Shown: piece by piece, positions 1-64,000 of the stretch
How positions within the stretch are numbered: the stretch's first letter is position 1
How the letters are laid out: each line of letters starts with the position of its first letter
Source of the DNA: Shinella yambaruensis
Lineage (GTDB): Bacteria; Pseudomonadota; Alphaproteobacteria; Rhizobiales; Rhizobiaceae
Length of the DNA: 64,000 nucleotides
Direction of reading: 5' to 3'
Assembly: GCF_022899355.1 (NCBI RefSeq)
Contig: NZ_JALJCK010000017.1
Span: 1-64,000 of the forward strand
The notes under the pieces: generated by a model
Database searches by the model: none
The model's input: the letters and a program-made list of their open reading frames with translations, nothing else
Told to the model about the DNA's origin: nothing
Translations under genes and position numbers: made by a program

Positions 1-65
1 CCGTCGCAAGAAAGCTCATCACGATCCTCAATGCAATGCAGCGCGACAAAACTAACTTCGCTTGA
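1..65 (+). mobile_element. C-terminal tail of an IS110/IS1111-like transposase (truncated by window edge)
   Basis: Reading from base 3, an open frame with no start in the window ends at the TGA at 63-65. Its last residues are ARKLITILNAMQRDKTNFA. The pattern R-K-L-(I/L)-x-I-L-N-A-M-x-R-D is how transposases of the IS110/IS116/IS902 group often finish. The frame cannot be checked further because it leaves the window at base 1, so whether the element is intact is unknown. No inverted repeat was found to the right, which fits this group since many of its members lack them. The family call is from memory of the family and rests on about 20 residues. Confidence 0.45.
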
Positions 66-82
66 ACACAGTTGCCACGTCC

Positions 83-124
83 CCACCCCGCGGGGTGGAT
101 GGTCGGGTCAAGCCCGACCATGAC
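83..124. repeat. RPE-like intergenic palindrome, copy 1
   Basis: Two adjacent palindromes fill the spacer after the transposase tail: CCACCCCGCGGGGTGG (83-98) and a 9-bp stem ATGGTCGGG / CCCGACCAT around TCAAG (99-121), followed by GAC. Related copies lie at 12751, 30609, 37050 and 40109. Such palindromes are common between genes in Rhizobiales and may fold in RNA as stem-loops. Confidence 0.75.
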
Positions 125-168
125 GAAGGAGAGGGTTTTACGGTTTTAGAGTGTTCGGCTCGTTTCAC

Positions 169-2119
<1,951 letters not shown>

Positions 2120-2120
2120 G

Positions 2121-3293
2121 ATGACGAAGCACCGCAAACCGCTCGGAAAATACCGCCGGATTGTGATCAAGATCGGCTCGGCCCTGCTCGTCGATCGCGC
2201 GAGCGGCCTGAAAAAGGCCTGGCTCGACGCCATGTGCAGGGATATCGCGGCGCTGCGCGCCGGCGGCACGGAGGTGCTCGTCGTCTCCTCCGGCGCCATC
2301 GCGCTCGGCCGCTCCGTGCTGAAGGTGCCCTCGGGCGCCCTGAAGCTGGAGGAGAGCCAGGCCGCCGCCGCCGTCGGCCAGATCGCGCTGGCCCGCGCCT
2401 GGTCGGAAAGCCTCTCGACCGACGGCATCGTCGCCGGCCAGATCCTCCTGACGCTCGGCGACACAGAGGAACGGCGTCGCTACCTCAACGCCCGCGCCAC
2501 GATCAACCAGCTCCTGAAACTCGGCGCCGTCCCCATCATCAACGAGAACGACACGGTCGCGACGACGGAAATCCGCTACGGCGACAACGACCGGCTCGCC
2601 GCGCGCGTCGCCACCATGACCGGCGCCGACCTGCTCGTCCTACTCTCCGATATCGACGGGCTCTACACGGCCCCGCCGCATCTCGACCCGGAGGCGCGGT
2701 TCCTCGAAACCATCGCGGCGATCACGCCCGAGATCGAGGCCATGGCCGGCGGCGCGGCCTCGGAACTGTCGCGCGGCGGCATGCGCACCAAGATCGATGC
2801 CGGCAAGATCGCGACGGGCGCGGGCTGCGCCATGATCATCGCCTCCGGCAAGGTCGACCACCCGCTGCGCGCCGTCGAGCAAGGCGCGCGCTCCTCCTGG
2901 TTCGCGCCCTCGGGCTCGCCGGTGACGGCGCGCAAGACCTGGATCGCCGGGCAGCTGCAGCCGGCCGGCCGGCTGGAGATCGACGCCGGCGCGGAAACGG
3001 CGCTGACCTCGGGCAAGAGCCTGCTGCCCGCCGGCGTGCGCGGCGTCTGGGGCACGTTCTCGCGCGGCGACACGGTCTCGATCTACGGCACGAACGGGCG
3101 CGAGATCGCCCGCGGGCTTGCCGGCTACGACGCGGACGAGGCCCGTATGATCATCGGCAAGAAATCGGCGGAGATCGCCACCATTCTCGGTTATGCCGGC
3201 CGCGCCGCCATGGTGCACAGGGATGACCTCGTGGTGACCGGCCTTTCCGCGCCGCTCGCCGCCGAGGCGAAAAAGGACGTCAGCCATGCTTGA
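2121..3293 (+). CDS. proB: Glutamate 5-kinase
   Basis: Catalyses ATP-dependent phosphorylation of glutamate, the first step of proline synthesis. The protein is 390 residues: an amino-acid-kinase domain (about 1-255) opening with [10 protein letters not shown] and containing [10 protein letters not shown] and [17 protein letters not shown], then a C-terminal PUA domain (about 285-365). The ATG at 2121 is preferred over an upstream in-frame GTG at 2088 because the latter would lie inside obg and add 11 non-conserved residues. The gene starts one base after the obg stop and overlaps proA by 8 bases. The PUA domain is usual for the proline-inhibited, long form of the enzyme. Confidence 0.97.
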
Positions 3294-4563
3294 CCAGGTC
3301 AGGACCGATATCGACAGCCTGATGGCCGAGATCGGCTGCAATGCCCGCGCCGCGGCGCGGCCGCTCGCCATCGCCACCGCCGATGCGAAGAACCGCGCGC
3401 TCGACGCGATGGCCACGGAAATCCTTGCCGGCCGCGATGCCATCCTCGCCGCCAATGCCGTCGACCTTGCCAATGCCCGGGAAAGCGGCGTCGCCGCTTC
3501 CTTCATCGACCGGCTGACGCTGACGGCCGAGCGCATCGAGGGCATCGCGGGCGCGATCCGCGACATTGCCGGCCTGAAGGACCCGGTCGGCGACGTCATC
3601 GCCGAATGGGACCGGCCGAACGGCCTGCATATCGAGCGCGTGCGCACGCCGCTCGGCGTCATCGGCGTCATCTATGAAAGCCGGCCGAACGTGACGGCGG
3701 ATGCCGGGGCGCTGTGCCTCAAGGCCGGCAATGCGGTGATCCTGCGCGGCGGCTCGGACAGCGTGAATTCATCGCAGGCGATCCATTCCTGCCTCGTCGC
3801 CGGCCTCAAGGCCGCCGGCCTGCCGGAACACGCCATCCAGTACGTGCCCGTCACGGACCGTGCCGCCGTCGGCGCCATGCTGTCCGGTCTCGGCGGCACG
3901 ATCGACGTCATCGTGCCGCGCGGGGGAAAAAGCCTCGTCGCGCGCGTGCAGAGCGAGGCGCGCGTGCCGGTCTTCGCCCATCTCGAAGGCCTGTGCCACA
4001 TCTACGTCGACAAATCCGCCGATCTCGACATGGCAAAGACGATCGTCGTCAACGCGAAGATGCGCCGCACGGGCATCTGCGGCGCGGCGGAGACGCTGCT
4101 GATCGACCGCGCCGCGGCCGACACGCATCTCGCGCCGCTTCTTGAAGGCCTGCGCGCCGCCGGCTGCGAGGTGCGTGCGACGGGCGAGATCCGCGCCCGC
4201 ATCGAAAACCTTGTCGCCGCGACGGAGGCGGACTGGTCGACCGAATATCTCGACGCCATCATCTCCGTCACGCTCGTCGACGGCATCTCCGGCGCGATCG
4301 AGCATATCAACCGCTGGTCCTCCGCCCATACGGAAGCCGTGGTCGCCGAGGATCCCGCGGTCGTCGAGCGCTTCTTCACGGAGATCGATTCGGCGATCCT
4401 GCTGCACAACGCCTCCACCCAGTTCGCCGATGGCGGCGAGTTCGGCATGGGCGGCGAGATCGGCATCGCGACGGGCAAGATGCATGCGCGCGGCCCCGTC
4501 GGCGTCGAGCAGCTCACCTCCTTCAAATACCGCGTGCGCGGCACCGGACAGGTGCGGCCCTAA
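3286..4563 (+). CDS. proA: Gamma-glutamyl phosphate reductase
   Basis: NADPH-dependent reduction of glutamyl phosphate to glutamate semialdehyde, the second step of proline synthesis, in which the unstable product of ProB is used. The protein is 425 residues, the usual length, with an aldehyde-dehydrogenase fold. The catalytic cysteine is Cys265 in [19 protein letters not shown] and the C-terminal [19 protein letters not shown] segment are family hallmarks. The ATG at 3286 lies within the last codons of proB (8-base overlap), which suggests coupled translation and a ProB-ProA complex made in step. Confidence 0.97.
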
Positions 4564-4564
4564 G

Positions 4565-5209
4565 GTGACGTCGGACGCGGTTGCAGAGCGCTACCTGAGA
4601 ATGCCGCATGCGGAAAAGGGCATGGCGATCGGCCTGTTCGGCGGCTCGTTCAACCCGCCGCACGAGGGCCATGCGCTGGTCGCGGAAATCGCCCTGCGCC
4701 GCCTCGGCCTCGACCAGCTCTGGTGGATGGTGACGCCCGGCAACCCCTTGAAGAACCACCGCGAACTCGCTCCGCTCAGCGAGCGCATCCGGCTCAGCGA
4801 GGACATCGCCCCCGGCCCGCGCGTCAAGGTGACGGCCTTCGAGAAGCGGCTCGGCCAGAGCTATACGGCAAGGACACTCCAGCGCGTGCAGGCGCTCAAC
4901 CGCGGCGTCCACTTCGTCTGGATCATGGGCGCCGACAATCTCGGCACCTTCCACCGCTGGCAGAACTGGCAGAAGATCGCCTGCACCTTCCCCATCGCCG
5001 TCATCGACCGGCCGGGCTCGACGCTCGCCTACCTCTCCTCGCGCATGGCCAAGACCTTCGACTATGCGCGCATCGACGAGGAGGATGCGATGTCGCTTGC
5101 CCGCCGCCGGGCGCCGGCCTGGACCTTCATCCACGGCCCCCGCTCGCCGCTCAGCTCCACGGCGCTGCGCAGCCAGGCGGCGCTAGAGAAAACCATCCCT
5201 CAGAAGTGA
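4565..5209 (+). CDS. nadD: Nicotinate-nucleotide adenylyltransferase
   Basis: Adenylates nicotinate mononucleotide to deamido-NAD in NAD synthesis. The nucleotidyltransferase signature GGSFNPPHEGH (with the T/HxGH-type catalytic His) is near the N-terminus, and the SSTALR segment near the C-terminus is the second nucleotide-binding motif. WWMVTPGNPLK is typical of NadD. The start is uncertain. The GTG at 4565, just after the proA stop, keeps a YLRMPH segment that I recall in rhizobial NadD proteins and has AGGTG about 10 bases upstream. The ATG at 4601 would give a protein 12 residues shorter. The gene closes the obg-proBA-nadD run. Confidence 0.93.
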   Translation: MTSDAVAERYLRMPHAEKGMAIGLFGGSFNPPHEGHALVAEIALRRLGLDQLWWMVTPGNPLKNHRELAPLSERIRLSEDIAPGPRVKVTAFEKRLGQSYTARTLQRVQALNRGVHFVWIMGADNLGTFHRWQNWQKIACTFPIAVIDRPGSTLAYLSSRMAKTFDYARIDEEDAMSLARRRAPAWTFIHGPRSPLSSTALRSQAALEKTIPQK

Positions 5210-5279
5210 CGTCTTGAAAGTGGTAACCTTTGATGCCTACATTTGGTAGGTGCCGGCCCGACACGCCGGCACAAGACGT
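5209..5279 (+). ncRNA. Candidate four-helix, cloverleaf-like RNA element between nadD and rsfS
   Basis: An outer stem ACGTCTTG (5209-5216) / CAAGACGT (5272-5279) encloses three hairpins: AAAG/CTTT (5217-5220/5228-5231), CCTAC/GTAGG (5236-5240/5246-5250) and TGCCGGC/GCCGGCA (5251-5257/5265-5271). There are no unpaired bases between the third and fourth helices or between the fourth helix and the outer stem. The element lies just after nadD and 30 bases before rsfS, so it could be a 5' leader, a processed small RNA or a terminator/processing site. It lacks a tRNA T-loop, anticodon loop and CCA. Only the base pairing is seen; function is inference. Confidence 0.4.
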
Positions 5280-5309
5280 GCTTGTCCTGTTACACAGAAA
5301 GGAACGAAC

Positions 5310-5723
5310 CTGACAACAGTGCACGCGAAGGGAAACGTCATCGGCGTTTTCTCCAAGAGCGCGGGAAGGGGCGACGATGCCGCCGACCGTGCCCTTCAAC
5401 TGGTCCTCGCAAGCCTCGAGGACTCGAAGGCAGAAGATATCGTCACCATCAACATTGCCGGCAAATCGGCGCTGGGCGACTACATGGTGGTCGTGTCCGG
5501 ACGCTCGAACCGTCATGTCATGGCGATTGCCGACCATCTCATCTCCGATCTCAAGGACGAAGGCCTGGGCAATGCCCGCGTCGAGGGCCTGGAGGCGGGT
5601 GACTGGGTGCTGATCGACACGGGCGATATCATCGTTCACGTGTTCCGGCCGGAAGTCCGGGAGTTCTACAACATCGAACGGATGTGGGCAGCTCCCGAGA
5701 TCGAGGACGGCACCGTCCATTGA
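5310..5723 (+). CDS. rsfS: Ribosome silencing factor RsfS
   Basis: RsfS binds ribosomal protein uL14 on the 50S subunit and blocks subunit joining when nutrients are short. The DUF143/RsfS core is present: KAEDIVTINIAGKSALGDYMVVVSG, RHVMAIADHL, and DWVLIDTGDIIVHVF...REFYNIERMW. No ATG precedes the conserved core. The best ribosome-binding site, AAGGA at 5299-5303, is 6-7 bases before a CTG at 5310 (protein of 137 residues starting L-T-T-V-H-A-K-G). The next choice is the GTG at 5319, which is too far from that site. The neighbouring rlmH also acts on the 50S subunit; the rsfS-rlmH pair is common in bacteria. Confidence 0.93.
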   Translation: MTTVHAKGNVIGVFSKSAGRGDDAADRALQLVLASLEDSKAEDIVTINIAGKSALGDYMVVVSGRSNRHVMAIADHLISDLKDEGLGNARVEGLEAGDWVLIDTGDIIVHVFRPEVREFYNIERMWAAPEIEDGTVH

Positions 5724-5802
5724 AATGACGCCGGGCGCCTGTCCGGCGAGGAAAAACGGTGGCGCGGCTTAGGCGTCACCCGAACGGACAGGGCTTGCGG
5801 CG

Positions 5803-6285
5803 ATGCGGGTTGGACTTTTTGCGGTTGGACGGCTGAAGGCCGGCCCTGAGAAGGATCTTGCGGCCCGCTACATGGAGCGTTTCGCCAAGGCCGGCCCCGC
5901 GATCGGCCTCGAGCTCGGCAAGCTTGCCGAGGTCGGCGAAAGCCGCGCCGGCAATGCCGAGACGCGCAAGCGCGAGGAAGCGGCCATGCTGCAGAAGGCG
6001 CTGCCCGACGGCGCCGTGCTGATCCTGCTCGACGAGCGCGGCAAGGCGCTCGACTCCCCCGCCTTTGCCGATCTCATCGGCGGGTTTCGCGATGCCGGCA
6101 AGCGCGAGCTGATGATCGCCGTCGGCGGCGCCGACGGGCTCGATCCCGCCCTCTACGCGCGCGCCGACGCCACGCTCTGCCTCGGCAAGATGACCTGGCC
6201 GCACCAGCTCGTGCGCATCCTCATCGCCGAACAGCTCTATCGCGCCGTCACCATCCTCTCCGGCCATCCCTATCACCGCAGCTGA
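5803..6285 (+). CDS. rlmH: 23S rRNA (pseudouridine(1915)-N3)-methyltransferase
   Basis: RlmH methylates pseudouridine 1915 in helix 69 of 23S rRNA with S-adenosylmethionine, acting on assembled 70S ribosomes. The protein is 160 residues, the usual size for this single-domain SPOUT (alpha/beta-knot) enzyme. Family marks are LLDERGKALDSPAFA, the SAM-binding VGGADG loop and the C-terminal MTWPHQLVRILIAEQLYRA segment ending in HPYHR. The ATG at 5803 is 79 bases after rsfS. Likely in one transcript with rsfS. Confidence 0.97.
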   Translation: MRVGLFAVGRLKAGPEKDLAARYMERFAKAGPAIGLELGKLAEVGESRAGNAETRKREEAAMLQKALPDGAVLILLDERGKALDSPAFADLIGGFRDAGKRELMIAVGGADGLDPALYARADATLCLGKMTWPHQLVRILIAEQLYRAVTILSGHPYHRS

Positions 6286-6424
6286 CGCAAGCGTCACCGC
6301 CGCGCAAGGCTGAAGGCGCAGGATGGGCGCAGCCGTATTTTCGGCGCGGTTTGTTGACCAAGTGACATTCTTGGCGAAAGCGCCAAATCAGCATAGAGCG
6401 GGAAGAACGGACGTTCGGAAAGCG

Positions 6425-7855
6425 ATGAGGAAAGCCCATACAGCCAATCGGGGGGAAGGCGTCGGCCGCCTGCTGCGGTCGGCTTGGCTTTGTGCTGCCC
6501 TGGTGCTGGCTTTTCTGCCCCACCCCATCGCCGCCGAGCCGAACGAGACTGGCGTCGCGCAGGAAAAGACGGGATCGCTGCCCAAGGCCGAGCCCGATCC
6601 GGCCGCCGCCCTGACGCTGCGCCGCGACAGCACGCGCCGCGAGCTGGAAACATTGTCCCGGTCGCTCACGGTTTCCGAAGAGAAGACGAAAGAGCTCGAA
6701 GCCGAGATCGCCAAGCTGGAGAAGACCCGCCAGACCCTGCGCGAGGAAATCGTCAAGTCGGCCGCCATGCGCAAGAGCATGGAGGAAAAGATCCTCGCCG
6801 GCGAAAAGCGGCTGGAGGGCATGCGCGAGCGGGAGGCGGGCGTTCGCGCCTCGCTGCACGAGCGCCGCGGCCTCCTGGCGGAGGTTCTCGCCGCGCTCCA
6901 GCGCATGGGGCGAAATCCGCCGCCTGCCCTGCTCGTCAACCCCGAGGATGCCCTGTCTTCGGTCAGGAGCGCCATTCTCCTCGGCGCGGTCGTCCCGGGC
7001 ATCCGCAAGGAGACGGAAGAGCTCGTCGACGACCTGACGGCGTTGATGGACATCAAGAGCGATATCGACCGCGAGCGCACGGAACTGACCGATGCCATGC
7101 AGCTGCGCATCGAAGAGGAGAAGCGCTCCGAACTGCTTGTCGCCCAGAACGAGGCGCTGGCGCAGACCAACAGCCGCACGCTGGCCGCCGAACGCCGCCG
7201 CGCCGAGGAGCTCGCCGCCCGCGCGACCAGCCTCGAGGGCCTGATCGGCAGCCTGGAGCGCGACATCGGCTCGGTGCGCGACGCCGCCGCGCTCGCCCGC
7301 GCCAAGGAGGAGGAACGCCGGAACCAGAGCGCGGCCGAACGGGAGAAGGCGAGGGCGCTCGCCCGCGACGGCGTGCCCGACAAAAACCGCATTGCTCCGG
7401 CATATGAATTCTCCGAACTGCAGGCAAAACTGGACTTTCCCGTGGCCGGCGACGTTCTGCGCCAATTCGGCGAAGCGGACGGCACCGGCCATGATTCGCA
7501 GGGGCTGACGCTGGCGGCCAATCCGGGCGCGCTCGTCACGGCCCCCGCCGATGGATGGATCGTCTTTGCCGGCACGTTCCGCAGTTATGGGCGCATGATC
7601 ATCCTGAACGCCGGGGAGGGCTACCATCTGGTGCTCGCCGGCATGGATCGGGTGAGCGTGCGGGAGGGTCAATTCGTCGTGGCGGGAGAACCGCTCGCCG
7701 TGATGGGTGAAAAAAGGGTGGCGAGTGTCAACGCTTTGACGCTGGAAACGGACAAGCCGACACTTTACATTGAATTCCGAAAGAACGGAAAACCGGTTGA
7801 TTCCCGGCCGTGGTGGTCCGCAAAAAATTCTGGAAAGGCACGCAATGATACGTAG
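6425..7855 (+). CDS. EnvC-like murein hydrolase activator (degenerate LytM/M23 domain)
   Basis: A 476-residue exported protein. A signal peptide (LLRSAWLCAALVLAFLPHPIAA) is followed by long charged coiled coils (about residues 55-330) and a C-terminal LytM/M23-like domain (about 345-455). The metal-binding residues of active M23 peptidases are not intact: the usual H-x(3)-D and H-x-H positions appear as GHDSQGL and YHLVLAG. This fits EnvC-type activators, which switch on amidases at the septum rather than cutting peptidoglycan themselves. The ATG at 6425 is chosen because it gives a proper signal peptide; an in-frame start at 6323 would place 34 non-hydrophobic residues in front. It overlaps ctpA by 11 bases. 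Confidence 0.9.
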   Translation: MRKAHTANRGEGVGRLLRSAWLCAALVLAFLPHPIAAEPNETGVAQEKTGSLPKAEPDPAAALTLRRDSTRRELETLSRSLTVSEEKTKELEAEIAKLEKTRQTLREEIVKSAAMRKSMEEKILAGEKRLEGMREREAGVRASLHERRGLLAEVLAALQRMGRNPPPALLVNPEDALSSVRSAILLGAVVPGIRKETEELVDDLTALMDIKSDIDRERTELTDAMQLRIEEEKRSELLVAQNEALAQTNSRTLAAERRRAEELAARATSLEGLIGSLERDIGSVRDAAALARAKEEERRNQSAAEREKARALARDGVPDKNRIAPAYEFSELQAKLDFPVAGDVLRQFGEADGTGHDSQGLTLAANPGALVTAPADGWIVFAGTFRSYGRMIILNAGEGYHLVLAGMDRVSVREGQFVVAGEPLAVMGEKRVASVNALTLETDKPTLYIEFRKNGKPVDSRPWWSAKNSGKARNDT

Positions 7856-9167
7856 GGCTTCTCTTGTTCTCGTCGGTGCACTCATGGGTGCCACGGCGAT
7901 GAGCGTCATCAACACGGCCACGCTGCCGGCCGAAGCCGCCGGCTCGTCGACCTATCGCGAGCTTTCCATCTTCGGCGACGTCTTCGAGCGCGTGCGCGCG
8001 CAATACGTGACGCCGCCCAAGGAAGACCAGCTCATCGAGAATGCCATCAACGGCATGCTCACCTCGCTCGACCCGCATTCCTCCTACATGAATGCCAAGG
8101 ACGCCGAGGACATGCGCACCCAGACGCGCGGCGAATTCGGTGGCCTCGGCATCGAGGTCACGATGGAGGACGAGCTCGTCAAGGTCATCACGCCGATCGA
8201 CGACACGCCGGCCGCCCGCGCGGGCGTTCTTGCCGGCGACTTCATTTCCAAGATCGACGGCCAGGACGTGCGCGGCCTGAAGCTTGAGGAAGCGGTCGAG
8301 AAGATGCGCGGCGCGGTCAACACGCCGATCAAGCTGACGCTGATCCGCAAGGGCGCCGAAAAGCCGATCGAGCTGACCATCATGCGCGACATCATCGCCG
8401 TGAAGGCCGTCAAGTCCCGTGTCGAGAACGATGTCGGCTATCTGCGCGTCATCTCCTTCACGGAGAAGACCTATGACGACCTGGAAGCCGCGATCACCAA
8501 GATCAAGGAAGAGGTTCCGGCCGACAAGCTGAAGGGCTACGTGCTCGACCTCCGCCTCAACCCGGGCGGCCTGCTCGACCAGGCGATCAACGTCTCCGAC
8601 GCCTTCCTGGAGCGCGGCGAGGTCGTTTCGACCCGCGGCCGCAACGAGGACGAGACCCGCCGCTTCAACGCGACGCCGGGCGACATCACCGACGGCAAGC
8701 CGGTCATCGTCATGGTCAATGGCGGCTCGGCATCGGCATCGGAAATCGTCGCCGGCGCGCTGCAGGACCTGCGCCGCGCCACCGTGCTCGGCACGCGCTC
8801 CTTCGGCAAGGGCTCCGTCCAGACCATCATCCCGATGGGCGATGCCGGCGCGTTGCGCCTGACGACGGCGCTCTATTACACGCCATCTGGCAAGTCGATC
8901 CAGGGCACCGGCATCACGCCGGACATCACGGTCGAGCAGCCGCTGCCGCCCGAATTGCAGGGCAAGCTGGAATCCGCCGGCGAATCGAACCTACGCGGTC
9001 ACATCCAGGGCCAGAGCGAGACGGAGGCCGGCTCCGGCTCCTCCGCCTATGTGCCGCCGGAAGCCAAGGACGACCTCCAGCTTCAATATGCGCTGGAACT
9101 GCTGCGCGGCCAGAAGACCGACAAGGCCTTCCCGGCCAATCCGGAAAAGGCCGAGCTGAACAAGTAA
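7845..9167 (+). CDS. ctpA: C-terminal processing peptidase, S41 family
   Basis: A 440-residue periplasmic serine protease. It has an N-terminal signal segment (SLVLVGALMGATAMSVI), a PDZ domain (about 85-165, containing GGLGIEVTMED and the substrate-groove region) and an S41 catalytic core. The catalytic serine is in NGGSASASEIVAGAL and the catalytic lysine in SFGKGSVQT. Such proteases trim or degrade periplasmic proteins, and in several proteobacteria they control peptidoglycan hydrolases. Its ATG lies 11 bases inside the envC-like gene, so the two are translationally coupled. The arrangement suggests joint work on septal wall remodelling, which is inference. Confidence 0.96.
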   Translation: MIRRASLVLVGALMGATAMSVINTATLPAEAAGSSTYRELSIFGDVFERVRAQYVTPPKEDQLIENAINGMLTSLDPHSSYMNAKDAEDMRTQTRGEFGGLGIEVTMEDELVKVITPIDDTPAARAGVLAGDFISKIDGQDVRGLKLEEAVEKMRGAVNTPIKLTLIRKGAEKPIELTIMRDIIAVKAVKSRVENDVGYLRVISFTEKTYDDLEAAITKIKEEVPADKLKGYVLDLRLNPGGLLDQAINVSDAFLERGEVVSTRGRNEDETRRFNATPGDITDGKPVIVMVNGGSASASEIVAGALQDLRRATVLGTRSFGKGSVQTIIPMGDAGALRLTTALYYTPSGKSIQGTGITPDITVEQPLPPELQGKLESAGESNLRGHIQGQSETEAGSGSSAYVPPEAKDDLQLQYALELLRGQKTDKAFPANPEKAELNK

Positions 9168-9177
9168 CCCGCCTCCT

Positions 9178-9209
9178 CCGGGCCCGTGACCGCACGGGCC
9201 CGGATTTCT
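9178..9209 (+). terminator. Rho-independent-type hairpin after ctpA
   Basis: A perfect 11-bp stem CCGGGCCCGTG (9178-9188) / CACGGGCCCGG (9193-9203) with loop ACCG, followed by ATTTCTT. It sits 10 bases after the ctpA stop. Confidence 0.75.
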
Positions 9210-9222
9210 TCATGCACCAGAC

Positions 9223-9334
9223 GCATGTCGTGATCGCAAAACAGCCACTGCTTTTGCGCGACATGCCCTAGAGTCTTGTTTTTACCGCATTCTCCGACGC
9301 CGAAGCGCTGCCGCTTCGGCTGGAAATGCTCTAG
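9223..9334. repeat. RIME-like mosaic palindromic element, copy A
   Basis: The first palindrome runs from GCATGTCG (9223) to CGACATGC (ending 9266), with inner arms around CAGCCACTG. The second part, starting CTAGAG at 9268, holds a stem GCCGAAGC / GCTTCGGC inside a GCATT / AATGC pair and ends TCTAG at 9334. The first palindrome recurs inverted at 15528 and direct at 36705. It resembles the rhizobial intergenic mosaic elements built of two palindromes. The repeat ends 20 bases before the next gene. Confidence 0.65.
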
Positions 9335-9353
9335 CGGCCGACGCGGACTGACC

Positions 9354-10556
9354 TTGGGCACAGACATTCACGCACCTCTCGGCCAGGACCGCAAGGCAAG
9401 GCCCCGACCGGCGGGGCCGCCGCGATTCTCCGCCGGCACGATCCTGTTCACGCTTGCCGCCATCGGCCTCATCGGCTTTTCCGGCTGGACCGCAACCGCC
9501 CCGAGCGGCCTCGGCACCACGCCTTACACCCCGCCGGCAGAAGAAACCGCCGCGCAGGCGACCGCCGGAACCGGAGCCGACCAGAAGGCCGTTGCGGCGA
9601 GGGACGGCGTGCGCCGGGCGAACGGCCTTTCCGGCGCCCGCGTCCAGGAAACGCTGACCGACGACGGCAATGTCGTGCGCACCTATACGCCCGGCACGCG
9701 CACCGGCACCGGCCCGCTCATCATCGAGACGAACCGTATCGGCCAGGACGCGCGCTCCGCCGCCTTCCCGAACGAGGACCTGCTGGAGGAAACCTCCGAC
9801 GGCAAGATCCCGATCATCGGCCTCGACGGCACGCGCCCGATGGATCAATATGCAAGGCCGTGGTCCGGCGCGCGCGGCACGCGCATCGCCATCGTGGTCG
9901 GCGGGCTCGGTCTCAGCCAGACGGGCACGCAGCGCGCCATCCGCGAACTGCCGGGCGAGGTGACGCTCGCCTTCGCCGCAAGCGGCAACAGCCTGCAGCG
10001 CTGGATGCAGGAGGCCCGCCGCGGCGGCCACGAGATCCTGCTGCAGATGCCGCTCGAGCCCTTCGACTACCCGCAGAACGACCCCGGGCCCTATACGCTG
10101 CGCACCGATCTCGGCGAGGCCGGCAATCTTGCGGAACTGCACCGCGCCATGGCGCAGATCACCAACTATACCGGCATCGTGAATTTCATGGGCGGCCGCT
10201 TCCTGTCCGATGCCGACGCGCTGGAGCCGGTCATCCGCGACATTTCGAGCCGTGGCCTCCTCTTCCTCGACGACGGCAGCTCGGCACAGTCGCTGTCCGG
10301 CACCCTTGCCGGCGCCGTCGAGGCGCCGCACGCCTTTGCCGACCTCCAGCTCGACGGCGACCTGTCGCGCGAGGCGATCCTGAAGAAGCTCGACGAGCTG
10401 GAGCGCATCGCCCGGCGCAACGGCACGGCGATCGGCATGGCATCGGCCTTCGATGAAAGTGTGGACGCGATCCGCGAATGGTGCGAGGAAGCAGGCGGCC
10501 GCGGCATCGAGATCGTCGGCGTCGCGTCGCTCGCAGCGGTTCCCGCCAAACAATAG
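9354..10556 (+). CDS. Divergent polysaccharide deacetylase family protein (YibQ-like)
   Basis: A 400-residue envelope protein with one N-terminal membrane anchor (FSAGTILFTLAAIGLIGFSGW, about residues 24-45), a low-complexity linker, and a divergent polysaccharide deacetylase domain from about residue 165: RIAIVVGGLGLS, LPGEVTLAFA, GHEILLQMPLEPFDYP, and NFMGGRFLSD. The domain is related to NodB-type deacetylases but its activity has not been shown for most members. The start is a TTG at 9354, giving MGTDIHAPLGQ. Upstream in-frame starts fall inside the repeat and are rejected. In rhizobia this gene usually follows the envC-like gene and ctpA, which again points to cell-wall work. Confidence 0.88.
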   Translation: MGTDIHAPLGQDRKARPRPAGPPRFSAGTILFTLAAIGLIGFSGWTATAPSGLGTTPYTPPAEETAAQATAGTGADQKAVAARDGVRRANGLSGARVQETLTDDGNVVRTYTPGTRTGTGPLIIETNRIGQDARSAAFPNEDLLEETSDGKIPIIGLDGTRPMDQYARPWSGARGTRIAIVVGGLGLSQTGTQRAIRELPGEVTLAFAASGNSLQRWMQEARRGGHEILLQMPLEPFDYPQNDPGPYTLRTDLGEAGNLAELHRAMAQITNYTGIVNFMGGRFLSDADALEPVIRDISSRGLLFLDDGSSAQSLSGTLAGAVEAPHAFADLQLDGDLSREAILKKLDELERIARRNGTAIGMASAFDESVDAIREWCEEAGGRGIEIVGVASLAAVPAKQ

Positions 10557-10565
10557 GAATTTTCG

Positions 10566-11093
10566 ATGGGCAAGGAAAAGGACAGGGTGGTTCGGGCCGA
10601 GGACCTGCCGTACCGCCCCTGTGTCGGCATCATGGTGCTGAATGCCGAGAACAAGGTCTGGGCTGGCCGGCGGCTGGCCGTCGGCAATTCCGAATATGAC
10701 GGTTCGCCGCAGCTCTGGCAGATGCCGCAGGGCGGCATCGACAAGGACGAGGATCCGCTGGCAGCGGCCTATCGCGAACTCTACGAGGAAACCGGCATCA
10801 GGAATGTGTCGTTGCTTGCCGATGCCGGCCGCTGGATCAATTACGACCTGCCGGCCCATTTGATCGGCATCGGCCTCAAGGGCAGGTATCGCGGCCAGAC
10901 GCAGCGCTGGTATGCCTTCCGCTTCGAAGGCGCGGAGGACGAGATCGCCATCAACCCGCCGCCGGGCGGCCACGAGGCGGAGTTCGACGCCTGGGAATGG
11001 AAACCGATGCGCGACCTGCCGGATCTCATCGTGCCGTTCAAGCGCAGGGTCTACGAAGAGGTCGTCGCGACCTTCGCATATCTGGCGCCCTGA
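10566..11093 (+). CDS. rppH: RNA pyrophosphohydrolase
   Basis: RppH removes pyrophosphate from the 5' end of triphosphorylated RNA and starts 5'-dependent decay. The protein is 175 residues. The Nudix box spans residues 56-78 with the full G-x5-E-x7-R-E-x-x-E-E-x-G pattern. [11 protein letters not shown] at the N-terminus and the RWYAFRF and EFDAWEW segments are RppH traits that distinguish it from other Nudix proteins. AGGA lies 7 bases before the ATG, which is 9 bases after the deacetylase stop. Confidence 0.96.
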
Positions 11094-11103
11094 AGCGCAA
11101 ACG

Positions 11104-11131
11104 AAAACCCCGGCCGCAGGACCGGGGTTTC
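11104..11131. terminator. Shared terminator between rppH and bfr
   Basis: AAAACCCCGG(C) and (A)CCGGGGTTT form a stem of about 10 bp with a short loop between two convergent genes. The A run on one side and T run on the other let it act in both directions. Confidence 0.8.
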
Positions 11132-11154
11132 TGTATCGGGCGTATGGCTGCGCC

Positions 11155-11640
11155 TTACTCGGCTTCGTTCGCCGGCGCCGCGTTGAGCTGGCCGTACTTT
11201 TCCTCGCCGAGCTTGTCGAGCAGTTCCAGCTGGGTTTCGAGAAAGTCGATATGGCCTTCCTCGTCGATCAGCAGCTCCTCGAACAGCTTCATGGTGACGT
11301 AGTCACCGGCGTCATGACAGATGTCGCGCGATTTCTTGTAGGCCGTGCGGGCATCGTACTCGCCGGCAAGGTCGGCCTCCAGCACTTCCTTGACGTTCTG
11401 GCCGATGCGAAGCGGCGCGACGGTCTGGAGGTTCGGGTGGCCTTCGAGAAAGATGATGCGGGCGACGAGCTTGTCGGCGTGCTGCATCTCTTCGATCGAC
11501 TCGGCGCGCTCCTTCTTGGCAAGAAGCGTGTAACCCCAGTCTTCCAGCAGACGGTAGTGAAGCCAGTACTGGTTGACGGCACCGAGTTCGAGATAGAGCG
11601 CTTCGTTAAGCTGCTCGATGACTTTTTTGTCGCCTTTCAA
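11155..11640 (-). CDS. bfr: Bacterioferritin
   Basis: Haem-containing 24-subunit iron store. With the TTG start at 11640 the protein is 161 residues and begins [10 protein letters not shown], the standard start of the family. This numbering puts the residues where they belong: ferroxidase ligands Glu18, Glu51 and His54, and haem ligand Met52. AGGAG lies 8 bases before this TTG. The longer frame from an ATG at 11664 would place that ribosome-binding site inside the gene. The start lies 35 bases inside the 3' end of the ferredoxin gene bfd, so the two are cotranscribed and probably translationally coupled. Confidence 0.97.
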
Positions 11641-11917
11641 GGTCCGCTCTCCTGTTTTCCTCATGGAATTGTTTGAGGCGGATCATGAAATCAAATATCT
11701 CGGCGTCCGTCGAGTCGCGGCGGGCGTGGTACTGCTCGGTCGTGCGGATGATGATGTCCACGACGTTCGGGAAACAGCCGCAGCAGCGGCCCCGTTTTTG
11801 CATCGCATGGTAGACTTTTGCAGGCACGATGAGCTGCCAACAGTCCTCGTCGAGGAGGCTGTTGATCACGTCGACAATTTCCTTATCGGTGATGAAGTTG
11901 CAGCTGCAAACCAGCAT
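11606..11917 (-). CDS. bfd: Bacterioferritin-associated ferredoxin
   Basis: A [2Fe-2S] protein that reduces the ferric core of bacterioferritin to release iron. The 103-residue protein begins [14 protein letters not shown], with Cys4 and Cys6, and has RCCGC at 44-48 supplying the other two cluster ligands. It is longer than E. coli Bfd (64 residues): about 40 charged residues follow the cluster domain. An in-frame upstream GTG/ATG region (to 11986) covers the promoter and is rejected. The gene overlaps bfr by 35 bases. A sigma70-like promoter and an Irr-type box lie upstream. Confidence 0.92.
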
Positions 11918-11957
11918 TTCGTCTTGCCTGCCATACGCAAAGTACTGAGTTTCCGGG

Positions 11958-11986
11958 ATTAAGCAAAAGACGACCTTCGTTGTCAA
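11958..11986 (-). promoter_or_regulatory. Sigma70-type promoter of bfd-bfr
   Basis: Read on the minus strand: TTGACA (11986-11981), 17-bp spacer, CTTAAT (11963-11958). The -35 box is a perfect match and the spacing is ideal. The likely transcript start is about 30 bases before the bfd ATG. Confidence 0.65.
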
Positions 11987-12018
11987 GAATGAACAGGTCA
12001 GCCTTGTTGACTCATAAA

Positions 12019-12035
12019 TTTAGAGTCATTCTAAT
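12019..12035. promoter_or_regulatory. Iron control element (Irr box) upstream of bfd-bfr
   Basis: TTTAGAGTCATTCTAAT matches the rhizobial iron control element TTTAGAA-N3-TTCTAAA at 12 of the 14 defined positions. Irr, the haem-responsive Fur-family regulator of Rhizobiales, binds such boxes when iron is low. The box is 33 bases upstream of the -35 hexamer. It overlaps a second inverted repeat, TGACTC (12008-12013) and GAGTCA (12023-12028), which also holds two GANTC sites. Confidence 0.6.
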
Positions 12036-12036
12036 C

Positions 12037-12286
12037 TTGATTTAAAATGTCGTCTTTTCAGAAGGTTACGGCTTCCCGCCAGGCACGAAAGGCACCGCCA
12101 CCTGCGGCAAACTGACCGATCACATTTTGTTGCAAAACGCCTGTGGCCAACGATTTTGCGCCCGCGCCCGTTTCGGTCGGGAATGGGCTTAGCATCCGAA
12201 TCGTCCCGCCCTGCGCAGGCAGGCCATGCAAATTCGACCCTCGAAAAACGCTGGAAATCGTCTATATGACGGGCAAAGGAGAGCCC
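12037..12286. other. Intergenic stretch upstream of the metalloprotease gene
   Basis: Together with the bfd promoter this makes a 369-base gap. A TTTAAAAT tract at 12041-12048 is AT-rich and may hold a promoter. An in-frame extension of the next gene back to 12143 is open but lacks a ribosome-binding site and family-like sequence. I see no RNA gene or repeat here. Confidence 0.5.
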
Positions 12287-12721
12287 ATGGCCCGCATTGA
12301 CCAGACCGATGATTGGCGCACGCGCCATGCCCCGACCATCAGCACGTTCGAATCCCTGGCGCTGGAGGCCTACGGCCACCTGCCGGAGGAGTTCCGTGCG
12401 CTGACGGGCAACCTCATCATCGAGATCGCCGAGTTCCCGAGCGACGACGTTTTCGAGGACATGGCGCTGGAAACGCCCTTCGACCTGTTGGGCCTCTTCG
12501 AGGGTCGCGGCATCACCGAGCGCTTCACCGTCGAGACCGGCGAGATGCCGAACCGCATCACCCTCTACCGTCGCCCGATCCTCGACTACTGGGCCGAGAA
12601 CGAGGAGACGCTGGGCGACATCATCACCCATGTCCTCATCCACGAGATCGGCCACCATTTCGGCCTGTCGGACGACGACATGGAACGCATCGAGGCGAGC
12701 GCGGAGATCGCGGCGGGCTGA
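12287..12721 (+). CDS. Metallopeptidase family protein (zincin-like, HExxH)
   Basis: A 144-residue cytoplasmic protein with the zinc-binding motif H119-E-I-G-H123-H, followed by FGLSDDDMERIE in which a downstream acidic residue could be the third ligand. It belongs to the small bacterial 'possible zinc metallopeptidase' family (DUF1025-like) whose function is not established. AAAGGAGA lies 5 bases before the ATG at 12287, which decides the start over the ATG at 12266. No signal peptide. It stands alone, not obviously part of an operon. Confidence 0.85.
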   Translation: MARIDQTDDWRTRHAPTISTFESLALEAYGHLPEEFRALTGNLIIEIAEFPSDDVFEDMALETPFDLLGLFEGRGITERFTVETGEMPNRITLYRRPILDYWAENEETLGDIITHVLIHEIGHHFGLSDDDMERIEASAEIAAG

Positions 12722-12750
12722 GCCGCCATCACCGAACCACAACCGTCTCT

Positions 12751-12787
12751 CTCGTCATGGTCTGTCCTCGGGTTAACCCCGAGGATG
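12751..12787. repeat. RPE-like intergenic palindrome, copy 2
   Basis: CGTCATGG followed by a perfect stem TCCTCGGGTT / AACCCCGAGGA. It occupies the spacer between two convergent genes and may serve as their transcription end. Confidence 0.65.
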
Positions 12788-12848
12788 GCGAAGGTGCGCG
12801 AGGCCGAAGTGTCGGCGGCACAGGGCGCACGGGAGCATGGTCTCCCGC

Positions 12849-13055
12849 CTACTGCTCGGAAAGCTTGATATCCGGCGTGTAGTCCTTGCCCGGAACGTCC
12901 TTCACCACCGCCTGGCCGCATTGCATCAGCTTGGTTTCGCCGTTGTAGGCATAGGTCGGCGAGCCGTGCAACGCCCAGCCCTTGTTCAGCGCCAGCGTCA
13001 CCTTGTGGCAGAACGAGGCGTCGTCGGGGCCGGTGAGGAAGCGGTAGACTTTCAT
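12849..13055 (-). CDS. DUF1737 domain protein
   Basis: A 68-residue protein of the DUF1737 family, which is small and of unknown function. It starts MKVYRFLTGPDDASFCHKV and contains LNKGWALHGSPTYAYNG, the typical core. The ATG overlaps the stop of the upstream CoA-ester lyase gene (ATGA type, 13052-13055), so the two are translated together. No signal peptide or metal motif is visible. Confidence 0.85.
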   Translation of the reverse strand: MKVYRFLTGPDDASFCHKVTLALNKGWALHGSPTYAYNGETKLMQCGQAVVKDVPGKDYTPDIKLSEQ

Positions 13056-13963
13056 GCTTTCTTCTTTCTCTCGTTGATCAGGTCGGCCTTGGCGATGAGG
13101 CGCCGGGCCTGGTCGGCATGCAGCTTTTCGACCATGCGGCCGGCGAGGCTCACCACCGCCTTGCCCGCATTTTCCGGCGCCGCGAAGGCCGCGACGATGG
13201 CGAGCGCTTCGGCGGCCTCCGCCTCCGTGACGCCGAAGACGTCGTTGGCGGCGGCGATCTGCGCAGGATGGATCAGCATCTTGCCGTCAAAGCCCATCTG
13301 CCGGCCCTGCCGGCATTCCGCCTGAAGGTTCTCGTCGTCGGAGAAATCGTTGAAGACGCTGTCGATGACGTCGAGGCCGCAGGCCCGCGCCGCCACGACG
13401 ACCTGGAGCAGCAGCGGCACGAGGAAAGGGCGCCCGGGAATATCGGCGATGCCGGTTTCCTTGCGCAGGTCGTTGAGGCCGACGACAAAGCAATCGAGCC
13501 GGCCGCCATGCGTGCGGCCCGTCTCGGCGATGGCGGGAAGGTTGAGGAGGCACGCCGCCGTCTCGATCATCGCCCAGAGGCGCGGGCCGTCATCGGCCCC
13601 CGCCTCGGAAAGCCAGTCTGCGACGGCCAGCACATCCTGCGGCTCGCAGACCTTCGGCAGGAGAACCGCATCGGGCATGCACTCGAGCACCGCTTCGAGA
13701 TCGAGCGCACCGTCCGGCCCCTCGAGCGGGTTGATCCGGATGACATGCTCGCGGCCGGGGGAACGGTCGAGCGTCTTGAAATGACGGATGAGGGCCGCGC
13801 GGGCTTCCGCCTTCTTCTCTGGCAGAACGGAATCCTCGAGATCGAAGATGATCGCGTCGCAATCGAGCAGGGCGGACTTGGCGAGCGCCCGGGCATTGAC
13901 GGCGGGAACGCTGAGCACCGAGCGGCGCAGGCGAAGCGGGTGATGGTGCGGTGTCCTGTTCAT
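13052..13963 (-). CDS. HpcH/HpaI aldolase / citrate lyase family protein (CoA ester lyase)
   Basis: A 303-residue TIM-barrel protein of the citrate-lyase beta-subunit / malyl-CoA lyase family. Motifs in order: RRSVLSVPAVN, DAIIFDLEDSVLPEKK (metal and substrate region), VIRINPLEGPDG (with the conserved Arg), VLLPKV, AMIETAACLLN (metal-binding Glu), and GKMLIHPAQIAAAN (CoA-binding end). Likely substrates are malyl-CoA, citramalyl-CoA or a related beta-hydroxyacyl-CoA; sequence alone does not choose. The ATG at 13963 has AGGA close upstream, and upstream in-frame codons lack family sequence. It is translationally coupled to the DUF1737 gene. Confidence 0.9.
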   Translation of the reverse strand: MNRTPHHHPLRLRRSVLSVPAVNARALAKSALLDCDAIIFDLEDSVLPEKKAEARAALIRHFKTLDRSPGREHVIRINPLEGPDGALDLEAVLECMPDAVLLPKVCEPQDVLAVADWLSEAGADDGPRLWAMIETAACLLNLPAIAETGRTHGGRLDCFVVGLNDLRKETGIADIPGRPFLVPLLLQVVVAARACGLDVIDSVFNDFSDDENLQAECRQGRQMGFDGKMLIHPAQIAAANDVFGVTEAEAAEALAIVAAFAAPENAGKAVVSLAGRMVEKLHADQARRLIAKADLINERKKKA

Positions 13964-14125
13964 CCGTCCTTTTTGCCGCGCTTTGCCGCGGCCGGCAAGC
14001 GCTGCGGCGCCGCGCGTCCTCCACGACGCCGCGGGACGCCGCAGCGGCGGCAAATCCGGCCCTTTCGGCCTTGCAATGGACAAAATCGCTCCCCACATTG
14101 CCTTTCAGAGAAAGGGCAAATCAAA

Positions 14126-14374
14126 ATGCAGCGCATCCGCTCCATCGTCTTTACCGTCTTCACCATGCTTGTCGCAGGCGCGACCTTCCTGTTCGCCGCC
14201 TCCGTGGGCCTTGCCATCGCCGGCATCGTCGCCGTGCTGATGCTCGGCTCCATGCTTGCCGCCAAGCTTCAGCCGGCTCCGGTCCGCGCCAGCGCGCGCA
14301 ACGACCGCCGGGCGCCCGGCGAGCGCGAACCGCGCATCTGGAACGACGGCCGCGGCACGATCATCGACCTTTAA
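14126..14374 (+). CDS. Small membrane protein of unknown function
   Basis: An 82-residue protein beginning MQRIRSIVFTVFTMLVAGA. Two hydrophobic stretches (about residues 6-24 and 26-45) form either two membrane helices or one hairpin. The C-terminal half is basic then mixed-charge: RASARNDRRAPGEREPRIW followed by NDGRGTIIDL. I do not recognise a named family. The initiation region has AAAGGG about 10 bases upstream. It is divergent from the CoA-ester lyase gene and followed by a hairpin. Similar short proteins near leuD exist in rhizobia, as far as I recall. Confidence 0.65.
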   Translation: MQRIRSIVFTVFTMLVAGATFLFAASVGLAIAGIVAVLMLGSMLAAKLQPAPVRASARNDRRAPGEREPRIWNDGRGTIIDL

Positions 14375-14402
14375 AAGAGGTTTTGCTCCCCAAGGGGATG
14401 CA

Positions 14403-14425
14403 CCGGGCGCTTTTTCCGCGCCCGG
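14403..14425 (+). terminator. Hairpin after the small membrane protein
   Basis: CCGGGCGC (14403-14410) pairs with GCGCCCGG (14418-14425) around a loop TTTTTCC. No long T run follows, so termination is uncertain. Confidence 0.5.
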
Positions 14426-14533
14426 CATTTGCGTTTGACACCCGGCTTTTGCGAAGATTCTCCTTCAAATCCGGGGAAAACTCATCTAAACGCTTGCATC
14501 AACCGACATCACTGCATTTCGAGGGTTCTTCGC

Positions 14534-15139
14534 ATGGAAAAGTTCGTCAAGCTGACCGGCGTCGCCGCGCCGCTTCCCGTCGTCAACATCGACACGGACA
14601 TGATCATTCCGAAGGACTACCTCAAGACGATCAAGCGCACCGGCCTCGGCAAGGGCCTCTTCGCCGAAGCACGCTATAACGAGGACGGCAGCGTCAATCC
14701 GGACTTCGTGCTGAACAAGCCGGCTTACCAGAACGCCACGATCCTCGTTGCCGGCGACAATTTCGGCTGCGGCTCCTCGCGTGAGCATGCGCCTTGGGCG
14801 CTGCTCGATTTCGGCATCCGCTGCGTCATCTCCACCAGCTTCGCCGACATCTTCTACAACAACTGTTTCAAGAACGGCATCCTGCCGATCGTCGTCAGCC
14901 AGGACGACCTCGACAAACTGATGGACGACGCCAGCCGCGGTTCCAACGCCATCCTGACCGTCGACCTGGAGACCCAGGAGATCACCGGCCCCGACGGCGG
15001 CCGCATCACGTTCGAGATCGACGCCTTCCGCCGCCATTGCCTGCTGAACGGCCTCGACGACATCGGCCTGACGCTGGAGAAGGCGGCCTCGATCGACAGT
15101 TTCGAGAAGCAGACCGCGACCTCGCGCCCCTGGGCGTGA
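14534..15139 (+). CDS. leuD: 3-isopropylmalate dehydratase, small subunit
   Basis: With LeuC it isomerises 2-isopropylmalate to 3-isopropylmalate in leucine synthesis. The 201-residue protein has the aconitase swivel domain: [17 protein letters not shown], the substrate loop [16 protein letters not shown] and [17 protein letters not shown]. The ATG at 14534 starts [15 protein letters not shown], as usual. leuC is not in the window. The gene ends within the start region of the RidA gene, and leuB lies 600 bases downstream, so leucine genes are clustered but not in one tight operon. Confidence 0.97.
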
Positions 15140-15144
15140 AGAGC

Positions 15145-15525
15145 ATGCGCCGGCTGATCTCGTCCGGCTCCCCCTTTGAAGCGACGGCGGGCTATTCGCG
15201 CGCCGTCGTGGAGGGCAACTGGTGCTTCGTGTCGGGCACGACCGGCTACGACTACGCCACGATGACCATGCCCGAAAGCGTCGAGGACCAGACGCGCAAC
15301 GCACTCGCCACCATCGGCAAGGTTCTGCAGGACGCCGGCTTTTCTTTCGCCGACGTCGTGCGCTGCCACTATTACGTGACCGACGCCGCCTTCGCCAACC
15401 GCGTCTTCCCGATCCTCGGCGAGACCTTCGGAACGATCCGCCCCGCCGCGACCATGATCGTCTGCGGCCTTATCCGGCCGGAAATGCTCATCGAGATCGA
15501 AGTCACGGCGCTGCGCGCGAACTGA
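15145..15525 (+). CDS. RidA family protein
   Basis: A 126-residue member of the RidA/YjgF/UK114 family, trimeric proteins many of which hydrolyse reactive enamines and imines made by PLP enzymes. MRRLISSGSPFEATAGYSRAV, FVSGTTGYD, EDQTRNALATIGKVLQDAGFS, and RPAATMIVCGLIRPEMLIEIEV match the family order. The usual catalytic Arg-Ala-x-(V/I) motif appears near RPAAT. The ATG at 15145 is chosen; a GTG at 15136 overlaps the leuD stop and is also possible. Coupling to leuD is likely. Confidence 0.92.
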   Translation: MRRLISSGSPFEATAGYSRAVVEGNWCFVSGTTGYDYATMTMPESVEDQTRNALATIGKVLQDAGFSFADVVRCHYYVTDAAFANRVFPILGETFGTIRPAATMIVCGLIRPEMLIEIEVTALRAN

Positions 15526-15527
15526 AA

Positions 15528-15626
15528 CATGCCGCGCAAAAGTGTGCAGCGGTTTTGCGATACGACATGCGAAAAATCAAAGACCTAAAGCGCGGGAACA
15601 AACCTGGAAGATCGCGACGCGCTTAG
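15528..15626. repeat. RIME-like mosaic palindromic element, copy B (inverted)
   Basis: The first palindrome runs CATGCCGCGCAAAAGTGTGC ... GCACACTTTTGCG-type arms to CGACATGC (15528-15570). The second palindrome pairs CTAAAGCGCG (about 15585-15594) with CGCGCTTAG (15618-15626). The first half is the reverse complement of the copies at 9223 and 36705. A 19-codon ATG frame inside it is not taken as a gene. Confidence 0.7.
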
Positions 15627-15734
15627 CCGAAAGGCGCAACGCCTCGCGCAAAATTCTTTCTTTTCGACGATTTTCCTTGAACGGAAGTTGCGCTAAGAAG
15701 CGCGCGACCATTCCGTGACATCAAGGACAATCCC

Positions 15735-16844
15735 ATGACAGCGCGCACCCTCCTCCTTCTGCCCGGCGACGGCATCGGCCCGGAAGCCATGGCGGAAGTC
15801 CGCAAGATCATCGCCTATATGAACGCCGAACGCGGCGCGGGCTTTGAGACCGACGAAGGCCTCGTCGGCGGCTCGGCCTACGACGCGCATGGCGCGGCGA
15901 TCTCGGAAGGCGACATGAAGAAGGCGCTGGCGGCCGACGCGGTGCTGTTCGGCGCCGTCGGCGGCCCGAAATGGGATGCCGTGCCCTATGAGGTACGCCC
16001 GGAGGCCGGCCTCCTGCGCCTGCGCAAGGACCTGAAGCTGTTCGCGAACCTGCGCCCGGCCATCTGCTATCCGGCGCTCGCCAGCGCCTCCTCGCTGAAG
16101 CCCGAACTCGTCGAAGGCCTTGACATCCTCATCGTGCGCGAACTGACGGGCGGCGTCTATTTCGGCGAACCGAAGGAGATCATCGACCTCGGCAACGGCC
16201 AGAAGCGCGGCATCGACACGCAGGTCTACGACACCTACGAGATCGAACGCATCGCCGGCGTTGCCTTCGAACTGGCGCGCACCCGCCAGAACCGCGTCTG
16301 CTCCATGGAGAAGCGCAACGTCATGAAGTCCGGCGTGCTCTGGAACCAGGTGGTGACGGAAACGCACAAGCGCAGCTATTCCGACGTCCAGCTCGAGCAC
16401 ATGCTCGCCGATGCCGGCGGCATGCAGCTCGTGCGCGCGCCGAAGCAGTTCGACGTCATCGTGACGGACAACCTCTTCGGCGACATGCTCTCCGACGTCG
16501 CGGCCATGCTGACCGGCTCGCTCGGCATGCTGCCGTCCGCCTCGCTCGGCGCGCCCGATGCCAAGGGGCAGCGCAAGGCGCTCTACGAGCCCGTGCACGG
16601 CTCGGCGCCGGACATTGCCGGCAAGGGAATCGCCAACCCGATCGCCATGATCGCCTCCTTTGCCATGTGCCTGCGTTACTCGTTCAACATGGTCGCGGAC
16701 GCCGACAACCTGGAGAAGGCGATCGCCGAGGTGCTCGACAGCGGCATCCGCACCGGCGACATCATGGCCGAAGGCTGCCGCAAGGTCGGCACCGCCGAAA
16801 TGGGCGACGCCATCCTCGCCGCGTTCAGGAAGCTTTCGGCCTGA
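15735..16844 (+). CDS. leuB: 3-isopropylmalate dehydrogenase
   Basis: Oxidises and decarboxylates 3-isopropylmalate to 2-oxoisocaproate with NAD, the step after LeuCD in leucine synthesis. The protein is 369 residues. [19 protein letters not shown], the substrate-binding arginines in [16 protein letters not shown], the [12 protein letters not shown] loop, the metal-binding [15 protein letters not shown] and the NAD-binding [18 protein letters not shown] are all present. It stands alone with its own terminator. Confidence 0.98.
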
Positions 16845-16862
16845 ACCTGACGTCATCGCGAG

Positions 16863-16897
16863 AAGGCTCCCGGCGCGATCGCGCGTGGAGCCTTTTT
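16863..16897 (+). terminator. Rho-independent terminator of leuB
   Basis: AAGGCTCC (16863-16870) pairs with GGAGCCTT (16887-16894), with an inner GCGC / GCGC helix, followed by a TTTTT run. Confidence 0.85.
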
Positions 16898-16965
16898 CGT
16901 TTGCCTCCCTTGAAATGCCGGCGCTCGCCAACACATGGAAGCAACGCCGTTATCAGGGTATGCTC

Positions 16966-17664
16966 ATGAACCGATCGCTCGCGACCTCCTCGCTCTGGAT
17001 CCTCGCCGCCACCGCCATTCTCGTCGTGGCCCTCGTTCCCCTCGATCCCATGCTGTCGCAGCGCGCGCAGGGCCTTCCCGACGCGATCGTGACCTTCAAC
17101 GCGCGCATCACCGATTTCGGCACTTTCGCCTGGATGATCTACGGCTCCGGCTTCATCGTGATCCTCGCCTATATCGTGCGTCGGGTAAGCCGCAACGAAA
17201 CGCTCGCCGGCCGGGCGCGTACCGCCCGGCGGCTGTCGCTCTACTTCTTCCTGACCATCGGCGCGACGAGCGCCCTCGTGCACCTCTTCAAGCTGATCGT
17301 CGGCCGGGCGCGCCCTGAACTCTTCGCCGAACTGGGTGCCTACAGCCTGACGCCCTTTGCCTATGACAATCTCTATGCCAGCTTTCCCTCCGGGCATTCG
17401 GCGGCGGCCGGGTCGTTCTTCGGGGCCTTTTCGATGCTGGCGCCGCGGCTGCGCCCGTTGTTCCTGCTCGGGGCGCTGGCGATCGGCATCTCCCGCGTCA
17501 TCGTCGGGGCGCACTATCCGAGCGACGTCGCCGCCGGCCTTCTGCTCGGCCTGTGGGCCGCCATCGCCACGGCTTTCTTCTTCGCCGGCAGGGAATGGCT
17601 CTTCCGCTTCGATGCGCGCGGCTGGCCGCTGCCGAAATCCCTGCTGCCGCCCAAGGGCCAATAA
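16966..17664 (+). CDS. PAP2-family membrane phosphatase
   Basis: A 232-residue integral membrane protein of the type 2 phosphatidic acid phosphatase family. The three catalytic motifs are complete: KLIVGRARP (K-x6-R-P), PSGH, and SRVIVGAHYPSD (S-R-x5-H-x3-D). There are about six hydrophobic segments. Members dephosphorylate lipid phosphates such as phosphatidate, phosphatidylglycerol phosphate or undecaprenyl pyrophosphate; the substrate is not evident here. The ATG at 16966 has AGGG 7 bases upstream; an ATG at 16960 is too close to it. Confidence 0.92.
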   Translation: MNRSLATSSLWILAATAILVVALVPLDPMLSQRAQGLPDAIVTFNARITDFGTFAWMIYGSGFIVILAYIVRRVSRNETLAGRARTARRLSLYFFLTIGATSALVHLFKLIVGRARPELFAELGAYSLTPFAYDNLYASFPSGHSAAAGSFFGAFSMLAPRLRPLFLLGALAIGISRVIVGAHYPSDVAAGLLLGLWAAIATAFFFAGREWLFRFDARGWPLPKSLLPPKGQ

Positions 17665-17667
17665 AGA

Positions 17668-17695
17668 ACCCGGCCCGTGTCGCCACGAGCCGGGT
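17668..17695. terminator. Bidirectional hairpin between PAP2 and MFS genes
   Basis: ACCCGGCCCGTG and CACGAGCCGGGT form an interrupted 11-bp stem between two convergent genes, just after the PAP2 stop. No long T run is present. Confidence 0.6.
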
Positions 17696-17721
17696 CGCCA
17701 TGAACTATCGGAAGGGGGAGA

Positions 17722-19611
17722 TCAATCCATGGCGTGGATGTCGCGGTCCTTCGTTTCCGGCAGGAAGAGAAGGCCGATGACCAGCGTGATGCCGGCGAAG
17801 ACGATTGGGTACCAGAGGCCGTAGTAGATATCGCCCTGGGCCGCGCTCATCGCGAAGGCCGTCGCCGGAAGCAGGCCGCCGAACCAGCCGTTGCCGATAT
17901 GGTAGGGCAGCGACATGCCGGTGTAGCGGATGCGGGTCGGGAAGAGCTCGACCAGGAGCGCGGCAATCGGGCCGTAGACCATCGTGACGTAGATCACGAG
18001 CACGGTCAGCACGGCGATGATCGTGATCCAGTTCACGCGCGCCGGGTCTGCCACCATGGTGAAGGCACCGCCCTTGTCGATCGTGTAGACCGCCATGTCG
18101 GTGACCCCGGCGGCTTCCTCGGCCGTCAGCAGCTTGGCCGTGACGAGGTCGACAGCCGGCATGGTCGCCTTCTCGCCGGCGCGGATGGCGGCGGCATCGA
18201 GGGCGAGTTCCGGGTTGCCTGCGACGAAGGCATCCAGCTTGGACTCCGGGACCTTGACCGCACCGCGGACCAGCGGATAACCGTTCGCCTGAAGGGCCAG
18301 GTTGGTTTCCTTCTGGAAGGCCGCGTCGAGCGTCTTGACCTGGTCGGCCGAAGCGATGGCATCGTAGCTCGAGATCGTCTTGTCGCCGATCTGGACCGTT
18401 GCGGCCGTGCCGGCAGCCGCCGTGGTGACGACGTCATAGGGCACCGAGTTGCGGGTCAGGAACGACGTCGCGATGTCGCACGAGGTGGTGAACTTCGCCG
18501 TGCCGGTCGGGTTGAACTGGAACTTGCAGTCGCCCGGAGCAGCGGTGACCGTTGCGCGGATCGTGTCCTGCGCCGTTGCCAGCGCCGGGTTGCCGGCCCA
18601 GGTCAGGGCCTTGAACAGCGGGAAGTAGGTCAGCATGGCGAGCACCAGGCCGGCCATGATGATCGGCTTGCGGCCGATCTTGTCCGACAGCCAGCCGAAG
18701 AAGACGAAGAAGCCGGTACCGATGAGCAGCGAGCAGGCGACCATGATGTTGGCCGACTGGCTCTCGACCTTGAGAACGCCCGTCAGGAAGAAGAGCGCAT
18801 AGAACTGGCCGGAATACCAGACGACGGCCTGGCCGACGACGGCGCCGAAGAGCGCGAGCAGCGCGATCTTGGCGTTGCGCCACTGACCGAAGGCTTCCGT
18901 CAGCGGTGCCTTGGAGCCCTTGCCTTCTTCCTTCATCTTCGCGAAGGCCGGCGATTCGTTCATCTTCAGACGGATCCAGACGGAAACGCCGAGGAGCACG
19001 ACCGACAGCAGGAACGGAATGCGCCAGCCCCATTCGGCGAAGGCTTCCTTGCCGACGATGAACTGCACCGCGAGGATGACGATCAGCGACAGGAACAGGC
19101 CGAGCGTCGCCGTCGTCTGGATCCACGAGGTGAAGTAACCGCGTCTGCCGTCCGGAGCGTGCTCGGCCACGTAGGTCGCGGCACCGCCATATTCCCCGCC
19201 GAGCGCCAGACCCTGCAGCATGCGCAGGATGATCAGGATGATCGGCGCGGCGATGCCGATGGTGGCGGCACCGGGCAGGAGGCCCACGACGAAGGTCGAG
19301 ACGCCCATGATGAGAATGGTGATAAGGAAGGTGTACTTGCGGCCGACGAGGTCGCCGAGGCGGCCGAACACCAGCGCGCCGAACGGACGCACAAGGAAGC
19401 CGGCGGCGAAGGCGAGCAGCGCGAAGATGTTGCGCGTCGTCTCGGGATACTGGCTGAAGAAGGTGGCGCCGATATAGATCGCCAGCGAGCCGTAAAGATA
19501 GAAGTCGTACCATTCGAAAACGGTGCCGAGCGAAGAGGCGAAGATCACCTTCTTCTGCTCGCCCGTCATGGGCGCGGCCTTGGCGTTGCCCACCGTCGAA
19601 ACATTTGCCAT
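17722..19611 (-). CDS. MFS transporter (metabolite:H+ symporter type) with a large periplasmic loop
   Basis: A 629-residue major facilitator protein. The N half shows the MHS-group marks FEWYDFYLYG, RPFGALVFGRLGDLVGRKYT and LQGLALGGEYGGAATYVAEH; the C half has GWLSDKIGRKPII and ELFPTRIRYTGMSLPYHIGNG. Family members carry dicarboxylates, betaine, proline or similar metabolites; the substrate is not evident. The usual length is 430-550. The extra is a hydrophilic stretch of about 185 residues between helices 9 and 10 (nucleotides 18040-18591), predicted to face the periplasm, with two cysteines 16 residues apart. The start at 19611 is decided by GGAGG 8 bases upstream. Confidence 0.93.
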   Translation of the reverse strand: MANVSTVGNAKAAPMTGEQKKVIFASSLGTVFEWYDFYLYGSLAIYIGATFFSQYPETTRNIFALLAFAAGFLVRPFGALVFGRLGDLVGRKYTFLITILIMGVSTFVVGLLPGAATIGIAAPIILIILRMLQGLALGGEYGGAATYVAEHAPDGRRGYFTSWIQTTATLGLFLSLIVILAVQFIVGKEAFAEWGWRIPFLLSVVLLGVSVWIRLKMNESPAFAKMKEEGKGSKAPLTEAFGQWRNAKIALLALFGAVVGQAVVWYSGQFYALFFLTGVLKVESQSANIMVACSLLIGTGFFVFFGWLSDKIGRKPIIMAGLVLAMLTYFPLFKALTWAGNPALATAQDTIRATVTAAPGDCKFQFNPTGTAKFTTSCDIATSFLTRNSVPYDVVTTAAAGTAATVQIGDKTISSYDAIASADQVKTLDAAFQKETNLALQANGYPLVRGAVKVPESKLDAFVAGNPELALDAAAIRAGEKATMPAVDLVTAKLLTAEEAAGVTDMAVYTIDKGGAFTMVADPARVNWITIIAVLTVLVIYVTMVYGPIAALLVELFPTRIRYTGMSLPYHIGNGWFGGLLPATAFAMSAAQGDIYYGLWYPIVFAGITLVIGLLFLPETKDRDIHAMD

Positions 19612-19812
19612 TTCATTGTCCTCCACGAAAACGGCGTATCGGGGCAGCCCATGACAGTCCGGAGTTTCTCCCTAAAAACGCCGGACGGGGTGCGCCTGAT
19701 GAAAGGATGGCAGAAAACGCCTTGCCGCATCAGCGCTGCTTTGGGCTTATGACTTTCGGCGTAAGACTTAAGTCGAGGGCCTTGGCGAAATCCCGGATCG
19801 TTCACGCAAGGC

Positions 19813-19840
19813 TTGACTCTTCGGCAGATGAGCGTATGCA
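19813..19840 (+). promoter_or_regulatory. Promoter of the asd leader transcript
   Basis: TTGACT (19813-19818), 16-bp spacer, TATGCA (19835-19840). It would start RNA at about 19847, just before the ribosome-binding site of the leader peptide. The 19612-19812 stretch before it is the shared upstream region of the MFS gene and holds a TCCGG...CCGGA repeat but no recognised gene. Confidence 0.55.
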
Positions 19841-19862
19841 GCACGCACGCAAAGGAACCGCC

Positions 19863-19982
19863 ATGTACCGCTATGGTCTCGCCATCGCCCGCATGATCGC
19901 TCCGGCCTTCAACGCCGGACGGGTTCGTCGTTGCGTATCGATTTCCAAAACAATGGCCAAAACGACGACGAAAACCGTCTGA
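19863..19982 (+). CDS. Candidate asd leader peptide, rich in Thr, Lys and Met
   Basis: A 39-codon frame with AAAGGA at 19851-19856, 6 bases before the ATG. It begins MYRYGLAIARMIAPAF and ends KTMAKTTTKTV. In these last 11 codons, 5 are Thr, 3 Lys and 1 Met: nine of eleven name end products of the pathway that runs through aspartate semialdehyde. The frame ends 111 bases before asd and is followed by competing hairpins. This is how transcription-attenuation leader peptides look (compare the E. coli thr leader). The codon content and the hairpins are seen; regulation is inference. Confidence 0.6.
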   Translation: MYRYGLAIARMIAPAFNAGRVRRCVSISKTMAKTTTKTV

Positions 19983-20003
19983 CGTCTCTGGCCACCGCTC
20001 TCT

Positions 20004-20065
20004 CCCCGGTACGGCCGGGGACCGAAACCCGCGCATGGCCGGCGGGTTTCACCTCCTGAACCCGC
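20004..20065 (+). promoter_or_regulatory. Competing hairpins between leader peptide and asd (candidate attenuator)
   Basis: Hairpin A: CCCCGG (20004-20009) / CCGGGG (20015-20020). Hairpin B: GAAACCCGC (20024-20032) / GCGGGTTTC (20042-20050), 9 bp. Alternative hairpin C: GCGGGTT (20042-20048) / AACCCGC (20059-20065), 7 bp. B and C share one strand and exclude each other, as in antiterminator/terminator switches. No T run follows, so control could be at translation start or by Rho instead of intrinsic termination. Confidence 0.5.
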
Positions 20066-20093
20066 GGAGAGACAGAGAAAGAGAGCTTTAGAC

Positions 20094-21128
20094 ATGGGTT
20101 TCAAGATCGCAGTCGCCGGCGCGACCGGCAATGTCGGCCGCGAAATGCTGAACATCCTTTCCGAGCGCGGCTTCCCGGCTGACGAAGTCGTGGCGCTGGC
20201 CTCCAGCCGCTCGATCGGCACCGAGGTCTCCTTCGGCGACAAGACGCTGAAGGTGCAGAACCTCGAGAACTACGATTTCTCCGACACGGACATCTGCCTG
20301 ATGTCGGCCGGCGGCACGGTTTCCCAGAAGTTCTCGCCGAAGATCGGCGCGCAGGGCTGCGTCGTCATCGACAATTCCTCCGCCTGGCGCTACGACGCCG
20401 ACGTGCCGCTGATCGTTCCGGAAGTGAACCCCGACGCCGTCGCCCAGTTCACCCGCAAGAACATCATCGCCAACCCCAATTGCTCGACCGCCCAGCTCGT
20501 CGTGGCGCTGAAGCCGCTGCATGACCGCGCGACGATCAAGCGCGTCGTCGTCTCGACCTACCAGTCCGTCTCCGGCGCCGGCAAGGACGGCATGGACGAG
20601 CTCTTCAACCAGACCCGCGCCGTCTTCGTCGCCGATCCGGTCGAATCGAAGAAGTTCACCAAGCGCATCGCCTTCAACGTCATCCCGCACATCGACGTGT
20701 TCATGGAGGACGGCTACACGAAGGAAGAGTGGAAGGTGCTCGCCGAGACCAAGAAGATGCTCGACCCGAAGATCAAGGTGACCTGCACGGCGGTGCGCGT
20801 GCCCGTCTTCATCGGCCATTCCGAATCGGTCAACATCGAGTTCGAGAAGGAGATCACCGCGGACGAGGCGCGCGACATCCTGCGCGAAGCGCCGGGTTGC
20901 CAGGTCATCGACAAGCACGAGAACGGCGGCTACATCACCCCGTACGAATCGGCCGGTGAAGACGCCACCTACATCTCGCGCATCCGCGAGGACGCCACGG
21001 TCGAGAACGGCCTCAACATGTGGGTCGTCTCCGACAACCTGCGCAAGGGTGCCGCCCTCAACGCCATCCAGATCGCCGAGCTGCTCGTCAACCGCGGCCT
21101 GATCAAGGCGAAGAAGCAGGCCGCCTGA
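20094..21128 (+). CDS. asd: Aspartate-semialdehyde dehydrogenase
   Basis: Reduces aspartyl phosphate to aspartate semialdehyde with NADPH, the branch point to lysine/diaminopimelate, threonine, isoleucine and methionine. The protein is 344 residues. It has the NADP-binding GATGNVGREML motif, catalytic Cys130 in NPNCSTAQLV, VVSTYQSVSGAG, and catalytic His242 in FIGHSESVN. The product is also needed for peptidoglycan, so the gene is normally essential. It is preceded by a promoter, a Thr/Lys/Met-rich leader peptide and alternative hairpins, and followed by a strong stem-loop. Confidence 0.98.
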   Translation: MGFKIAVAGATGNVGREMLNILSERGFPADEVVALASSRSIGTEVSFGDKTLKVQNLENYDFSDTDICLMSAGGTVSQKFSPKIGAQGCVVIDNSSAWRYDADVPLIVPEVNPDAVAQFTRKNIIANPNCSTAQLVVALKPLHDRATIKRVVVSTYQSVSGAGKDGMDELFNQTRAVFVADPVESKKFTKRIAFNVIPHIDVFMEDGYTKEEWKVLAETKKMLDPKIKVTCTAVRVPVFIGHSESVNIEFEKEITADEARDILREAPGCQVIDKHENGGYITPYESAGEDATYISRIREDATVENGLNMWVVSDNLRKGAALNAIQIAELLVNRGLIKAKKQAA

Positions 21129-21209
21129 CCGGGCAGGCGCCACGGAAAGACGGAACGCTTTCTGCCTTTTGGAAAAATTGGCAACGCTCCGTTAATCGAC
21201 TTTAAATAA

Positions 21210-21246
21210 AAGTCCCGGTTGTTCCGTCTGAGGACAATCGGGACTT
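21210..21246 (+). terminator. Stem-loop after asd
   Basis: AAGTCCCGGTTGTTCC (21210-21225) pairs with GGACAATCGGGACTT (21232-21246) with one bulge and one G-T pair. A-rich sequence precedes it. It is about 80 bases after the asd stop. Confidence 0.6.
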
Positions 21247-21359
21247 CGCTTTGAGGCGGTCCCGGCGGCATCGCCGGAACGGTTCACGGCAAGGTGCGGT
21301 GACAGGAACAGGGGAGCATGGCATGCTCCCGCAGAATTGACGAGATCACGGGGTTTTTC

Positions 21360-22181
21360 ATGGGCATGACAAAGAGCGTGGCCAAGGTGCTGGCCGCAAT
21401 GATCGCCACGGCAGCGGTGCCGGCGGCGGCAGAGGCAGCAAAATGCGGCAATGATGCAAGCGGGTTTCCGGCCTGGGTGGAAGCCTTCAAGGACGAGGCG
21501 GCCGGACGCGGCATCAGCCGCTCGACGATCGACAAGGCCTTCGCCAATGTCAGCTATGCCCGCGCCACGATTCGCGCCGACCGCGGCCAGAAGAGCTTCA
21601 AGCTCTCGCTCGAGCAGTTCATGCAGAAGCGCGGCGGCCAGGCGATCATCCGCCGCGGCAAGAGCCTGAAGAAGCAGAACGCCGCGCTCTTCCAGCGCAT
21701 CGAGGCGCGCTACGGCGTGCCGGCCGGTCCGCTGCTCGCCATCTGGGGCATGGAAACCGGCTTCGGCGGCTTCCTCGGCAAGGAACACACGATCTCGGCC
21801 GTCGCGACACTCGCCTATGACTGCCGCCGTTCCGAATATTTCACGAACCAGCTCTACGCCACGCTGCAGCTCGTGCAGAAGGGCATCCTGTCGACCTCGG
21901 CCCGCGGCGCGGCGCATGGCGAAATCGGCCAGACGCAGTTCCTGCCGGCCAACGTGCTGAAATACGGCGTCGACGGCGACGGCAACGGCCGCATCGACCT
22001 TGTCGGCTCCAAGGCCGACGCGCTCGCCTCCACGGCGAACTTCCTGCGCGGCCACGGCTGGAGCGCCGGCGGCGGCTACCAGCCGGGCCAGGGCAATTTC
22101 GGCGCATTGCAGGGCTGGAACGCGGCCAGCGTCTACCAGCGCGCAATCGCCATCATCGGCGCGGAAATCGACGGCGAATAA
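21360..22181 (+). CDS. Lytic murein transglycosylase (MltB-like)
   Basis: A 273-residue secreted protein that should cleave peptidoglycan glycan strands to 1,6-anhydro ends. It has a signal peptide (MTKSVAKVLAAMIATAAVP, cleaved near AEA-A) and an SLT-type catalytic domain with Glu132 in GMETGFGG, plus GEIGQTQFLPANVLKYGVD and the metal-like DGDGNGRIDL segment. No lipobox, so it is periplasmic rather than lipid-anchored. The ATG at 21360 is the first giving a clean signal peptide; 21366 is also possible. Confidence 0.92.
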   Translation: MGMTKSVAKVLAAMIATAAVPAAAEAAKCGNDASGFPAWVEAFKDEAAGRGISRSTIDKAFANVSYARATIRADRGQKSFKLSLEQFMQKRGGQAIIRRGKSLKKQNAALFQRIEARYGVPAGPLLAIWGMETGFGGFLGKEHTISAVATLAYDCRRSEYFTNQLYATLQLVQKGILSTSARGAAHGEIGQTQFLPANVLKYGVDGDGNGRIDLVGSKADALASTANFLRGHGWSAGGGYQPGQGNFGALQGWNAASVYQRAIAIIGAEIDGE

Positions 22182-22262
22182 ACGCAGCGAACCGTCCCTC
22201 GCCAGGCCCCGGCAAGCCGGGTGACGTCGGGGACGGGCGGCATTGCCGGTCGTGACGACATG

Positions 22263-22293
22263 AACCCGGCCGGGCGACCGCGCCGGGTTTTCC
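22263..22293. terminator. Terminator between the transglycosylase and carbonic anhydrase genes
   Basis: AACCCGGC (22263-22270) / GCCGGGTT (22282-22289) with an 11-base loop, followed by TTTCC on the plus strand. It lies between convergent genes and overlaps the region right next to the carbonic anhydrase stop. Confidence 0.7.
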
Positions 22294-22294
22294 G

Positions 22295-22936
22295 TTACGC
22301 GCCGGGGCGCTGGAAATCGCCGCTCTTGGCGTCCATGATCCACAATTCGCCGGTCGAGATGTCGAACCAGGCGCCATGGAGCTGGAGACGGCCGCGCTCT
22401 TCCAGGATGCGCACGCAGGGGAAGGTGCGCAGGTTGGCGATGGAATTGCGGATCGAGACGCGCTCCAGTGCGCGTTGGCGCTCGCCCTGCGTCAGGATTT
22501 CGGCGCCCTGGATCTGTTCGGCGACCGGCTTGAGCATGCCCATCCACTTGCCGATGAAATCGCCGGGCGACAGCGGCTCGGCATCCGGGTCGAGCGCGGC
22601 GGAAATGCCCCCGCAGCGGCCATGGCCCATCACCACGATATCGCTGACCTTCAGCGACTGCACGGCGAATTCGAGCGCCGCCGAGGTCGCATGGAAATTG
22701 CTGTCCGGCTCGTAGGGCGGCACGAGGTTCGCGACGTTGCGCACGACGAAGAGCTCGCCCGGCCCGCTGTCGAAAATCGTCTCCGGCGCGGCACGGGAGT
22801 CGCAACAGGCGATCACCAGCGTCTTCGGTTTCTGCCCGGTCTCGGCCAGGGCCTTGTAGCGCGCCGACTGCTCGACATAGCGGCCGGACATGAAGTTGCG
22901 GTAGCCATTCAGAAGACGATCGGGAAAGCGGTTCAT
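22295..22936 (-). CDS. Beta-class carbonic anhydrase
   Basis: Interconverts CO2 and bicarbonate with zinc. The 213-residue protein has the zinc ligands Cys45 (in ACCDSR), His105 and Cys108 (in GHGRCGG), and the Asp46-Arg48 dyad of beta-carbonic anhydrases. VVRNVANLVPPYE and SAALEFAVQSLKVSDIVVMG are typical. The ATG at 22936 (MNRFPDRLLNGYRNF) is chosen on family length. An ATG at 23017 would add 27 residues; neither has a strong ribosome-binding site. It likely supplies bicarbonate for carboxylases. Confidence 0.94.
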   Translation of the reverse strand: MNRFPDRLLNGYRNFMSGRYVEQSARYKALAETGQKPKTLVIACCDSRAAPETIFDSGPGELFVVRNVANLVPPYEPDSNFHATSAALEFAVQSLKVSDIVVMGHGRCGGISAALDPDAEPLSPGDFIGKWMGMLKPVAEQIQGAEILTQGERQRALERVSIRNSIANLRTFPCVRILEERGRLQLHGAWFDISTGELWIMDAKSGDFQRPGA

Positions 22937-23034
22937 GGTGTCAAAGTACCCCCGGGTGCGAGCGATCTGCTGGATGAGGCCCCATCCGGCTTCCGCATAA
23001 ACCACTCTGCAAGGCATGGCGCAAGGCCGGATCG

Positions 23035-23910
23035 TCAAGAACGCCGCGGCTGCGCCGGATGCACGAGACGGCGCATGTGCACCATGGCCATGGGCGTGGA
23101 GATGCTGGACGCATCCTGTTCCAGCGTCAATTCGTCGGCGCCGCGCTTGGCGGTGCGCGCGACGATCTCGAAGACGCTGGCGGTGGCCATCATCAAGGCA
23201 CGTTCCTCCGGCAGGCCCTCCATCAGCCGCGACAGGAAGATGGCGGCCAATAGGTCCCCGGTGCCATTCGGCGGGTTCGGCACGAGCCGGTGTTCCGCCA
23301 GCAGCGCATGGCGTCCGGAGAGATAGAGATTGCCGGTGCTTCCCGTCATCAGCGCCAGCGAGGAGGTGACGAGCATGCGGGAAGGCCCGAGCGACAGCGC
23401 CGCCTCCATGATCGCCGCATTGGTCTCGAGCGGCGCGCCGGCAAGCCAGGCAAGCTCGAACCGGTTGGGCGTGGCGATGGAAGCAAGCGGGATCAACGCG
23501 TCGCGGATCGCCGCCGCCGTCTCCTCCGGCACGTAGAGGCCGCGATCGTCGCCGCAGACCGGATCGCACATATAAAGCAGGTCGGGATTTTCCGCCCGCA
23601 GGGCCGTGACGAGCCGCGCCACCGAATGCGCCTGCGCCGCGCTGCCGAGATAGCCGGAAAGCACCGCCTTGACCTCGCCCCGCCAGGTCGCGCGGATGAG
23701 ATCGGAGATCATCGCGTCGAAATCGTCCGCCGAGATCGCCACGCGGGTCGAGCGCCCGCGACCGGGATGCCAGGGCAGGATGACCGTCGGCAGCGCCCAG
23801 ACCGGATGGCCGAGCGTTTCGAGCGCGAAGACGGCGGCGCGGTTGCCCACCGTGCCGCGCACCACATGGCTCGAAATCACGATGACCGCGCCCTTGTCGC
23901 TCTCGTTCAT
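23035..23910 (-). CDS. pdxY: Pyridoxal kinase
   Basis: Phosphorylates pyridoxal (vitamin B6 salvage) with ATP. The 291-residue protein is of the ribokinase-like PdxK/PdxY type: VIVISSHVVRGTVGNRAAVFALE near the N-terminus, the TVILPWHPGRG and VLSGYLGSAAQ segments, YMCDPVCGDD, TPNRFELAWL, and the catalytic NGTGDLLAAIFL motif with its Asp. The start MNESDKG at 23910 has AGGGGAG upstream; an upstream in-frame ATG to 24063 is rejected as it would run through the promoter region of the next gene. Confidence 0.93.
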   Translation of the reverse strand: MNESDKGAVIVISSHVVRGTVGNRAAVFALETLGHPVWALPTVILPWHPGRGRSTRVAISADDFDAMISDLIRATWRGEVKAVLSGYLGSAAQAHSVARLVTALRAENPDLLYMCDPVCGDDRGLYVPEETAAAIRDALIPLASIATPNRFELAWLAGAPLETNAAIMEAALSLGPSRMLVTSSLALMTGSTGNLYLSGRHALLAEHRLVPNPPNGTGDLLAAIFLSRLMEGLPEERALMMATASVFEIVARTAKRGADELTLEQDASSISTPMAMVHMRRLVHPAQPRRS

Positions 23911-24186
23911 AACCGGCTCCCCTGGTTCCGGCGAAGTGATGACAAGGGGGTCATTTCCTGTCAACGCCCGCCCCTTTTCCGGCCACCGGCCGAAAAGCGG
24001 AAAAATGCCGCCGCAGCCGGTTTTGGGCTGCTTTTCGACGAAAAAACATGAATTTCGCAACAAAACGACAGCAAAACTGACCTATCTCGGACAAAATCGA
24101 TTGAATTTTCTCGCAAATGCACAAATTCCGTCGCGCGTATTTTTTCTTCTGCTAACGTCCGGCCATCGGATTCGAGGGAGAATTCC
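23911..24186. other. Divergent promoter region of pdxY and NAD-GDH
   Basis: A 276-base spacer. The half near the GDH gene (about 24035-24165) is clearly richer in A and T than its surroundings, with AAAAAAC, CAAAACGAC and TATTTTTTC tracts. I could not settle a single -35/-10 pair. No repeat or RNA gene seen. Confidence 0.5.
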
Positions 24187-27100
24187 ATGGGTGCCAGGAC
24201 CAACGTGAAACGAGAAAAACACATCGAGGCCGCAAAGGCCGCAGCCGCAGCCCTCGGCGCGAAGACGCTGAACCCGGACATCCTCTTCGGGCGGGCCAGC
24301 AAGGACGATATCGAGCACTATACCGGCGAGATGCTGGCCGTTGCCGCCGCCCATGCCATGGCCGAAATCGAGGCCTGGGACGGTACCGGGCCCCGCGTCA
24401 CGGTCACCACGCTTGCGGACGTGCGCCCGCAGGGCGAGCCCGTCTCCGTACTCTCCGTCACGGACCGCAACCAGCCGTTCCTTTACGATTCGGTGATGGG
24501 CGAGGTAACGAGCACCCATCGCGACATCCATCTGGCGATCCACCCGATCCTCGTCGTGGCACCCGGCGAAACGCCGAAGCTTTTCTCGCCGGACGAAGAC
24601 AGCGATCCGGCCCAGCGGGTCAGCCATATCGAGATCCACCTTTCCGAGCTCGCGCCGAACGAAGCCGCCGCGCTCGCCGAGCGGATCGGAACCGTGCTCG
24701 ACCAGGTCCACCTCGCCGTCGACGACTGGCCTTCCATGCTGGAAAAGCTCGATAGCACCATGGCCGACATGGAGCGCTACGCCAAGGAAAAGCCGGGTAA
24801 GGAAGAGGCGCTCGCCTTCCTCGACTGGCTGCGCGGCAACAACTTCACCTTCCTTGGCATGCGCGAATACAGCTATTCCGGCAAGGGCGAGGCGGCCACC
24901 GTCGAACGGGGTGGCGAAGGCCTCGGCATCCTGTCCGATCCGGACGTGCGCGTGCTGCGCCTCGGCAAGGACGCTGTGACGACGACGCCGGAGATCCTCG
25001 AATTCCTCGAAGGTCCGGATTTCCTGATCGTCACCAAGGCCAATGTGAAGTCGCTCGTGCATCGCCGGGCCTATATGGACTATGTCGGCCTCAAGCGCTT
25101 CAACGAGAAGGGCAAGGTAATCGGGGAGCTGCGCATCGTCGGCCTCTTCACCTCGACGGCCTACACCCACGCCGCCGGCCAGATTCCGCTGCTGCGCTCC
25201 AAGGTGGCCGCGGTCATCGAGCATTTCGGCTACGACCCGAAGAGCCATTCCGGCAAGATGCTGATCAACACGCTGGAATCCTACCCGCGCGACGACCTCT
25301 TCCAGATCGACACCGGCCTGCTCGCCACCTTCTGCGAACAGATCAACGAACTTTCCGACCGGCCGCGCATCCGCGTGCTGCCGCGTATCGACCGCTTCGA
25401 CCGCTTCGTCTCGGTCATCGTCTACGTGCCGCGCGAACAGTACGATTCCGACGTGCGCGAAAAGATCGGCAACTATCTGAAGTCGGCTTACGATGGCCGC
25501 GTCTCGGCCTATTATCCGGCGTTCCCGGAAGGCGGCCTTGCCCGCGTGCACTTCATCATCGGCCGCTCCGGCGGCAAGACGCCACGCCTTCCGCAGCAAA
25601 AGCTCGAGCAGGCGGTGCGCGAGATCGCAACCCGCTGGACCGACCGCTTCGAAGCGCTCTCCGATGCGGACGGCGTGCGGCTGGTCACCGACCGCGGCTA
25701 CCAGGAGGATTTCACGCCCGCCGAAGCCCATGCGGACCTTGCCCTGATCACCACGGCGACGCCCGAGAACCCGATCAGCATCGCCTTCTACCGCAAGGCT
25801 TGGCATACGGACCTCGCCACCGTCGAATTGAAGATCTTCCATGCCGGCGAGCCCGTTTCGCTGTCGCGGCGCGTGCCTCTGCTGGAAAACCTCGGCTTCA
25901 ACGTCATCAGCGAGCAGACGCACGACCTGACGCTCGCCAGCCTCGACGGCGGCGAGCGCCGCGTCATCCTGCATGACATGGAGCTGCGGCATCGCGACGG
26001 CATCGAGATCAACCTCGCCAAGCTGAGCCCGATGCTGGAGGAAGCGTTCCTCGCGGCCTGGCACGGCGAGGTGGACGACGACGCCCTGAACCGCCTCATC
26101 CTCACCGGCGGCCTTTCCGCCCGCGAAATCATGGCGCTGCGCACCTATTCGCGCTACCTGCGCCAGACGGGCATCGCCTATTCGCAGGGCTATATCGCCG
26201 ATACGCTCAACAAGTACCCGACGATCGCCGCCGACCTCTTCCGCCTGTTCGAGACCCGTCTCGACCCGAAGCTTTCCGAGCGCCAGCGCGAGAAGAAATC
26301 CGCGGATGTGGCGGCGGCGATCGAGGACGCGCTAGCGAACGTGCCGAGCCTCGACGAGGACCGCATCCTGCGCCGCTACGTCAACGCCATCCAGGCCACG
26401 TTGCGCACCAACTATTTCCAGCGCGACGCGGACGGAAAGCCGCGCAAAACGCTGGCCATCAAGCTCGACCCGAAGGCCCTCGACGGCCTGCCGGAACCGC
26501 GCCCCTTCCGCGAGATCTTCGTCTACGGCGCCGAGGTCGAGGGCGTGCACCTGCGCTTCGGCAAGGTCGCCCGCGGCGGCCTGCGCTGGTCCGACCGCGC
26601 GCAGGACTACCGCACGGAAGTGCTCGGCCTCGTCAAGGCACAGCAGGTCAAGAACTCGGTCATCGTGCCGGTCGGCGCCAAGGGCGGCTTCTATCCGAAG
26701 CAGCTTCCCGCCGGCGGCAGCCGCGACGCCGTCTTCAAGGCCGGCACCGAGGCCTACAAGACCTATATCCGCACGCTGCTCTCCGTCACCGACAACATCG
26801 TCGGCCAGGACGTCGTGCCGCCGGCCGATACGGTGCGGCTCGATGGGGACGACCCCTATTTCGTCGTCGCCGCCGACAAGGGCACCGCGACCTTCTCCGA
26901 CACGGCGAACGGCCTGGCGCAGGAAGCCGGCTTCTGGCTCGACGACGCCTTTGCCTCCGGCGGCTCGGCCGGCTACGACCACAAGAAGATGGGGATTACC
27001 GCCCGCGGCGCCTGGGAAACCGTCAAGCGCCATTTCCGCGAGATGAACATCGACATCCAGAAGACACCGTTCACCGTCGCCGGCGTCGGCGACATGTCGG

Positions 27101-28968
27101 GCGACGTCTTCGGCAACGGCATGCTGCTGTCGCGCAAGATCCGGCTCGTCGCGGCCTTCGACCACCGCGACATCTTCATCGATCCCAACCCGGACACCGA
27201 CACGTCCTTCGCCGAGCGGCGGCGCATGTTCAACCTGCCGCGCTCCAGCTGGCAGGACTATGACCGCTCCGTGCTCTCCAAGGGTGCGATGATCATCCCG
27301 CGCACGGAAAAATCCGTGACGCTGACGCCGGAAGCCATGGCCGTCATTGGCATCGACAAGGCCAAGGCGACGCCCTTCGAGATCATGACGGCGATCCTGA
27401 AGGCGCCGGTCGATCTCCTGTGGTTCGGCGGCATCGGGACCTATATCCGCGGCCAGAACGAGACGGATGCGGAGGTCGGCGACCGCGCCAACGACCCGAT
27501 CCGCATCGTCGCCGACGACGTGCGTGCCAAGGTGATCGGCGAGGGCGCGAACCTCGGCGTCACCCAGCGCGGCCGCATCGCCTTCGGCCTCAAGGGCGGA
27601 CGCTGCAATTCCGACGCCATCGACAACTCGGCCGGCGTGAATTCGTCCGACGTCGAGGTCAACATCAAGATCGCGCTCGCTTCGGCCATGCGCGACGAGC
27701 GGCTGACGCGCGCCAAGCGCAACGTCCTGCTCGCCTCGATGACGGATGAGGTGGGCCATCTCGTGCTGCGCAACAACTACCTGCAGTCCCTGGCGATCTC
27801 GCTGACGGAACGGCAGGGCGCGGCCAACCGCGCGCCGCTCACCCGCCTGATGGATCGCCTGGAGGCCGCCGGCCAGCTCAACCGCAAGGTCGAGACGCTA
27901 CCCGACGACCGCACCATGGCCGAGCGCTACCAGGCCGGCAAGCCGCTGACGCGGCCGGAGATCGGCGTGCTGCTCTCCTATGCCAAGCTGGTGCTGTTCG
28001 ACGAGCTCATCCATACCGGCCTGCCGGACGAACCCTATTTCGAACCGGCGCTGACCGGCTACTTCCCGGCCAAGATGCAGAAGGCCTATGCGGATGACAT
28101 ACGTTCGCACCGCCTGCGCCGCGAGATCATCGCGACGATCCTCGCCAACGAGGTGATCAACCGCGGCGGCCCGGCCTTCGTCAACACGCTGACGGACGGC
28201 ACCGGCTTCGGCCCGGCGGACGCCGTGAAGGCCGCCGTCATCGCCCGTGACGGCTACGGCCTCGCCGCGCTCTACGCCGGCGTGGACGCGCTGGACAATG
28301 TGGTGTCCGGTTCGGTGCAGAACGAACTCTACGAGGAGATCGGCCGCATCTACGCCTCCGTCACCAGCCTGCTCCTGACCACCGGGGCCGTTTCGGGCCC
28401 GATGAGCGAGGCCGTGCACAAGCTCAGGCAGGCGCTGAAGCAGCTGCGTCCGCATCTTTCCACCCTCATCTCCGAGCAGGCCGGCGACGAGGCCCGCCGC
28501 AAGGCCCATGCCTATGAGGACGAGGGCGTGCCGACGGAGCTTGCGGAGGAGATCGCCACGCTCTCCATGCTGACCTTCGTGCCGGAGGTCATGCTGATCG
28601 CCGGGGCGACGGGCGACACGCTCGGCAAGACGGCGCAGACCTTTGCCGGCATCAGCGCGACGCTCAATATCGGCCGGCTGCTTTCGGCGGCCAGCCGCAT
28701 CCCGACCGGCGATCTCTACGAGGCGCTCGCCCTGCAGCGCAGCCTCACCGACATCGCCAATGCCCGCCGCGACCTCGCCACCGTGGTGCTGACGCGCCAC
28801 AAGGGCGACAAGGCACCGCTCGCCGCCTGGCAGCAGGGCGGCCGCGAGCGTCTCGCCCGCGTCACCGCCAACCTCTCGGCGCTGACGGAAGCCGGCGAAG
28901 CCACGCTCGCCAAGGTCAGCGTCGCCGCCGGCATCCTGAGCGACCTCGCGCAGGAACGGGCACGGTAA
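24187..28968 (+). CDS. Large NAD-specific glutamate dehydrogenase
   Basis: A 1593-residue enzyme of the 180-kDa NAD-GDH class that deaminates glutamate to 2-oxoglutarate. The long N-terminal part carries ACT-like regulatory regions (for example [23 protein letters not shown] at about 80-100). The catalytic domain lies around residues 780-1150: [43 protein letters not shown] holds the substrate-binding lysines, and [17 protein letters not shown] begins the NAD-binding part. A C-terminal region of about 400 residues of unclear role follows. The Caulobacter enzyme of this class (GdhZ) also links metabolism to cell division. It stands alone, with a hairpin after the stop. Confidence 0.97.
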   Translation: [1593 protein letters not shown]

Positions 28969-28984
28969 GGCAAGCCTTGCCTCA

Positions 28985-29009
28985 CCGCAGCCGCCTCACG
29001 CGGCTGCGG
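28985..29009 (+). terminator. Hairpin after NAD-GDH
   Basis: A perfect 10-bp stem CCGCAGCCGC (28985-28994) / GCGGCTGCGG (29000-29009) with loop CTCAC, 16 bases after the stop codon. No T run follows. Confidence 0.65.
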
Positions 29010-29171
29010 CTATCCCACGGTTGCATAATTCCAATCGCGACTACCCCCTTTGCCCGGCAGCGCAGAGGGCGCCCTAACCACACCCGTTGAATCCCGCCAT
29101 CGGCAAATGCTAGCCTCCCGCCGGAACCGGCGTGAGAACCCGCCGCAGCGATTCGAGAAACGAGGGCGAGC

Positions 29172-30548
29172 GTGGCGGAAGTGGCAGCAGGGCGGACGAG
29201 CCGCCTCGGCATAACGGGCTGGATGCTGTTCGACTGGGCGGCACAGCCCTTCTTCACGGTCATCACCACCTTCATCTTCGGCCCCTACCTCGTCTCGCGC
29301 CTCACCGAGGACCACGCGGCCGGGCAGGCGGCCTGGAGCTACACGCTCACCATCGCCGGCGTCGCCATCGCGCTGCTCGCCCCCGTCATGGGCTCCATCG
29401 CCGATGCTTCCGGCGCGCGAAAACCCTGGATCGCCGCCTTCGCCGCCGTCAAAATCCTGTCGCTCCTCGCCCTCTGGTATGCGGCGCCCGGCAGCAGCCT
29501 CGTCTTCGCCATGGCGATGATCGTGCTCGCCACCGTGGCGGCGGAATTCTCCATCGTCTTCAACGATTCGATGATGCCGCGCCTCGTCAGCCCGGCGGAT
29601 GTCGGCCGCATCTCCAACATCGCCTGGGGCCTCGGCTATCTCGGCGGCATGATCGTGCTGATCGCGGTCGTCGCGCTGCTGGCCGCAAACCCGGAGACCG
29701 GACGGACGGCGATCGGCATCAGCCCGCTCTTCGGCCTCGATGCCGCCGCCGGCGAGGACGCCCGCATCACCGGGCCGATCTCGGCGCTCTGGTATCTCGT
29801 CTTCATCCTGCCGATGTTCTTCTTCACGCCGGACCAGAGCCGGGGGCTGCCCATTGCGGCCGCGGTGCGCGCCGGCTTTGCCGACCTCTCCGTCGCCCTC
29901 GGGGAATTGCGCAGGAAGCCGGGCATCCTGCGCTTCCTCATTGCCCGGATGATCTACCAGGACGGGGTCAACGGACTGCTGGCGCTTGGCGGAACCTTCG
30001 CCGCCGGCATGTTCGCCTGGCAGACCTTCGAACTCGGCATCTACGGCATCATCCTCAACGTTGTGGCGATCGGCGGCTGCCTCTATGCCAGCCGCATGGA
30101 CAGGCGCCTCGGCTCGAAGGCCGTCGTCGTGATGAGCCTTGTCTGCCTGATCCTCGCCACCATCGGCATCGTCTCCACCGGCCCGGGCTTCACGCTGTTC
30201 GGCCTCGTGCCGCTGCCGACCGCCGATTCCGGCGGCCTGTTCGGCACGGCGGCGGAAAAGGCCTATATCGTCTACGGCCTCATGATCGGCGTCGCCTTCG
30301 GCCCTGTCCAGGCCTCCGCGCGGTCCTATCTTGCCCAAAGCATCCATCCCGACGAGGCGGGCCGCTATTTCGGCCTCTATGCCCTGTCCGGCCGGGCCAC
30401 GTCCTTCCTCGCGCCGCTCTCCGTCGCGCTCGTCACCACCGCGACGGGCTCCGCCCGCCTCGGCATGATGGCACTCATCGCTTTCCTGCTCGCCGGCTTC
30501 CTGCTCCTGCTGCGCACGCCCTATCCCGCGGCAAAGGTCGAGGCCTGA
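29172..30548 (+). CDS. MFS transporter, UMF1/Atg22-like
   Basis: A 458-residue membrane protein with about 12 hydrophobic segments. GWMLFDWAAQPFFTVITTFIFGPYL near the N-terminus and APVMGSIADASGARKPWI are marks of the UMF1 (Atg22-like) branch of the major facilitator superfamily. In yeast Atg22 exports amino acids from the vacuole; bacterial members have no assigned substrate. The start is a GTG at 29172 with GAGGG about 6 bases upstream. Confidence 0.9.
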   Translation: MAEVAAGRTSRLGITGWMLFDWAAQPFFTVITTFIFGPYLVSRLTEDHAAGQAAWSYTLTIAGVAIALLAPVMGSIADASGARKPWIAAFAAVKILSLLALWYAAPGSSLVFAMAMIVLATVAAEFSIVFNDSMMPRLVSPADVGRISNIAWGLGYLGGMIVLIAVVALLAANPETGRTAIGISPLFGLDAAAGEDARITGPISALWYLVFILPMFFFTPDQSRGLPIAAAVRAGFADLSVALGELRRKPGILRFLIARMIYQDGVNGLLALGGTFAAGMFAWQTFELGIYGIILNVVAIGGCLYASRMDRRLGSKAVVVMSLVCLILATIGIVSTGPGFTLFGLVPLPTADSGGLFGTAAEKAYIVYGLMIGVAFGPVQASARSYLAQSIHPDEAGRYFGLYALSGRATSFLAPLSVALVTTATGSARLGMMALIAFLLAGFLLLLRTPYPAAKVEA

Positions 30549-30608
30549 AACGCAAGACGCCCGGCAAGCGGGGCGTCAGGGGGATGACAGACATCGCCCC
30601 ACCCACTG

Positions 30609-30687
30609 TCGTCATCCTCGGGTTTAACCCGAGGATCCACACGCCACCTGCGGCCATGGACGGTCGGGGCAAGCCTCGACCATGACG
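30609..30687. repeat. RPE-like intergenic mosaic, copy 3
   Basis: Two palindromes: ATCCTCGGG / CCCGAGGAT around TTTAA (from about 30613) and GGTCGGGG / CCTCGACC with CATGACGG (to 30687), joined by a 20-base linker. It sits between convergent genes. Confidence 0.7.
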
Positions 30688-30718
30688 GAGGAAAGGAGAG
30701 GTCTGCGAAGAATCCGGC

Positions 30719-32329
30719 TCAGTGACGGAAATGGCGCATGCCGGTGAAGACCATGGCGACGCCGGCCTCGTCGGCCGCGGCGATCACCTCCGCATCACGC
30801 ATCGAGCCGCCCGGCTGGATGACCGCCGTGGCGCCTGCGGCAATCGCCGAGAGCAGGCCGTCGGCGAAGGGCAGGAAAGCTTCCGACGCGACGGCCGATC
30901 CACGCGTCAGCGGCTCGGCAAGGCCCATGGCCTTGGCCGCTTCCTCGGCCTTCAGGCCGGCGATGCGAGCGGAATCGACGCGGCTCATCTGGCCGGCGCC
31001 GATGCCGGCCGTCTGGCCGTCCTTGGCATAGACCACGGCATTCGACTTGACGTGCTTGGCGACCTTGAAGGCGAACTTCATGTCTTCCAGCTCCTGCGCC
31101 GTCGGCGCACGCTTGGTCACGACCTTCAGTTCGAGGTCCTCGACCATGCCGTTGTCGCGGCTCTGTACCAGGAGGCCGCCCGACACCGTCTTGGCGGAAA
31201 GGCCCGGCACGCGCGGATCGGGCAGGGCGCCCGTCACCAGCAGGCGCAGGTTCGGCTTGCCGGCGATGACGGCGCGGGCCTTCTCGTCCGCGTCCGGCGC
31301 GATGATGACCTCGGTGAAGAGCTTGACGATCTCTTCCGCCGTCTCGCCGTCCAGCACCGTGTTGAGCGCGATGATGCCGCCGAAGGCCGAGACCGGATCG
31401 CAGGCGAGCGCCCGCGCATAGGCCTCCTTCAGCGTCCTGCCGGTAGCCACGCCGCAGGGATTGGCATGCTTGATGATCGCGCAGGCCGGGCCGTTTTCCG
31501 GCAGGAACTCGGCAACGAGCTCGAAGGCGGCGTCGGTGTCGTTGATATTGTTGTAGGAAAGCTGCTTGCCCTGCAGCAGCGTGGCGGACGCGACGCCCGG
31601 GCGGTTTTCGCCGGTCACGTAGAAGCCCGCCTTCTGGTGCGGGTTCTCGCCGTAGCGCATCGCCTCCTTCAGGACGCCGCCGAGCACGCGGTGGCGCGGC
31701 ATGGGTATATCGAGCGCATCGGCGAACCAGTTGGAGATCGCCGCGTCATAGGCCGCCGTGCGGGCATAGGCCTTCGCCGCCATGCGCTGGCGGAAGGCGT
31801 AGGAAGTCGAACCGTCCGCAAGTTCCTCCAGCAGCGCGGGATAATCGGCGGGATCCGTGACGATGGTCACATAGGCGTGGTTCTTCGCCGAGGCGCGGAT
31901 CATCGCCGGCCCGCCGATGTCGATGTTCTCGACCGTCGTCGGATAGTCGCCACCCTTGGCGCGTACCTCCTCGAAGGGATAGAGGTTGATGACGGCAAGG
32001 TCGATCGCGCCGATGCCATGCGCCTTCATCGCCTCGACATGCTCCGCATCGTCGCGGATCGCCAGCAGGCCGCCATGCACGGTGGGATGCAGCGTCTTGA
32101 CGCGGCCATCCATGATTTCCGGAAAGCCCGTGACCTCGGAAACGTCGGTGACGTCGAACCCGGCATCGCTGAGCGCCTTGTGCGTGCCGCCGGTCGACAA
32201 CAGCCGCACGCCCTTTTCGGCAAGGGCGCGGGCGAGATCGACGACACCGGCCTTGTCGGAGACGGACAGCAGCGCCGTGCGCAGGGCGACCCGGTCTGGG
32301 GCGGGGATTTTCTTGGAAATGACGGCCAT
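30719..32329 (-). CDS. purH: Bifunctional AICAR formyltransferase / IMP cyclohydrolase
   Basis: Performs the last two steps of IMP synthesis. The 536-residue protein has the N-terminal cyclohydrolase (MGS-like) domain (about 14-150, with [11 protein letters not shown] and [15 protein letters not shown]) and the C-terminal formyltransferase domain ([14 protein letters not shown], the [13 protein letters not shown] segment with the catalytic Lys-His, and [15 protein letters not shown]). The ATG at 32329 has GGAG 7 bases upstream. It is the 3'-most gene of a minus-strand run with the heparinase-like gene, rsmB and htpX. Confidence 0.98.
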
Positions 32330-32428
32330 GGGACGCTCCGTTCTGACGGCCCTGGAGAGGGGCCGGATGGTCATGCGCCCCGTTATCACAGGCCCGGCCC
32401 CGAGAAAACCGCCAAAAGCCGGGAATTC

Positions 32429-34111
32429 TCAACGCTGCCGCATCAGCGACCACTGGACTTCCGCCACCTTGGCAAGCGGCATGGTCAGCGTGAGCTGGCG
32501 CGACGCCCGGACGCCGGAGGGATCGGCGAAGAAGACATCCTCCTCCTCCTCCACGGCAACATCGATGCAGGTCAGCGCCCAGGCCTCGCCGTCCGGCGCG
32601 ATCAGCCGCATCTCGTTGGCCGATACCCGGTAGAGCTGGATCGTCGGATGAATGTGGAAGCGCACCACGGCCGTGCCCTTCTCGATTGCCCCGTCGGGGT
32701 CGGCGGGCTTGTAGAAACGCTCCCGGCCGCGGATCTCGCTGCCCGTCGCCGCCACGAGGATGTCCCGTTCGTAGAGAAGGCCGAAGCGCTTGAGATAACC
32801 GTCATGGGTCGCCGTCACGCTGTCGGCGCCGGACTGGCGCTCGGCACGCGACACGTCCACCTTGCTGACGCCGCCGACGACGATCGGCCCGAGGAAACGG
32901 GACGTGGAGATGCGCGAGGAGGAGGTGTCGTTGAGCGTGGCGACGGAATGGGCCGCGGTGGTGCGCGCCATCTGCCTGAGCGCCTCGCCGGCAAAGCGCG
33001 GTCGCCCGGAATTGACGATGAAGCGGTTCCTGCCCGAGGACATCTCGATGGAAAGCGCACCGGCGGCTGCCGTCGCCGAAAGATCGACCGACTTGGGCAC
33101 GCCGGTATCCATCAGCACGACCGTTTCCTTGACGGCCAGGCGGTCGTACCGGCTCTGCGGCAGCGCCTTGAAGGGCGCGCCGCCGGTCTCGTCGTAGCGC
33201 AGCACCGACATCAGCTCGTTCGCCAACGTATAGGTCGCGCCGTTGAACAGCGCGAGCTCGCCGCCCTGGTGGCGGAAGAAGCGCAGCGCCGGGTAGATGC
33301 GGTCGATGGAGGGGATGAGCTGCGCGGGCACGTCATGGCCGAGATTGACATAGGTCTGGCGCAGCGGAAGCAGGTCGAGCAGCACGTCGAGCGCGGCCCG
33401 CGGATTGCGCGAGGAATGGCCGCCATCGGGCAGGATCTGCCGGTCGAGCTCCTCGTCGAGATGGCGGGCGGCCCTGCGCATGCGCGAGGCGGAGGCCGGC
33501 ATGGCGATGGAGGCCATGGCAAGCGCGATGCGCACCCGCAGTCGCGGCTCACCGTCACGCGTCGTGTCGGCGACATGGCGCAGATAGCGGACCTGGAAGG
33601 CGAGGCTCTTCAGGAAGCGGCGATAGAAGGGATAGTCGGCATCCTTCAGGACCACCGGCGAATGGGACAGCCAGGCGATGATGCGTTGCGCGACGACATC
33701 GGGCCGCCAGGCAAGCCCGCCGATGACGCGCCCATGGCTCTGCAGCCAGTCGTCCACGATGAAGCGGGCCGTATGGGCGGCCTTTTCCGGATCGACCAGC
33801 CGCATATGGCGCAGCCAGCCGAAGGAATGCAGGCGCACGGCGAACTCCTCCGAGGGAAGCTCCAGTGCAAAGGGTGATTCGCCGTCGCATTCGAGAACGC
33901 GGCCGGCCAGCGGGAAACGCCCGGCGACGATTTCTTCGCCGGCAAACGAATCAGCGGGGTGAAGGTCCGTCGGCGCGACGACCAGCCGGTCCGGCGTGCC
34001 GCCGGAAAAGCGCATCGCGCTGATTCGCCCGAGGGCGAGCCTCCGCGAAAACCGGCGCCAACCCTCACGCATATACAGATAGAGAAGCCGCTGCCTGTCG
34101 GAAAGCTGCAT
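32429..34111 (-). CDS. Heparinase II/III family protein
   Basis: A 560-residue protein with an N-terminal alpha-alpha toroid and a C-terminal beta-sandwich as in heparinase II/III lyases. HSFGWLRHMRLV, HGRVIGGLAWRPDVVAQRIIAWL, LPDGGHSSRNPRAALDVLLDLLPLR and the DTGVP / IEMSSGRNRFIVNSG segments mark the family. No signal peptide is visible, which is odd for a polysaccharide lyase. In rhizobia such a gene usually lies between rsmB and purH. The substrate is unknown; an envelope or stored polysaccharide is inference. The ATG at 34111 is the family start; an upstream in-frame start at 34156 is rejected. Confidence 0.9.
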   Translation of the reverse strand: MQLSDRQRLLYLYMREGWRRFSRRLALGRISAMRFSGGTPDRLVVAPTDLHPADSFAGEEIVAGRFPLAGRVLECDGESPFALELPSEEFAVRLHSFGWLRHMRLVDPEKAAHTARFIVDDWLQSHGRVIGGLAWRPDVVAQRIIAWLSHSPVVLKDADYPFYRRFLKSLAFQVRYLRHVADTTRDGEPRLRVRIALAMASIAMPASASRMRRAARHLDEELDRQILPDGGHSSRNPRAALDVLLDLLPLRQTYVNLGHDVPAQLIPSIDRIYPALRFFRHQGGELALFNGATYTLANELMSVLRYDETGGAPFKALPQSRYDRLAVKETVVLMDTGVPKSVDLSATAAAGALSIEMSSGRNRFIVNSGRPRFAGEALRQMARTTAAHSVATLNDTSSSRISTSRFLGPIVVGGVSKVDVSRAERQSGADSVTATHDGYLKRFGLLYERDILVAATGSEIRGRERFYKPADPDGAIEKGTAVVRFHIHPTIQLYRVSANEMRLIAPDGEAWALTCIDVAVEEEEDVFFADPSGVRASRQLTLTMPLAKVAEVQWSLMRQR

Positions 34112-34227
34112 GGTTAACGAACGCCTCCTTGGCCTATAGCTAGGCCGAGAAGGCAAGCGGCGTCAATTGACCGGCGGTCGATGGGCTGTTGACGACGGCA
34201 TATGTCTTTCGGAAGAGCCTGTGCAGC

Positions 34228-35634
34228 TCAGCCGGCACGGACGAGCCGAACGGCATAAAACCCGTCCACGCCGCCGGCATGGCCGAGTGTCGCGGGCAGC
34301 ATGGCAGGCGTGGTGCGGAATTCGCCGCGCGGGGAGATCGCCGCTTCCAGACCCGGCCAGTCGGCGGGATCGACCGGCGCGATGCGCCAGTCCGGATTGT
34401 CGGCGAGAACCCGGGCGACCATGTCCTCCCCCTCGCTCGGATCGAGCGAGCAGTTGGAGAAGACCAGCTCCCCGCCGGGACGCACGAGCGTCAGCGCGTG
34501 GCGCAGCAGGCGCTCCTGCAGGCCGGCCAGCTTGCCGATATCCTCCGGCCCCTTGGTCCACAAGACATCGGGATGGCGGCGGATCGTGCCCGTCGAGGAG
34601 CAGGGCGCATCGAGCAGCACGGCATCGAACAGCTCGCCCGGATGGTATTCCGCCATGTTCGCCTCGACCGTCTCGGCCGAAAGACGCAGCCGGTCGAGAT
34701 TGCCGATGAGCCGCTTCAGACGGTTGCCGGACTGGTCGAGGGCGGTGACCCTGGCGCCGGCGGCGGCAAGCTGCGCGGTCTTGCCGCCGGGCGCGGCGCA
34801 GAGATCGGCGACCCGCTTGCCGGCAAGGTCCGAAAACAGTTTTGCCGGCAGGCTTGCCGCGGCATCCTGCACCCACCATTCCCCGGCCTCGAAGCCTTCG
34901 AGCGCCGGAATGGCGCCGGACGCGACGGGCAGGCGCACCGAACCGGTCGGCAGCACCAGGCCGCCGAGCCGCGCGGCCCAGCCTTCCGGATCCGATTTTA
35001 CGGTGAGGTCGACAGTGGAGGGTTCGAGCAGCGCATCGGCAATGCGCGCGGCATGGTCACGGCCATAGACGGCGGAGAGCCGCTCGTGGAACCAGGCCGG
35101 AATGACGGAAACCGCCTGCGTCGCCGTCAGGTGCGAGGCCTTTTCGCGCGACAGGCGGCGTAGCACCGCATTGGTGAGGCTGGCGAAGCGGCGGTTGCGC
35201 GGGTCGATCTGCGCCTGCTCGACCGCAAGGTCGACGGCGGAATGATCGGGCACGTCGAGATAGAGGATCTGCGCCGCCGCGACCGTCAGCACATGATGCA
35301 GCGCGCGGGCACCGTCCGGCAGCGGCGTGCCGACGAGCGTATCCAGGATGGCCTCGATACGGGGGAGGTGGCGCAGCGCCGTGTTGAGGATGGCCCGGAC
35401 GAGCGCGCGGTCGGCATCGTTCAGCTGGCGGTAGGCCGGGTTGCCGTTTTCGAGGTCGAGCATGCCGTCGAGCGGCGTCTTGCGATCGACAACCGCCGCC
35501 AGGATCTTGGCCGCGGCCTGCCGGGCCCGCAGGCCCGGCTTTTCCGGATGGTTCGCAGCAGGCCCCGGAAGCGGCCCCTTGCCGGGGCGATGGCGTTTCG
35601 AATGTGTTCTGTTTTTGTGTTTGTCGTCGTTCAA
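34228..35634 (-). CDS. rsmB: RsmB-like 16S rRNA (cytosine-5-)-methyltransferase
   Basis: A 468-residue SAM-dependent RNA m5C methyltransferase. An N-terminal NusB-like domain (about 35-170) precedes the Rossmann catalytic domain with [16 protein letters not shown] (SAM motif I), [20 protein letters not shown] (one catalytic Cys) and [16 protein letters not shown] (the second Cys). The known target of RsmB is C967 in E. coli 16S rRNA. The start is a TTG at 35634, four bases inside the htpX stop, preceding a basic N-terminus rich in His, Lys and Arg. Coupled to htpX. Confidence 0.93.
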
Positions 35635-36596
35635 GACCAGGGACCTTTGGGCGGTTCGGAACCACCGCGTCCCCAGCCGGTCGATGGGACGGAGCGCGAT
35701 TTGCGCACCGGATTATCAGCCCGCACCGGCTCCGTCGAGCGTGTCTGCATGCCGCGGGCCATTTCCTCGAGCGCCGCTATGCGGTTCTCCGTGTTCGGGT
35801 GGGTGGAGAACAGATTGTCCATGCGCTCGCCCGACAGCGGATTGATGATGAACATATGGGCGGTCGCCGGATTGTGCTCGGCGGCCTCGTTGGGAATGCG
35901 GCCGGCGGCGATGGCGATCTTCTTCAAGGCCGAGGCGAGCCAGAGCGGGTTGCCGCAGATCTCCGCCCCGCGCTTGTCGGCGGAATATTCGCGCGTCCGG
36001 CTGATCGCCATCTGCACCAGCATGGCGGCGAAAGGCGCGACGATCATGGCGACGAGCACGCCGATGAAGCCGAGCGGATTGTTGTTTTCCCGGTTGCCGC
36101 TGCCGCCGAAGAACATCGCGAAGTTGGCAAGCATCGAGATCGCACCGGCGATCGTCGCCGTCAGCGTCATGGTCAGCGTGTCGCGGTTCTGGATATGGGC
36201 GAGTTCATGCGCCATCACGCCCGCGACCTCTTCATAGCTCAGGGCCTGAAGCAGGCCCGTCGAGGCGGCAACCGCGGCGTTCTGCGGGTTGCGGCCGGTG
36301 GCAAAGGCATTCGGCTGGTCGCTGTTGATGACATAGACGCGCGGCATGGGCAGACCGGCACGTTTGGCGAGATCGCGCACGATGCCGTAATATTCCGGTG
36401 CCGAGCGCTCGTCGACCTCCTTGGCGCCGTACATGGACAGCACCATGCGGTCGGAATTCCAGTAGGAGAAGAAGTTCATGGCGATCGCGACGAGAAGCGC
36501 GATCATCATGCCGCCCTTGCCGCCGATGAGCAGGCCCACGCCCATGAAAAGCGCCGTCATGGCGGCAAGAAGCATGGCTGTTCGAACGATGTTCAT
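35631..36596 (-). CDS. htpX: Membrane zinc protease HtpX
   Basis: An M48 metallopeptidase that degrades damaged membrane proteins alongside FtsH. The 321-residue protein has two N-terminal membrane helices (about 5-45), the zinc motif H130-E-L-A-H134, a further hydrophobic pair (about 150-200) and [11 protein letters not shown] with the third ligand Glu. The C-terminal 40 residues are a basic Ser/Pro/Gly tail. The ATG at 36596 starts [10 protein letters not shown], as usual. Upstream, on the same strand, lies a parS site. Confidence 0.96.
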
Positions 36597-36654
36597 GCGT
36601 TTTCGGCTCCTGTCTGGTCTCTTGCCGGGTTGCCACTCCCTGTTGTCAAGGGAA

Positions 36655-36670
36655 TGTTTCACGTGAATCA
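36655..36670. promoter_or_regulatory. parS: parS site 1
   Basis: TGTTTCACGTGAATCA, one mismatch from the consensus parS palindrome TGTTTCACGTGAAACA bound by ParB. Intergenic, 59 bases upstream of htpX. Confidence 0.8.
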
Positions 36671-36704
36671 GCGCTTTCCACAGCGCCTTCATACCTAGCT
36701 TTTT

Positions 36705-36749
36705 GCATGTCGTTGTCGCAAAACCGCTGCACACTTTTGCGCGACATGC
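36705..36749. repeat. RIME-like palindrome, copy C
   Basis: GCATGTCG ... CGACATGC (36705-36749), with inner arms CGCAAAACCGCTGCACACTT-TTGCG, matching copies A and B. Only the first palindrome of the mosaic is present. Confidence 0.65.
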
Positions 36750-36807
36750 CTTATATGATGGGAAGCGAACAGGAATTCTTCAATATCCGGGAAGGATGCC
36801 CAATTTC

Positions 36808-37005
36808 ATGCAAAGCGACAACGACAATCATGCCGACGGCCGGAAAGTGCTGCCGCCCGCCGCCCTGCGCGCCCTCCAGGAAGCCGAGGAGCGGCGCAAG
36901 GCCGCCCCGCAGGCCGAGCCCGCGCCGGAGATCGGCGGACGCGGCGGCGCCGACCCGGCACGCTTCGGGGACTGGGAGATCAAGGGCCGGGCGATCGATT
37001 TCTGA
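36808..37005 (+). CDS. DUF1674 / SdhAF4-like protein
   Basis: A 65-residue protein of the DUF1674 family, the family of succinate dehydrogenase assembly factor 4, which helps load or protect flavinylated SdhA. The hallmark is the C-terminus: GGRGGADPARFGDWEIKGRA ending in IDF, matching the GP-(E/D)-P-T-R-(Y/F)-G-D-W-E-x-K-G-R pattern. The N-terminal half is a charged helix. The start at 36808 (MQSDNDN) has GAAGGA 11 bases upstream; the ATG at 36796 is an alternative. No sdh genes are nearby. Confidence 0.88.
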   Translation: MQSDNDNHADGRKVLPPAALRALQEAEERRKAAPQAEPAPEIGGRGGADPARFGDWEIKGRAIDF

Positions 37006-37049
37006 GAGGAAATTCGGCGAGCGGCCGTGACACATCGCCTCCCTCTCCA

Positions 37050-37127
37050 TCGTCATGGTCAGGCTTGACCCGATCATCCACGGCCACGGGTGCCGCACGG
37101 ATCCTCGGGTCGAGCCCGAGGATGACG
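37050..37127. repeat. RPE-like intergenic mosaic, copy 4
   Basis: CGTCATGGTCAGGCTTGACC...ATCATCC followed, after a 20-base linker, by the stem ATCCTCGGG / CCCGAGGAT around TCGAG and GACG. Between convergent genes. Confidence 0.7.
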
Positions 37128-37186
37128 TAGAGAGCAGGAACGAAAACGGCGGCCAAATGGCCGCCGTTTCGCTTCATGCTTCAAAC

Positions 37187-39142
<1,956 letters not shown>

Positions 39143-39268
39143 GGATTCCTCCTCACTGCGCATAGGCGGGAAAGCCGCGTCTCCTCCAGCTCCCCGCATC
39201 TCCGTTGCCATACATATCAGGTCAAATCCCTCGGGCAATTAGACAAAAGGTCATTTGCGCTTGAAGAA

Positions 39269-39297
39269 TTGCATTTCTGCGACAGTGATTGTATAGA
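39269..39297 (+). promoter_or_regulatory. Promoter of trcR
   Basis: TTGCAT (39269-39274), 17-bp spacer, TATAGA (39292-39297), 78 bases before the ATG at 39375. It lies in the spacer shared with acs. Confidence 0.6.
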
Positions 39298-39374
39298 GGG
39301 CGCAATTCCCGGAACATAGTGGTTACACCCCACGGCCCGCGACACCGGCGCGGACGGACAGAAGGACTATATCC

Positions 39375-40076
39375 ATGGCTCAGCAGCTCCTCATGCCAAA
39401 GGCGACCGCGGTCTGGCTGGTCGACAACACGGCGCTGTCGTTCGACCAGATCGCCACATTCTGCAAACTGCACCCGCTCGAAGTGAAGGCGATCGCCGAC
39501 GGCGAATCGGCCCAGGGCATCAAGGGCCTCGACCCCATCTCGACCGGCCAGCTGTCGCGCGAAGAGATCGCCCGCGCCGAAGCCAATCCGAATCACAAGC
39601 TGAAGCTTTCCGAACCGAAGGTCCGCGTGCCGGAATCCAAGCGCAAGGGCCCGCGCTACACGCCGGTCTCCAAGCGCCAGGACCGCCCCAACGCCATTCT
39701 CTGGCTGGTACGCAACCATCCCGAACTGAAGGATGCGCAGATCTCGCGTCTCGTCGGCACGACCAAATCGACGATCGAGCAGATCCGCGAACGCACCCAC
39801 TGGAACTCGACCAACCTGACACCGATGGACCCCGTGACGCTGGGCCTGTGCTCGCAGATCGACCTCGACCTCGAAGTCGAACGCGCTTCGAAGGGCCGTC
39901 CGCTGCCGACCGCCGCCGAGCTCGGTGCGACGCTGGAATCCGCGCAGGAAACGGAAAAGCTGCCCTACAGCACCGACCGCGAGGACGAGAAGGAAATCGA
40001 CGCCGACGCCGTCTTCGCCAAGCTGAAGTCGCTGAAGTCGGCCACGCCGGACGAAGACGAGGACGACCGCTTCTAA
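39375..40076 (+). CDS. trcR: DUF1013 protein, TrcR-type cell-cycle regulator
   Basis: A 233-residue protein of DUF1013, a family close to confined to Alphaproteobacteria and named TrcR (transcription/cell-cycle regulator) in recent annotation. It has an N-terminal helix-turn-helix-like region (VWLVDNTALSFDQIATFCKL then EVKAIADGE) and a second one (ILWLVRNHPELKDAQISRLVGTTKSTIEQIRERTHW). The C-terminus is acidic (DEDEDDRF). No enzyme motif. The role given is family knowledge; DNA binding here is inference from the repeated helix-turn-helix pattern. Confidence 0.88.
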   Translation: MAQQLLMPKATAVWLVDNTALSFDQIATFCKLHPLEVKAIADGESAQGIKGLDPISTGQLSREEIARAEANPNHKLKLSEPKVRVPESKRKGPRYTPVSKRQDRPNAILWLVRNHPELKDAQISRLVGTTKSTIEQIRERTHWNSTNLTPMDPVTLGLCSQIDLDLEVERASKGRPLPTAAELGATLESAQETEKLPYSTDREDEKEIDADAVFAKLKSLKSATPDEDEDDRF

Positions 40077-40108
40077 GCCGCGCTCTTTTGAGGTGTTGCT
40101 CTCTCATC

Positions 40109-40184
40109 CGTCATGCTCGGGCTTGACCCGAGCATCCACCCGCCGCGGGTGAGGCGTAGATCCTCGGATTTAACCCGAGAATGA
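40109..40184. repeat. RPE-like intergenic mosaic, copy 5
   Basis: GTCATGCTCGGGCTTGACCC...GAGCATCCACC followed by ATCCTCGGATTTAACCCGAG and AATGAC. Between convergent trcR and prpE. Confidence 0.7.
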
Positions 40185-40216
40185 CAACAGTGGACGGTAA
40201 GGTCTATCATTTATGC

Positions 40217-40242
40217 AACCCGGCCTTTCGGCCGGGTTTTTT
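40217..40242. terminator. Rho-independent terminator between trcR and prpE
   Basis: A perfect stem AACCCGGCC (40217-40225) / GGCCGGGTT (40230-40238) with loop TTTC, followed by TTTT on the plus strand. Confidence 0.85.
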
Positions 40243-40247
40243 ACTAC

Positions 40248-42164
40248 TCAAACAATCCGCCGCCCGGACAGCACTTCAGCGATCTCATCCAGGATGGCCG
40301 GATCGTCGATGGTCGCCGGCATCTTCCAGTCCACCCCGTCGGCGATCTTCTGCATGGTGCCGCGCAGGATCTTTCCGGAACGTGTCTTCGGCAGGCGCTT
40401 CACGCAGATCGCCGTCTTGAAGGCGGCGACCGGGCCGATGCGCTCGCGCACGAGGCCCACCACCTCCTGCTCCACGAGCGATGATTCACGTGAAACACCG
40501 CTCTTCAGCACGAGGAAACCGGCCGGCAGCTGGCCTTTCAGCGCATCGGCGACGCCGATGACGGCGCATTCGGCGACATCCGGGTGGCTGGCGCAGACCT
40601 CCTCCATCGCTCCCGTCGAGAGACGGTGGCCGGCAACGTTGATGATATCGTCGGTGCGCGACATGATGAAGACGTAGCCGTCCTCGTCGACATAACCGGC
40701 ATCGGCGGTCTTGTAATAGCCCGGGAATTCCGAAAGGCAGGCCGAGCGGAACCGTTCGTCGGCATTCCAGAAGGTCGTCAGGCAGCCGGGGGGGAGGGGC
40801 AGCTTGATGGCGATGTTGCCGAGCGTGCCGGGCGAAACCTCATGGCCGGCATCGTCCAGCACATGCAGTTCGTAGCCCGGCATGGGCACGGTGGGGGAGC
40901 CGTGTTTCACGGGCAACTGGCCGAGGCCGAGCGGATTGCCGACGATCGCCCAACCGGTCTCCGTCTGCCACCAGTGATCGATGACCGGCACGCCGAGCAC
41001 CGCCTCGGCCCAGCGGATCGTGTCCGGATCGGCCCGCTCGCCGGCAAGGAAGAGCGCGCGCAGGCTGGAAGTGTCGTGCCGCTTGACGAGCGCGCCCTCC
41101 GGATCCTCCTTGCGGATGGCGCGGAAGGCCGTCGGGGCGGTGAAGAGCACCGAGACCTTGTAATCCTCCACCACGCGCCAGAAGGCGCCGGCATCCGGCG
41201 TGCCAACCGGCTTGCCCTCATAGAGCACCGTGGTGCTGCCGTTGAGAAGCGGCGCATAGACGATGTAGGAATGGCCGACGACCCAGCCGATATCCGACGC
41301 CGCCCAATAGACCTCGCCGCGCTCCACGCCGTAGAACGCCTGCATCGTCCAGGCGAGCGCGACCATGTGGCCGCCATTGTCGCGGATGACGCCCTTGGGC
41401 TGGCCGGTCGTGCCCGACGTATAGAGGATGTAGAGCGGATCGGTGGCCGCCAGCGGCGCACAGGGAATGACGCGCCCCGCATCCCGCGCCGCCGCAAGCG
41501 CGGGGCCGAGATCGACGTCGCGCCCCGCCTTCAGCTCCGCCGCCAGTTCCGGCCGCTGCAAGACGAGGCAGCGTTCCGGCTTGTGTGCAGCAAGCTCGAT
41601 CGCCGTATCCAGCAGCGGCTTGTAGGCGACCACGCGATTGGGCTCGATGCCGCAGCTTGCGGTGACGACGAGCTTGGCGGTGGAATCATCGATGCGCGCC
41701 GCAAGCTCGCTCGCGGCGAAGCCGCCGAACACCACCGAATGGATCGCCCCGATGCGCGCGCAGGCGAGCATGGCGAAGACCGCCTCGGGGATCATCGGCA
41801 TGTAGAGAATGACGCGGTCGCCCTTTTCCACGCCCTGATCGACGAGCACCGCCGCCATGGCGTTCACATGGGTGAGGAGTTCGTCGTAGCTGTAGCGCGC
41901 CTTGCGGCCGGTCACCGGGCTGTCATAGATCAGCGCGGCGTCCGCGCCATGCCCCGCCGCCACATGCCGGTCCACGCAATTGTGACAGGTATTGCCGACC
42001 GCATCGGGAAACCAGCGCCCATAGACGCCCTGCTCTCCGTCGAAAATATCCGCCGGTTCGCTGAACCAGTCGATTGCCCGGGCCGCCTCGGCCCAATGAC
42101 CCCTGTGGTCATTCTTCCACGCCCGATAGATCTCGGCATAGGTCTTCTGCATCGCATCCTCCAT
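40248..42164 (-). CDS. prpE: Propionyl-CoA synthetase (acyl-CoA synthetase, PrpE-like)
   Basis: A 638-residue AMP-forming acyl-CoA synthetase that differs from the nearby acs. KTYAEIYRAWKND...HWAEAARAIDWF at the N-terminus is the start typical of PrpE rather than Acs. YTSGTTGQPKGVIRDNGGH, WWQTETGWAIVGNP and the C-terminal TRSGKILRGTM (catalytic Lys) are present. Two start codons have good ribosome-binding sites: ATG 42164 (AGGAGG, 6 bases) and ATG 42152 (GGAGG, 5 bases). A parS site lies inside the gene. A mixed short-chain specificity cannot be excluded. Confidence 0.92.
   Translation of the reverse strand: MEDAMQKTYAEIYRAWKNDHRGHWAEAARAIDWFSEPADIFDGEQGVYGRWFPDAVGNTCHNCVDRHVAAGHGADAALIYDSPVTGRKARYSYDELLTHVNAMAAVLVDQGVEKGDRVILYMPMIPEAVFAMLACARIGAIHSVVFGGFAASELAARIDDSTAKLVVTASCGIEPNRVVAYKPLLDTAIELAAHKPERCLVLQRPELAAELKAGRDVDLGPALAAARDAGRVIPCAPLAATDPLYILYTSGTTGQPKGVIRDNGGHMVALAWTMQAFYGVERGEVYWAASDIGWVVGHSYIVYAPLLNGSTTVLYEGKPVGTPDAGAFWRVVEDYKVSVLFTAPTAFRAIRKEDPEGALVKRHDTSSLRALFLAGERADPDTIRWAEAVLGVPVIDHWWQTETGWAIVGNPLGLGQLPVKHGSPTVPMPGYELHVLDDAGHEVSPGTLGNIAIKLPLPPGCLTTFWNADERFRSACLSEFPGYYKTADAGYVDEDGYVFIMSRTDDIINVAGHRLSTGAMEEVCASHPDVAECAVIGVADALKGQLPAGFLVLKSGVSRESSLVEQEVVGLVRERIGPVAAFKTAICVKRLPKTRSGKILRGTMQKIADGVDWKMPATIDDPAILDEIAEVLSGRRIV
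40482..40497. promoter_or_regulatory. parS: parS site 2 (inside prpE)
   Basis: TGATTCACGTGAAACA, one mismatch from consensus. On the minus strand it encodes V-S-R-E-S of PrpE. Confidence 0.75.
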
Positions 42165-42286
42165 GTCCGGCCTCCTGAAACGGCCGGCTCCTCCAGAAGG
42201 AAGAATAGGAGAGGACGATGCATCGGAAAAGCCAGACGAAAGCCTCAAGCGGCACATCGCCTCTTGCGCTTCGTCAAGCGAGGATG

Positions 42287-42946
42287 TCAGCGCGTTCCGA
42301 AAATCGCCGAACCGACGCGCACGCTGGTCGCACCGAAGCCGATGGCGACATCATAGTCGCCGGACATGCCCATCGACAGCCGATCGAGATTGCAGCGTTC
42401 GGCGAGCTTGGCGAGCAAGGCGAAATGCGGGCCTGGATTCTCGTCCGCCGGCGGAATGCACATCAGCCCCTCGATGGTGAGGCCGAGCTCGTCGCGGCAG
42501 AGGGCGACGAAGGCGACCGTATCGTCCGGCGCGATGCCGGCCTTCTGCGGTTCAAGCCCGGTATTGACCTGGACATAGAGCCGCAAGGCGCGCCCCTGCC
42601 GCGCCATTTCGGCGGCGATCGCGCGGGCGATCTTTTCCCGGTCCACCGTCTCGATGACATCGAAGAGCGCCACGGCCTCGGCCGTCTTGTTGGATTGCAG
42701 CGGGCCGATCAGGTGAAGCTCGATGCCGGCCGCCTCGGCGCGCAGCGCGGGCCACTTGCCTTGGGCCTCCTGCACGCGGTTCTCGCCGAACACCCGCTGG
42801 CCGGCCGCGATCGCCGGGCGAATCGCCTCGGCATCGAAGGTTTTCGAGACCGCCACCAGCGTCACCGCCTCGGGCCTGCGGCCGGCCTCGGCAGCCGCCT
42901 TGCGCATCCGGTTGCGAACGTCTTCGAGACGGTCCTGAAGGTCCAT
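42287..42946 (-). CDS. yggS: YggS family PLP-binding protein
   Basis: A 219-residue member of the YggS/PLPBP family, which binds pyridoxal 5'-phosphate without a known enzyme activity and keeps B6 and amino-acid pools in balance. [19 protein letters not shown] holds the PLP lysine; [39 protein letters not shown] and [28 protein letters not shown] are the usual blocks. The ATG at 42946 has GGAG 7 bases upstream; 42952 is the alternative. A very long open frame continues upstream opposite leuS but is not coding. Confidence 0.95.
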
Positions 42947-43144
42947 GCTCATTCTCCATCGGCATCTGGTTCCGGACCTAGCGAAATCGACGCGGTTTGC
43001 CAAGCGTGCGCATGCCGCATCTCTTTGGCCCGGGGGCTGGAAAACTTGACGCTTCGGCGGTTTCATGATGAAGGTCTCGGCACCATATTCGCATGGGCGC
43101 ACCGCCCTCCAAGACTCCCAAAAGACTTCCGGAACATCAAAGAC

Positions 43145-45775
43145 ATGGCCACCGAACGTTACAATCCGCGCGATGCCGAACCCCGCTGGCAGGCAAAATG
43201 GAACGACGACAGCGTCTTCCTGACCAATAACGACGACCCGCGCGAAAAGTACTACGTGCTCGAGATGTTCCCCTACCCGTCGGGCCGCATCCATATGGGC
43301 CATGTGCGCAACTATGCGATGGGCGACGTCGTCGCGCGCTACAAGCGCGCCCGCGGCTACAACGTGCTGCATCCGATGGGCTGGGACGCCTTCGGCATGC
43401 CCGCCGAGAACGCCGCCATGCAGAACAAGGTGCACCCCAAGGGCTGGACCTATGACAACATCGCGACCATGCGCAACCAGTTGAAGTCCATGGGCCTGTC
43501 GCTGGACTGGTCGCGCGAATTCGCCACCTGCGACGTGGAATATTACCACCGCCAGCAGCACCTCTTCCTCGACTTCCTGGAAAAGGGCCTCGTCTACCGC
43601 AAGCAGTCCAAGGTGAACTGGGACCCGGTCGACCATACGGTGCTTGCCAACGAGCAGGTCATCGACGGCCGCGGCTGGCGCTCCGGCGCGCTCGTCGAGC
43701 AGCGCGAGCTGACCCAGTGGTTCTTCCGCATCACCGATTTCAGCCAGGACCTGCTCGATTCGCTGGAAACGCTCGACCAGTGGCCTGAAAAAGTCCGCCT
43801 GATGCAGAAGAACTGGATCGGCCGTTCCGAAGGCATGCTGGTGCGCTGGGAAATTTCCGAAGGCGCGGGCCTGACGGGCGAAAAGGACGTCACCGTTTAC
43901 ACGACCCGTCCCGACACGCTGTTCGGCGCCTCCTTCATCGCCATCTCCGCCGACCACCCGCTTGCCCGCGAGGCGTCTGCGAAGAACCCCGAGATCATGG
44001 CGTTCGCCGAGGAATGCCGCCGCGCCAGCACCTCGCTCGCGGCGCTGGAAACGGCGGAGAAGAAAGGCATGGACACCGGCATCCGCGTGCGCCATCCCTT
44101 CGACGCGGCCTGGGAGCTCCCCGTCTACATCGCCAACTTCGTGCTGATGGACTACGGCACGGGCGCCATCTTCGGCTGCCCCTCCGGCGACCAGCGCGAC
44201 CTCGACTTCGCCCGCAAATATAACCTGCCGGTCGTGCCCGTCGTCATGCCGAAGGATGGCGACGCGGCCACCTTCACCATTGCCGACGAGGCCTATGTCG
44301 GCGACGGCGTAATGATCAATTCCGGCTTCCTCGACGGCCTTGGCACCGAGGAAGCCTTCGAGGAGGTCGCGAACCGCCTCTCCGCCATCACGCTCGGCAA
44401 CGCCCCGCAGGGCGAGCGCAAGGTGAACTTTCGCCTGCGCGACTGGGGTATTTCGCGCCAGCGCTACTGGGGCTGCCCGATCCCGGTCATCCATTGCGAG
44501 CAGTGCGGCGTGGTGCCCGTGCCGAAGGCCGACCTGCCGGTCAAGCTGCCCGACGACGTCACCTTCGACAAGCCGGGCAACCCGCTCGACCGCCATCCGA
44601 CCTGGCGCCACGTCGCCTGCCCGCAGTGCGGCGGGGACGCCCGCCGCGAAACGGACACGATGGACACCTTCGTCGATTCGTCCTGGTACTTCGCCCGCTT
44701 CACCGCCCCGTGGGAAAACGACCCGACGGATCCCGCCGCCGCCAACGCCTGGCTGCCGGTCGACCAGTATATCGGCGGCATCGAGCATGCGATCCTGCAC
44801 CTGCTCTATTCGCGCTTCTTCACCCGCGCCATGCAGGTTTCCGGCCATCTCGACCTGAAGGAGCCCTTCAAGGGTCTCTTCACCCAGGGCATGGTGGTGC
44901 ACGAGACCTACAGCCGCAGCGTCGCCGACAAGCGCGAATGGGTGACGCCCGCCGAAATCCGCATCGAGGAGGAGGGCGGCAAGCGCCGCGCGGTCCATCT
45001 CGAATCCGGCGAAGAAATCGCCATCGGCTCGATCGAGAAGATGTCGAAGTCGAAGAAGAACGTCGTCGATCCGGATGACATCATCGCCTCCTACGGCGCC
45101 GATACCGCCCGCTTCTTCGTGCTCTCCGACTCCCCGCCGGACCGCGACGTCATCTGGTCGGAAGCCGGCGTCGAAGGGGCCCATCGCTTCGTCCAGCGCG
45201 TCTGGCGCCTCGTTTCCGAGGCAGCGCCGGCCCTGAAGGCCGCGGAAAGCCGTCCCGGCACGGAGGGCGAGGCACTCGCCGTCTCGCAGGTCGCGCACAA
45301 GACGCTGAAGGCCGTGCAGGCCGATTACGACAAGCTCGCCTTCAACAAGGCCGTCGCGCGCATCTACGAATTCGTCAACGCGCTCGCCGCGCCGCTCACC
45401 GTCGCCGCTGCCGGCAAGGCCTCGCCAGACCTCGCAGCCGCCCTGCGCGAAGCCGTCGGCATCCTGATCCGCGTCGTCGCCCCCATGACGCCGCATCTGG
45501 CCGAAGAATGCTGGCGCGAGATCGGCGGAGAAGGCCTCGTCGCCAACACACCTTGGCCCTCCTACGAAGACCGCCTCGTCGCCGACGACGAGATCACGCT
45601 GCCCGTGCAGATCAACGGCAAGAAGCGTGCGGATTTGACAATCGCCCGCGATGCGGACCAGACTGCCGTCCAGGCGGCCGTTCTGGCGCTCGAGGCGGTC
45701 CAGGCCGTGCTCGCCGGCCAGCAGCCCAAGAAGATCATCGTCGTACCGCAGAGGATCGTGAATGTTGTTGTCTGA
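43145..45775 (+). CDS. leuS: Leucyl-tRNA synthetase
   Basis: Charges tRNA-Leu. The 876-residue class I synthetase has the HIGH motif as H50-M-G-H53, the editing (CP1) domain inserted in the Rossmann fold (about 230-430, with [12 protein letters not shown]), a zinc-like Cys cluster (CEQCG ... CPQCGG, about 450-500), and KMSKS at 632-636. The C-terminus ends in the tRNA-binding domain. It overlaps lptE by 14 bases. Confidence 0.98.
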
Positions 45776-46286
45776 CGGAACCGGCCTTTCCCGGTTCGCA
45801 AAGGCGTTCGCCGGCATCGCCATCCTCGGCGTCGTCGCCGGCTGCCAGGTGCGGCCGCTGTATTCCACGCCCGCCGGCACGGAGGGCAAGCTTGCCTCCG
45901 TGGCCATCTCGAAGGCCGACGACCGCGTGGAACAAAGGGTCCGCAATGAGCTGATCTTCCTCTTCTCCGGCGGCGGCGGCGAGACGCAGAGCGCGCTCTA
46001 CCACCTCGAGCTCAATGTCGCCGTCCGCAAGGTCGGCGTGCTGCTCGACGTGCGCGACGACATTCCCCGCGCCGGCCGCATCGTCGTCTCGGCCGACTAC
46101 AATCTCGTGCAGACCGACTCCGGCGAAACATTGGCGTCCGGAAAGCGCTCCACCGTCGCGCTCGTCGATTATCCCGTGCAGGAATTCGCCAAGCTGCGCG
46201 CCGTGCGGGACGCCGAGGATCGTGCTGCCCGCGAGCTGGCGGAGCTGATCCGCGCGGATGTCGCGTCGGCGCTCGGCCGTCGCTGA
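45762..46286 (+). CDS. lptE: LPS assembly lipoprotein LptE
   Basis: A 174-residue outer-membrane lipoprotein that plugs LptD and helps insert lipopolysaccharide. The signal peptide ends in the lipobox GVVAGC with Cys28 as the lipidated residue. RPLYSTPAG right after it is typical of alphaproteobacterial LptE. GAGG lies 7 bases before the ATG, which is 14 bases inside leuS. The leuS-lptE-holA order is conserved in proteobacteria. Confidence 0.93.
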
Positions 46287-46293
46287 GCCGGCT

Positions 46294-47328
46294 ATGGCCG
46301 AAGTCAAGTCGCACGAGTTCGACGGTTTCCTGAAGCGCAAACCGCTGCCCGTGCGGCTGTTCCTCGTCTATGGTCCCGATCGGGGCCTGGTTTCCGAGCG
46401 GGCGGCCGCACTGGCGGCGGTCAGCGGCGTCGATCTCAACGACGCCTTTTCCGTCGTGAAACTCGATGCTGGCGAGGTCGGCAGCCAGCCGGGCCGGCTT
46501 ATCGACGAGATGAACGCCATCGGCCTCTTCGGCGGCGACCGCCTCGTCTGGGTCCGCAATGCCGGCAGCGAGAAGGGTCTTTCCGACGCGCTGGAAATCC
46601 TTTCCAAGATGCCGGCCGGGCCATCCACGCTGATCATCGAGGCAGGTGACCTGAAGAAGGGCGCCGGACTGCGCAAGGCGGCCGAATCCGGTTCCGCAGT
46701 CGTCGCTATCCCCTGTTACGCCGATGACGGACGTGCCCTGCAGGCACTCATCGATCAGGAGCTCGCCGCCGAGGGCTTGCGCATTTCCCCCGCAGCCCGT
46801 TCACGCCTGGTGGAAACCATCGGCGGCGACCGGCTCGCCTCGCGCAACGAGGTGCGCAAGCTTGCGCTCTATTGCCGTGGCAGGGAACTGATCGAGGAGC
46901 AGGATGTCGAGGAGATCGTCGGCGATGCCAGCGCGATCTCGACGGACGATGCCGTCGATGCCATTCTCAAGGGCGACAAGGACGGTTTCCTGCACGCCAT
47001 CCAGAAGATCGTTTCCTCCAAGACGCCGGTCTTCCTGGTGCTGCAGGGTTGCCTTCGGCAGTTCCAGCTTCTGGAGCTGATGCGCGCGGAAATGGATGAA
47101 AAACGCGCACCGGCCGCCCAAGCCATGGCGACCCTTGGCCGCCATCTGCATTTCCGTCGCAAGCCGATCGTCGAAAATGCCCTGAAAACCTGGACGGGGC
47201 CGGCGATCCGGCGCGAAACGCAACGCCTGCAGGCTGCTATCCTGCAAAGCCGGCAACGCCCGGCCTTGGAGGACACGATCGCCATGCAGACGATGCTGGC
47301 GACCGTGCTTCAATCCGCGCGGCGTTGA
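46294..47328 (+). CDS. holA: DNA polymerase III, delta subunit
   Basis: The delta subunit opens the beta sliding clamp within the clamp loader. The protein is 344 residues. FLVYGPDRGLVSERAAAL at the N-terminus, LIDEMNAIGLFGGDRLVWVRN, the SRLVETIGGDRLASRNEVRKLALY segment and a C-terminal helical domain match HolA. The ATG at 46294 lies 8 bases after the lptE stop; a start at 46258 would overlap it and adds non-family residues. Confidence 0.95.
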   Translation: MAEVKSHEFDGFLKRKPLPVRLFLVYGPDRGLVSERAAALAAVSGVDLNDAFSVVKLDAGEVGSQPGRLIDEMNAIGLFGGDRLVWVRNAGSEKGLSDALEILSKMPAGPSTLIIEAGDLKKGAGLRKAAESGSAVVAIPCYADDGRALQALIDQELAAEGLRISPAARSRLVETIGGDRLASRNEVRKLALYCRGRELIEEQDVEEIVGDASAISTDDAVDAILKGDKDGFLHAIQKIVSSKTPVFLVLQGCLRQFQLLELMRAEMDEKRAPAAQAMATLGRHLHFRRKPIVENALKTWTGPAIRRETQRLQAAILQSRQRPALEDTIAMQTMLATVLQSARR

Positions 47329-47353
47329 ATCCGGCTAAGGATGTTACCGCCGG

Positions 47354-48244
47354 TTACCGCCGCTCAAGAAGCCGGCAGATTTCCTCGAGCTGCTCGAGCG
47401 TCTTGTAAGCAATTCGCAGCTGCCCGCCGTTTCCCTTGTGATTGACGGTCACATCGAGGCCCAGCACGTCCGACAGCGTGCGCTCCAGCGCCAGCGTATC
47501 GGCATCCTTCTCGTCCTTGCGCGGCGCCTGGCCGTGATTGGGATCGCCCTGCGCCTTGATATCGTTCTGTGCAAGACGTTCCGCGTCACGCACCGACATG
47601 CCCTTCGCCACGACGGTCTTTGCCAGGGCGACAGGATCGGAGGTCGGGATGAGCGCACGCGCATGGCCGGCCGATAGCGAACCGGAGGCCAGCATGTCGC
47701 GCACCGGTTCCGGCAGCTTGAGCAGGCGAAGGCTGTTTGCCACATGGCTGCGGCTCTTGCCGATGATCTCGCCGAGATCGTTTTGCGTGTAACCGTGATC
47801 GGCGATCAGCAGCTCATAGCCCATCGCCTCTTCCAGCGGATTGAGGTCGGAGCGCTGTACGTTCTCCACGATGGCGATTTCCAGCGCCGTGCGGTCGTCC
47901 ACGTCGCGAATGATGACCGGAATGTCGATCAGCCCCGCCAGCTGCGCGGCGCGCCAGCGGCGCTCGCCGGCGATGATCTCGTAGCGACTGTCGGCCGTGG
48001 TGCGCACGACGACCGGCTGAACGATGCCGTGCTGGCGAATGGACGAGGCCAGATCCTGCAGCTCCGATTCGTCAAAATAGCGCCGCGGATTGCGCGGATT
48101 GCGACCGACGAATTCGATCGGAACCAGGCGATCGGGATTGACCGCCGGGCGCTCGCCGACATCGGCGGCGGGCAGCTGGTCCATTTCACCGATCAAGGCG
48201 GCGAGGCCGCGGCCAAGGCGCCGCTTCGAGTTGTCTTCATTCAT
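47354..48244 (-). CDS. parB: Chromosome-partitioning protein ParB
   Basis: Binds parS and spreads on DNA as a CTP-dependent clamp. The 296-residue protein starts with basic KRRLGRGLAALIG, then the CTP-binding domain (about 40-135) with GERRWRAAQLAG and ENVQRSDLNPLEEA, the helix-turn-helix (TQNDLGEIIGKSRSHVANSLRLL) and a C-terminal dimerisation domain. It follows parA on the minus strand with 24 bases between them. Six parS-like sites are in the window. Confidence 0.98.
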   Translation of the reverse strand: MNEDNSKRRLGRGLAALIGEMDQLPAADVGERPAVNPDRLVPIEFVGRNPRNPRRYFDESELQDLASSIRQHGIVQPVVVRTTADSRYEIIAGERRWRAAQLAGLIDIPVIIRDVDDRTALEIAIVENVQRSDLNPLEEAMGYELLIADHGYTQNDLGEIIGKSRSHVANSLRLLKLPEPVRDMLASGSLSAGHARALIPTSDPVALAKTVVAKGMSVRDAERLAQNDIKAQGDPNHGQAPRKDEKDADTLALERTLSDVLGLDVTVNHKGNGGQLRIAYKTLEQLEEICRLLERR

Positions 48245-48268
48245 CGGTTCTACTCACGGATACTGAAA

Positions 48269-49063
<795 letters not shown>

Positions 49064-49076
49064 GGGCATCCGCCAA

Positions 49077-49712
49077 TCACTCGCGTCTTCGCGAAAGCTT
49101 CGAGAGTTCGAGCACCACGGAATCCGGCTCGACGACACTGGCATGTTTTACCAGATCGAATCTCCACCGACCAAGCGCTTTATCGACCTCGCGCTGGTAA
49201 TCCCGGCCTTTATGAAGGAAAAACCGTAGATCCGGATTACGCTCGGCCCATGGCCAGCCGAAATCCATCAGGAGATCGAGGTCCGCCAAGGCCCGGGCGG
49301 AGATCGCGTCGCAATGGGCGATTGCCGCCGGCGCCTCTTCGATGCGAATCGCATGCACCGACGCGCGCGCACCGGTTTCGCGGATAGCCGTTCGCAGGAA
49401 GGCGGCCTTCTTGTTGTTGCTTTCGATGAGATGAACCCATCCGTCTCCCGCGCCGGCCAGCAGAATACCCGTGACAATGCCCGGGAAACCGCCCCCGCTG
49501 CCGAGATCCGCCCAAATCCGCGGCCCAGAATATAGGGCATAGATCTGCATGCTATCGACAACATGGCGGCTCCAGACTTCCGCTAAGGTCGAGGGAGCCA
49601 CCAGATTGATGGTCTTCGCCCACTTCTGAAAAAGCGCAACGAAGGCGTTCAGCCTGTCCTCGGTTTCACGTGAAACATTCAGCGCGGCAAATTCGCGGGG
49701 CAAAGGCTTCAT
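49077..49712 (-). CDS. rsmG: 16S rRNA (guanine(527)-N7)-methyltransferase
   Basis: Makes m7G527 in 16S rRNA; loss gives low-level streptomycin resistance in many bacteria. The 211-residue protein has [14 protein letters not shown] (SAM motif I), [13 protein letters not shown] and [14 protein letters not shown]. Near the N-terminus NVSRET is encoded by a parS site. The ATG overlaps the mnmG stop (ATGA, 49709-49712). Confidence 0.97.
49662..49677. promoter_or_regulatory. parS: parS site 3 (inside rsmG)
   Basis: GGTTTCACGTGAAACA: the inner 14-bp palindrome GTTTCACGTGAAAC is perfect. On the minus strand it encodes V-S-R-E-T of RsmG. Confidence 0.88.
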
Positions 49713-51598
49713 GCGCTGGCAGTCCGTTCCATCGCTGCCGCGGCGGGCACGCGCTTAAGATAGGCAAGCAGGAGAGTCAAGGCAGCCGGCGTCATGCCGT
49801 CCACCCGCGCGGCCTGTGCAAGATTCGCCGGGCGCGCCGCGGCCAATTTCTGCTGCAATTCGATGGAGAGGCCGGGGAGGGCGGCAAAATCAAAGTCGGC
49901 GGGGATGCCACGATCTTCTTCCCGCCTTGCCTCGGCTATATCTGCTGCCTGCCGATTCATGTAGACCGCATAGCCGGCCTCGATTTCGATGGCATCGCGA
50001 ACACGGGGGGAGAAGGCGTCGAGCTCTGGCCAAACGGCCGCCAGCCGCGCGAAGTCGACGTCCGGATAGGCGAGCAGATCGTAGGCGGAACGGCGAACAC
50101 CATCCTGGTTGATCCGGATCCCCTTGCTCGCCGCCTCATTGGGCGACAGCTTCAGCGTATCGAGCCGTTCTCGCAGGCGCTGCATGTACGCCGACCATTC
50201 CTCGAAGCGTCGGCGCCGGTCTGCACCGACAATGCCAAGCGCCATGCCGGATGCCGTCAACCGCGCGTCGGCATTGTCAGCCCGCAGCGAAAGGCGATAC
50301 TCCGCACGCGAGGTGAACATGCGGTACGGCTCGGTCACGCCGCGGGACGTCAAGTCATCGAGCATCACCCCGATATAGCTCTCCGTGCGGCTGAAGACGT
50401 GTCCCTCCATGCCCGCGGCCCGCCGGGCGGCGTTCAGTCCGGCAACCAGCCCCTGCGCCGCGGCCTCCTCGTACCCGGTCGTACCGTTGATCTGGCCGGC
50501 CAGGAAAAGCCCACGCTGCCGCCGGGTTTCCAGGGTGGCGGACAGTTCCCGCGGATCGACATGGTCGTATTCGATGGCGTAACCCGGCTGCAGAATACGC
50601 ACCCTCTCCAAGCCGGGGATGGTCTGAATGAAGGCCTGCTGTATATCCGCCGGAAGCGATGTCGAGATGCCGTTCGGATAGACGGTGTCGTCGTCCAGAC
50701 CCTCGGGCTCCAAGAAAATCTGATGACCGTCCCGTTCGCCGAACTTCACGATCTTGTCCTCGATCGACGGGCAATAGCGTGGGCCGACACCTTCGATCTG
50801 GCCGGAATACATGGCCGATCGGCCGATATTCTCCTCAATGATGCGGTGCGTCGCGGCCGTCGTTCGCGTGACGCCGCATTCGATCTGCGGTGTCGTGATA
50901 CGATCGGTCATGAAGGAGAACGGCACCGGCGTCTCATCTGCCGCCTGGCGCCCAACCGCGTTCCAATCGATGGTACGGCCATCGAGGCGTGCGGGCGTGC
51001 CGGTTTTCAAGCGGCCAAGCCGGAAGCCGAAGCGCTCGAACGTCGCCGACAGCCCAAGGGAGGGGTCTTCTCCCACGCGGCCAGCCGGGATTTTTTCGGA
51101 ACCGATATGAATAAGGCCACGCAGGAACGTGCCCGTAGTGACTACCACCGCACCGCAGGAAAGACGTCGTCCGTCCTTCAAGGCCACAGCCTGAATACGA
51201 CCATCTGCGCAAGCGAGATCATACGCGTCGCCTTCGACGACGGTCAGGCCGGCAATCTGCGCAATCTCCGCCTGCATCGCCTCGCGATAGAGCTTCCGAT
51301 CGGCCTGGCTGCGCGGGCCGCGCACCGCGGGGCCTTTACGCCGGTTCAGCAGGCGGAACTGAATACCGGCCCGGTCGGCAACCCGTCCCATCAAGCCATC
51401 CAGCGCGTCCACTTCCCGGACAAGATGACCCTTGCCAAGACCGCCAATCGCAGGATTGCAGGACATAACCCCGATCGTCGAGGCCTTGTGGGTGAGTAGA
51501 GCCGTTTGCGCGCCGAACCGCGCGGCGGCGGCAGCGGCCTCGACGCCCGCATGCCCACCACCGATCACCACCACATCATATGTCTTCACTGTCGTCAT
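49709..51598 (-). CDS. mnmG: tRNA uridine 5-carboxymethylaminomethyl modification enzyme MnmG
   Basis: FAD protein that with MnmE makes the cmnm5 group at U34 of certain tRNAs. The 629-residue protein begins with [14 protein letters not shown] (FAD-binding, residues 10-23). [37 protein letters not shown]-type sequence with the active-site region, [21 protein letters not shown] and the C-terminal MnmE-binding helices are present. It lies between mnmE and rsmG with parS sites at its upstream edge. Confidence 0.98.
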
Positions 51599-51609
51599 AT
51601 TGTACCACC

Positions 51610-51625
51610 TGTTTCACGTGAAACG
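51610..51625. promoter_or_regulatory. parS: parS site 4
   Basis: TGTTTCACGTGAAACG, one end mismatch from consensus, in the mnmE-mnmG spacer. Confidence 0.88.
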
Positions 51626-51651
51626 CCCAGCGCGACTCGTGTACGTTGTGT

Positions 51652-51667
51652 TGTTTCACGTGAATCA
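51652..51667. promoter_or_regulatory. parS: parS site 5
   Basis: TGTTTCACGTGAATCA, one mismatch; overlaps the mnmE stop codon region. It is 42 bases from site 4, making a close pair. Confidence 0.82.
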
Positions 51668-52990
51668 CTTGCCAATGCAAAATTCCGAAAAGATCACGTC
51701 CAGCAGGTTCTCTACATCCACCCGACCCGTGACCCGGCCCAGCGCCTGACCGGCGAGGCGGAGATGTTCCGCCTGTATATCGAGGCCGCTCCCGCCCGCA
51801 TCCAGCGCCGTGCCGATGTGGCTGCGCGCTTCCGCGAGATTGTCCGCATGCCGTTGACGCGTTGGAAGCGCCAAGGCGCTTCCCTGATCCAGATCCGGCA
51901 GGTACCCGCTCACCAGATCCAGAAGTGCCGATATGCCTTCACCCGTCCGCACGGAAATCTTAACATCAGCTTCAGGATCCCGCCAAGCGGCATCCTGCCT
52001 GTCCGCCTTGGTCTGGACACGGATAATCGGACCGTCATATCCCTCGGTGAACGCGACCCAATCAGGCTCCGCAAGTGACGACAACAGAAGCACCAGATGG
52101 GCCTGGGCCATGGAGAGCTGTGTCCGGCGGATACCCTCCTGCTCGACAACGTCATCCGTCTCGCGCAGGCCTGCCGTATCATAGAGCCGAACGGCGAAGC
52201 CGTCGAGGTCCAGATCGACATGCAGCACATCCCGCGTCGTTCCCGGGACGTCAGTGACAATGGCGACATCCCGTTTTGCGAGATAATTCAACAGGCTCGA
52301 CTTTCCCGCATTGGGTGGACCCACGATGACGACCTTGAGGCCATCCCGCACGATCTCCCCAGTTCTCACACCCGAAAGATGGTTAAGGATTTCTTGCTCC
52401 AATTGCCGCATGTCGCGCCAGACGGTATCTGCAATGGAACCGGGAACATCGTCCTCATCAGCAAAGTCCAGTTCGGCTTCGATCATGGCGCGCGCATGTG
52501 TCAGTCGTTTCGCCCACGAATCATAGAGCTTCGACAGACCGCCGGACGATTGCTCTGCCGCCAGACGGCGTTGCATCTCGGTTTCCGCCGCAATGAGATC
52601 CGCCAGGCCCTCCACTTCGATCAGATCCATGCGGCCGTTCAGGAAGGCGCGCCGGGAAAATTCACCTGCTTCCGCGGCACGAAGACCGGCCATGCCGGCA
52701 AGCTCCGCAAGAACAGCCTTGACCGTGGCCCGCCCGCCATGGATCTGAAGTTCCGCGCAATCCTCGCCCGTGAAAGAGTTTGGGCCGGGGAAGAACAAGA
52801 CCAGGCCCGCGTCGAGCTTCTCACCGTTCCGGTTACGAATCGAGAGCAGGGACGCGCGTCTTTCCGCGGGCTGGCGGCCGCACAGCGCTTGCACCGCCTG
52901 GCCGCTTGCGGGTCCGCTCAGGCGAATCACCGCCACGCCGGAGGGCAAGCCACCGCTCGACAAGGCAAAGATCGTGTCCGTGGACATCAT
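51665..52990 (-). CDS. mnmE: tRNA modification GTPase MnmE
   Basis: Partner of MnmG in wobble-uridine modification. The 441-residue protein has an N-terminal folate-binding domain (TIFALSSGGLPSGVAVIRLSG), a helical domain, and an inserted G domain: GPPNAGKSS (P-loop), DVPGTTRD, DTAGLRET. It ends in CIGK, the conserved C-x-G-K tail. Start MMSTDT at 52990; the second ATG (52987) is equally possible. Confidence 0.98.
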   Translation of the reverse strand: MMSTDTIFALSSGGLPSGVAVIRLSGPASGQAVQALCGRQPAERRASLLSIRNRNGEKLDAGLVLFFPGPNSFTGEDCAELQIHGGRATVKAVLAELAGMAGLRAAEAGEFSRRAFLNGRMDLIEVEGLADLIAAETEMQRRLAAEQSSGGLSKLYDSWAKRLTHARAMIEAELDFADEDDVPGSIADTVWRDMRQLEQEILNHLSGVRTGEIVRDGLKVVIVGPPNAGKSSLLNYLAKRDVAIVTDVPGTTRDVLHVDLDLDGFAVRLYDTAGLRETDDVVEQEGIRRTQLSMAQAHLVLLLSSLAEPDWVAFTEGYDGPIIRVQTKADRQDAAWRDPEADVKISVRTGEGISALLDLVSGYLPDLDQGSALALPTRQRHADNLAEARSHIGTALDAGGSGLDIQAEHLRLAGQALGRVTGRVDVENLLDVIFSEFCIGK

Positions 52991-53061
52991 GATTTATCAT
53001 TCCGGGTGCGAATCGGCGATTCCGTTTCGGAGGAGAATCGATTTCTTCTCCTGAAACGAAA

Positions 53062-53087
53062 ATGGTCCCGCCTTACGGCGGGACCAT
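53062..53087 (-). terminator. Rho-independent terminator of the rho gene
   Basis: A perfect 11-bp stem ATGGTCCCGCC / GGCGGGACCAT with loop TTAC; on the minus strand it is followed by TTTTCGTTT. It separates rho from mnmE. Confidence 0.88.
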
Positions 53088-53114
53088 GTCTTTACGCACG
53101 TTCGTGCCTATTGG

Positions 53115-54380
<1,266 letters not shown>

Positions 54381-54500
54381 GAATGGTCCATGCTGGGTGT
54401 CATCGGGATGGGAAAAGGCGTGCGGGTCAAGGCCGAACTGCGGGGGATCGGGTGCAGTTCACTGAACGAATACACATGCCACGAAAGATGAGATGCGCGG

Positions 54501-54529
54501 AAAATAGCGGTTCCGGTGCTGGCCCGCAA
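54501..54529 (-). promoter_or_regulatory. Promoter of rho
   Basis: On the minus strand: TTGCGG (54529-54524), 17-bp spacer, TATTTT (54506-54501). It leaves a leader of roughly 110 bases before the rho ATG, which contains a GTTCACTGAAC palindrome. Rho genes are often autoregulated through their leaders. Confidence 0.55.
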
Positions 54530-54566
54530 GGGGGCTTTGAAATTTCATCCGTTTTGTCGCAGAGGC

Positions 54567-55106
54567 TCAGAACGGTTTGACGACGACCAGAATGACGATG
54601 AGGATCATCAGGAGCGCCGGCGCCTCGTTCCAGATGCGCCACTGGCGGCCGCTCCGGGTGTTGCGGTCCTCGGCGAAGGCCTTGACGGCCCGACCATAGA
54701 ACTGGTGCACGCCGGTCATGAGGACGACCAGGGCGAGCTTGGCGTGCAGCCAGCCGCCCTGGAAACCGTAGACGGACCAGGCGAGATAGAGGCCGAGCAG
54801 CCAGGAAAGGCCCATCGCCGGCTGCATGATGACCCGGTAGAGCCGCTGTTCCATCACCTTGAAGACCTGCGCCTCGGCCGAGCCGGGCGGGGCATCCGTG
54901 TGATAGACGAAGAGCCGCGGCAGGTAGAGCAGGCCCGCCATCCAGGAGATGACGGCGATGATGTGCAACGCCTTGATCCAAAGATAGAGATCGTCCGGCG
55001 GATGGAGGACGAGGAGGAGCGCAAGCAGCGCGAAGACGACAAGCACCACCGCGGCGCGCAGCCGCGCCCGGCGCCCGGCGCTCTCGCCCGCCTGCTTCTC
55101 GCTCAC
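54567..55106 (-). CDS. hemJ: Protoporphyrinogen oxidase HemJ
   Basis: Oxidises protoporphyrinogen IX in haem synthesis in bacteria lacking HemG/HemY. The 179-residue protein has four or five membrane helices. [25 protein letters not shown] carries the conserved His and Arg, and [23 protein letters not shown] the conserved Trp/Lys region. The start is a GTG at 55106 overlapping the hemE stop (GTGA), so hemE and hemJ are coupled, consistent with neighbouring steps in one pathway. Confidence 0.95.
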
Positions 55107-56137
55107 CGCGCTTCCCCGCGCACCCGCGCCACGAGGCGCGTGACAGTGTCCGGATCGGCCTGCGGCGTGATGCCATGGCCGAGATTGAAGATCAGCGGCC
55201 CATTGCCGAGCGCCTGCAGGATGGCGTCGATGCCTTCGTCGAGCGCCGCGCCGCCGGCGACGACGCGCATCGGATCGAGATTGCCCTGGACAGGGCCGTC
55301 CTTCTGCAGGTCGGCCGCGAAGGAGAGCGGTACGGACCAGTCGAGGCCGATGGCGTCGGCGCCGGTCTGCTGCCGGTAGGATTTCAGGAGCACGCCCGCT
55401 CCCTTGGCAAAGGCGATGATCTTCGCCTGCGGTCGGCGGGCCTTGACCGAAGAGATGATGCGCTGCACGGGCCGGACGGCGAAATCGGCAAACTCGCGTT
55501 CGCCGAGAACGCCGGCCCAGGAATCGAAGATCTGCACCGCATCGGCGCCGGCATCGATCTGCGCCACCAGGTAGTCGGCCGAGAGCTCGGCGAGCACGTC
55601 GAGCAGATGCGCGAAGGCGCGTGGCTCCCTGTAGGCGAAGAGACGCGCGGGGGCCTGGTCGGGCGTTCCATGCCCGGCGATCATGTAGGTGGCAACGGTC
55701 CAGGGCGCGCCGCAGAAGCCGAGCAATGCCGTTTCCTCCGGCAGGGCGCTGCGGATGCGGCCGACCGCCTCTATGACCGGCTGGAGGTGACCTACCACCC
55801 CGTCCCCCTTCAGGGCGAAAATGCCATCGGCGTCGATCGGGTCGAGGCGCGGTCCATGCCCTTCCTCGAAGCGCACATTGCGCCTCAGGGCATCGGGAAT
55901 GACGAGGATATCGGAAAACAGGATCGCCGCGTCGAAGCCATAGCGGCGGATCGGCTGGAGCGTCACTTCCGTCGCCAACTCCGGCGAATAACAGAGGTCG
56001 AGGAAGCTTCCCGCTGCCGCGCGGGTCTGCCTGTATTCCGGCAGGTAGCGTCCGGCCTGGCGCATCAGCCAGAGGGGAGGAGGGGAGATTGTTTTCCCGT
56101 TCAGGACATCGACGATCTTCCGGCTTTTCGCAGACAC
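55103..56137 (-). CDS. hemE: Uroporphyrinogen decarboxylase
   Basis: Decarboxylates uroporphyrinogen III to coproporphyrinogen III. The 344-residue TIM-barrel protein begins (after the GTG at 56137) with the [17 protein letters not shown] signature carrying the substrate-binding arginines; [29 protein letters not shown] is the second hallmark. It borders oriC, as in Caulobacter and Sinorhizobium. Confidence 0.98.
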
Positions 56138-56542
56138 CGCGGGGTTCTCCCAATCAATGAAATAATCTCTTTGAAAAGGTTTCTATTTCTTAGAGTCGGT
56201 GACTATCAAGGATTAAATCCTCTCCACAGGGATCCGGCCTTGCCGGCGGCAGGGCGGAAAAGACGAAGCCCGCAGGAAGATTTTCTGAGAATAATGCGGA
56301 GAACCGGATTCGCCTTTTCGAATCAAGCCGATCGGCGGCATCGACAAAAGAGCCTTGCTGTGGATGAGATGTGGAGAAGCGCGACACTTTGCCGTGTCAT
56401 GAGTCTTATCCACATGGGCCGTGAATCCTGTTCCCGTCTCTCGCGGATTGTGGATAAAAAGGCGGTTATCCCCTTGCCTCCCGATCCCCGTCGTTCTTAG
56501 CTCGGTGCTGTCCCGGTTCATCAACAGGGGGCGGAGGATATT
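56138..56542. other. oriC: Chromosomal replication origin (oriC)
   Basis: The 405-base hemE-ppsR spacer. DnaA boxes: TTATCCACA at 56406-56414 (perfect), its inverse TGTGGATAA at 56449-56457 (perfect), TGTGGATGA at 56359-56367 (one mismatch), TTATCCCCT at 56466-56474 (weak). An AT-rich candidate unwinding stretch covers about 56153-56220. GANTC (CcrM) sites occur at 56193, 56307, 56320, 56401 and 56423. Published origins of Caulobacter and Sinorhizobium chromosomes lie beside hemE. Confidence 0.85.
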
Positions 56543-57364
56543 GTGGAAAGCACCAGAAACTACTTCCATCTGCACCTGATATCGGACTCGACGGGCGAGA
56601 CGCTGATTGCCGCGGGGCGGGCGGCAGCCGCGCAGTTCCAGTCGTCCCAGGCGCTCGAACATGTCTATCCGCTGATCCGCAACCGCAAGCAGCTCATGCC
56701 CGTGCTCGATGCCATCGACGGAGCGCCGGGCATCGTGCTCTATACGATCGTCGACCGGGAGCTTTCGGAGATCATCGACCAGCGTTGCCGGGAGATGGGC
56801 GTGCCCTGCGTCTCTGTGCTCGAGCCGGTGATCGACCTCTTCCAGTCCTATCTCGGTGCGCCCTCGCGCCGGCGGGTGGGCGCGCAGCATGTGATGAACG
56901 CGGAATATTTCGCGCGGATCGACGCGCTCAACTTCACGATGGACCATGACGACGGGCAGCTGCCGGCCGATCTCGACGAGGCGGATGTCATCCTTGTCGG
57001 TATCAGCCGTACCTCGAAGACGCCGACGAGCATCTATCTCGCCAATCGCGGCATCAAGACCGCCAATGTACCGATCGTGCTCGGCGTGCCCCTGCCGGAG
57101 CGGCTGTCGACGACGACGAAACCGCTGGTCGTCGGGCTGATCGCCACCACGGACCGCATTGCCCAAGTGCGGCAGAACCGGGTGCTCGGCCAGACGCAGG
57201 ATTTTCGCGGCGACGATTATGTCGACCGGTCGCAGATTTCCGAGGAACTGAAATATGCCCGTGCCATCTGTGCACGCAACAACTGGCCGATCATCGACGT
57301 CACCCGGCGATCGATCGAGGAAACGGCCGCCGCCATCGTTGCTCTTCGCCCGAAGCTTCGCTAA
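56543..57364 (+). CDS. ppsR: Pyruvate, phosphate dikinase / PEP synthase regulatory protein (DUF299)
   Basis: A 273-residue bifunctional kinase/pyrophosphorylase that switches pyruvate dikinases off with ADP and on with phosphate. [14 protein letters not shown] at the N-terminus and the P-loop-like [15 protein letters not shown] (GISRTSKT at 153-160) are the family marks. The start is a GTG at 56543 with GGAGG 6 bases upstream. It is the first gene to the right of oriC and leads the maf-aroE-coaE-dnaQ run. Confidence 0.95.
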
Positions 57365-57388
57365 CCCGGAGGGGAAACGGAGATTTTC

Positions 57389-57985
57389 ATGACGTCGCTG
57401 ATCCTCGCCTCGCAAAGTCCCTTTCGCCGCATGTTGATGGACAATGCGGGCCTTGCCTTTGAAACCGAGGCGGCCGATCTCGACGAGCGCGCGATCGAAA
57501 CCGCGCTTGCGGCCGGCAACCCGACGCCGCCGGAGATCGCCCAGGCGCTGGCGATCGAAAAGGCCGTGAATGTGGCGCGGCGCAATCCCGGCGCCCTCGT
57601 CATCGGTTCCGACCAGACGCTGTCCCTGGAGGGGCGGGTGTTTCACAAGCCGGCTGACATGGCGGAGGCCAAGACCCATCTTCAGGCCATGTCCGGTCGC
57701 ACCCATTCGCTGAACTGCGGCATCGCCCTGGTACGGGACGGAGAGACATTGTGGAGCCACATCTCCATCGCGCATCTGACGATGCGGCCGCTGTCCGGCG
57801 ATTTCATCGATCGCCATCTGGCGCGGGTCGGACCGCGGGTGCTGGCGAGCGTCGGCGCCTATCAGCTCGAGGGCGAAGGGGTGCAGCTCTTCGAGCGGAT
57901 CGACGGCGACTATTTCACCATTCTCGGCCTGCCGCTGCTTCCCTTGCTGGCTAAACTTCGCGATCTCGGTGCCATCGATGCATGA
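57389..57985 (+). CDS. maf: Maf-like nucleotide pyrophosphatase
   Basis: A 198-residue Maf-family protein, which hydrolyses non-canonical or selected nucleoside triphosphates. [19 protein letters not shown] and [18 protein letters not shown] are the two main motifs. GGAGGGG lies about 20 bases and GGAG about 8 bases before the ATG. It overlaps aroE by 8 bases; a parS site spans the junction. Confidence 0.95.
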
Positions 57986-58838
57986 TTCACGTGAAACAAT
58001 CGGTCGCCACGCCTTCGTGACGGGCTATCCGGTCAAACATTCGCGCTCGCCGCTGATCCATGGATACTGGCTGGAAACGCTGGGATTGCAGGGATCCTAT
58101 ACGCGGCAGGAGGTTTTGCCCGAGGATTTCGCCGGCTTCATTTCCCGTTTGAAAAGCGGTGAATCCGGCTTCATCGGCGGCAATGTCACCATCCCGCACA
58201 AGGAAACGGCCTTTGCGCTCGCCGACCGGCCGGATGCGCTGAGCGAAGAGCTCGGGGCGTCGAACACGCTTTGGCTGGAGGACGGCCGGCTCCATGCGAC
58301 CAACACCGACGGCTTTGGATTTCTCGCCAATCTCGATGCCGCCGCGTCCGGCTGGGACAGGACGGACCGGGCCGTCATCCTCGGGGCTGGCGGCGCCAGC
58401 CGGGCGATCCTCCAGGCGGTACGCGATCGCGGCGTTGCGGAAATCCACGTCGTCAACCGCACCGCCGCCCGCGCGCAGGAACTGGCCGACCGTTTCGGGC
58501 CGAGCGTGCACGCCCATCCGATGGCGGCCCTGCCGGAGGTCATGAAGGGAGCGGGGCTGTTCGTCAACACGACGTCGCTCGGCATGGATGGCGAGGCGGC
58601 ACCGGATTTCGACTTCTCGCCCCTGGGTGAGGGCGCGGTAGTGACGGACATCGTCTATGTGCCGCTGGTCACGCCGATCCTGCGTCAGGCGGCCGAGCAG
58701 GGTTTTGCCACGGTGGATGGCCTCGGCATGCTCCTGCACCAGGCGGTGCCGGGCTTTGAAAAATGGTTCGGTGTGCGGCCGGCCGTCGATGCGCGATTGC
58801 GCCGGATGATCCTCGCCGACATGGAGGCGCACCGATGA
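57978..58838 (+). CDS. aroE: Shikimate dehydrogenase
   Basis: NADPH-dependent reduction of 3-dehydroshikimate to shikimate. The 286-residue protein has [18 protein letters not shown] (substrate Ser pair), [13 protein letters not shown] (catalytic Lys), NTDGFGF (catalytic Asp) and the Rossmann motif [10 protein letters not shown]. The ATG at 57978 (MHDSRETIG) lies 8 bases inside maf; a GTG at 57969 is less likely. Codons 3-7 lie in a parS site. Confidence 0.96.
57983..57998. promoter_or_regulatory. parS: parS site 6 (maf/aroE junction)
   Basis: TGATTCACGTGAAACA, one mismatch. It covers the maf stop codon and encodes D-S-R-E-T of AroE. The only site found right of oriC. Confidence 0.78.
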
Positions 58839-59425
58839 TCGTGCTCGGCCTCACCGGATCGATCGGAACAGGCAAGTCGACGACCGCGGCGATGTTCCGC
58901 GATCTCGGTGTGCCGGTGCATGACGCGGATGCGACGGTGCACGACCTCTATCGGACGGAGGCCGTCGCGCCGGTCGCCGCGCGCTTTCCCGAAGCGCTGC
59001 GCGATGGCGTCATCGACCGCACGGCACTGTCGGCGACGCTGGCCCGGTTCCCGGACCGCTTTGCCGCGCTGGAGGCGATCATTCACCCGCTTGTGCGGGC
59101 ACGCGAGAAAGCCTTCCTCGATGCGCAGCGGGATCATGGATCGCCGCTCGTCCTGCTCGACATCCCGCTGCTCTACGAGACCGGGGGGGAAGCGCGGGTG
59201 GACAAGGTGGTGGTCGTCACCTGCGATCCGGACATACAAAGACAGCGCGTGCTCGCCCGCCCGGGCATGACGGAGGAGAAATTCCAGCTCATCCTGTCAC
59301 GCCAGACACCGGATACGGAAAAGCGCCGGCGCGCCGATTTCCTCATCGATACCGGCAAGGGGCTTGAAGCGGCGCGCAAACAGGTGGAAGAGATCGTTGA
59401 AAGCTTGAAGGGACAAGAGCACTAA
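58835..59425 (+). CDS. coaE: Dephospho-CoA kinase
   Basis: Final step of CoA synthesis. The 196-residue P-loop kinase begins [16 protein letters not shown], with the Walker A motif at residues 8-16, and has [14 protein letters not shown] and a lid region with [19 protein letters not shown]. Its ATG overlaps the aroE stop (ATGA) and its stop overlaps the dnaQ start. Confidence 0.97.
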
Positions 59426-60129
59426 TGCGCGAGATCATCTTCGATACGGAAACGACCGGCCTCGACAACAAGCTCGACCGCGTCATCGAAATCGGCGGCG
59501 TGGAGCTGGAGAACCATTTTCCGACCGGCCGCACGCTGCACCTCTTCATCAGCCCGGGCGACCGCAAGGTGCATCCGGATGCGCTTGCCGTGCACGGCAT
59601 CACGGACGAATTCCTCAAGGACAAGCCGCCTTTTGCCGATCTGGCGCAGCAGATCCTCGATTTCTTCGGCGATGCCCGCTGGGTGGCGCACAATGCCAAC
59701 TTCGACATGGGCTTCATCAACGCCGAGTTCGAGCGCATCGGCCTGCCGCCGATCCTGCAGGAGAAGGTGACGGACACGCTGGCGCTGGCGCGCCGCAAGC
59801 ATCCGATGGGACCGAACTCGCTCGATGCGCTCTGCCGGCGCTACGGCATCGACAATTCGCATCGCACGAAACACGGCGCCCTGCTCGACTCCGAGCTTCT
59901 GGCCGAGGTCTATATCGAGATGATCGGCGGCCGGCAGGCGGCGCTCGGGCTCGGCATGGCCGAGAGCGGCCGGCGGACGCTGGTCGAGGCGGAGGACGAT
60001 GTCGTCCTGCCGCTGGGCGTCAGGCCGAAGCCGCTTGCGCCCCGCCTTTCCGAGGAAGAGCGCGCCGCCCATGCCACCATGGTGCAGAAGATGGGCGACA
60101 AGGCGATCTGGGCGAAATACGGCGCGTGA
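59425..60129 (+). CDS. dnaQ: DNA polymerase III, epsilon subunit (proofreading exonuclease)
   Basis: 3'-5' exonuclease of the replicase. The 234-residue DEDDh protein starts [14 protein letters not shown] (Exo I), has VAHNANFDMGFINAEFERIG (Exo II) and SLDALCRRYGIDNSHRTKHGALLDSELLAEVY (Exo III with its His). The ATG shares a base with the coaE stop (TAATG). Last gene of the ppsR-dnaQ run. Confidence 0.97.
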   Translation: MREIIFDTETTGLDNKLDRVIEIGGVELENHFPTGRTLHLFISPGDRKVHPDALAVHGITDEFLKDKPPFADLAQQILDFFGDARWVAHNANFDMGFINAEFERIGLPPILQEKVTDTLALARRKHPMGPNSLDALCRRYGIDNSHRTKHGALLDSELLAEVYIEMIGGRQAALGLGMAESGRRTLVEAEDDVVLPLGVRPKPLAPRLSEEERAAHATMVQKMGDKAIWAKYGA

Positions 60130-60157
60130 ACCTGGCCCAGCTTTTCAAAAAGCAAAA

Positions 60158-60192
60158 GAAAACGCCCGGTCACCAGGTGGCCGGGCGTTTTC
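60158..60192. terminator. Bidirectional terminator between dnaQ and secB
   Basis: A perfect 12-bp stem GAAAACGCCCGG (60158-60169) / CCGGGCGTTTTC (60181-60192) between convergent genes, with an A run on one side and a T run on the other. Confidence 0.88.
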
Positions 60193-60212
60193 GTTGAAAG
60201 CCGGTGGTCGCC

Positions 60213-60689
60213 TCAGTTGGCGTTGACCTTGGCCTTGACCTGTTCTTCGGCCATGCGCTGGGTGAACATCTGCGCGAAATCGATCGGATCGATCATCAGC
60301 GGCGGGAAACCGCCGTTGCGGGTCGCGTCGGCGATGATCTGGCGGGCGAAGGGGAAGAGCAGGCGCGGGCACTCGATGAAGAGCACCGGCAGCATGTGTT
60401 CCTGCGGGAAGCCCGCAACGCGGAAGACGCCGCCATAGGCGAGTTCGGCGTTGAAGAGCATCTTGTCGCCGTCCTTGGCTTCCGCGTTCAGCGAAAGGAT
60501 GACATCGAAGTCCGTCTCGGAGAGCGGGTTTGCATTGACGTTGACGCTGATGTTGATCGCCGGCGCCTTGTCACGGGCCTGGAGCGACCGCGGTGCACCC
60601 GGGTTTTCGAAGGAGAAGTCCTTCACATACTGCGCCAGGATGTTGAGCGAGGGGCTCGCGGCGTTGTTCTCGGTTGCTGCGTCGGTCAT
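60213..60689 (-). CDS. secB: Protein-export chaperone SecB
   Basis: Tetrameric chaperone that keeps preproteins unfolded and hands them to SecA. The 158-residue protein has [36 protein letters not shown] and the [34 protein letters not shown] block. It is the usual size and sits beside fxsA and opposite the tim44-like gene, a common Rhizobiales arrangement. Confidence 0.98.
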
Positions 60690-60758
60690 GAAAGTATCCT
60701 CGGGGACTCTGGAAAGTCAGGCCATCTAGCATTTCGGCCCCGGGCTTACAACCCGCCG

Positions 60759-61217
60759 TCACGGCCGGCCGTCGCGATGAAAGTCGCTTTCGTCGAGATC
60801 GATGGTGCGCTGGGGGCCTGTCTGCGGCCGGTTGCCGGGGTGCGTGCCGCCGATGTCGACGACCACGATGTTGCGCATCAGCCGGTTCCAGAGGAACGTG
60901 CGGACGGGCGGCAGAAACAGGGCGAGCCCCACGATATCGGTGAGGAAGCCGGGAATCAGCAACAGGATGCCGGCGATCATGATCATCGCGGCATCGAGCA
61001 TTTCCTTGCCCGGCGCGCGGCCGTCCTGGCCGGCCTGGCGCAGCCGGGCAAGCACGCCGAAACCCTGGATGCGCATCAGCACGATGCCGGCGACGGCCGA
61101 AAGCACGACCAGCGACAGGGTGGCAAAAAGGCCGATGCGCCGCCCGACGAGAATGAAACAGGCGATTTCCGCCAGCGGCAGCAGGAGAATGAAGAGGGGA
61201 ATGAGACGTCGCAGCAT
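60759..61217 (-). CDS. fxsA: FxsA-like membrane protein
   Basis: A 152-residue cytoplasmic-membrane protein of the FxsA family (in E. coli, overproduction relieves F exclusion of phage T7). Hydrophobic segments run at about 4-22, 26-45 and 75-100. The family block is EMLDAAMIMIAGILLLIPGF followed by LTDIVGLALFLPPVR. The C-terminus is hydrophilic. The ATG at 61217 is preferred to a GTG at 61226. Function is unknown. Confidence 0.92.
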   Translation of the reverse strand: MLRRLIPLFILLLPLAEIACFILVGRRIGLFATLSLVVLSAVAGIVLMRIQGFGVLARLRQAGQDGRAPGKEMLDAAMIMIAGILLLIPGFLTDIVGLALFLPPVRTFLWNRLMRNIVVVDIGGTHPGNRPQTGPQRTIDLDESDFHRDGRP

Positions 61218-61371
61218 GGCCTTCACTGTCGCACAGTTTAGCGCGGACCGATACTGCCGGCGCTGTTTGGGCGTGCCTTCATCGCATTCACGTCATCGCC
61301 ATTTGAATGATCCGGTTTTGCGGACTATATGGGAAAGGAACAAGAAAAACGAAAACGGCTGCGGATCGATA

Positions 61372-62076
61372 ATGGGCTCATTCGACTTTGTAACGATTTT
61401 TTTCCTGGTGGCTGCGGTGGTCATCTTCCTGCAGTTGCGCAGCGTGCTCGGCCGGCGCACCGGCAGCGAGCGCCCGCCCTTCGATCCCTATTCCAAGCGC
61501 GAGACCGCCAGCGAGGCTGATTCGGCCGATCGCGGCAAGGTGGTCACGCTGCCGCGGCGGGACGGGACGGACGAGGAGGAAAATCCCTATGCGTCCGTCG
61601 ATGGCTTTGCCGCACCGGGCACCCCGCTCAACGAGCAGCTTCGCCAGATCGTCAAGGTCGACCCGTCCTTCAACCCGAAGGAGTTCGTCAACGGCGCCCG
61701 CATGGCCTATGAAATGATCGTCGTCGCCTTTGCCGACGGCGACCGCAAGGCATTGAAGAACCTCCTGTCGCGCGAGGTCTACGAAGGCTTCGACGCGGCC
61801 ATCTCGGAACGCGAGAGAAACGGCGAGGTCGTCCGCTCCAGCTTCGTCGGCATCGAGAAGGCCGATATCGTCAGCGCCGAGGTCAAGGACAGCGAGGCGA
61901 ATGTGACGCTGCGCATCGTCAGCCAGCTGATCTCCGCCACCTATGACAAGGCCGGCACGCTGATCGAGGGCGATGCGGAAACGGTGGCCGAGGTCAACGA
62001 CCTGTGGACCTTCGCCCGCGACATCCGTTCGCGCGATCCGAACTGGAAGCTGATCGCCACCGAATCGGAAGGCTGA
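61372..62076 (+). CDS. Tim44/TimA-family membrane protein
   Basis: A 234-residue protein with one N-terminal membrane helix (FDFVTIFFLVAAVVIFLQL) followed by a basic linker, a disordered acidic stretch and a Tim44-like C-terminal domain (from about 90: FNPKEFVNGARMAYEMIVVAFADGD and KLIATESEG at the end). In mitochondria Tim44 links the translocase to Hsp70; the bacterial relative's job is not clear. It lies 15 bases before mltA, opposite secB and fxsA. Confidence 0.92.
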   Translation: MGSFDFVTIFFLVAAVVIFLQLRSVLGRRTGSERPPFDPYSKRETASEADSADRGKVVTLPRRDGTDEEENPYASVDGFAAPGTPLNEQLRQIVKVDPSFNPKEFVNGARMAYEMIVVAFADGDRKALKNLLSREVYEGFDAAISERERNGEVVRSSFVGIEKADIVSAEVKDSEANVTLRIVSQLISATYDKAGTLIEGDAETVAEVNDLWTFARDIRSRDPNWKLIATESEG

Positions 62077-62090
62077 GCGAGGCAAGGCCA

Positions 62091-63206
62091 ATGGACTATC
62101 GCCTGGTTCCGGCCCGGTTTTCGGCGCTTCCCGGCTGGAACGAGGATGATCCGACAGCGCTTCTTTCGGCAATGGCCCGCTGTCGCGATCACATCCGCAC
62201 CGTAAAACCCTACAGGACGGGCTCGCTCGGCATCACCGCCGGCGAGCTTCTGGTGTTGCTGGATGCGGCGGCCGACGAGAAGCCGCAAGGTCCCGCCGCG
62301 GTGCGCGCCTTCTTCGAGGCGCAGTGCGTGCCCTTCCTCATCGAGAAGGCGGATGGCTCGCCCGGTTTCGTCACGGCCTTCTACGAGCCGGAAGTCGCCG
62401 TGCGGGCGGAGCCGGACGCCGCGTTCCGCCACCCCTTCTACGCCCGGCCGGAGGATCTGGTCGATATCGACGAGGACAATCGCCCGGCCGGTTTTCCGCC
62501 GGGTTTTGCGTTCGGGCTCAAGACGGCCGGCGGGATCGTCGAGCATCCCGATCGCGGCGAGATCGAGCGTGGCTATCTTGCCGGCCGCGGGCTGGAGATC
62601 GCCTATGCCCGCTCGAAGGTGGACGTCTTCTTCGCCCATGTGCAGGGCGCCGCGCGGCTGGTCTATCCGGACGGGTCGGTCAGGCGAATCACCTACGCCG
62701 CCAAGAGCGGCCATCCCTTTTCCGCGATCGGCAAGCTGCTGATCGACCGCGGCGAGATCGACGCGGCAACCGTCTCCATGGCTTCGATCCGTGACTGGCT
62801 GGCCCGCAACGAGGATCAGGTCGACGCCGTGCTCTGGCACAACCGCTCCTTCATCTTCTTCAAGGAGGCGGAGGTCGCGGATCTGTCGCTCGGCCCGATC
62901 GCCGCGGCGAAAGTGCCGCTCGTCGCCGGCCGTTCGCTGGCGGTCGACCGGCTGATCCATACCTTCGGCCTGCCCTTCTTCATTTCGAGCGACAGCCTCA
63001 CCCATATGGATGGCGGCAAGCCCTTCCGCCGCCTGATGCTGGCGCTCGACACCGGAACGGCGATCGTTGGCCCGGCGCGCGGCGATATCTTCACCGGTTC
63101 GGGCGATGCGGCGGGCGCGCTGGCCGGCCATGTGCGCAATGCGGCGACCTTCCATATCCTCATGCCGAAGGCAGCGGCGGAGCGATACCTCCATGCCGAA
63201 GGATAA
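62091..63206 (+). CDS. mltA: MltA-domain lytic transglycosylase-like protein
   Basis: A 371-residue protein with an MltA domain (about 95-250: GFVTAFYEPEV, IEYxRSKVDVFF-type and VQGAARLVYPDG) and a 3D domain carrying three conserved aspartates (MLALDTGTAI, GPARGDIFTGSGDAAG). MltA cleaves peptidoglycan glycan strands. No signal peptide or lipobox is seen at the N-terminus, nor in the open frame upstream to 62004, so export is unexplained. It overlaps the smr gene by 14 bases. Confidence 0.92.
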   Translation: MDYRLVPARFSALPGWNEDDPTALLSAMARCRDHIRTVKPYRTGSLGITAGELLVLLDAAADEKPQGPAAVRAFFEAQCVPFLIEKADGSPGFVTAFYEPEVAVRAEPDAAFRHPFYARPEDLVDIDEDNRPAGFPPGFAFGLKTAGGIVEHPDRGEIERGYLAGRGLEIAYARSKVDVFFAHVQGAARLVYPDGSVRRITYAAKSGHPFSAIGKLLIDRGEIDAATVSMASIRDWLARNEDQVDAVLWHNRSFIFFKEAEVADLSLGPIAAAKVPLVAGRSLAVDRLIHTFGLPFFISSDSLTHMDGGKPFRRLMLALDTGTAIVGPARGDIFTGSGDAAGALAGHVRNAATFHILMPKAAAERYLHAEG

Positions 63207-63759
63207 GACGCTCTCGAGCGAGGACCGTATCCTCTGGGGCAAGGTGGCGCGCAGCACGCGCGCGCTGCCGGGCAGGCTCGACGCCCTGACGGAGTTCGAG
63301 GCCGCCTTTGAAAAGCCGGAGGCCGGGAAGAAGCCCGAGCCGGAACCGAAGAAGACGAAGTCCGCCCCGCCCGCCGAAGGCATCGCGCTCACCATCGGCC
63401 GCGACAAGGAGACCCGGCACCACCCGCTGGAGCGCCCTGTCAAGCGCAAGATCGCCAAGGGCCGCCTGGCGCTGGAAGCGCGCATCGACCTGCACGGCAT
63501 GATCCAGAGCGAGGCGCACGGCTTCCTGCTCGGCTTTCTCATCCGGGCGCACGAGCGGGGCCTGCGCCACGTGCTCGTGATCACCGGCAAGGGCACCTCG
63601 CTCGGCAGCGACGGCGCCTTGAAGCGGGCGGTGCCGCTGTGGTTCTCCCTGCCGGAGTTCCGGCCGCTGATCTCCTCCTACGAGCCGGCGGCGCGCAACC
63701 ACGGCGGCGACGGGGCGCTCTATGTCCGGCTTGCCCGGCACCCGGGAGAAAAACGATGA
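63193..63759 (+). CDS. Smr/MutS2-type endonuclease-domain protein
   Basis: A 188-residue protein. A charged linker with a Lys/Pro/Glu-rich stretch (about 40-65) leads to a Smr domain (about 90-185) with the marks DLHGM (active-site region), HVLVITGKGT and GGDGALYVRL. Smr domains nick or cut DNA or RNA. The ATG lies 14 bases inside mltA and the stop overlaps the next start (ATGA), so the cluster is translated as a unit. Confidence 0.93.
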   Translation: MPKDKTLSSEDRILWGKVARSTRALPGRLDALTEFEAAFEKPEAGKKPEPEPKKTKSAPPAEGIALTIGRDKETRHHPLERPVKRKIAKGRLALEARIDLHGMIQSEAHGFLLGFLIRAHERGLRHVLVITGKGTSLGSDGALKRAVPLWFSLPEFRPLISSYEPAARNHGGDGALYVRLARHPGEKR

Positions 63760-64000
63760 CGACACCCTTCGGCAAGGCCGTGCGGCACCTGCGCGATCGC
63801 AAGGGCGTTTCGCAGAAGGACATGGCCAGGGCGCTCGGCGTCAGCCCCGCCTATCTCTCGGCGCTGGAAAACGGCAAGCGTGGCACGCCGAGCTTCGATT
63901 TCCTCCAGCGCGTGGCGGGTTACTTCAACGTCATCTGGGACGAGGCCGAGGAACTGTTCCGCATTGCCCGGATTTCCGATCCGCGCGTGGTGGTGGATAC
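63756..64000 (+). CDS. XRE-family helix-turn-helix regulator (truncated by window edge)
   Basis: The first 81 codons of a gene that leaves the window. It begins MTTPFGKAVRHLRDRKGVSQ and continues with the DNA-binding helices KDMARALGVSPAYLSALENG, the standard Cro/C1 helix-turn-helix, then FDFLQRVAGYFNVIWDEAEELF. The ATG overlaps the smr stop (ATGA). In rhizobia a short XRE regulator commonly sits here before gyrB; gyrB is not reached. Confidence 0.88.
   Translation, partial: MTTPFGKAVRHLRDRKGVSQKDMARALGVSPAYLSALENGKRGTPSFDFLQRVAGYFNVIWDEAEELFRIARISDPRVVVD

Follow-up and report, generated by a model that had tools for sequence, protein, structure and literature searches.

Aspartate-semialdehyde dehydrogenase (Asd) acts at the branch point leading to lysine, threonine, methionine, isoleucine and diaminopimelate. 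Control by a leader peptide is found in the thr operon of E. coli, where the threonine-rich thrL precedes a biosynthetic gene and the RNA can form alternative stems. An RNA element located before asd itself, the asd RNA motif, is present in lactic acid bacteria.

In Actinobacteria, the LEU element upstream of leuA combines a leader ORF carrying a run of codons with a possible pseudoknot that alternates with a hairpin; according to the available part of the report, it pairs with the downstream Shine-Dalgarno sequence and has no terminator (PMC1262725). Mutations in its leader are reported to have had either no effect or an effect inconsistent with classical attenuation (PMC1262725). In Sinorhizobium meliloti, the small ORF SEP5 was found to be translated, both by Ribo-seq and by Western blotting of a tagged fusion (Hadjeras et al. 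2023; PMC10117765). In the accessible text of that paper, SEP5 is located in the 5'-UTR of an "aspartate dehydrogenase" gene, which we take to be asd, carries six Thr codons and three Lys codons towards its 3' end, and is called "possibly a leader peptide" that is "conserved only in Sinorhizobium".

The preliminary description of the locus considered here knew of no attenuator of asd in Rhizobiales, a statement that is superseded by this 2023 proposal (PMC10117765). It is the only mention of an asd attenuator that was found in the open-access literature searched, outside which the 2004 survey of proteobacterial attenuation falls; the word asd is absent from the accessible text of Corbino et al. 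(2005; PMC1273637). No description of the RNA scheme presented below, or of its spread, was found in the same open-access literature. The translated S. meliloti sORF is already known as a possible leader; the spread of the leader and its RNA architecture are new. The present analysis concerns asd of Shinella yambaruensis and its relatives, and "the window" refers to the whole stretch of 64,000 nucleotides of S. yambaruensis DNA that was analysed. All of the features described are located on its forward strand.

The leader frame and its conservation

The asd gene (20094-21128, 344 aa) matches NCBIfam models NF011456/TIGR01296 above the cut-off. Direct reading of the upstream region places the promoter hexamers, the AAAGGA motif, the 39-codon frame and its KTMAKTTTKTV tail exactly where the preliminary description had put them. 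The putative sigma-70 type promoter (19813-19840) is composed of a -35 element TTGACT (19813-19818), a 16-nt spacer and a -10 element TATGCA (19835-19840). A scan with a generic sigma-70 consensus returned no promoter above threshold. All 75 Rhizobiaceae-type loci have TTGA[CT] no more than 75 nt ahead of the leader ATG, and, judged by sequence, these hexamers are the probable promoter of the leader-asd transcript. The Shine-Dalgarno sequence AAAGGA (19851-19856) precedes the leader frame (19863-19982), and a similar motif is found before the leader in 55 of the 75 loci. The frame begins with ATG at 19863 and ends with TGA at 19980-19982. It stays open farther upstream, where a TTG at 19605 would give 125 aa; ATG 19863 is taken as the start because the Shine-Dalgarno sequence precedes it and relatives carry an ATG at a similar place. 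The N-terminus is variable, while the last 12 codons are near-invariant. The candidate control codons, KTMAKTTTKTV to the stop (19947-19979, strand s1), specify Thr, Lys or Met at nine of 11 positions, as had been claimed for this sequence. Searches of the leader against Rfam and NCBIfam gave nothing. Over the 64 kb, both strands included, a single other frame has six Thr/Lys among its last 12 codons (61307-61372, forward strand); its resemblance to the leader is probably due to chance.

Conservation was examined in a close set of 80 named loci that encode a closely related Asd, out of 585 encoding a relative; the closest Asd match in this set is from Shinella fusca (96%). The score of a locus is the number of Thr and Lys residues at the final 12 positions of its best frame, counting frames that stop 50-220 nt upstream of asd. 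Together with the window, all 81 loci score at least 6 and 73 score at least 7, the remaining eight scoring 6, and the Thr/Lys codons, whose loss in relatives would have spoken against a leader, are kept. A score of 7 is reached by none of the 81 antisense strands, none of 810 dinucleotide shuffles and none of 237 other windows from the same contigs; two of the 810 shuffles reach 6. The distance from the leader stop to asd is 69-198 nt in 122 sequences and falls within 95-130 nt in 111 of these. By this comparison, the leader frame is real and conserved.

A homology search with the whole leader peptide matched only 10 of 199 genomes of the family, the window's own included. Such a search is misleading because the N-terminus drifts, and leaders were therefore sought by reading upstream of asd rather than by peptide homology. 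A leader that has been printed as genus-specific proves to be much more widespread when control codons and RNA are compared rather than the whole peptide. In the wider order, asd is present in 148 of 150 genomes, and 56 of 80 genomes score at least 5 in a hand-chosen, non-random sample in which better Asd matches are over-represented. Among the first 60 of these, 28 score at least 7 and 41 at least 5 (controls reaching 5: antisense 1/60, shuffles 4/600); among the next 20, 15 score at least 5, and the asd start is mis-set in two. One locus (L131, genome G204) has no Thr/Lys leader and shows, by eye, a very long, nearly perfect hairpin a short way upstream of asd. In the rest of the class, 20 loci were fetched of 101 with a match, and two of them, L154 and L159, score at least 5. 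These two, from other orders, have Thr/Lys-rich leaders before asd and different sequence downstream; either transfer or independent origin could account for them.

The composition of the tail indicates which amino acids may be sensed. In 40 non-redundant sequences, mostly from the wider order, the last 12 residues are 48% Thr and 16% Lys, compared with 17% and 5% in the preceding 12. In 70 Rhizobiaceae-type leaders, the tail is 43% Thr and 27% Lys versus 0.1% and 0% in the 12 residues before it. Methionine accounts for 1.9% of the tail and 4.9% of the preceding 12 residues in the 40 sequences. Of the three amino acids first proposed as signals, threonine is thus enriched foremost and lysine second, and methionine was rejected because tails across relatives are not enriched in it. 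Agrobacterium-type tails (RITAKTTIKTV in L054, L062, L063, L067, L068, L070, L072, L074 and L078) include Ile codons in this cluster, and threonine is the precursor of isoleucine. With five close groups taken together, the variable sites at codon positions 1, 2 and 3 number 34, 31 and 39 in the 26 pre-tail codons (for the Agrobacterium group, this count begins ahead of the likely start) and 1, 4 and 1 in the last 12 codons. The Thr/Lys codons are preserved although the nucleotide sequences differ. On this pattern of substitution, selection is on the final codons and not on the peptide as a whole, which fits a leader peptide and not a functional small protein.

Other genes of the aspartate pathway in the same genome appear to lack such an arrangement: no similar leader was found at 10 loci of hom, thrC, lysC, three dapA and thrB. 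Two of these loci (L193 and L200) fall short of the family cut-off, and two others (L194 and L195) overlap. This genome (G000) has eleven dapA-family matches, three of them over the curated cut-off.

Pairings between the leader stop and asd

Several strands and a hairpin can be recognised between the leader stop and asd. Strand s2 (GUCUCUGGCC, 19984-19993) is located 2-11 nt past the leader stop in the window and would lie beneath a ribosome terminating there. Strand s3 (GCUCUCUCCCCGG, 19997-20009) has three possible partners: s4, s6 and the asd Shine-Dalgarno sequence. Strand s4 (GGCCGGGGAC, 20013-20022) can pair with s2, forming 10 bp in the window and at least 9 bp in 73 of the 75 Rhizobiaceae-type loci, or with s3, forming hairpin A (CCCCGG 20004-20009 with CCGGGG 20015-20020). 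Since s4 is common to both, s2:s4 and s3:s4 are mutually exclusive, and s2 is within reach of a ribosome at the stop. Farther downstream, s6 (GGAGAGA, 20066-20072) is complementary to UCUCUCC of s3 (19999-20005), and the asd Shine-Dalgarno region (AAAGAGAGC, 20078-20086) has 7 nt complementary to GCUCUCU of s3 (19997-20003).

The preliminary description had instead placed the switch in two hairpins that share a strand. Both are present in the window: hairpin B (s5, 20024-20050) pairs 20024-20032 with 20042-20050 (9 bp, as described), and hairpin C pairs 20042-20049 with 20058-20065, although as 8 bp with one G-U and not as 7 bp. The stem of B varies in sequence between species, is at least 6 bp long in 52 of the 75 loci, and reaches z -2.2 in the partner-swap test (21/1000 swaps). 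A C-like stem of at least 6 bp occurs in five of the 75 loci, namely the window, L001, L018, L027 and, as a weak U-rich stem, L043. Hairpin C does not extend beyond close relatives and was rejected as the switch; the pairings that recur across families are s2:s4, s3:s4 and s3:s6.

These pairings were evaluated by exchanging pairing partners between genomes (1000 swaps). Near-duplicates (at least 70% identity), sequences with a leader score below 5, L172 and L173 were dropped from the swap sets. The set of 60 behind the tests with 56 and 52 sequences includes five Rhizobiaceae-type sequences, the window among them, and two from other orders; the fixed-window test excluded sequences in which less than 95 nt separate the leader stop from asd. 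For s3:s6, z is -4.2 with 40 sequences, -2.7 with 56 in wider windows and -4.9 with 52 in fixed windows (0/1000); for s3:s4, the values in the same three settings are -2.7, -2.8 and -4.8 (0/1000 in fixed windows). The s2:s4 pairing gives z -0.9 in coarse windows, -2.0 in fixed windows (27/1000) and -5.2 (0/1000) when placed relative to s3, a setting in which the automatic s3 anchor landed on hairpin B for the window and, as judged by inspection, on another stem for five or more further sequences. Pairing of s1 with s2 (z -0.3) and of s2 with the Shine-Dalgarno sequence (z +0.4) received no swap support and was rejected; s2:s6 gave nothing in the swap test. The controls are not all clean, with z -3.1 for w4:w6, -3.4 for reversed w4:w6 and -3.5 for reversed w3:w5 (52 sequences). 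Because some controls come near -3, a z near -3 means little and one of -5 has moderate weight.

A helix of at least 7 bp is found for s3:s6 in 46 of 52 sequences versus 45% of shuffles, the clearest excess; for s3:s4 (33/52 versus 45%) and s2:s4 (29/52 versus 44%) the excess over chance is only modest. Pairing is also kept where the sequence differs, as in s2:s4 of L188 (GAGCUUUUCCCCG:CGGGGAGAGGCUC) and s3:s6 of L114 (AUGCUCUCCCG:UGGGAGAGCAU). Given that the swap controls are not all clean, most reliance is placed on s3:s6 and s3:s4, which this comparison of sequences bears out, and somewhat less on s2:s4, which it bears out less firmly.

Within Rhizobiaceae, consensus folding yields pairs that are nearly invariant, with no useful covariation. 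In a consensus fold of 72 sequences, GCUCUCU of s3 pairs with AGAGAGC of the asd Shine-Dalgarno region, beside hairpin A. Both 7-mers are exact in 73 of 75 loci (the exceptions being L033 and L078), which is why no covariation is seen at this pairing.

Proposed control of asd and its alternatives

Taken together, these features suggest that asd is preceded by a ribosome-mediated amino-acid attenuator acting mainly at translation, a reading that we consider fairly probable. The attenuation proposed in the preliminary description holds for the leader peptide with its control codons, which comparison supports well, and fails for the B/C switch. A ribosome would translate the 39-codon leader and, during a shortage of charged Thr-tRNA (or Lys-tRNA), would stall in the Thr/Lys cluster, so that s2 remains available for pairing with s4. 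When amino acids are plentiful, the ribosome would reach the stop and cover s2, and s3:s4 would form. Given the size of the ribosome footprint, the position of s2 just past the stop is that of classical attenuation. The strand that holds s4 would determine how s3 acts at the purine-rich ribosome-binding region of asd (s6 and, in Rhizobiaceae, also the asd Shine-Dalgarno sequence), and the state of s3 would set asd output, most likely at translation initiation. In Rhizobiaceae, pairing of GCUCUCU with the Shine-Dalgarno sequence would switch asd off. Shortage of Thr or Lys would probably raise asd output. From this arrangement we infer the stalling of the ribosome, the direction of the switch and an output in translation rather than transcription.

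The window has no T run, as had been noted, and a Rho-dependent or a translational output had been suggested. We favour the latter because of this missing U-run. It is also possible, though in our estimate unlikely, that control is by transcription attenuation, with s3:s4 forming a terminator core that would be intrinsic in some species and Rho-dependent in the window, and with s2:s4 preventing it. The classical logic would fit, since covering of s2 would lead to s3:s4 and to shut-off, and s3:s4 has its swap z of -4.8 in fixed windows. Moreover, in three closely similar genomes of one family (L117, L171 and L172), the last 70 bases before asd contain a 10-bp s3:s4 hairpin followed by GCTTTGTTTT, resembling the end of an intrinsic terminator, and s6 comes directly after; transcription termination is likely in this family. 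However, these are the only loci in which such an end was seen before asd, and none was found in the window and its close kin. A U-rich tail is absent from the 14 nt after s4 in all 75 Rhizobiaceae-type loci, and a T-run search in 40 non-redundant sequences (L117 dropped for length) gave four hits, none of them, by inspection, directly past s3:s4. In addition, s3:s6 is supported even though s6 would lie beyond the point of termination.

The two readings without attenuation fare worse. A functional small protein encoded by the small ORF, or a trans-acting RNA, with asd nearby only by coincidence, would accord with the accumulation of the S. meliloti peptide as a tagged fusion and with the S. 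meliloti trp attenuator, which gives a functional RNA and a peptide, both as told in the accessible text of PMC10117765. Yet the pre-tail residues drift with little codon-position bias while the Thr/Lys run is kept, and the leader stop keeps the range of distances before asd given above; we regard this as very improbable. Slightly less probable still is a metabolite-binding riboswitch or a protein-binding RNA that happens to hold an ORF. A structured, conserved leader does precede an aspartate-pathway gene, but Rfam gives no match at gathering score anywhere in the window and two sub-threshold hits (E 0.2 and 5) within 19780-20150, and a riboswitch would leave unexplained why Thr/Lys codons are kept across different nucleotide sequences.

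For the favoured attenuator acting at translation, 59 sequences were submitted to nested folding in which the 5' end represented a free, stalled or terminating state, and no opening of the start site on stalling was predicted. Compared with the terminating state, the stalled state had a more open asd start region in 19 sequences, an equally open one in 10 and a less open one in 30. These modelled counts lean, if at all, against start-site opening, and confidence in the attenuator was slightly lowered because of them. Nested folding cannot represent s2:s4 and s3:s6 together, as these pairs cross. In families outside Rhizobiaceae, the end of s6 is mostly 13-30 nt from the asd start, with a maximum of 53; in a few families the gap between s6 and the start codon is 30-53 nt, which is too long for s6 to cover the Shine-Dalgarno sequence directly. 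Loop lengths in many species would allow a pseudoknot (e.g., 3 and 0 nt in L071). It is tempting to speculate that across the order a largely terminator-free attenuator exists in which the pyrimidine strands s2 and s3 and the purine strands s4 and s6 swap partners under the control of the ribosome. Covering of s2 would give s3:s4, and stalling would give an H-type pseudoknot (s2:s4 with s3:s6), such that asd translation would be tuned to Thr/Lys; this wider scheme is tentative, and we would sooner doubt than expect it.

Relation to described systems

If the attenuator is real, one acting on asd alone, with Thr/Lys codons and in many of the sampled families of this large order, it would explain control of the Asd step, and the asd leader would offer a compact, testable case of terminator-free amino-acid attenuation. 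With the asd RNA motif of lactic acid bacteria it has in common that an RNA element precedes asd; the bacterial groups are unrelated, and the window lacks an Rfam match at gathering score. As in thrL, a leader rich in codons for end products lies just before a biosynthetic gene and is followed by alternative stems. In contrast to thrL, the asd leader would control asd alone, uses Lys as well as Thr, has no U-run terminator in the window, and has alternatives that share s4, which in each of them is the 3' strand.

S. meliloti itself is not among the named loci, and the leaders of three Sinorhizobium loci (L004, L006 and L015) end in KTTAKTTTKTV, with six Thr and three Lys. The accessible text of PMC10117765 confines SEP5 to Sinorhizobium and gives no RNA structure, whereas the present comparison extends the leader to many families of the order and joins it to an RNA scheme. 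The nearest architectural analogue found is the LEU element, which, as far as the available part of its description goes, likewise has an ORF with a codon run, alternative pairing, a pairing with the Shine-Dalgarno sequence such as is predicted for the asd leader, and no terminator, in a different phylum, for a different amino acid and before a different gene (PMC1262725).
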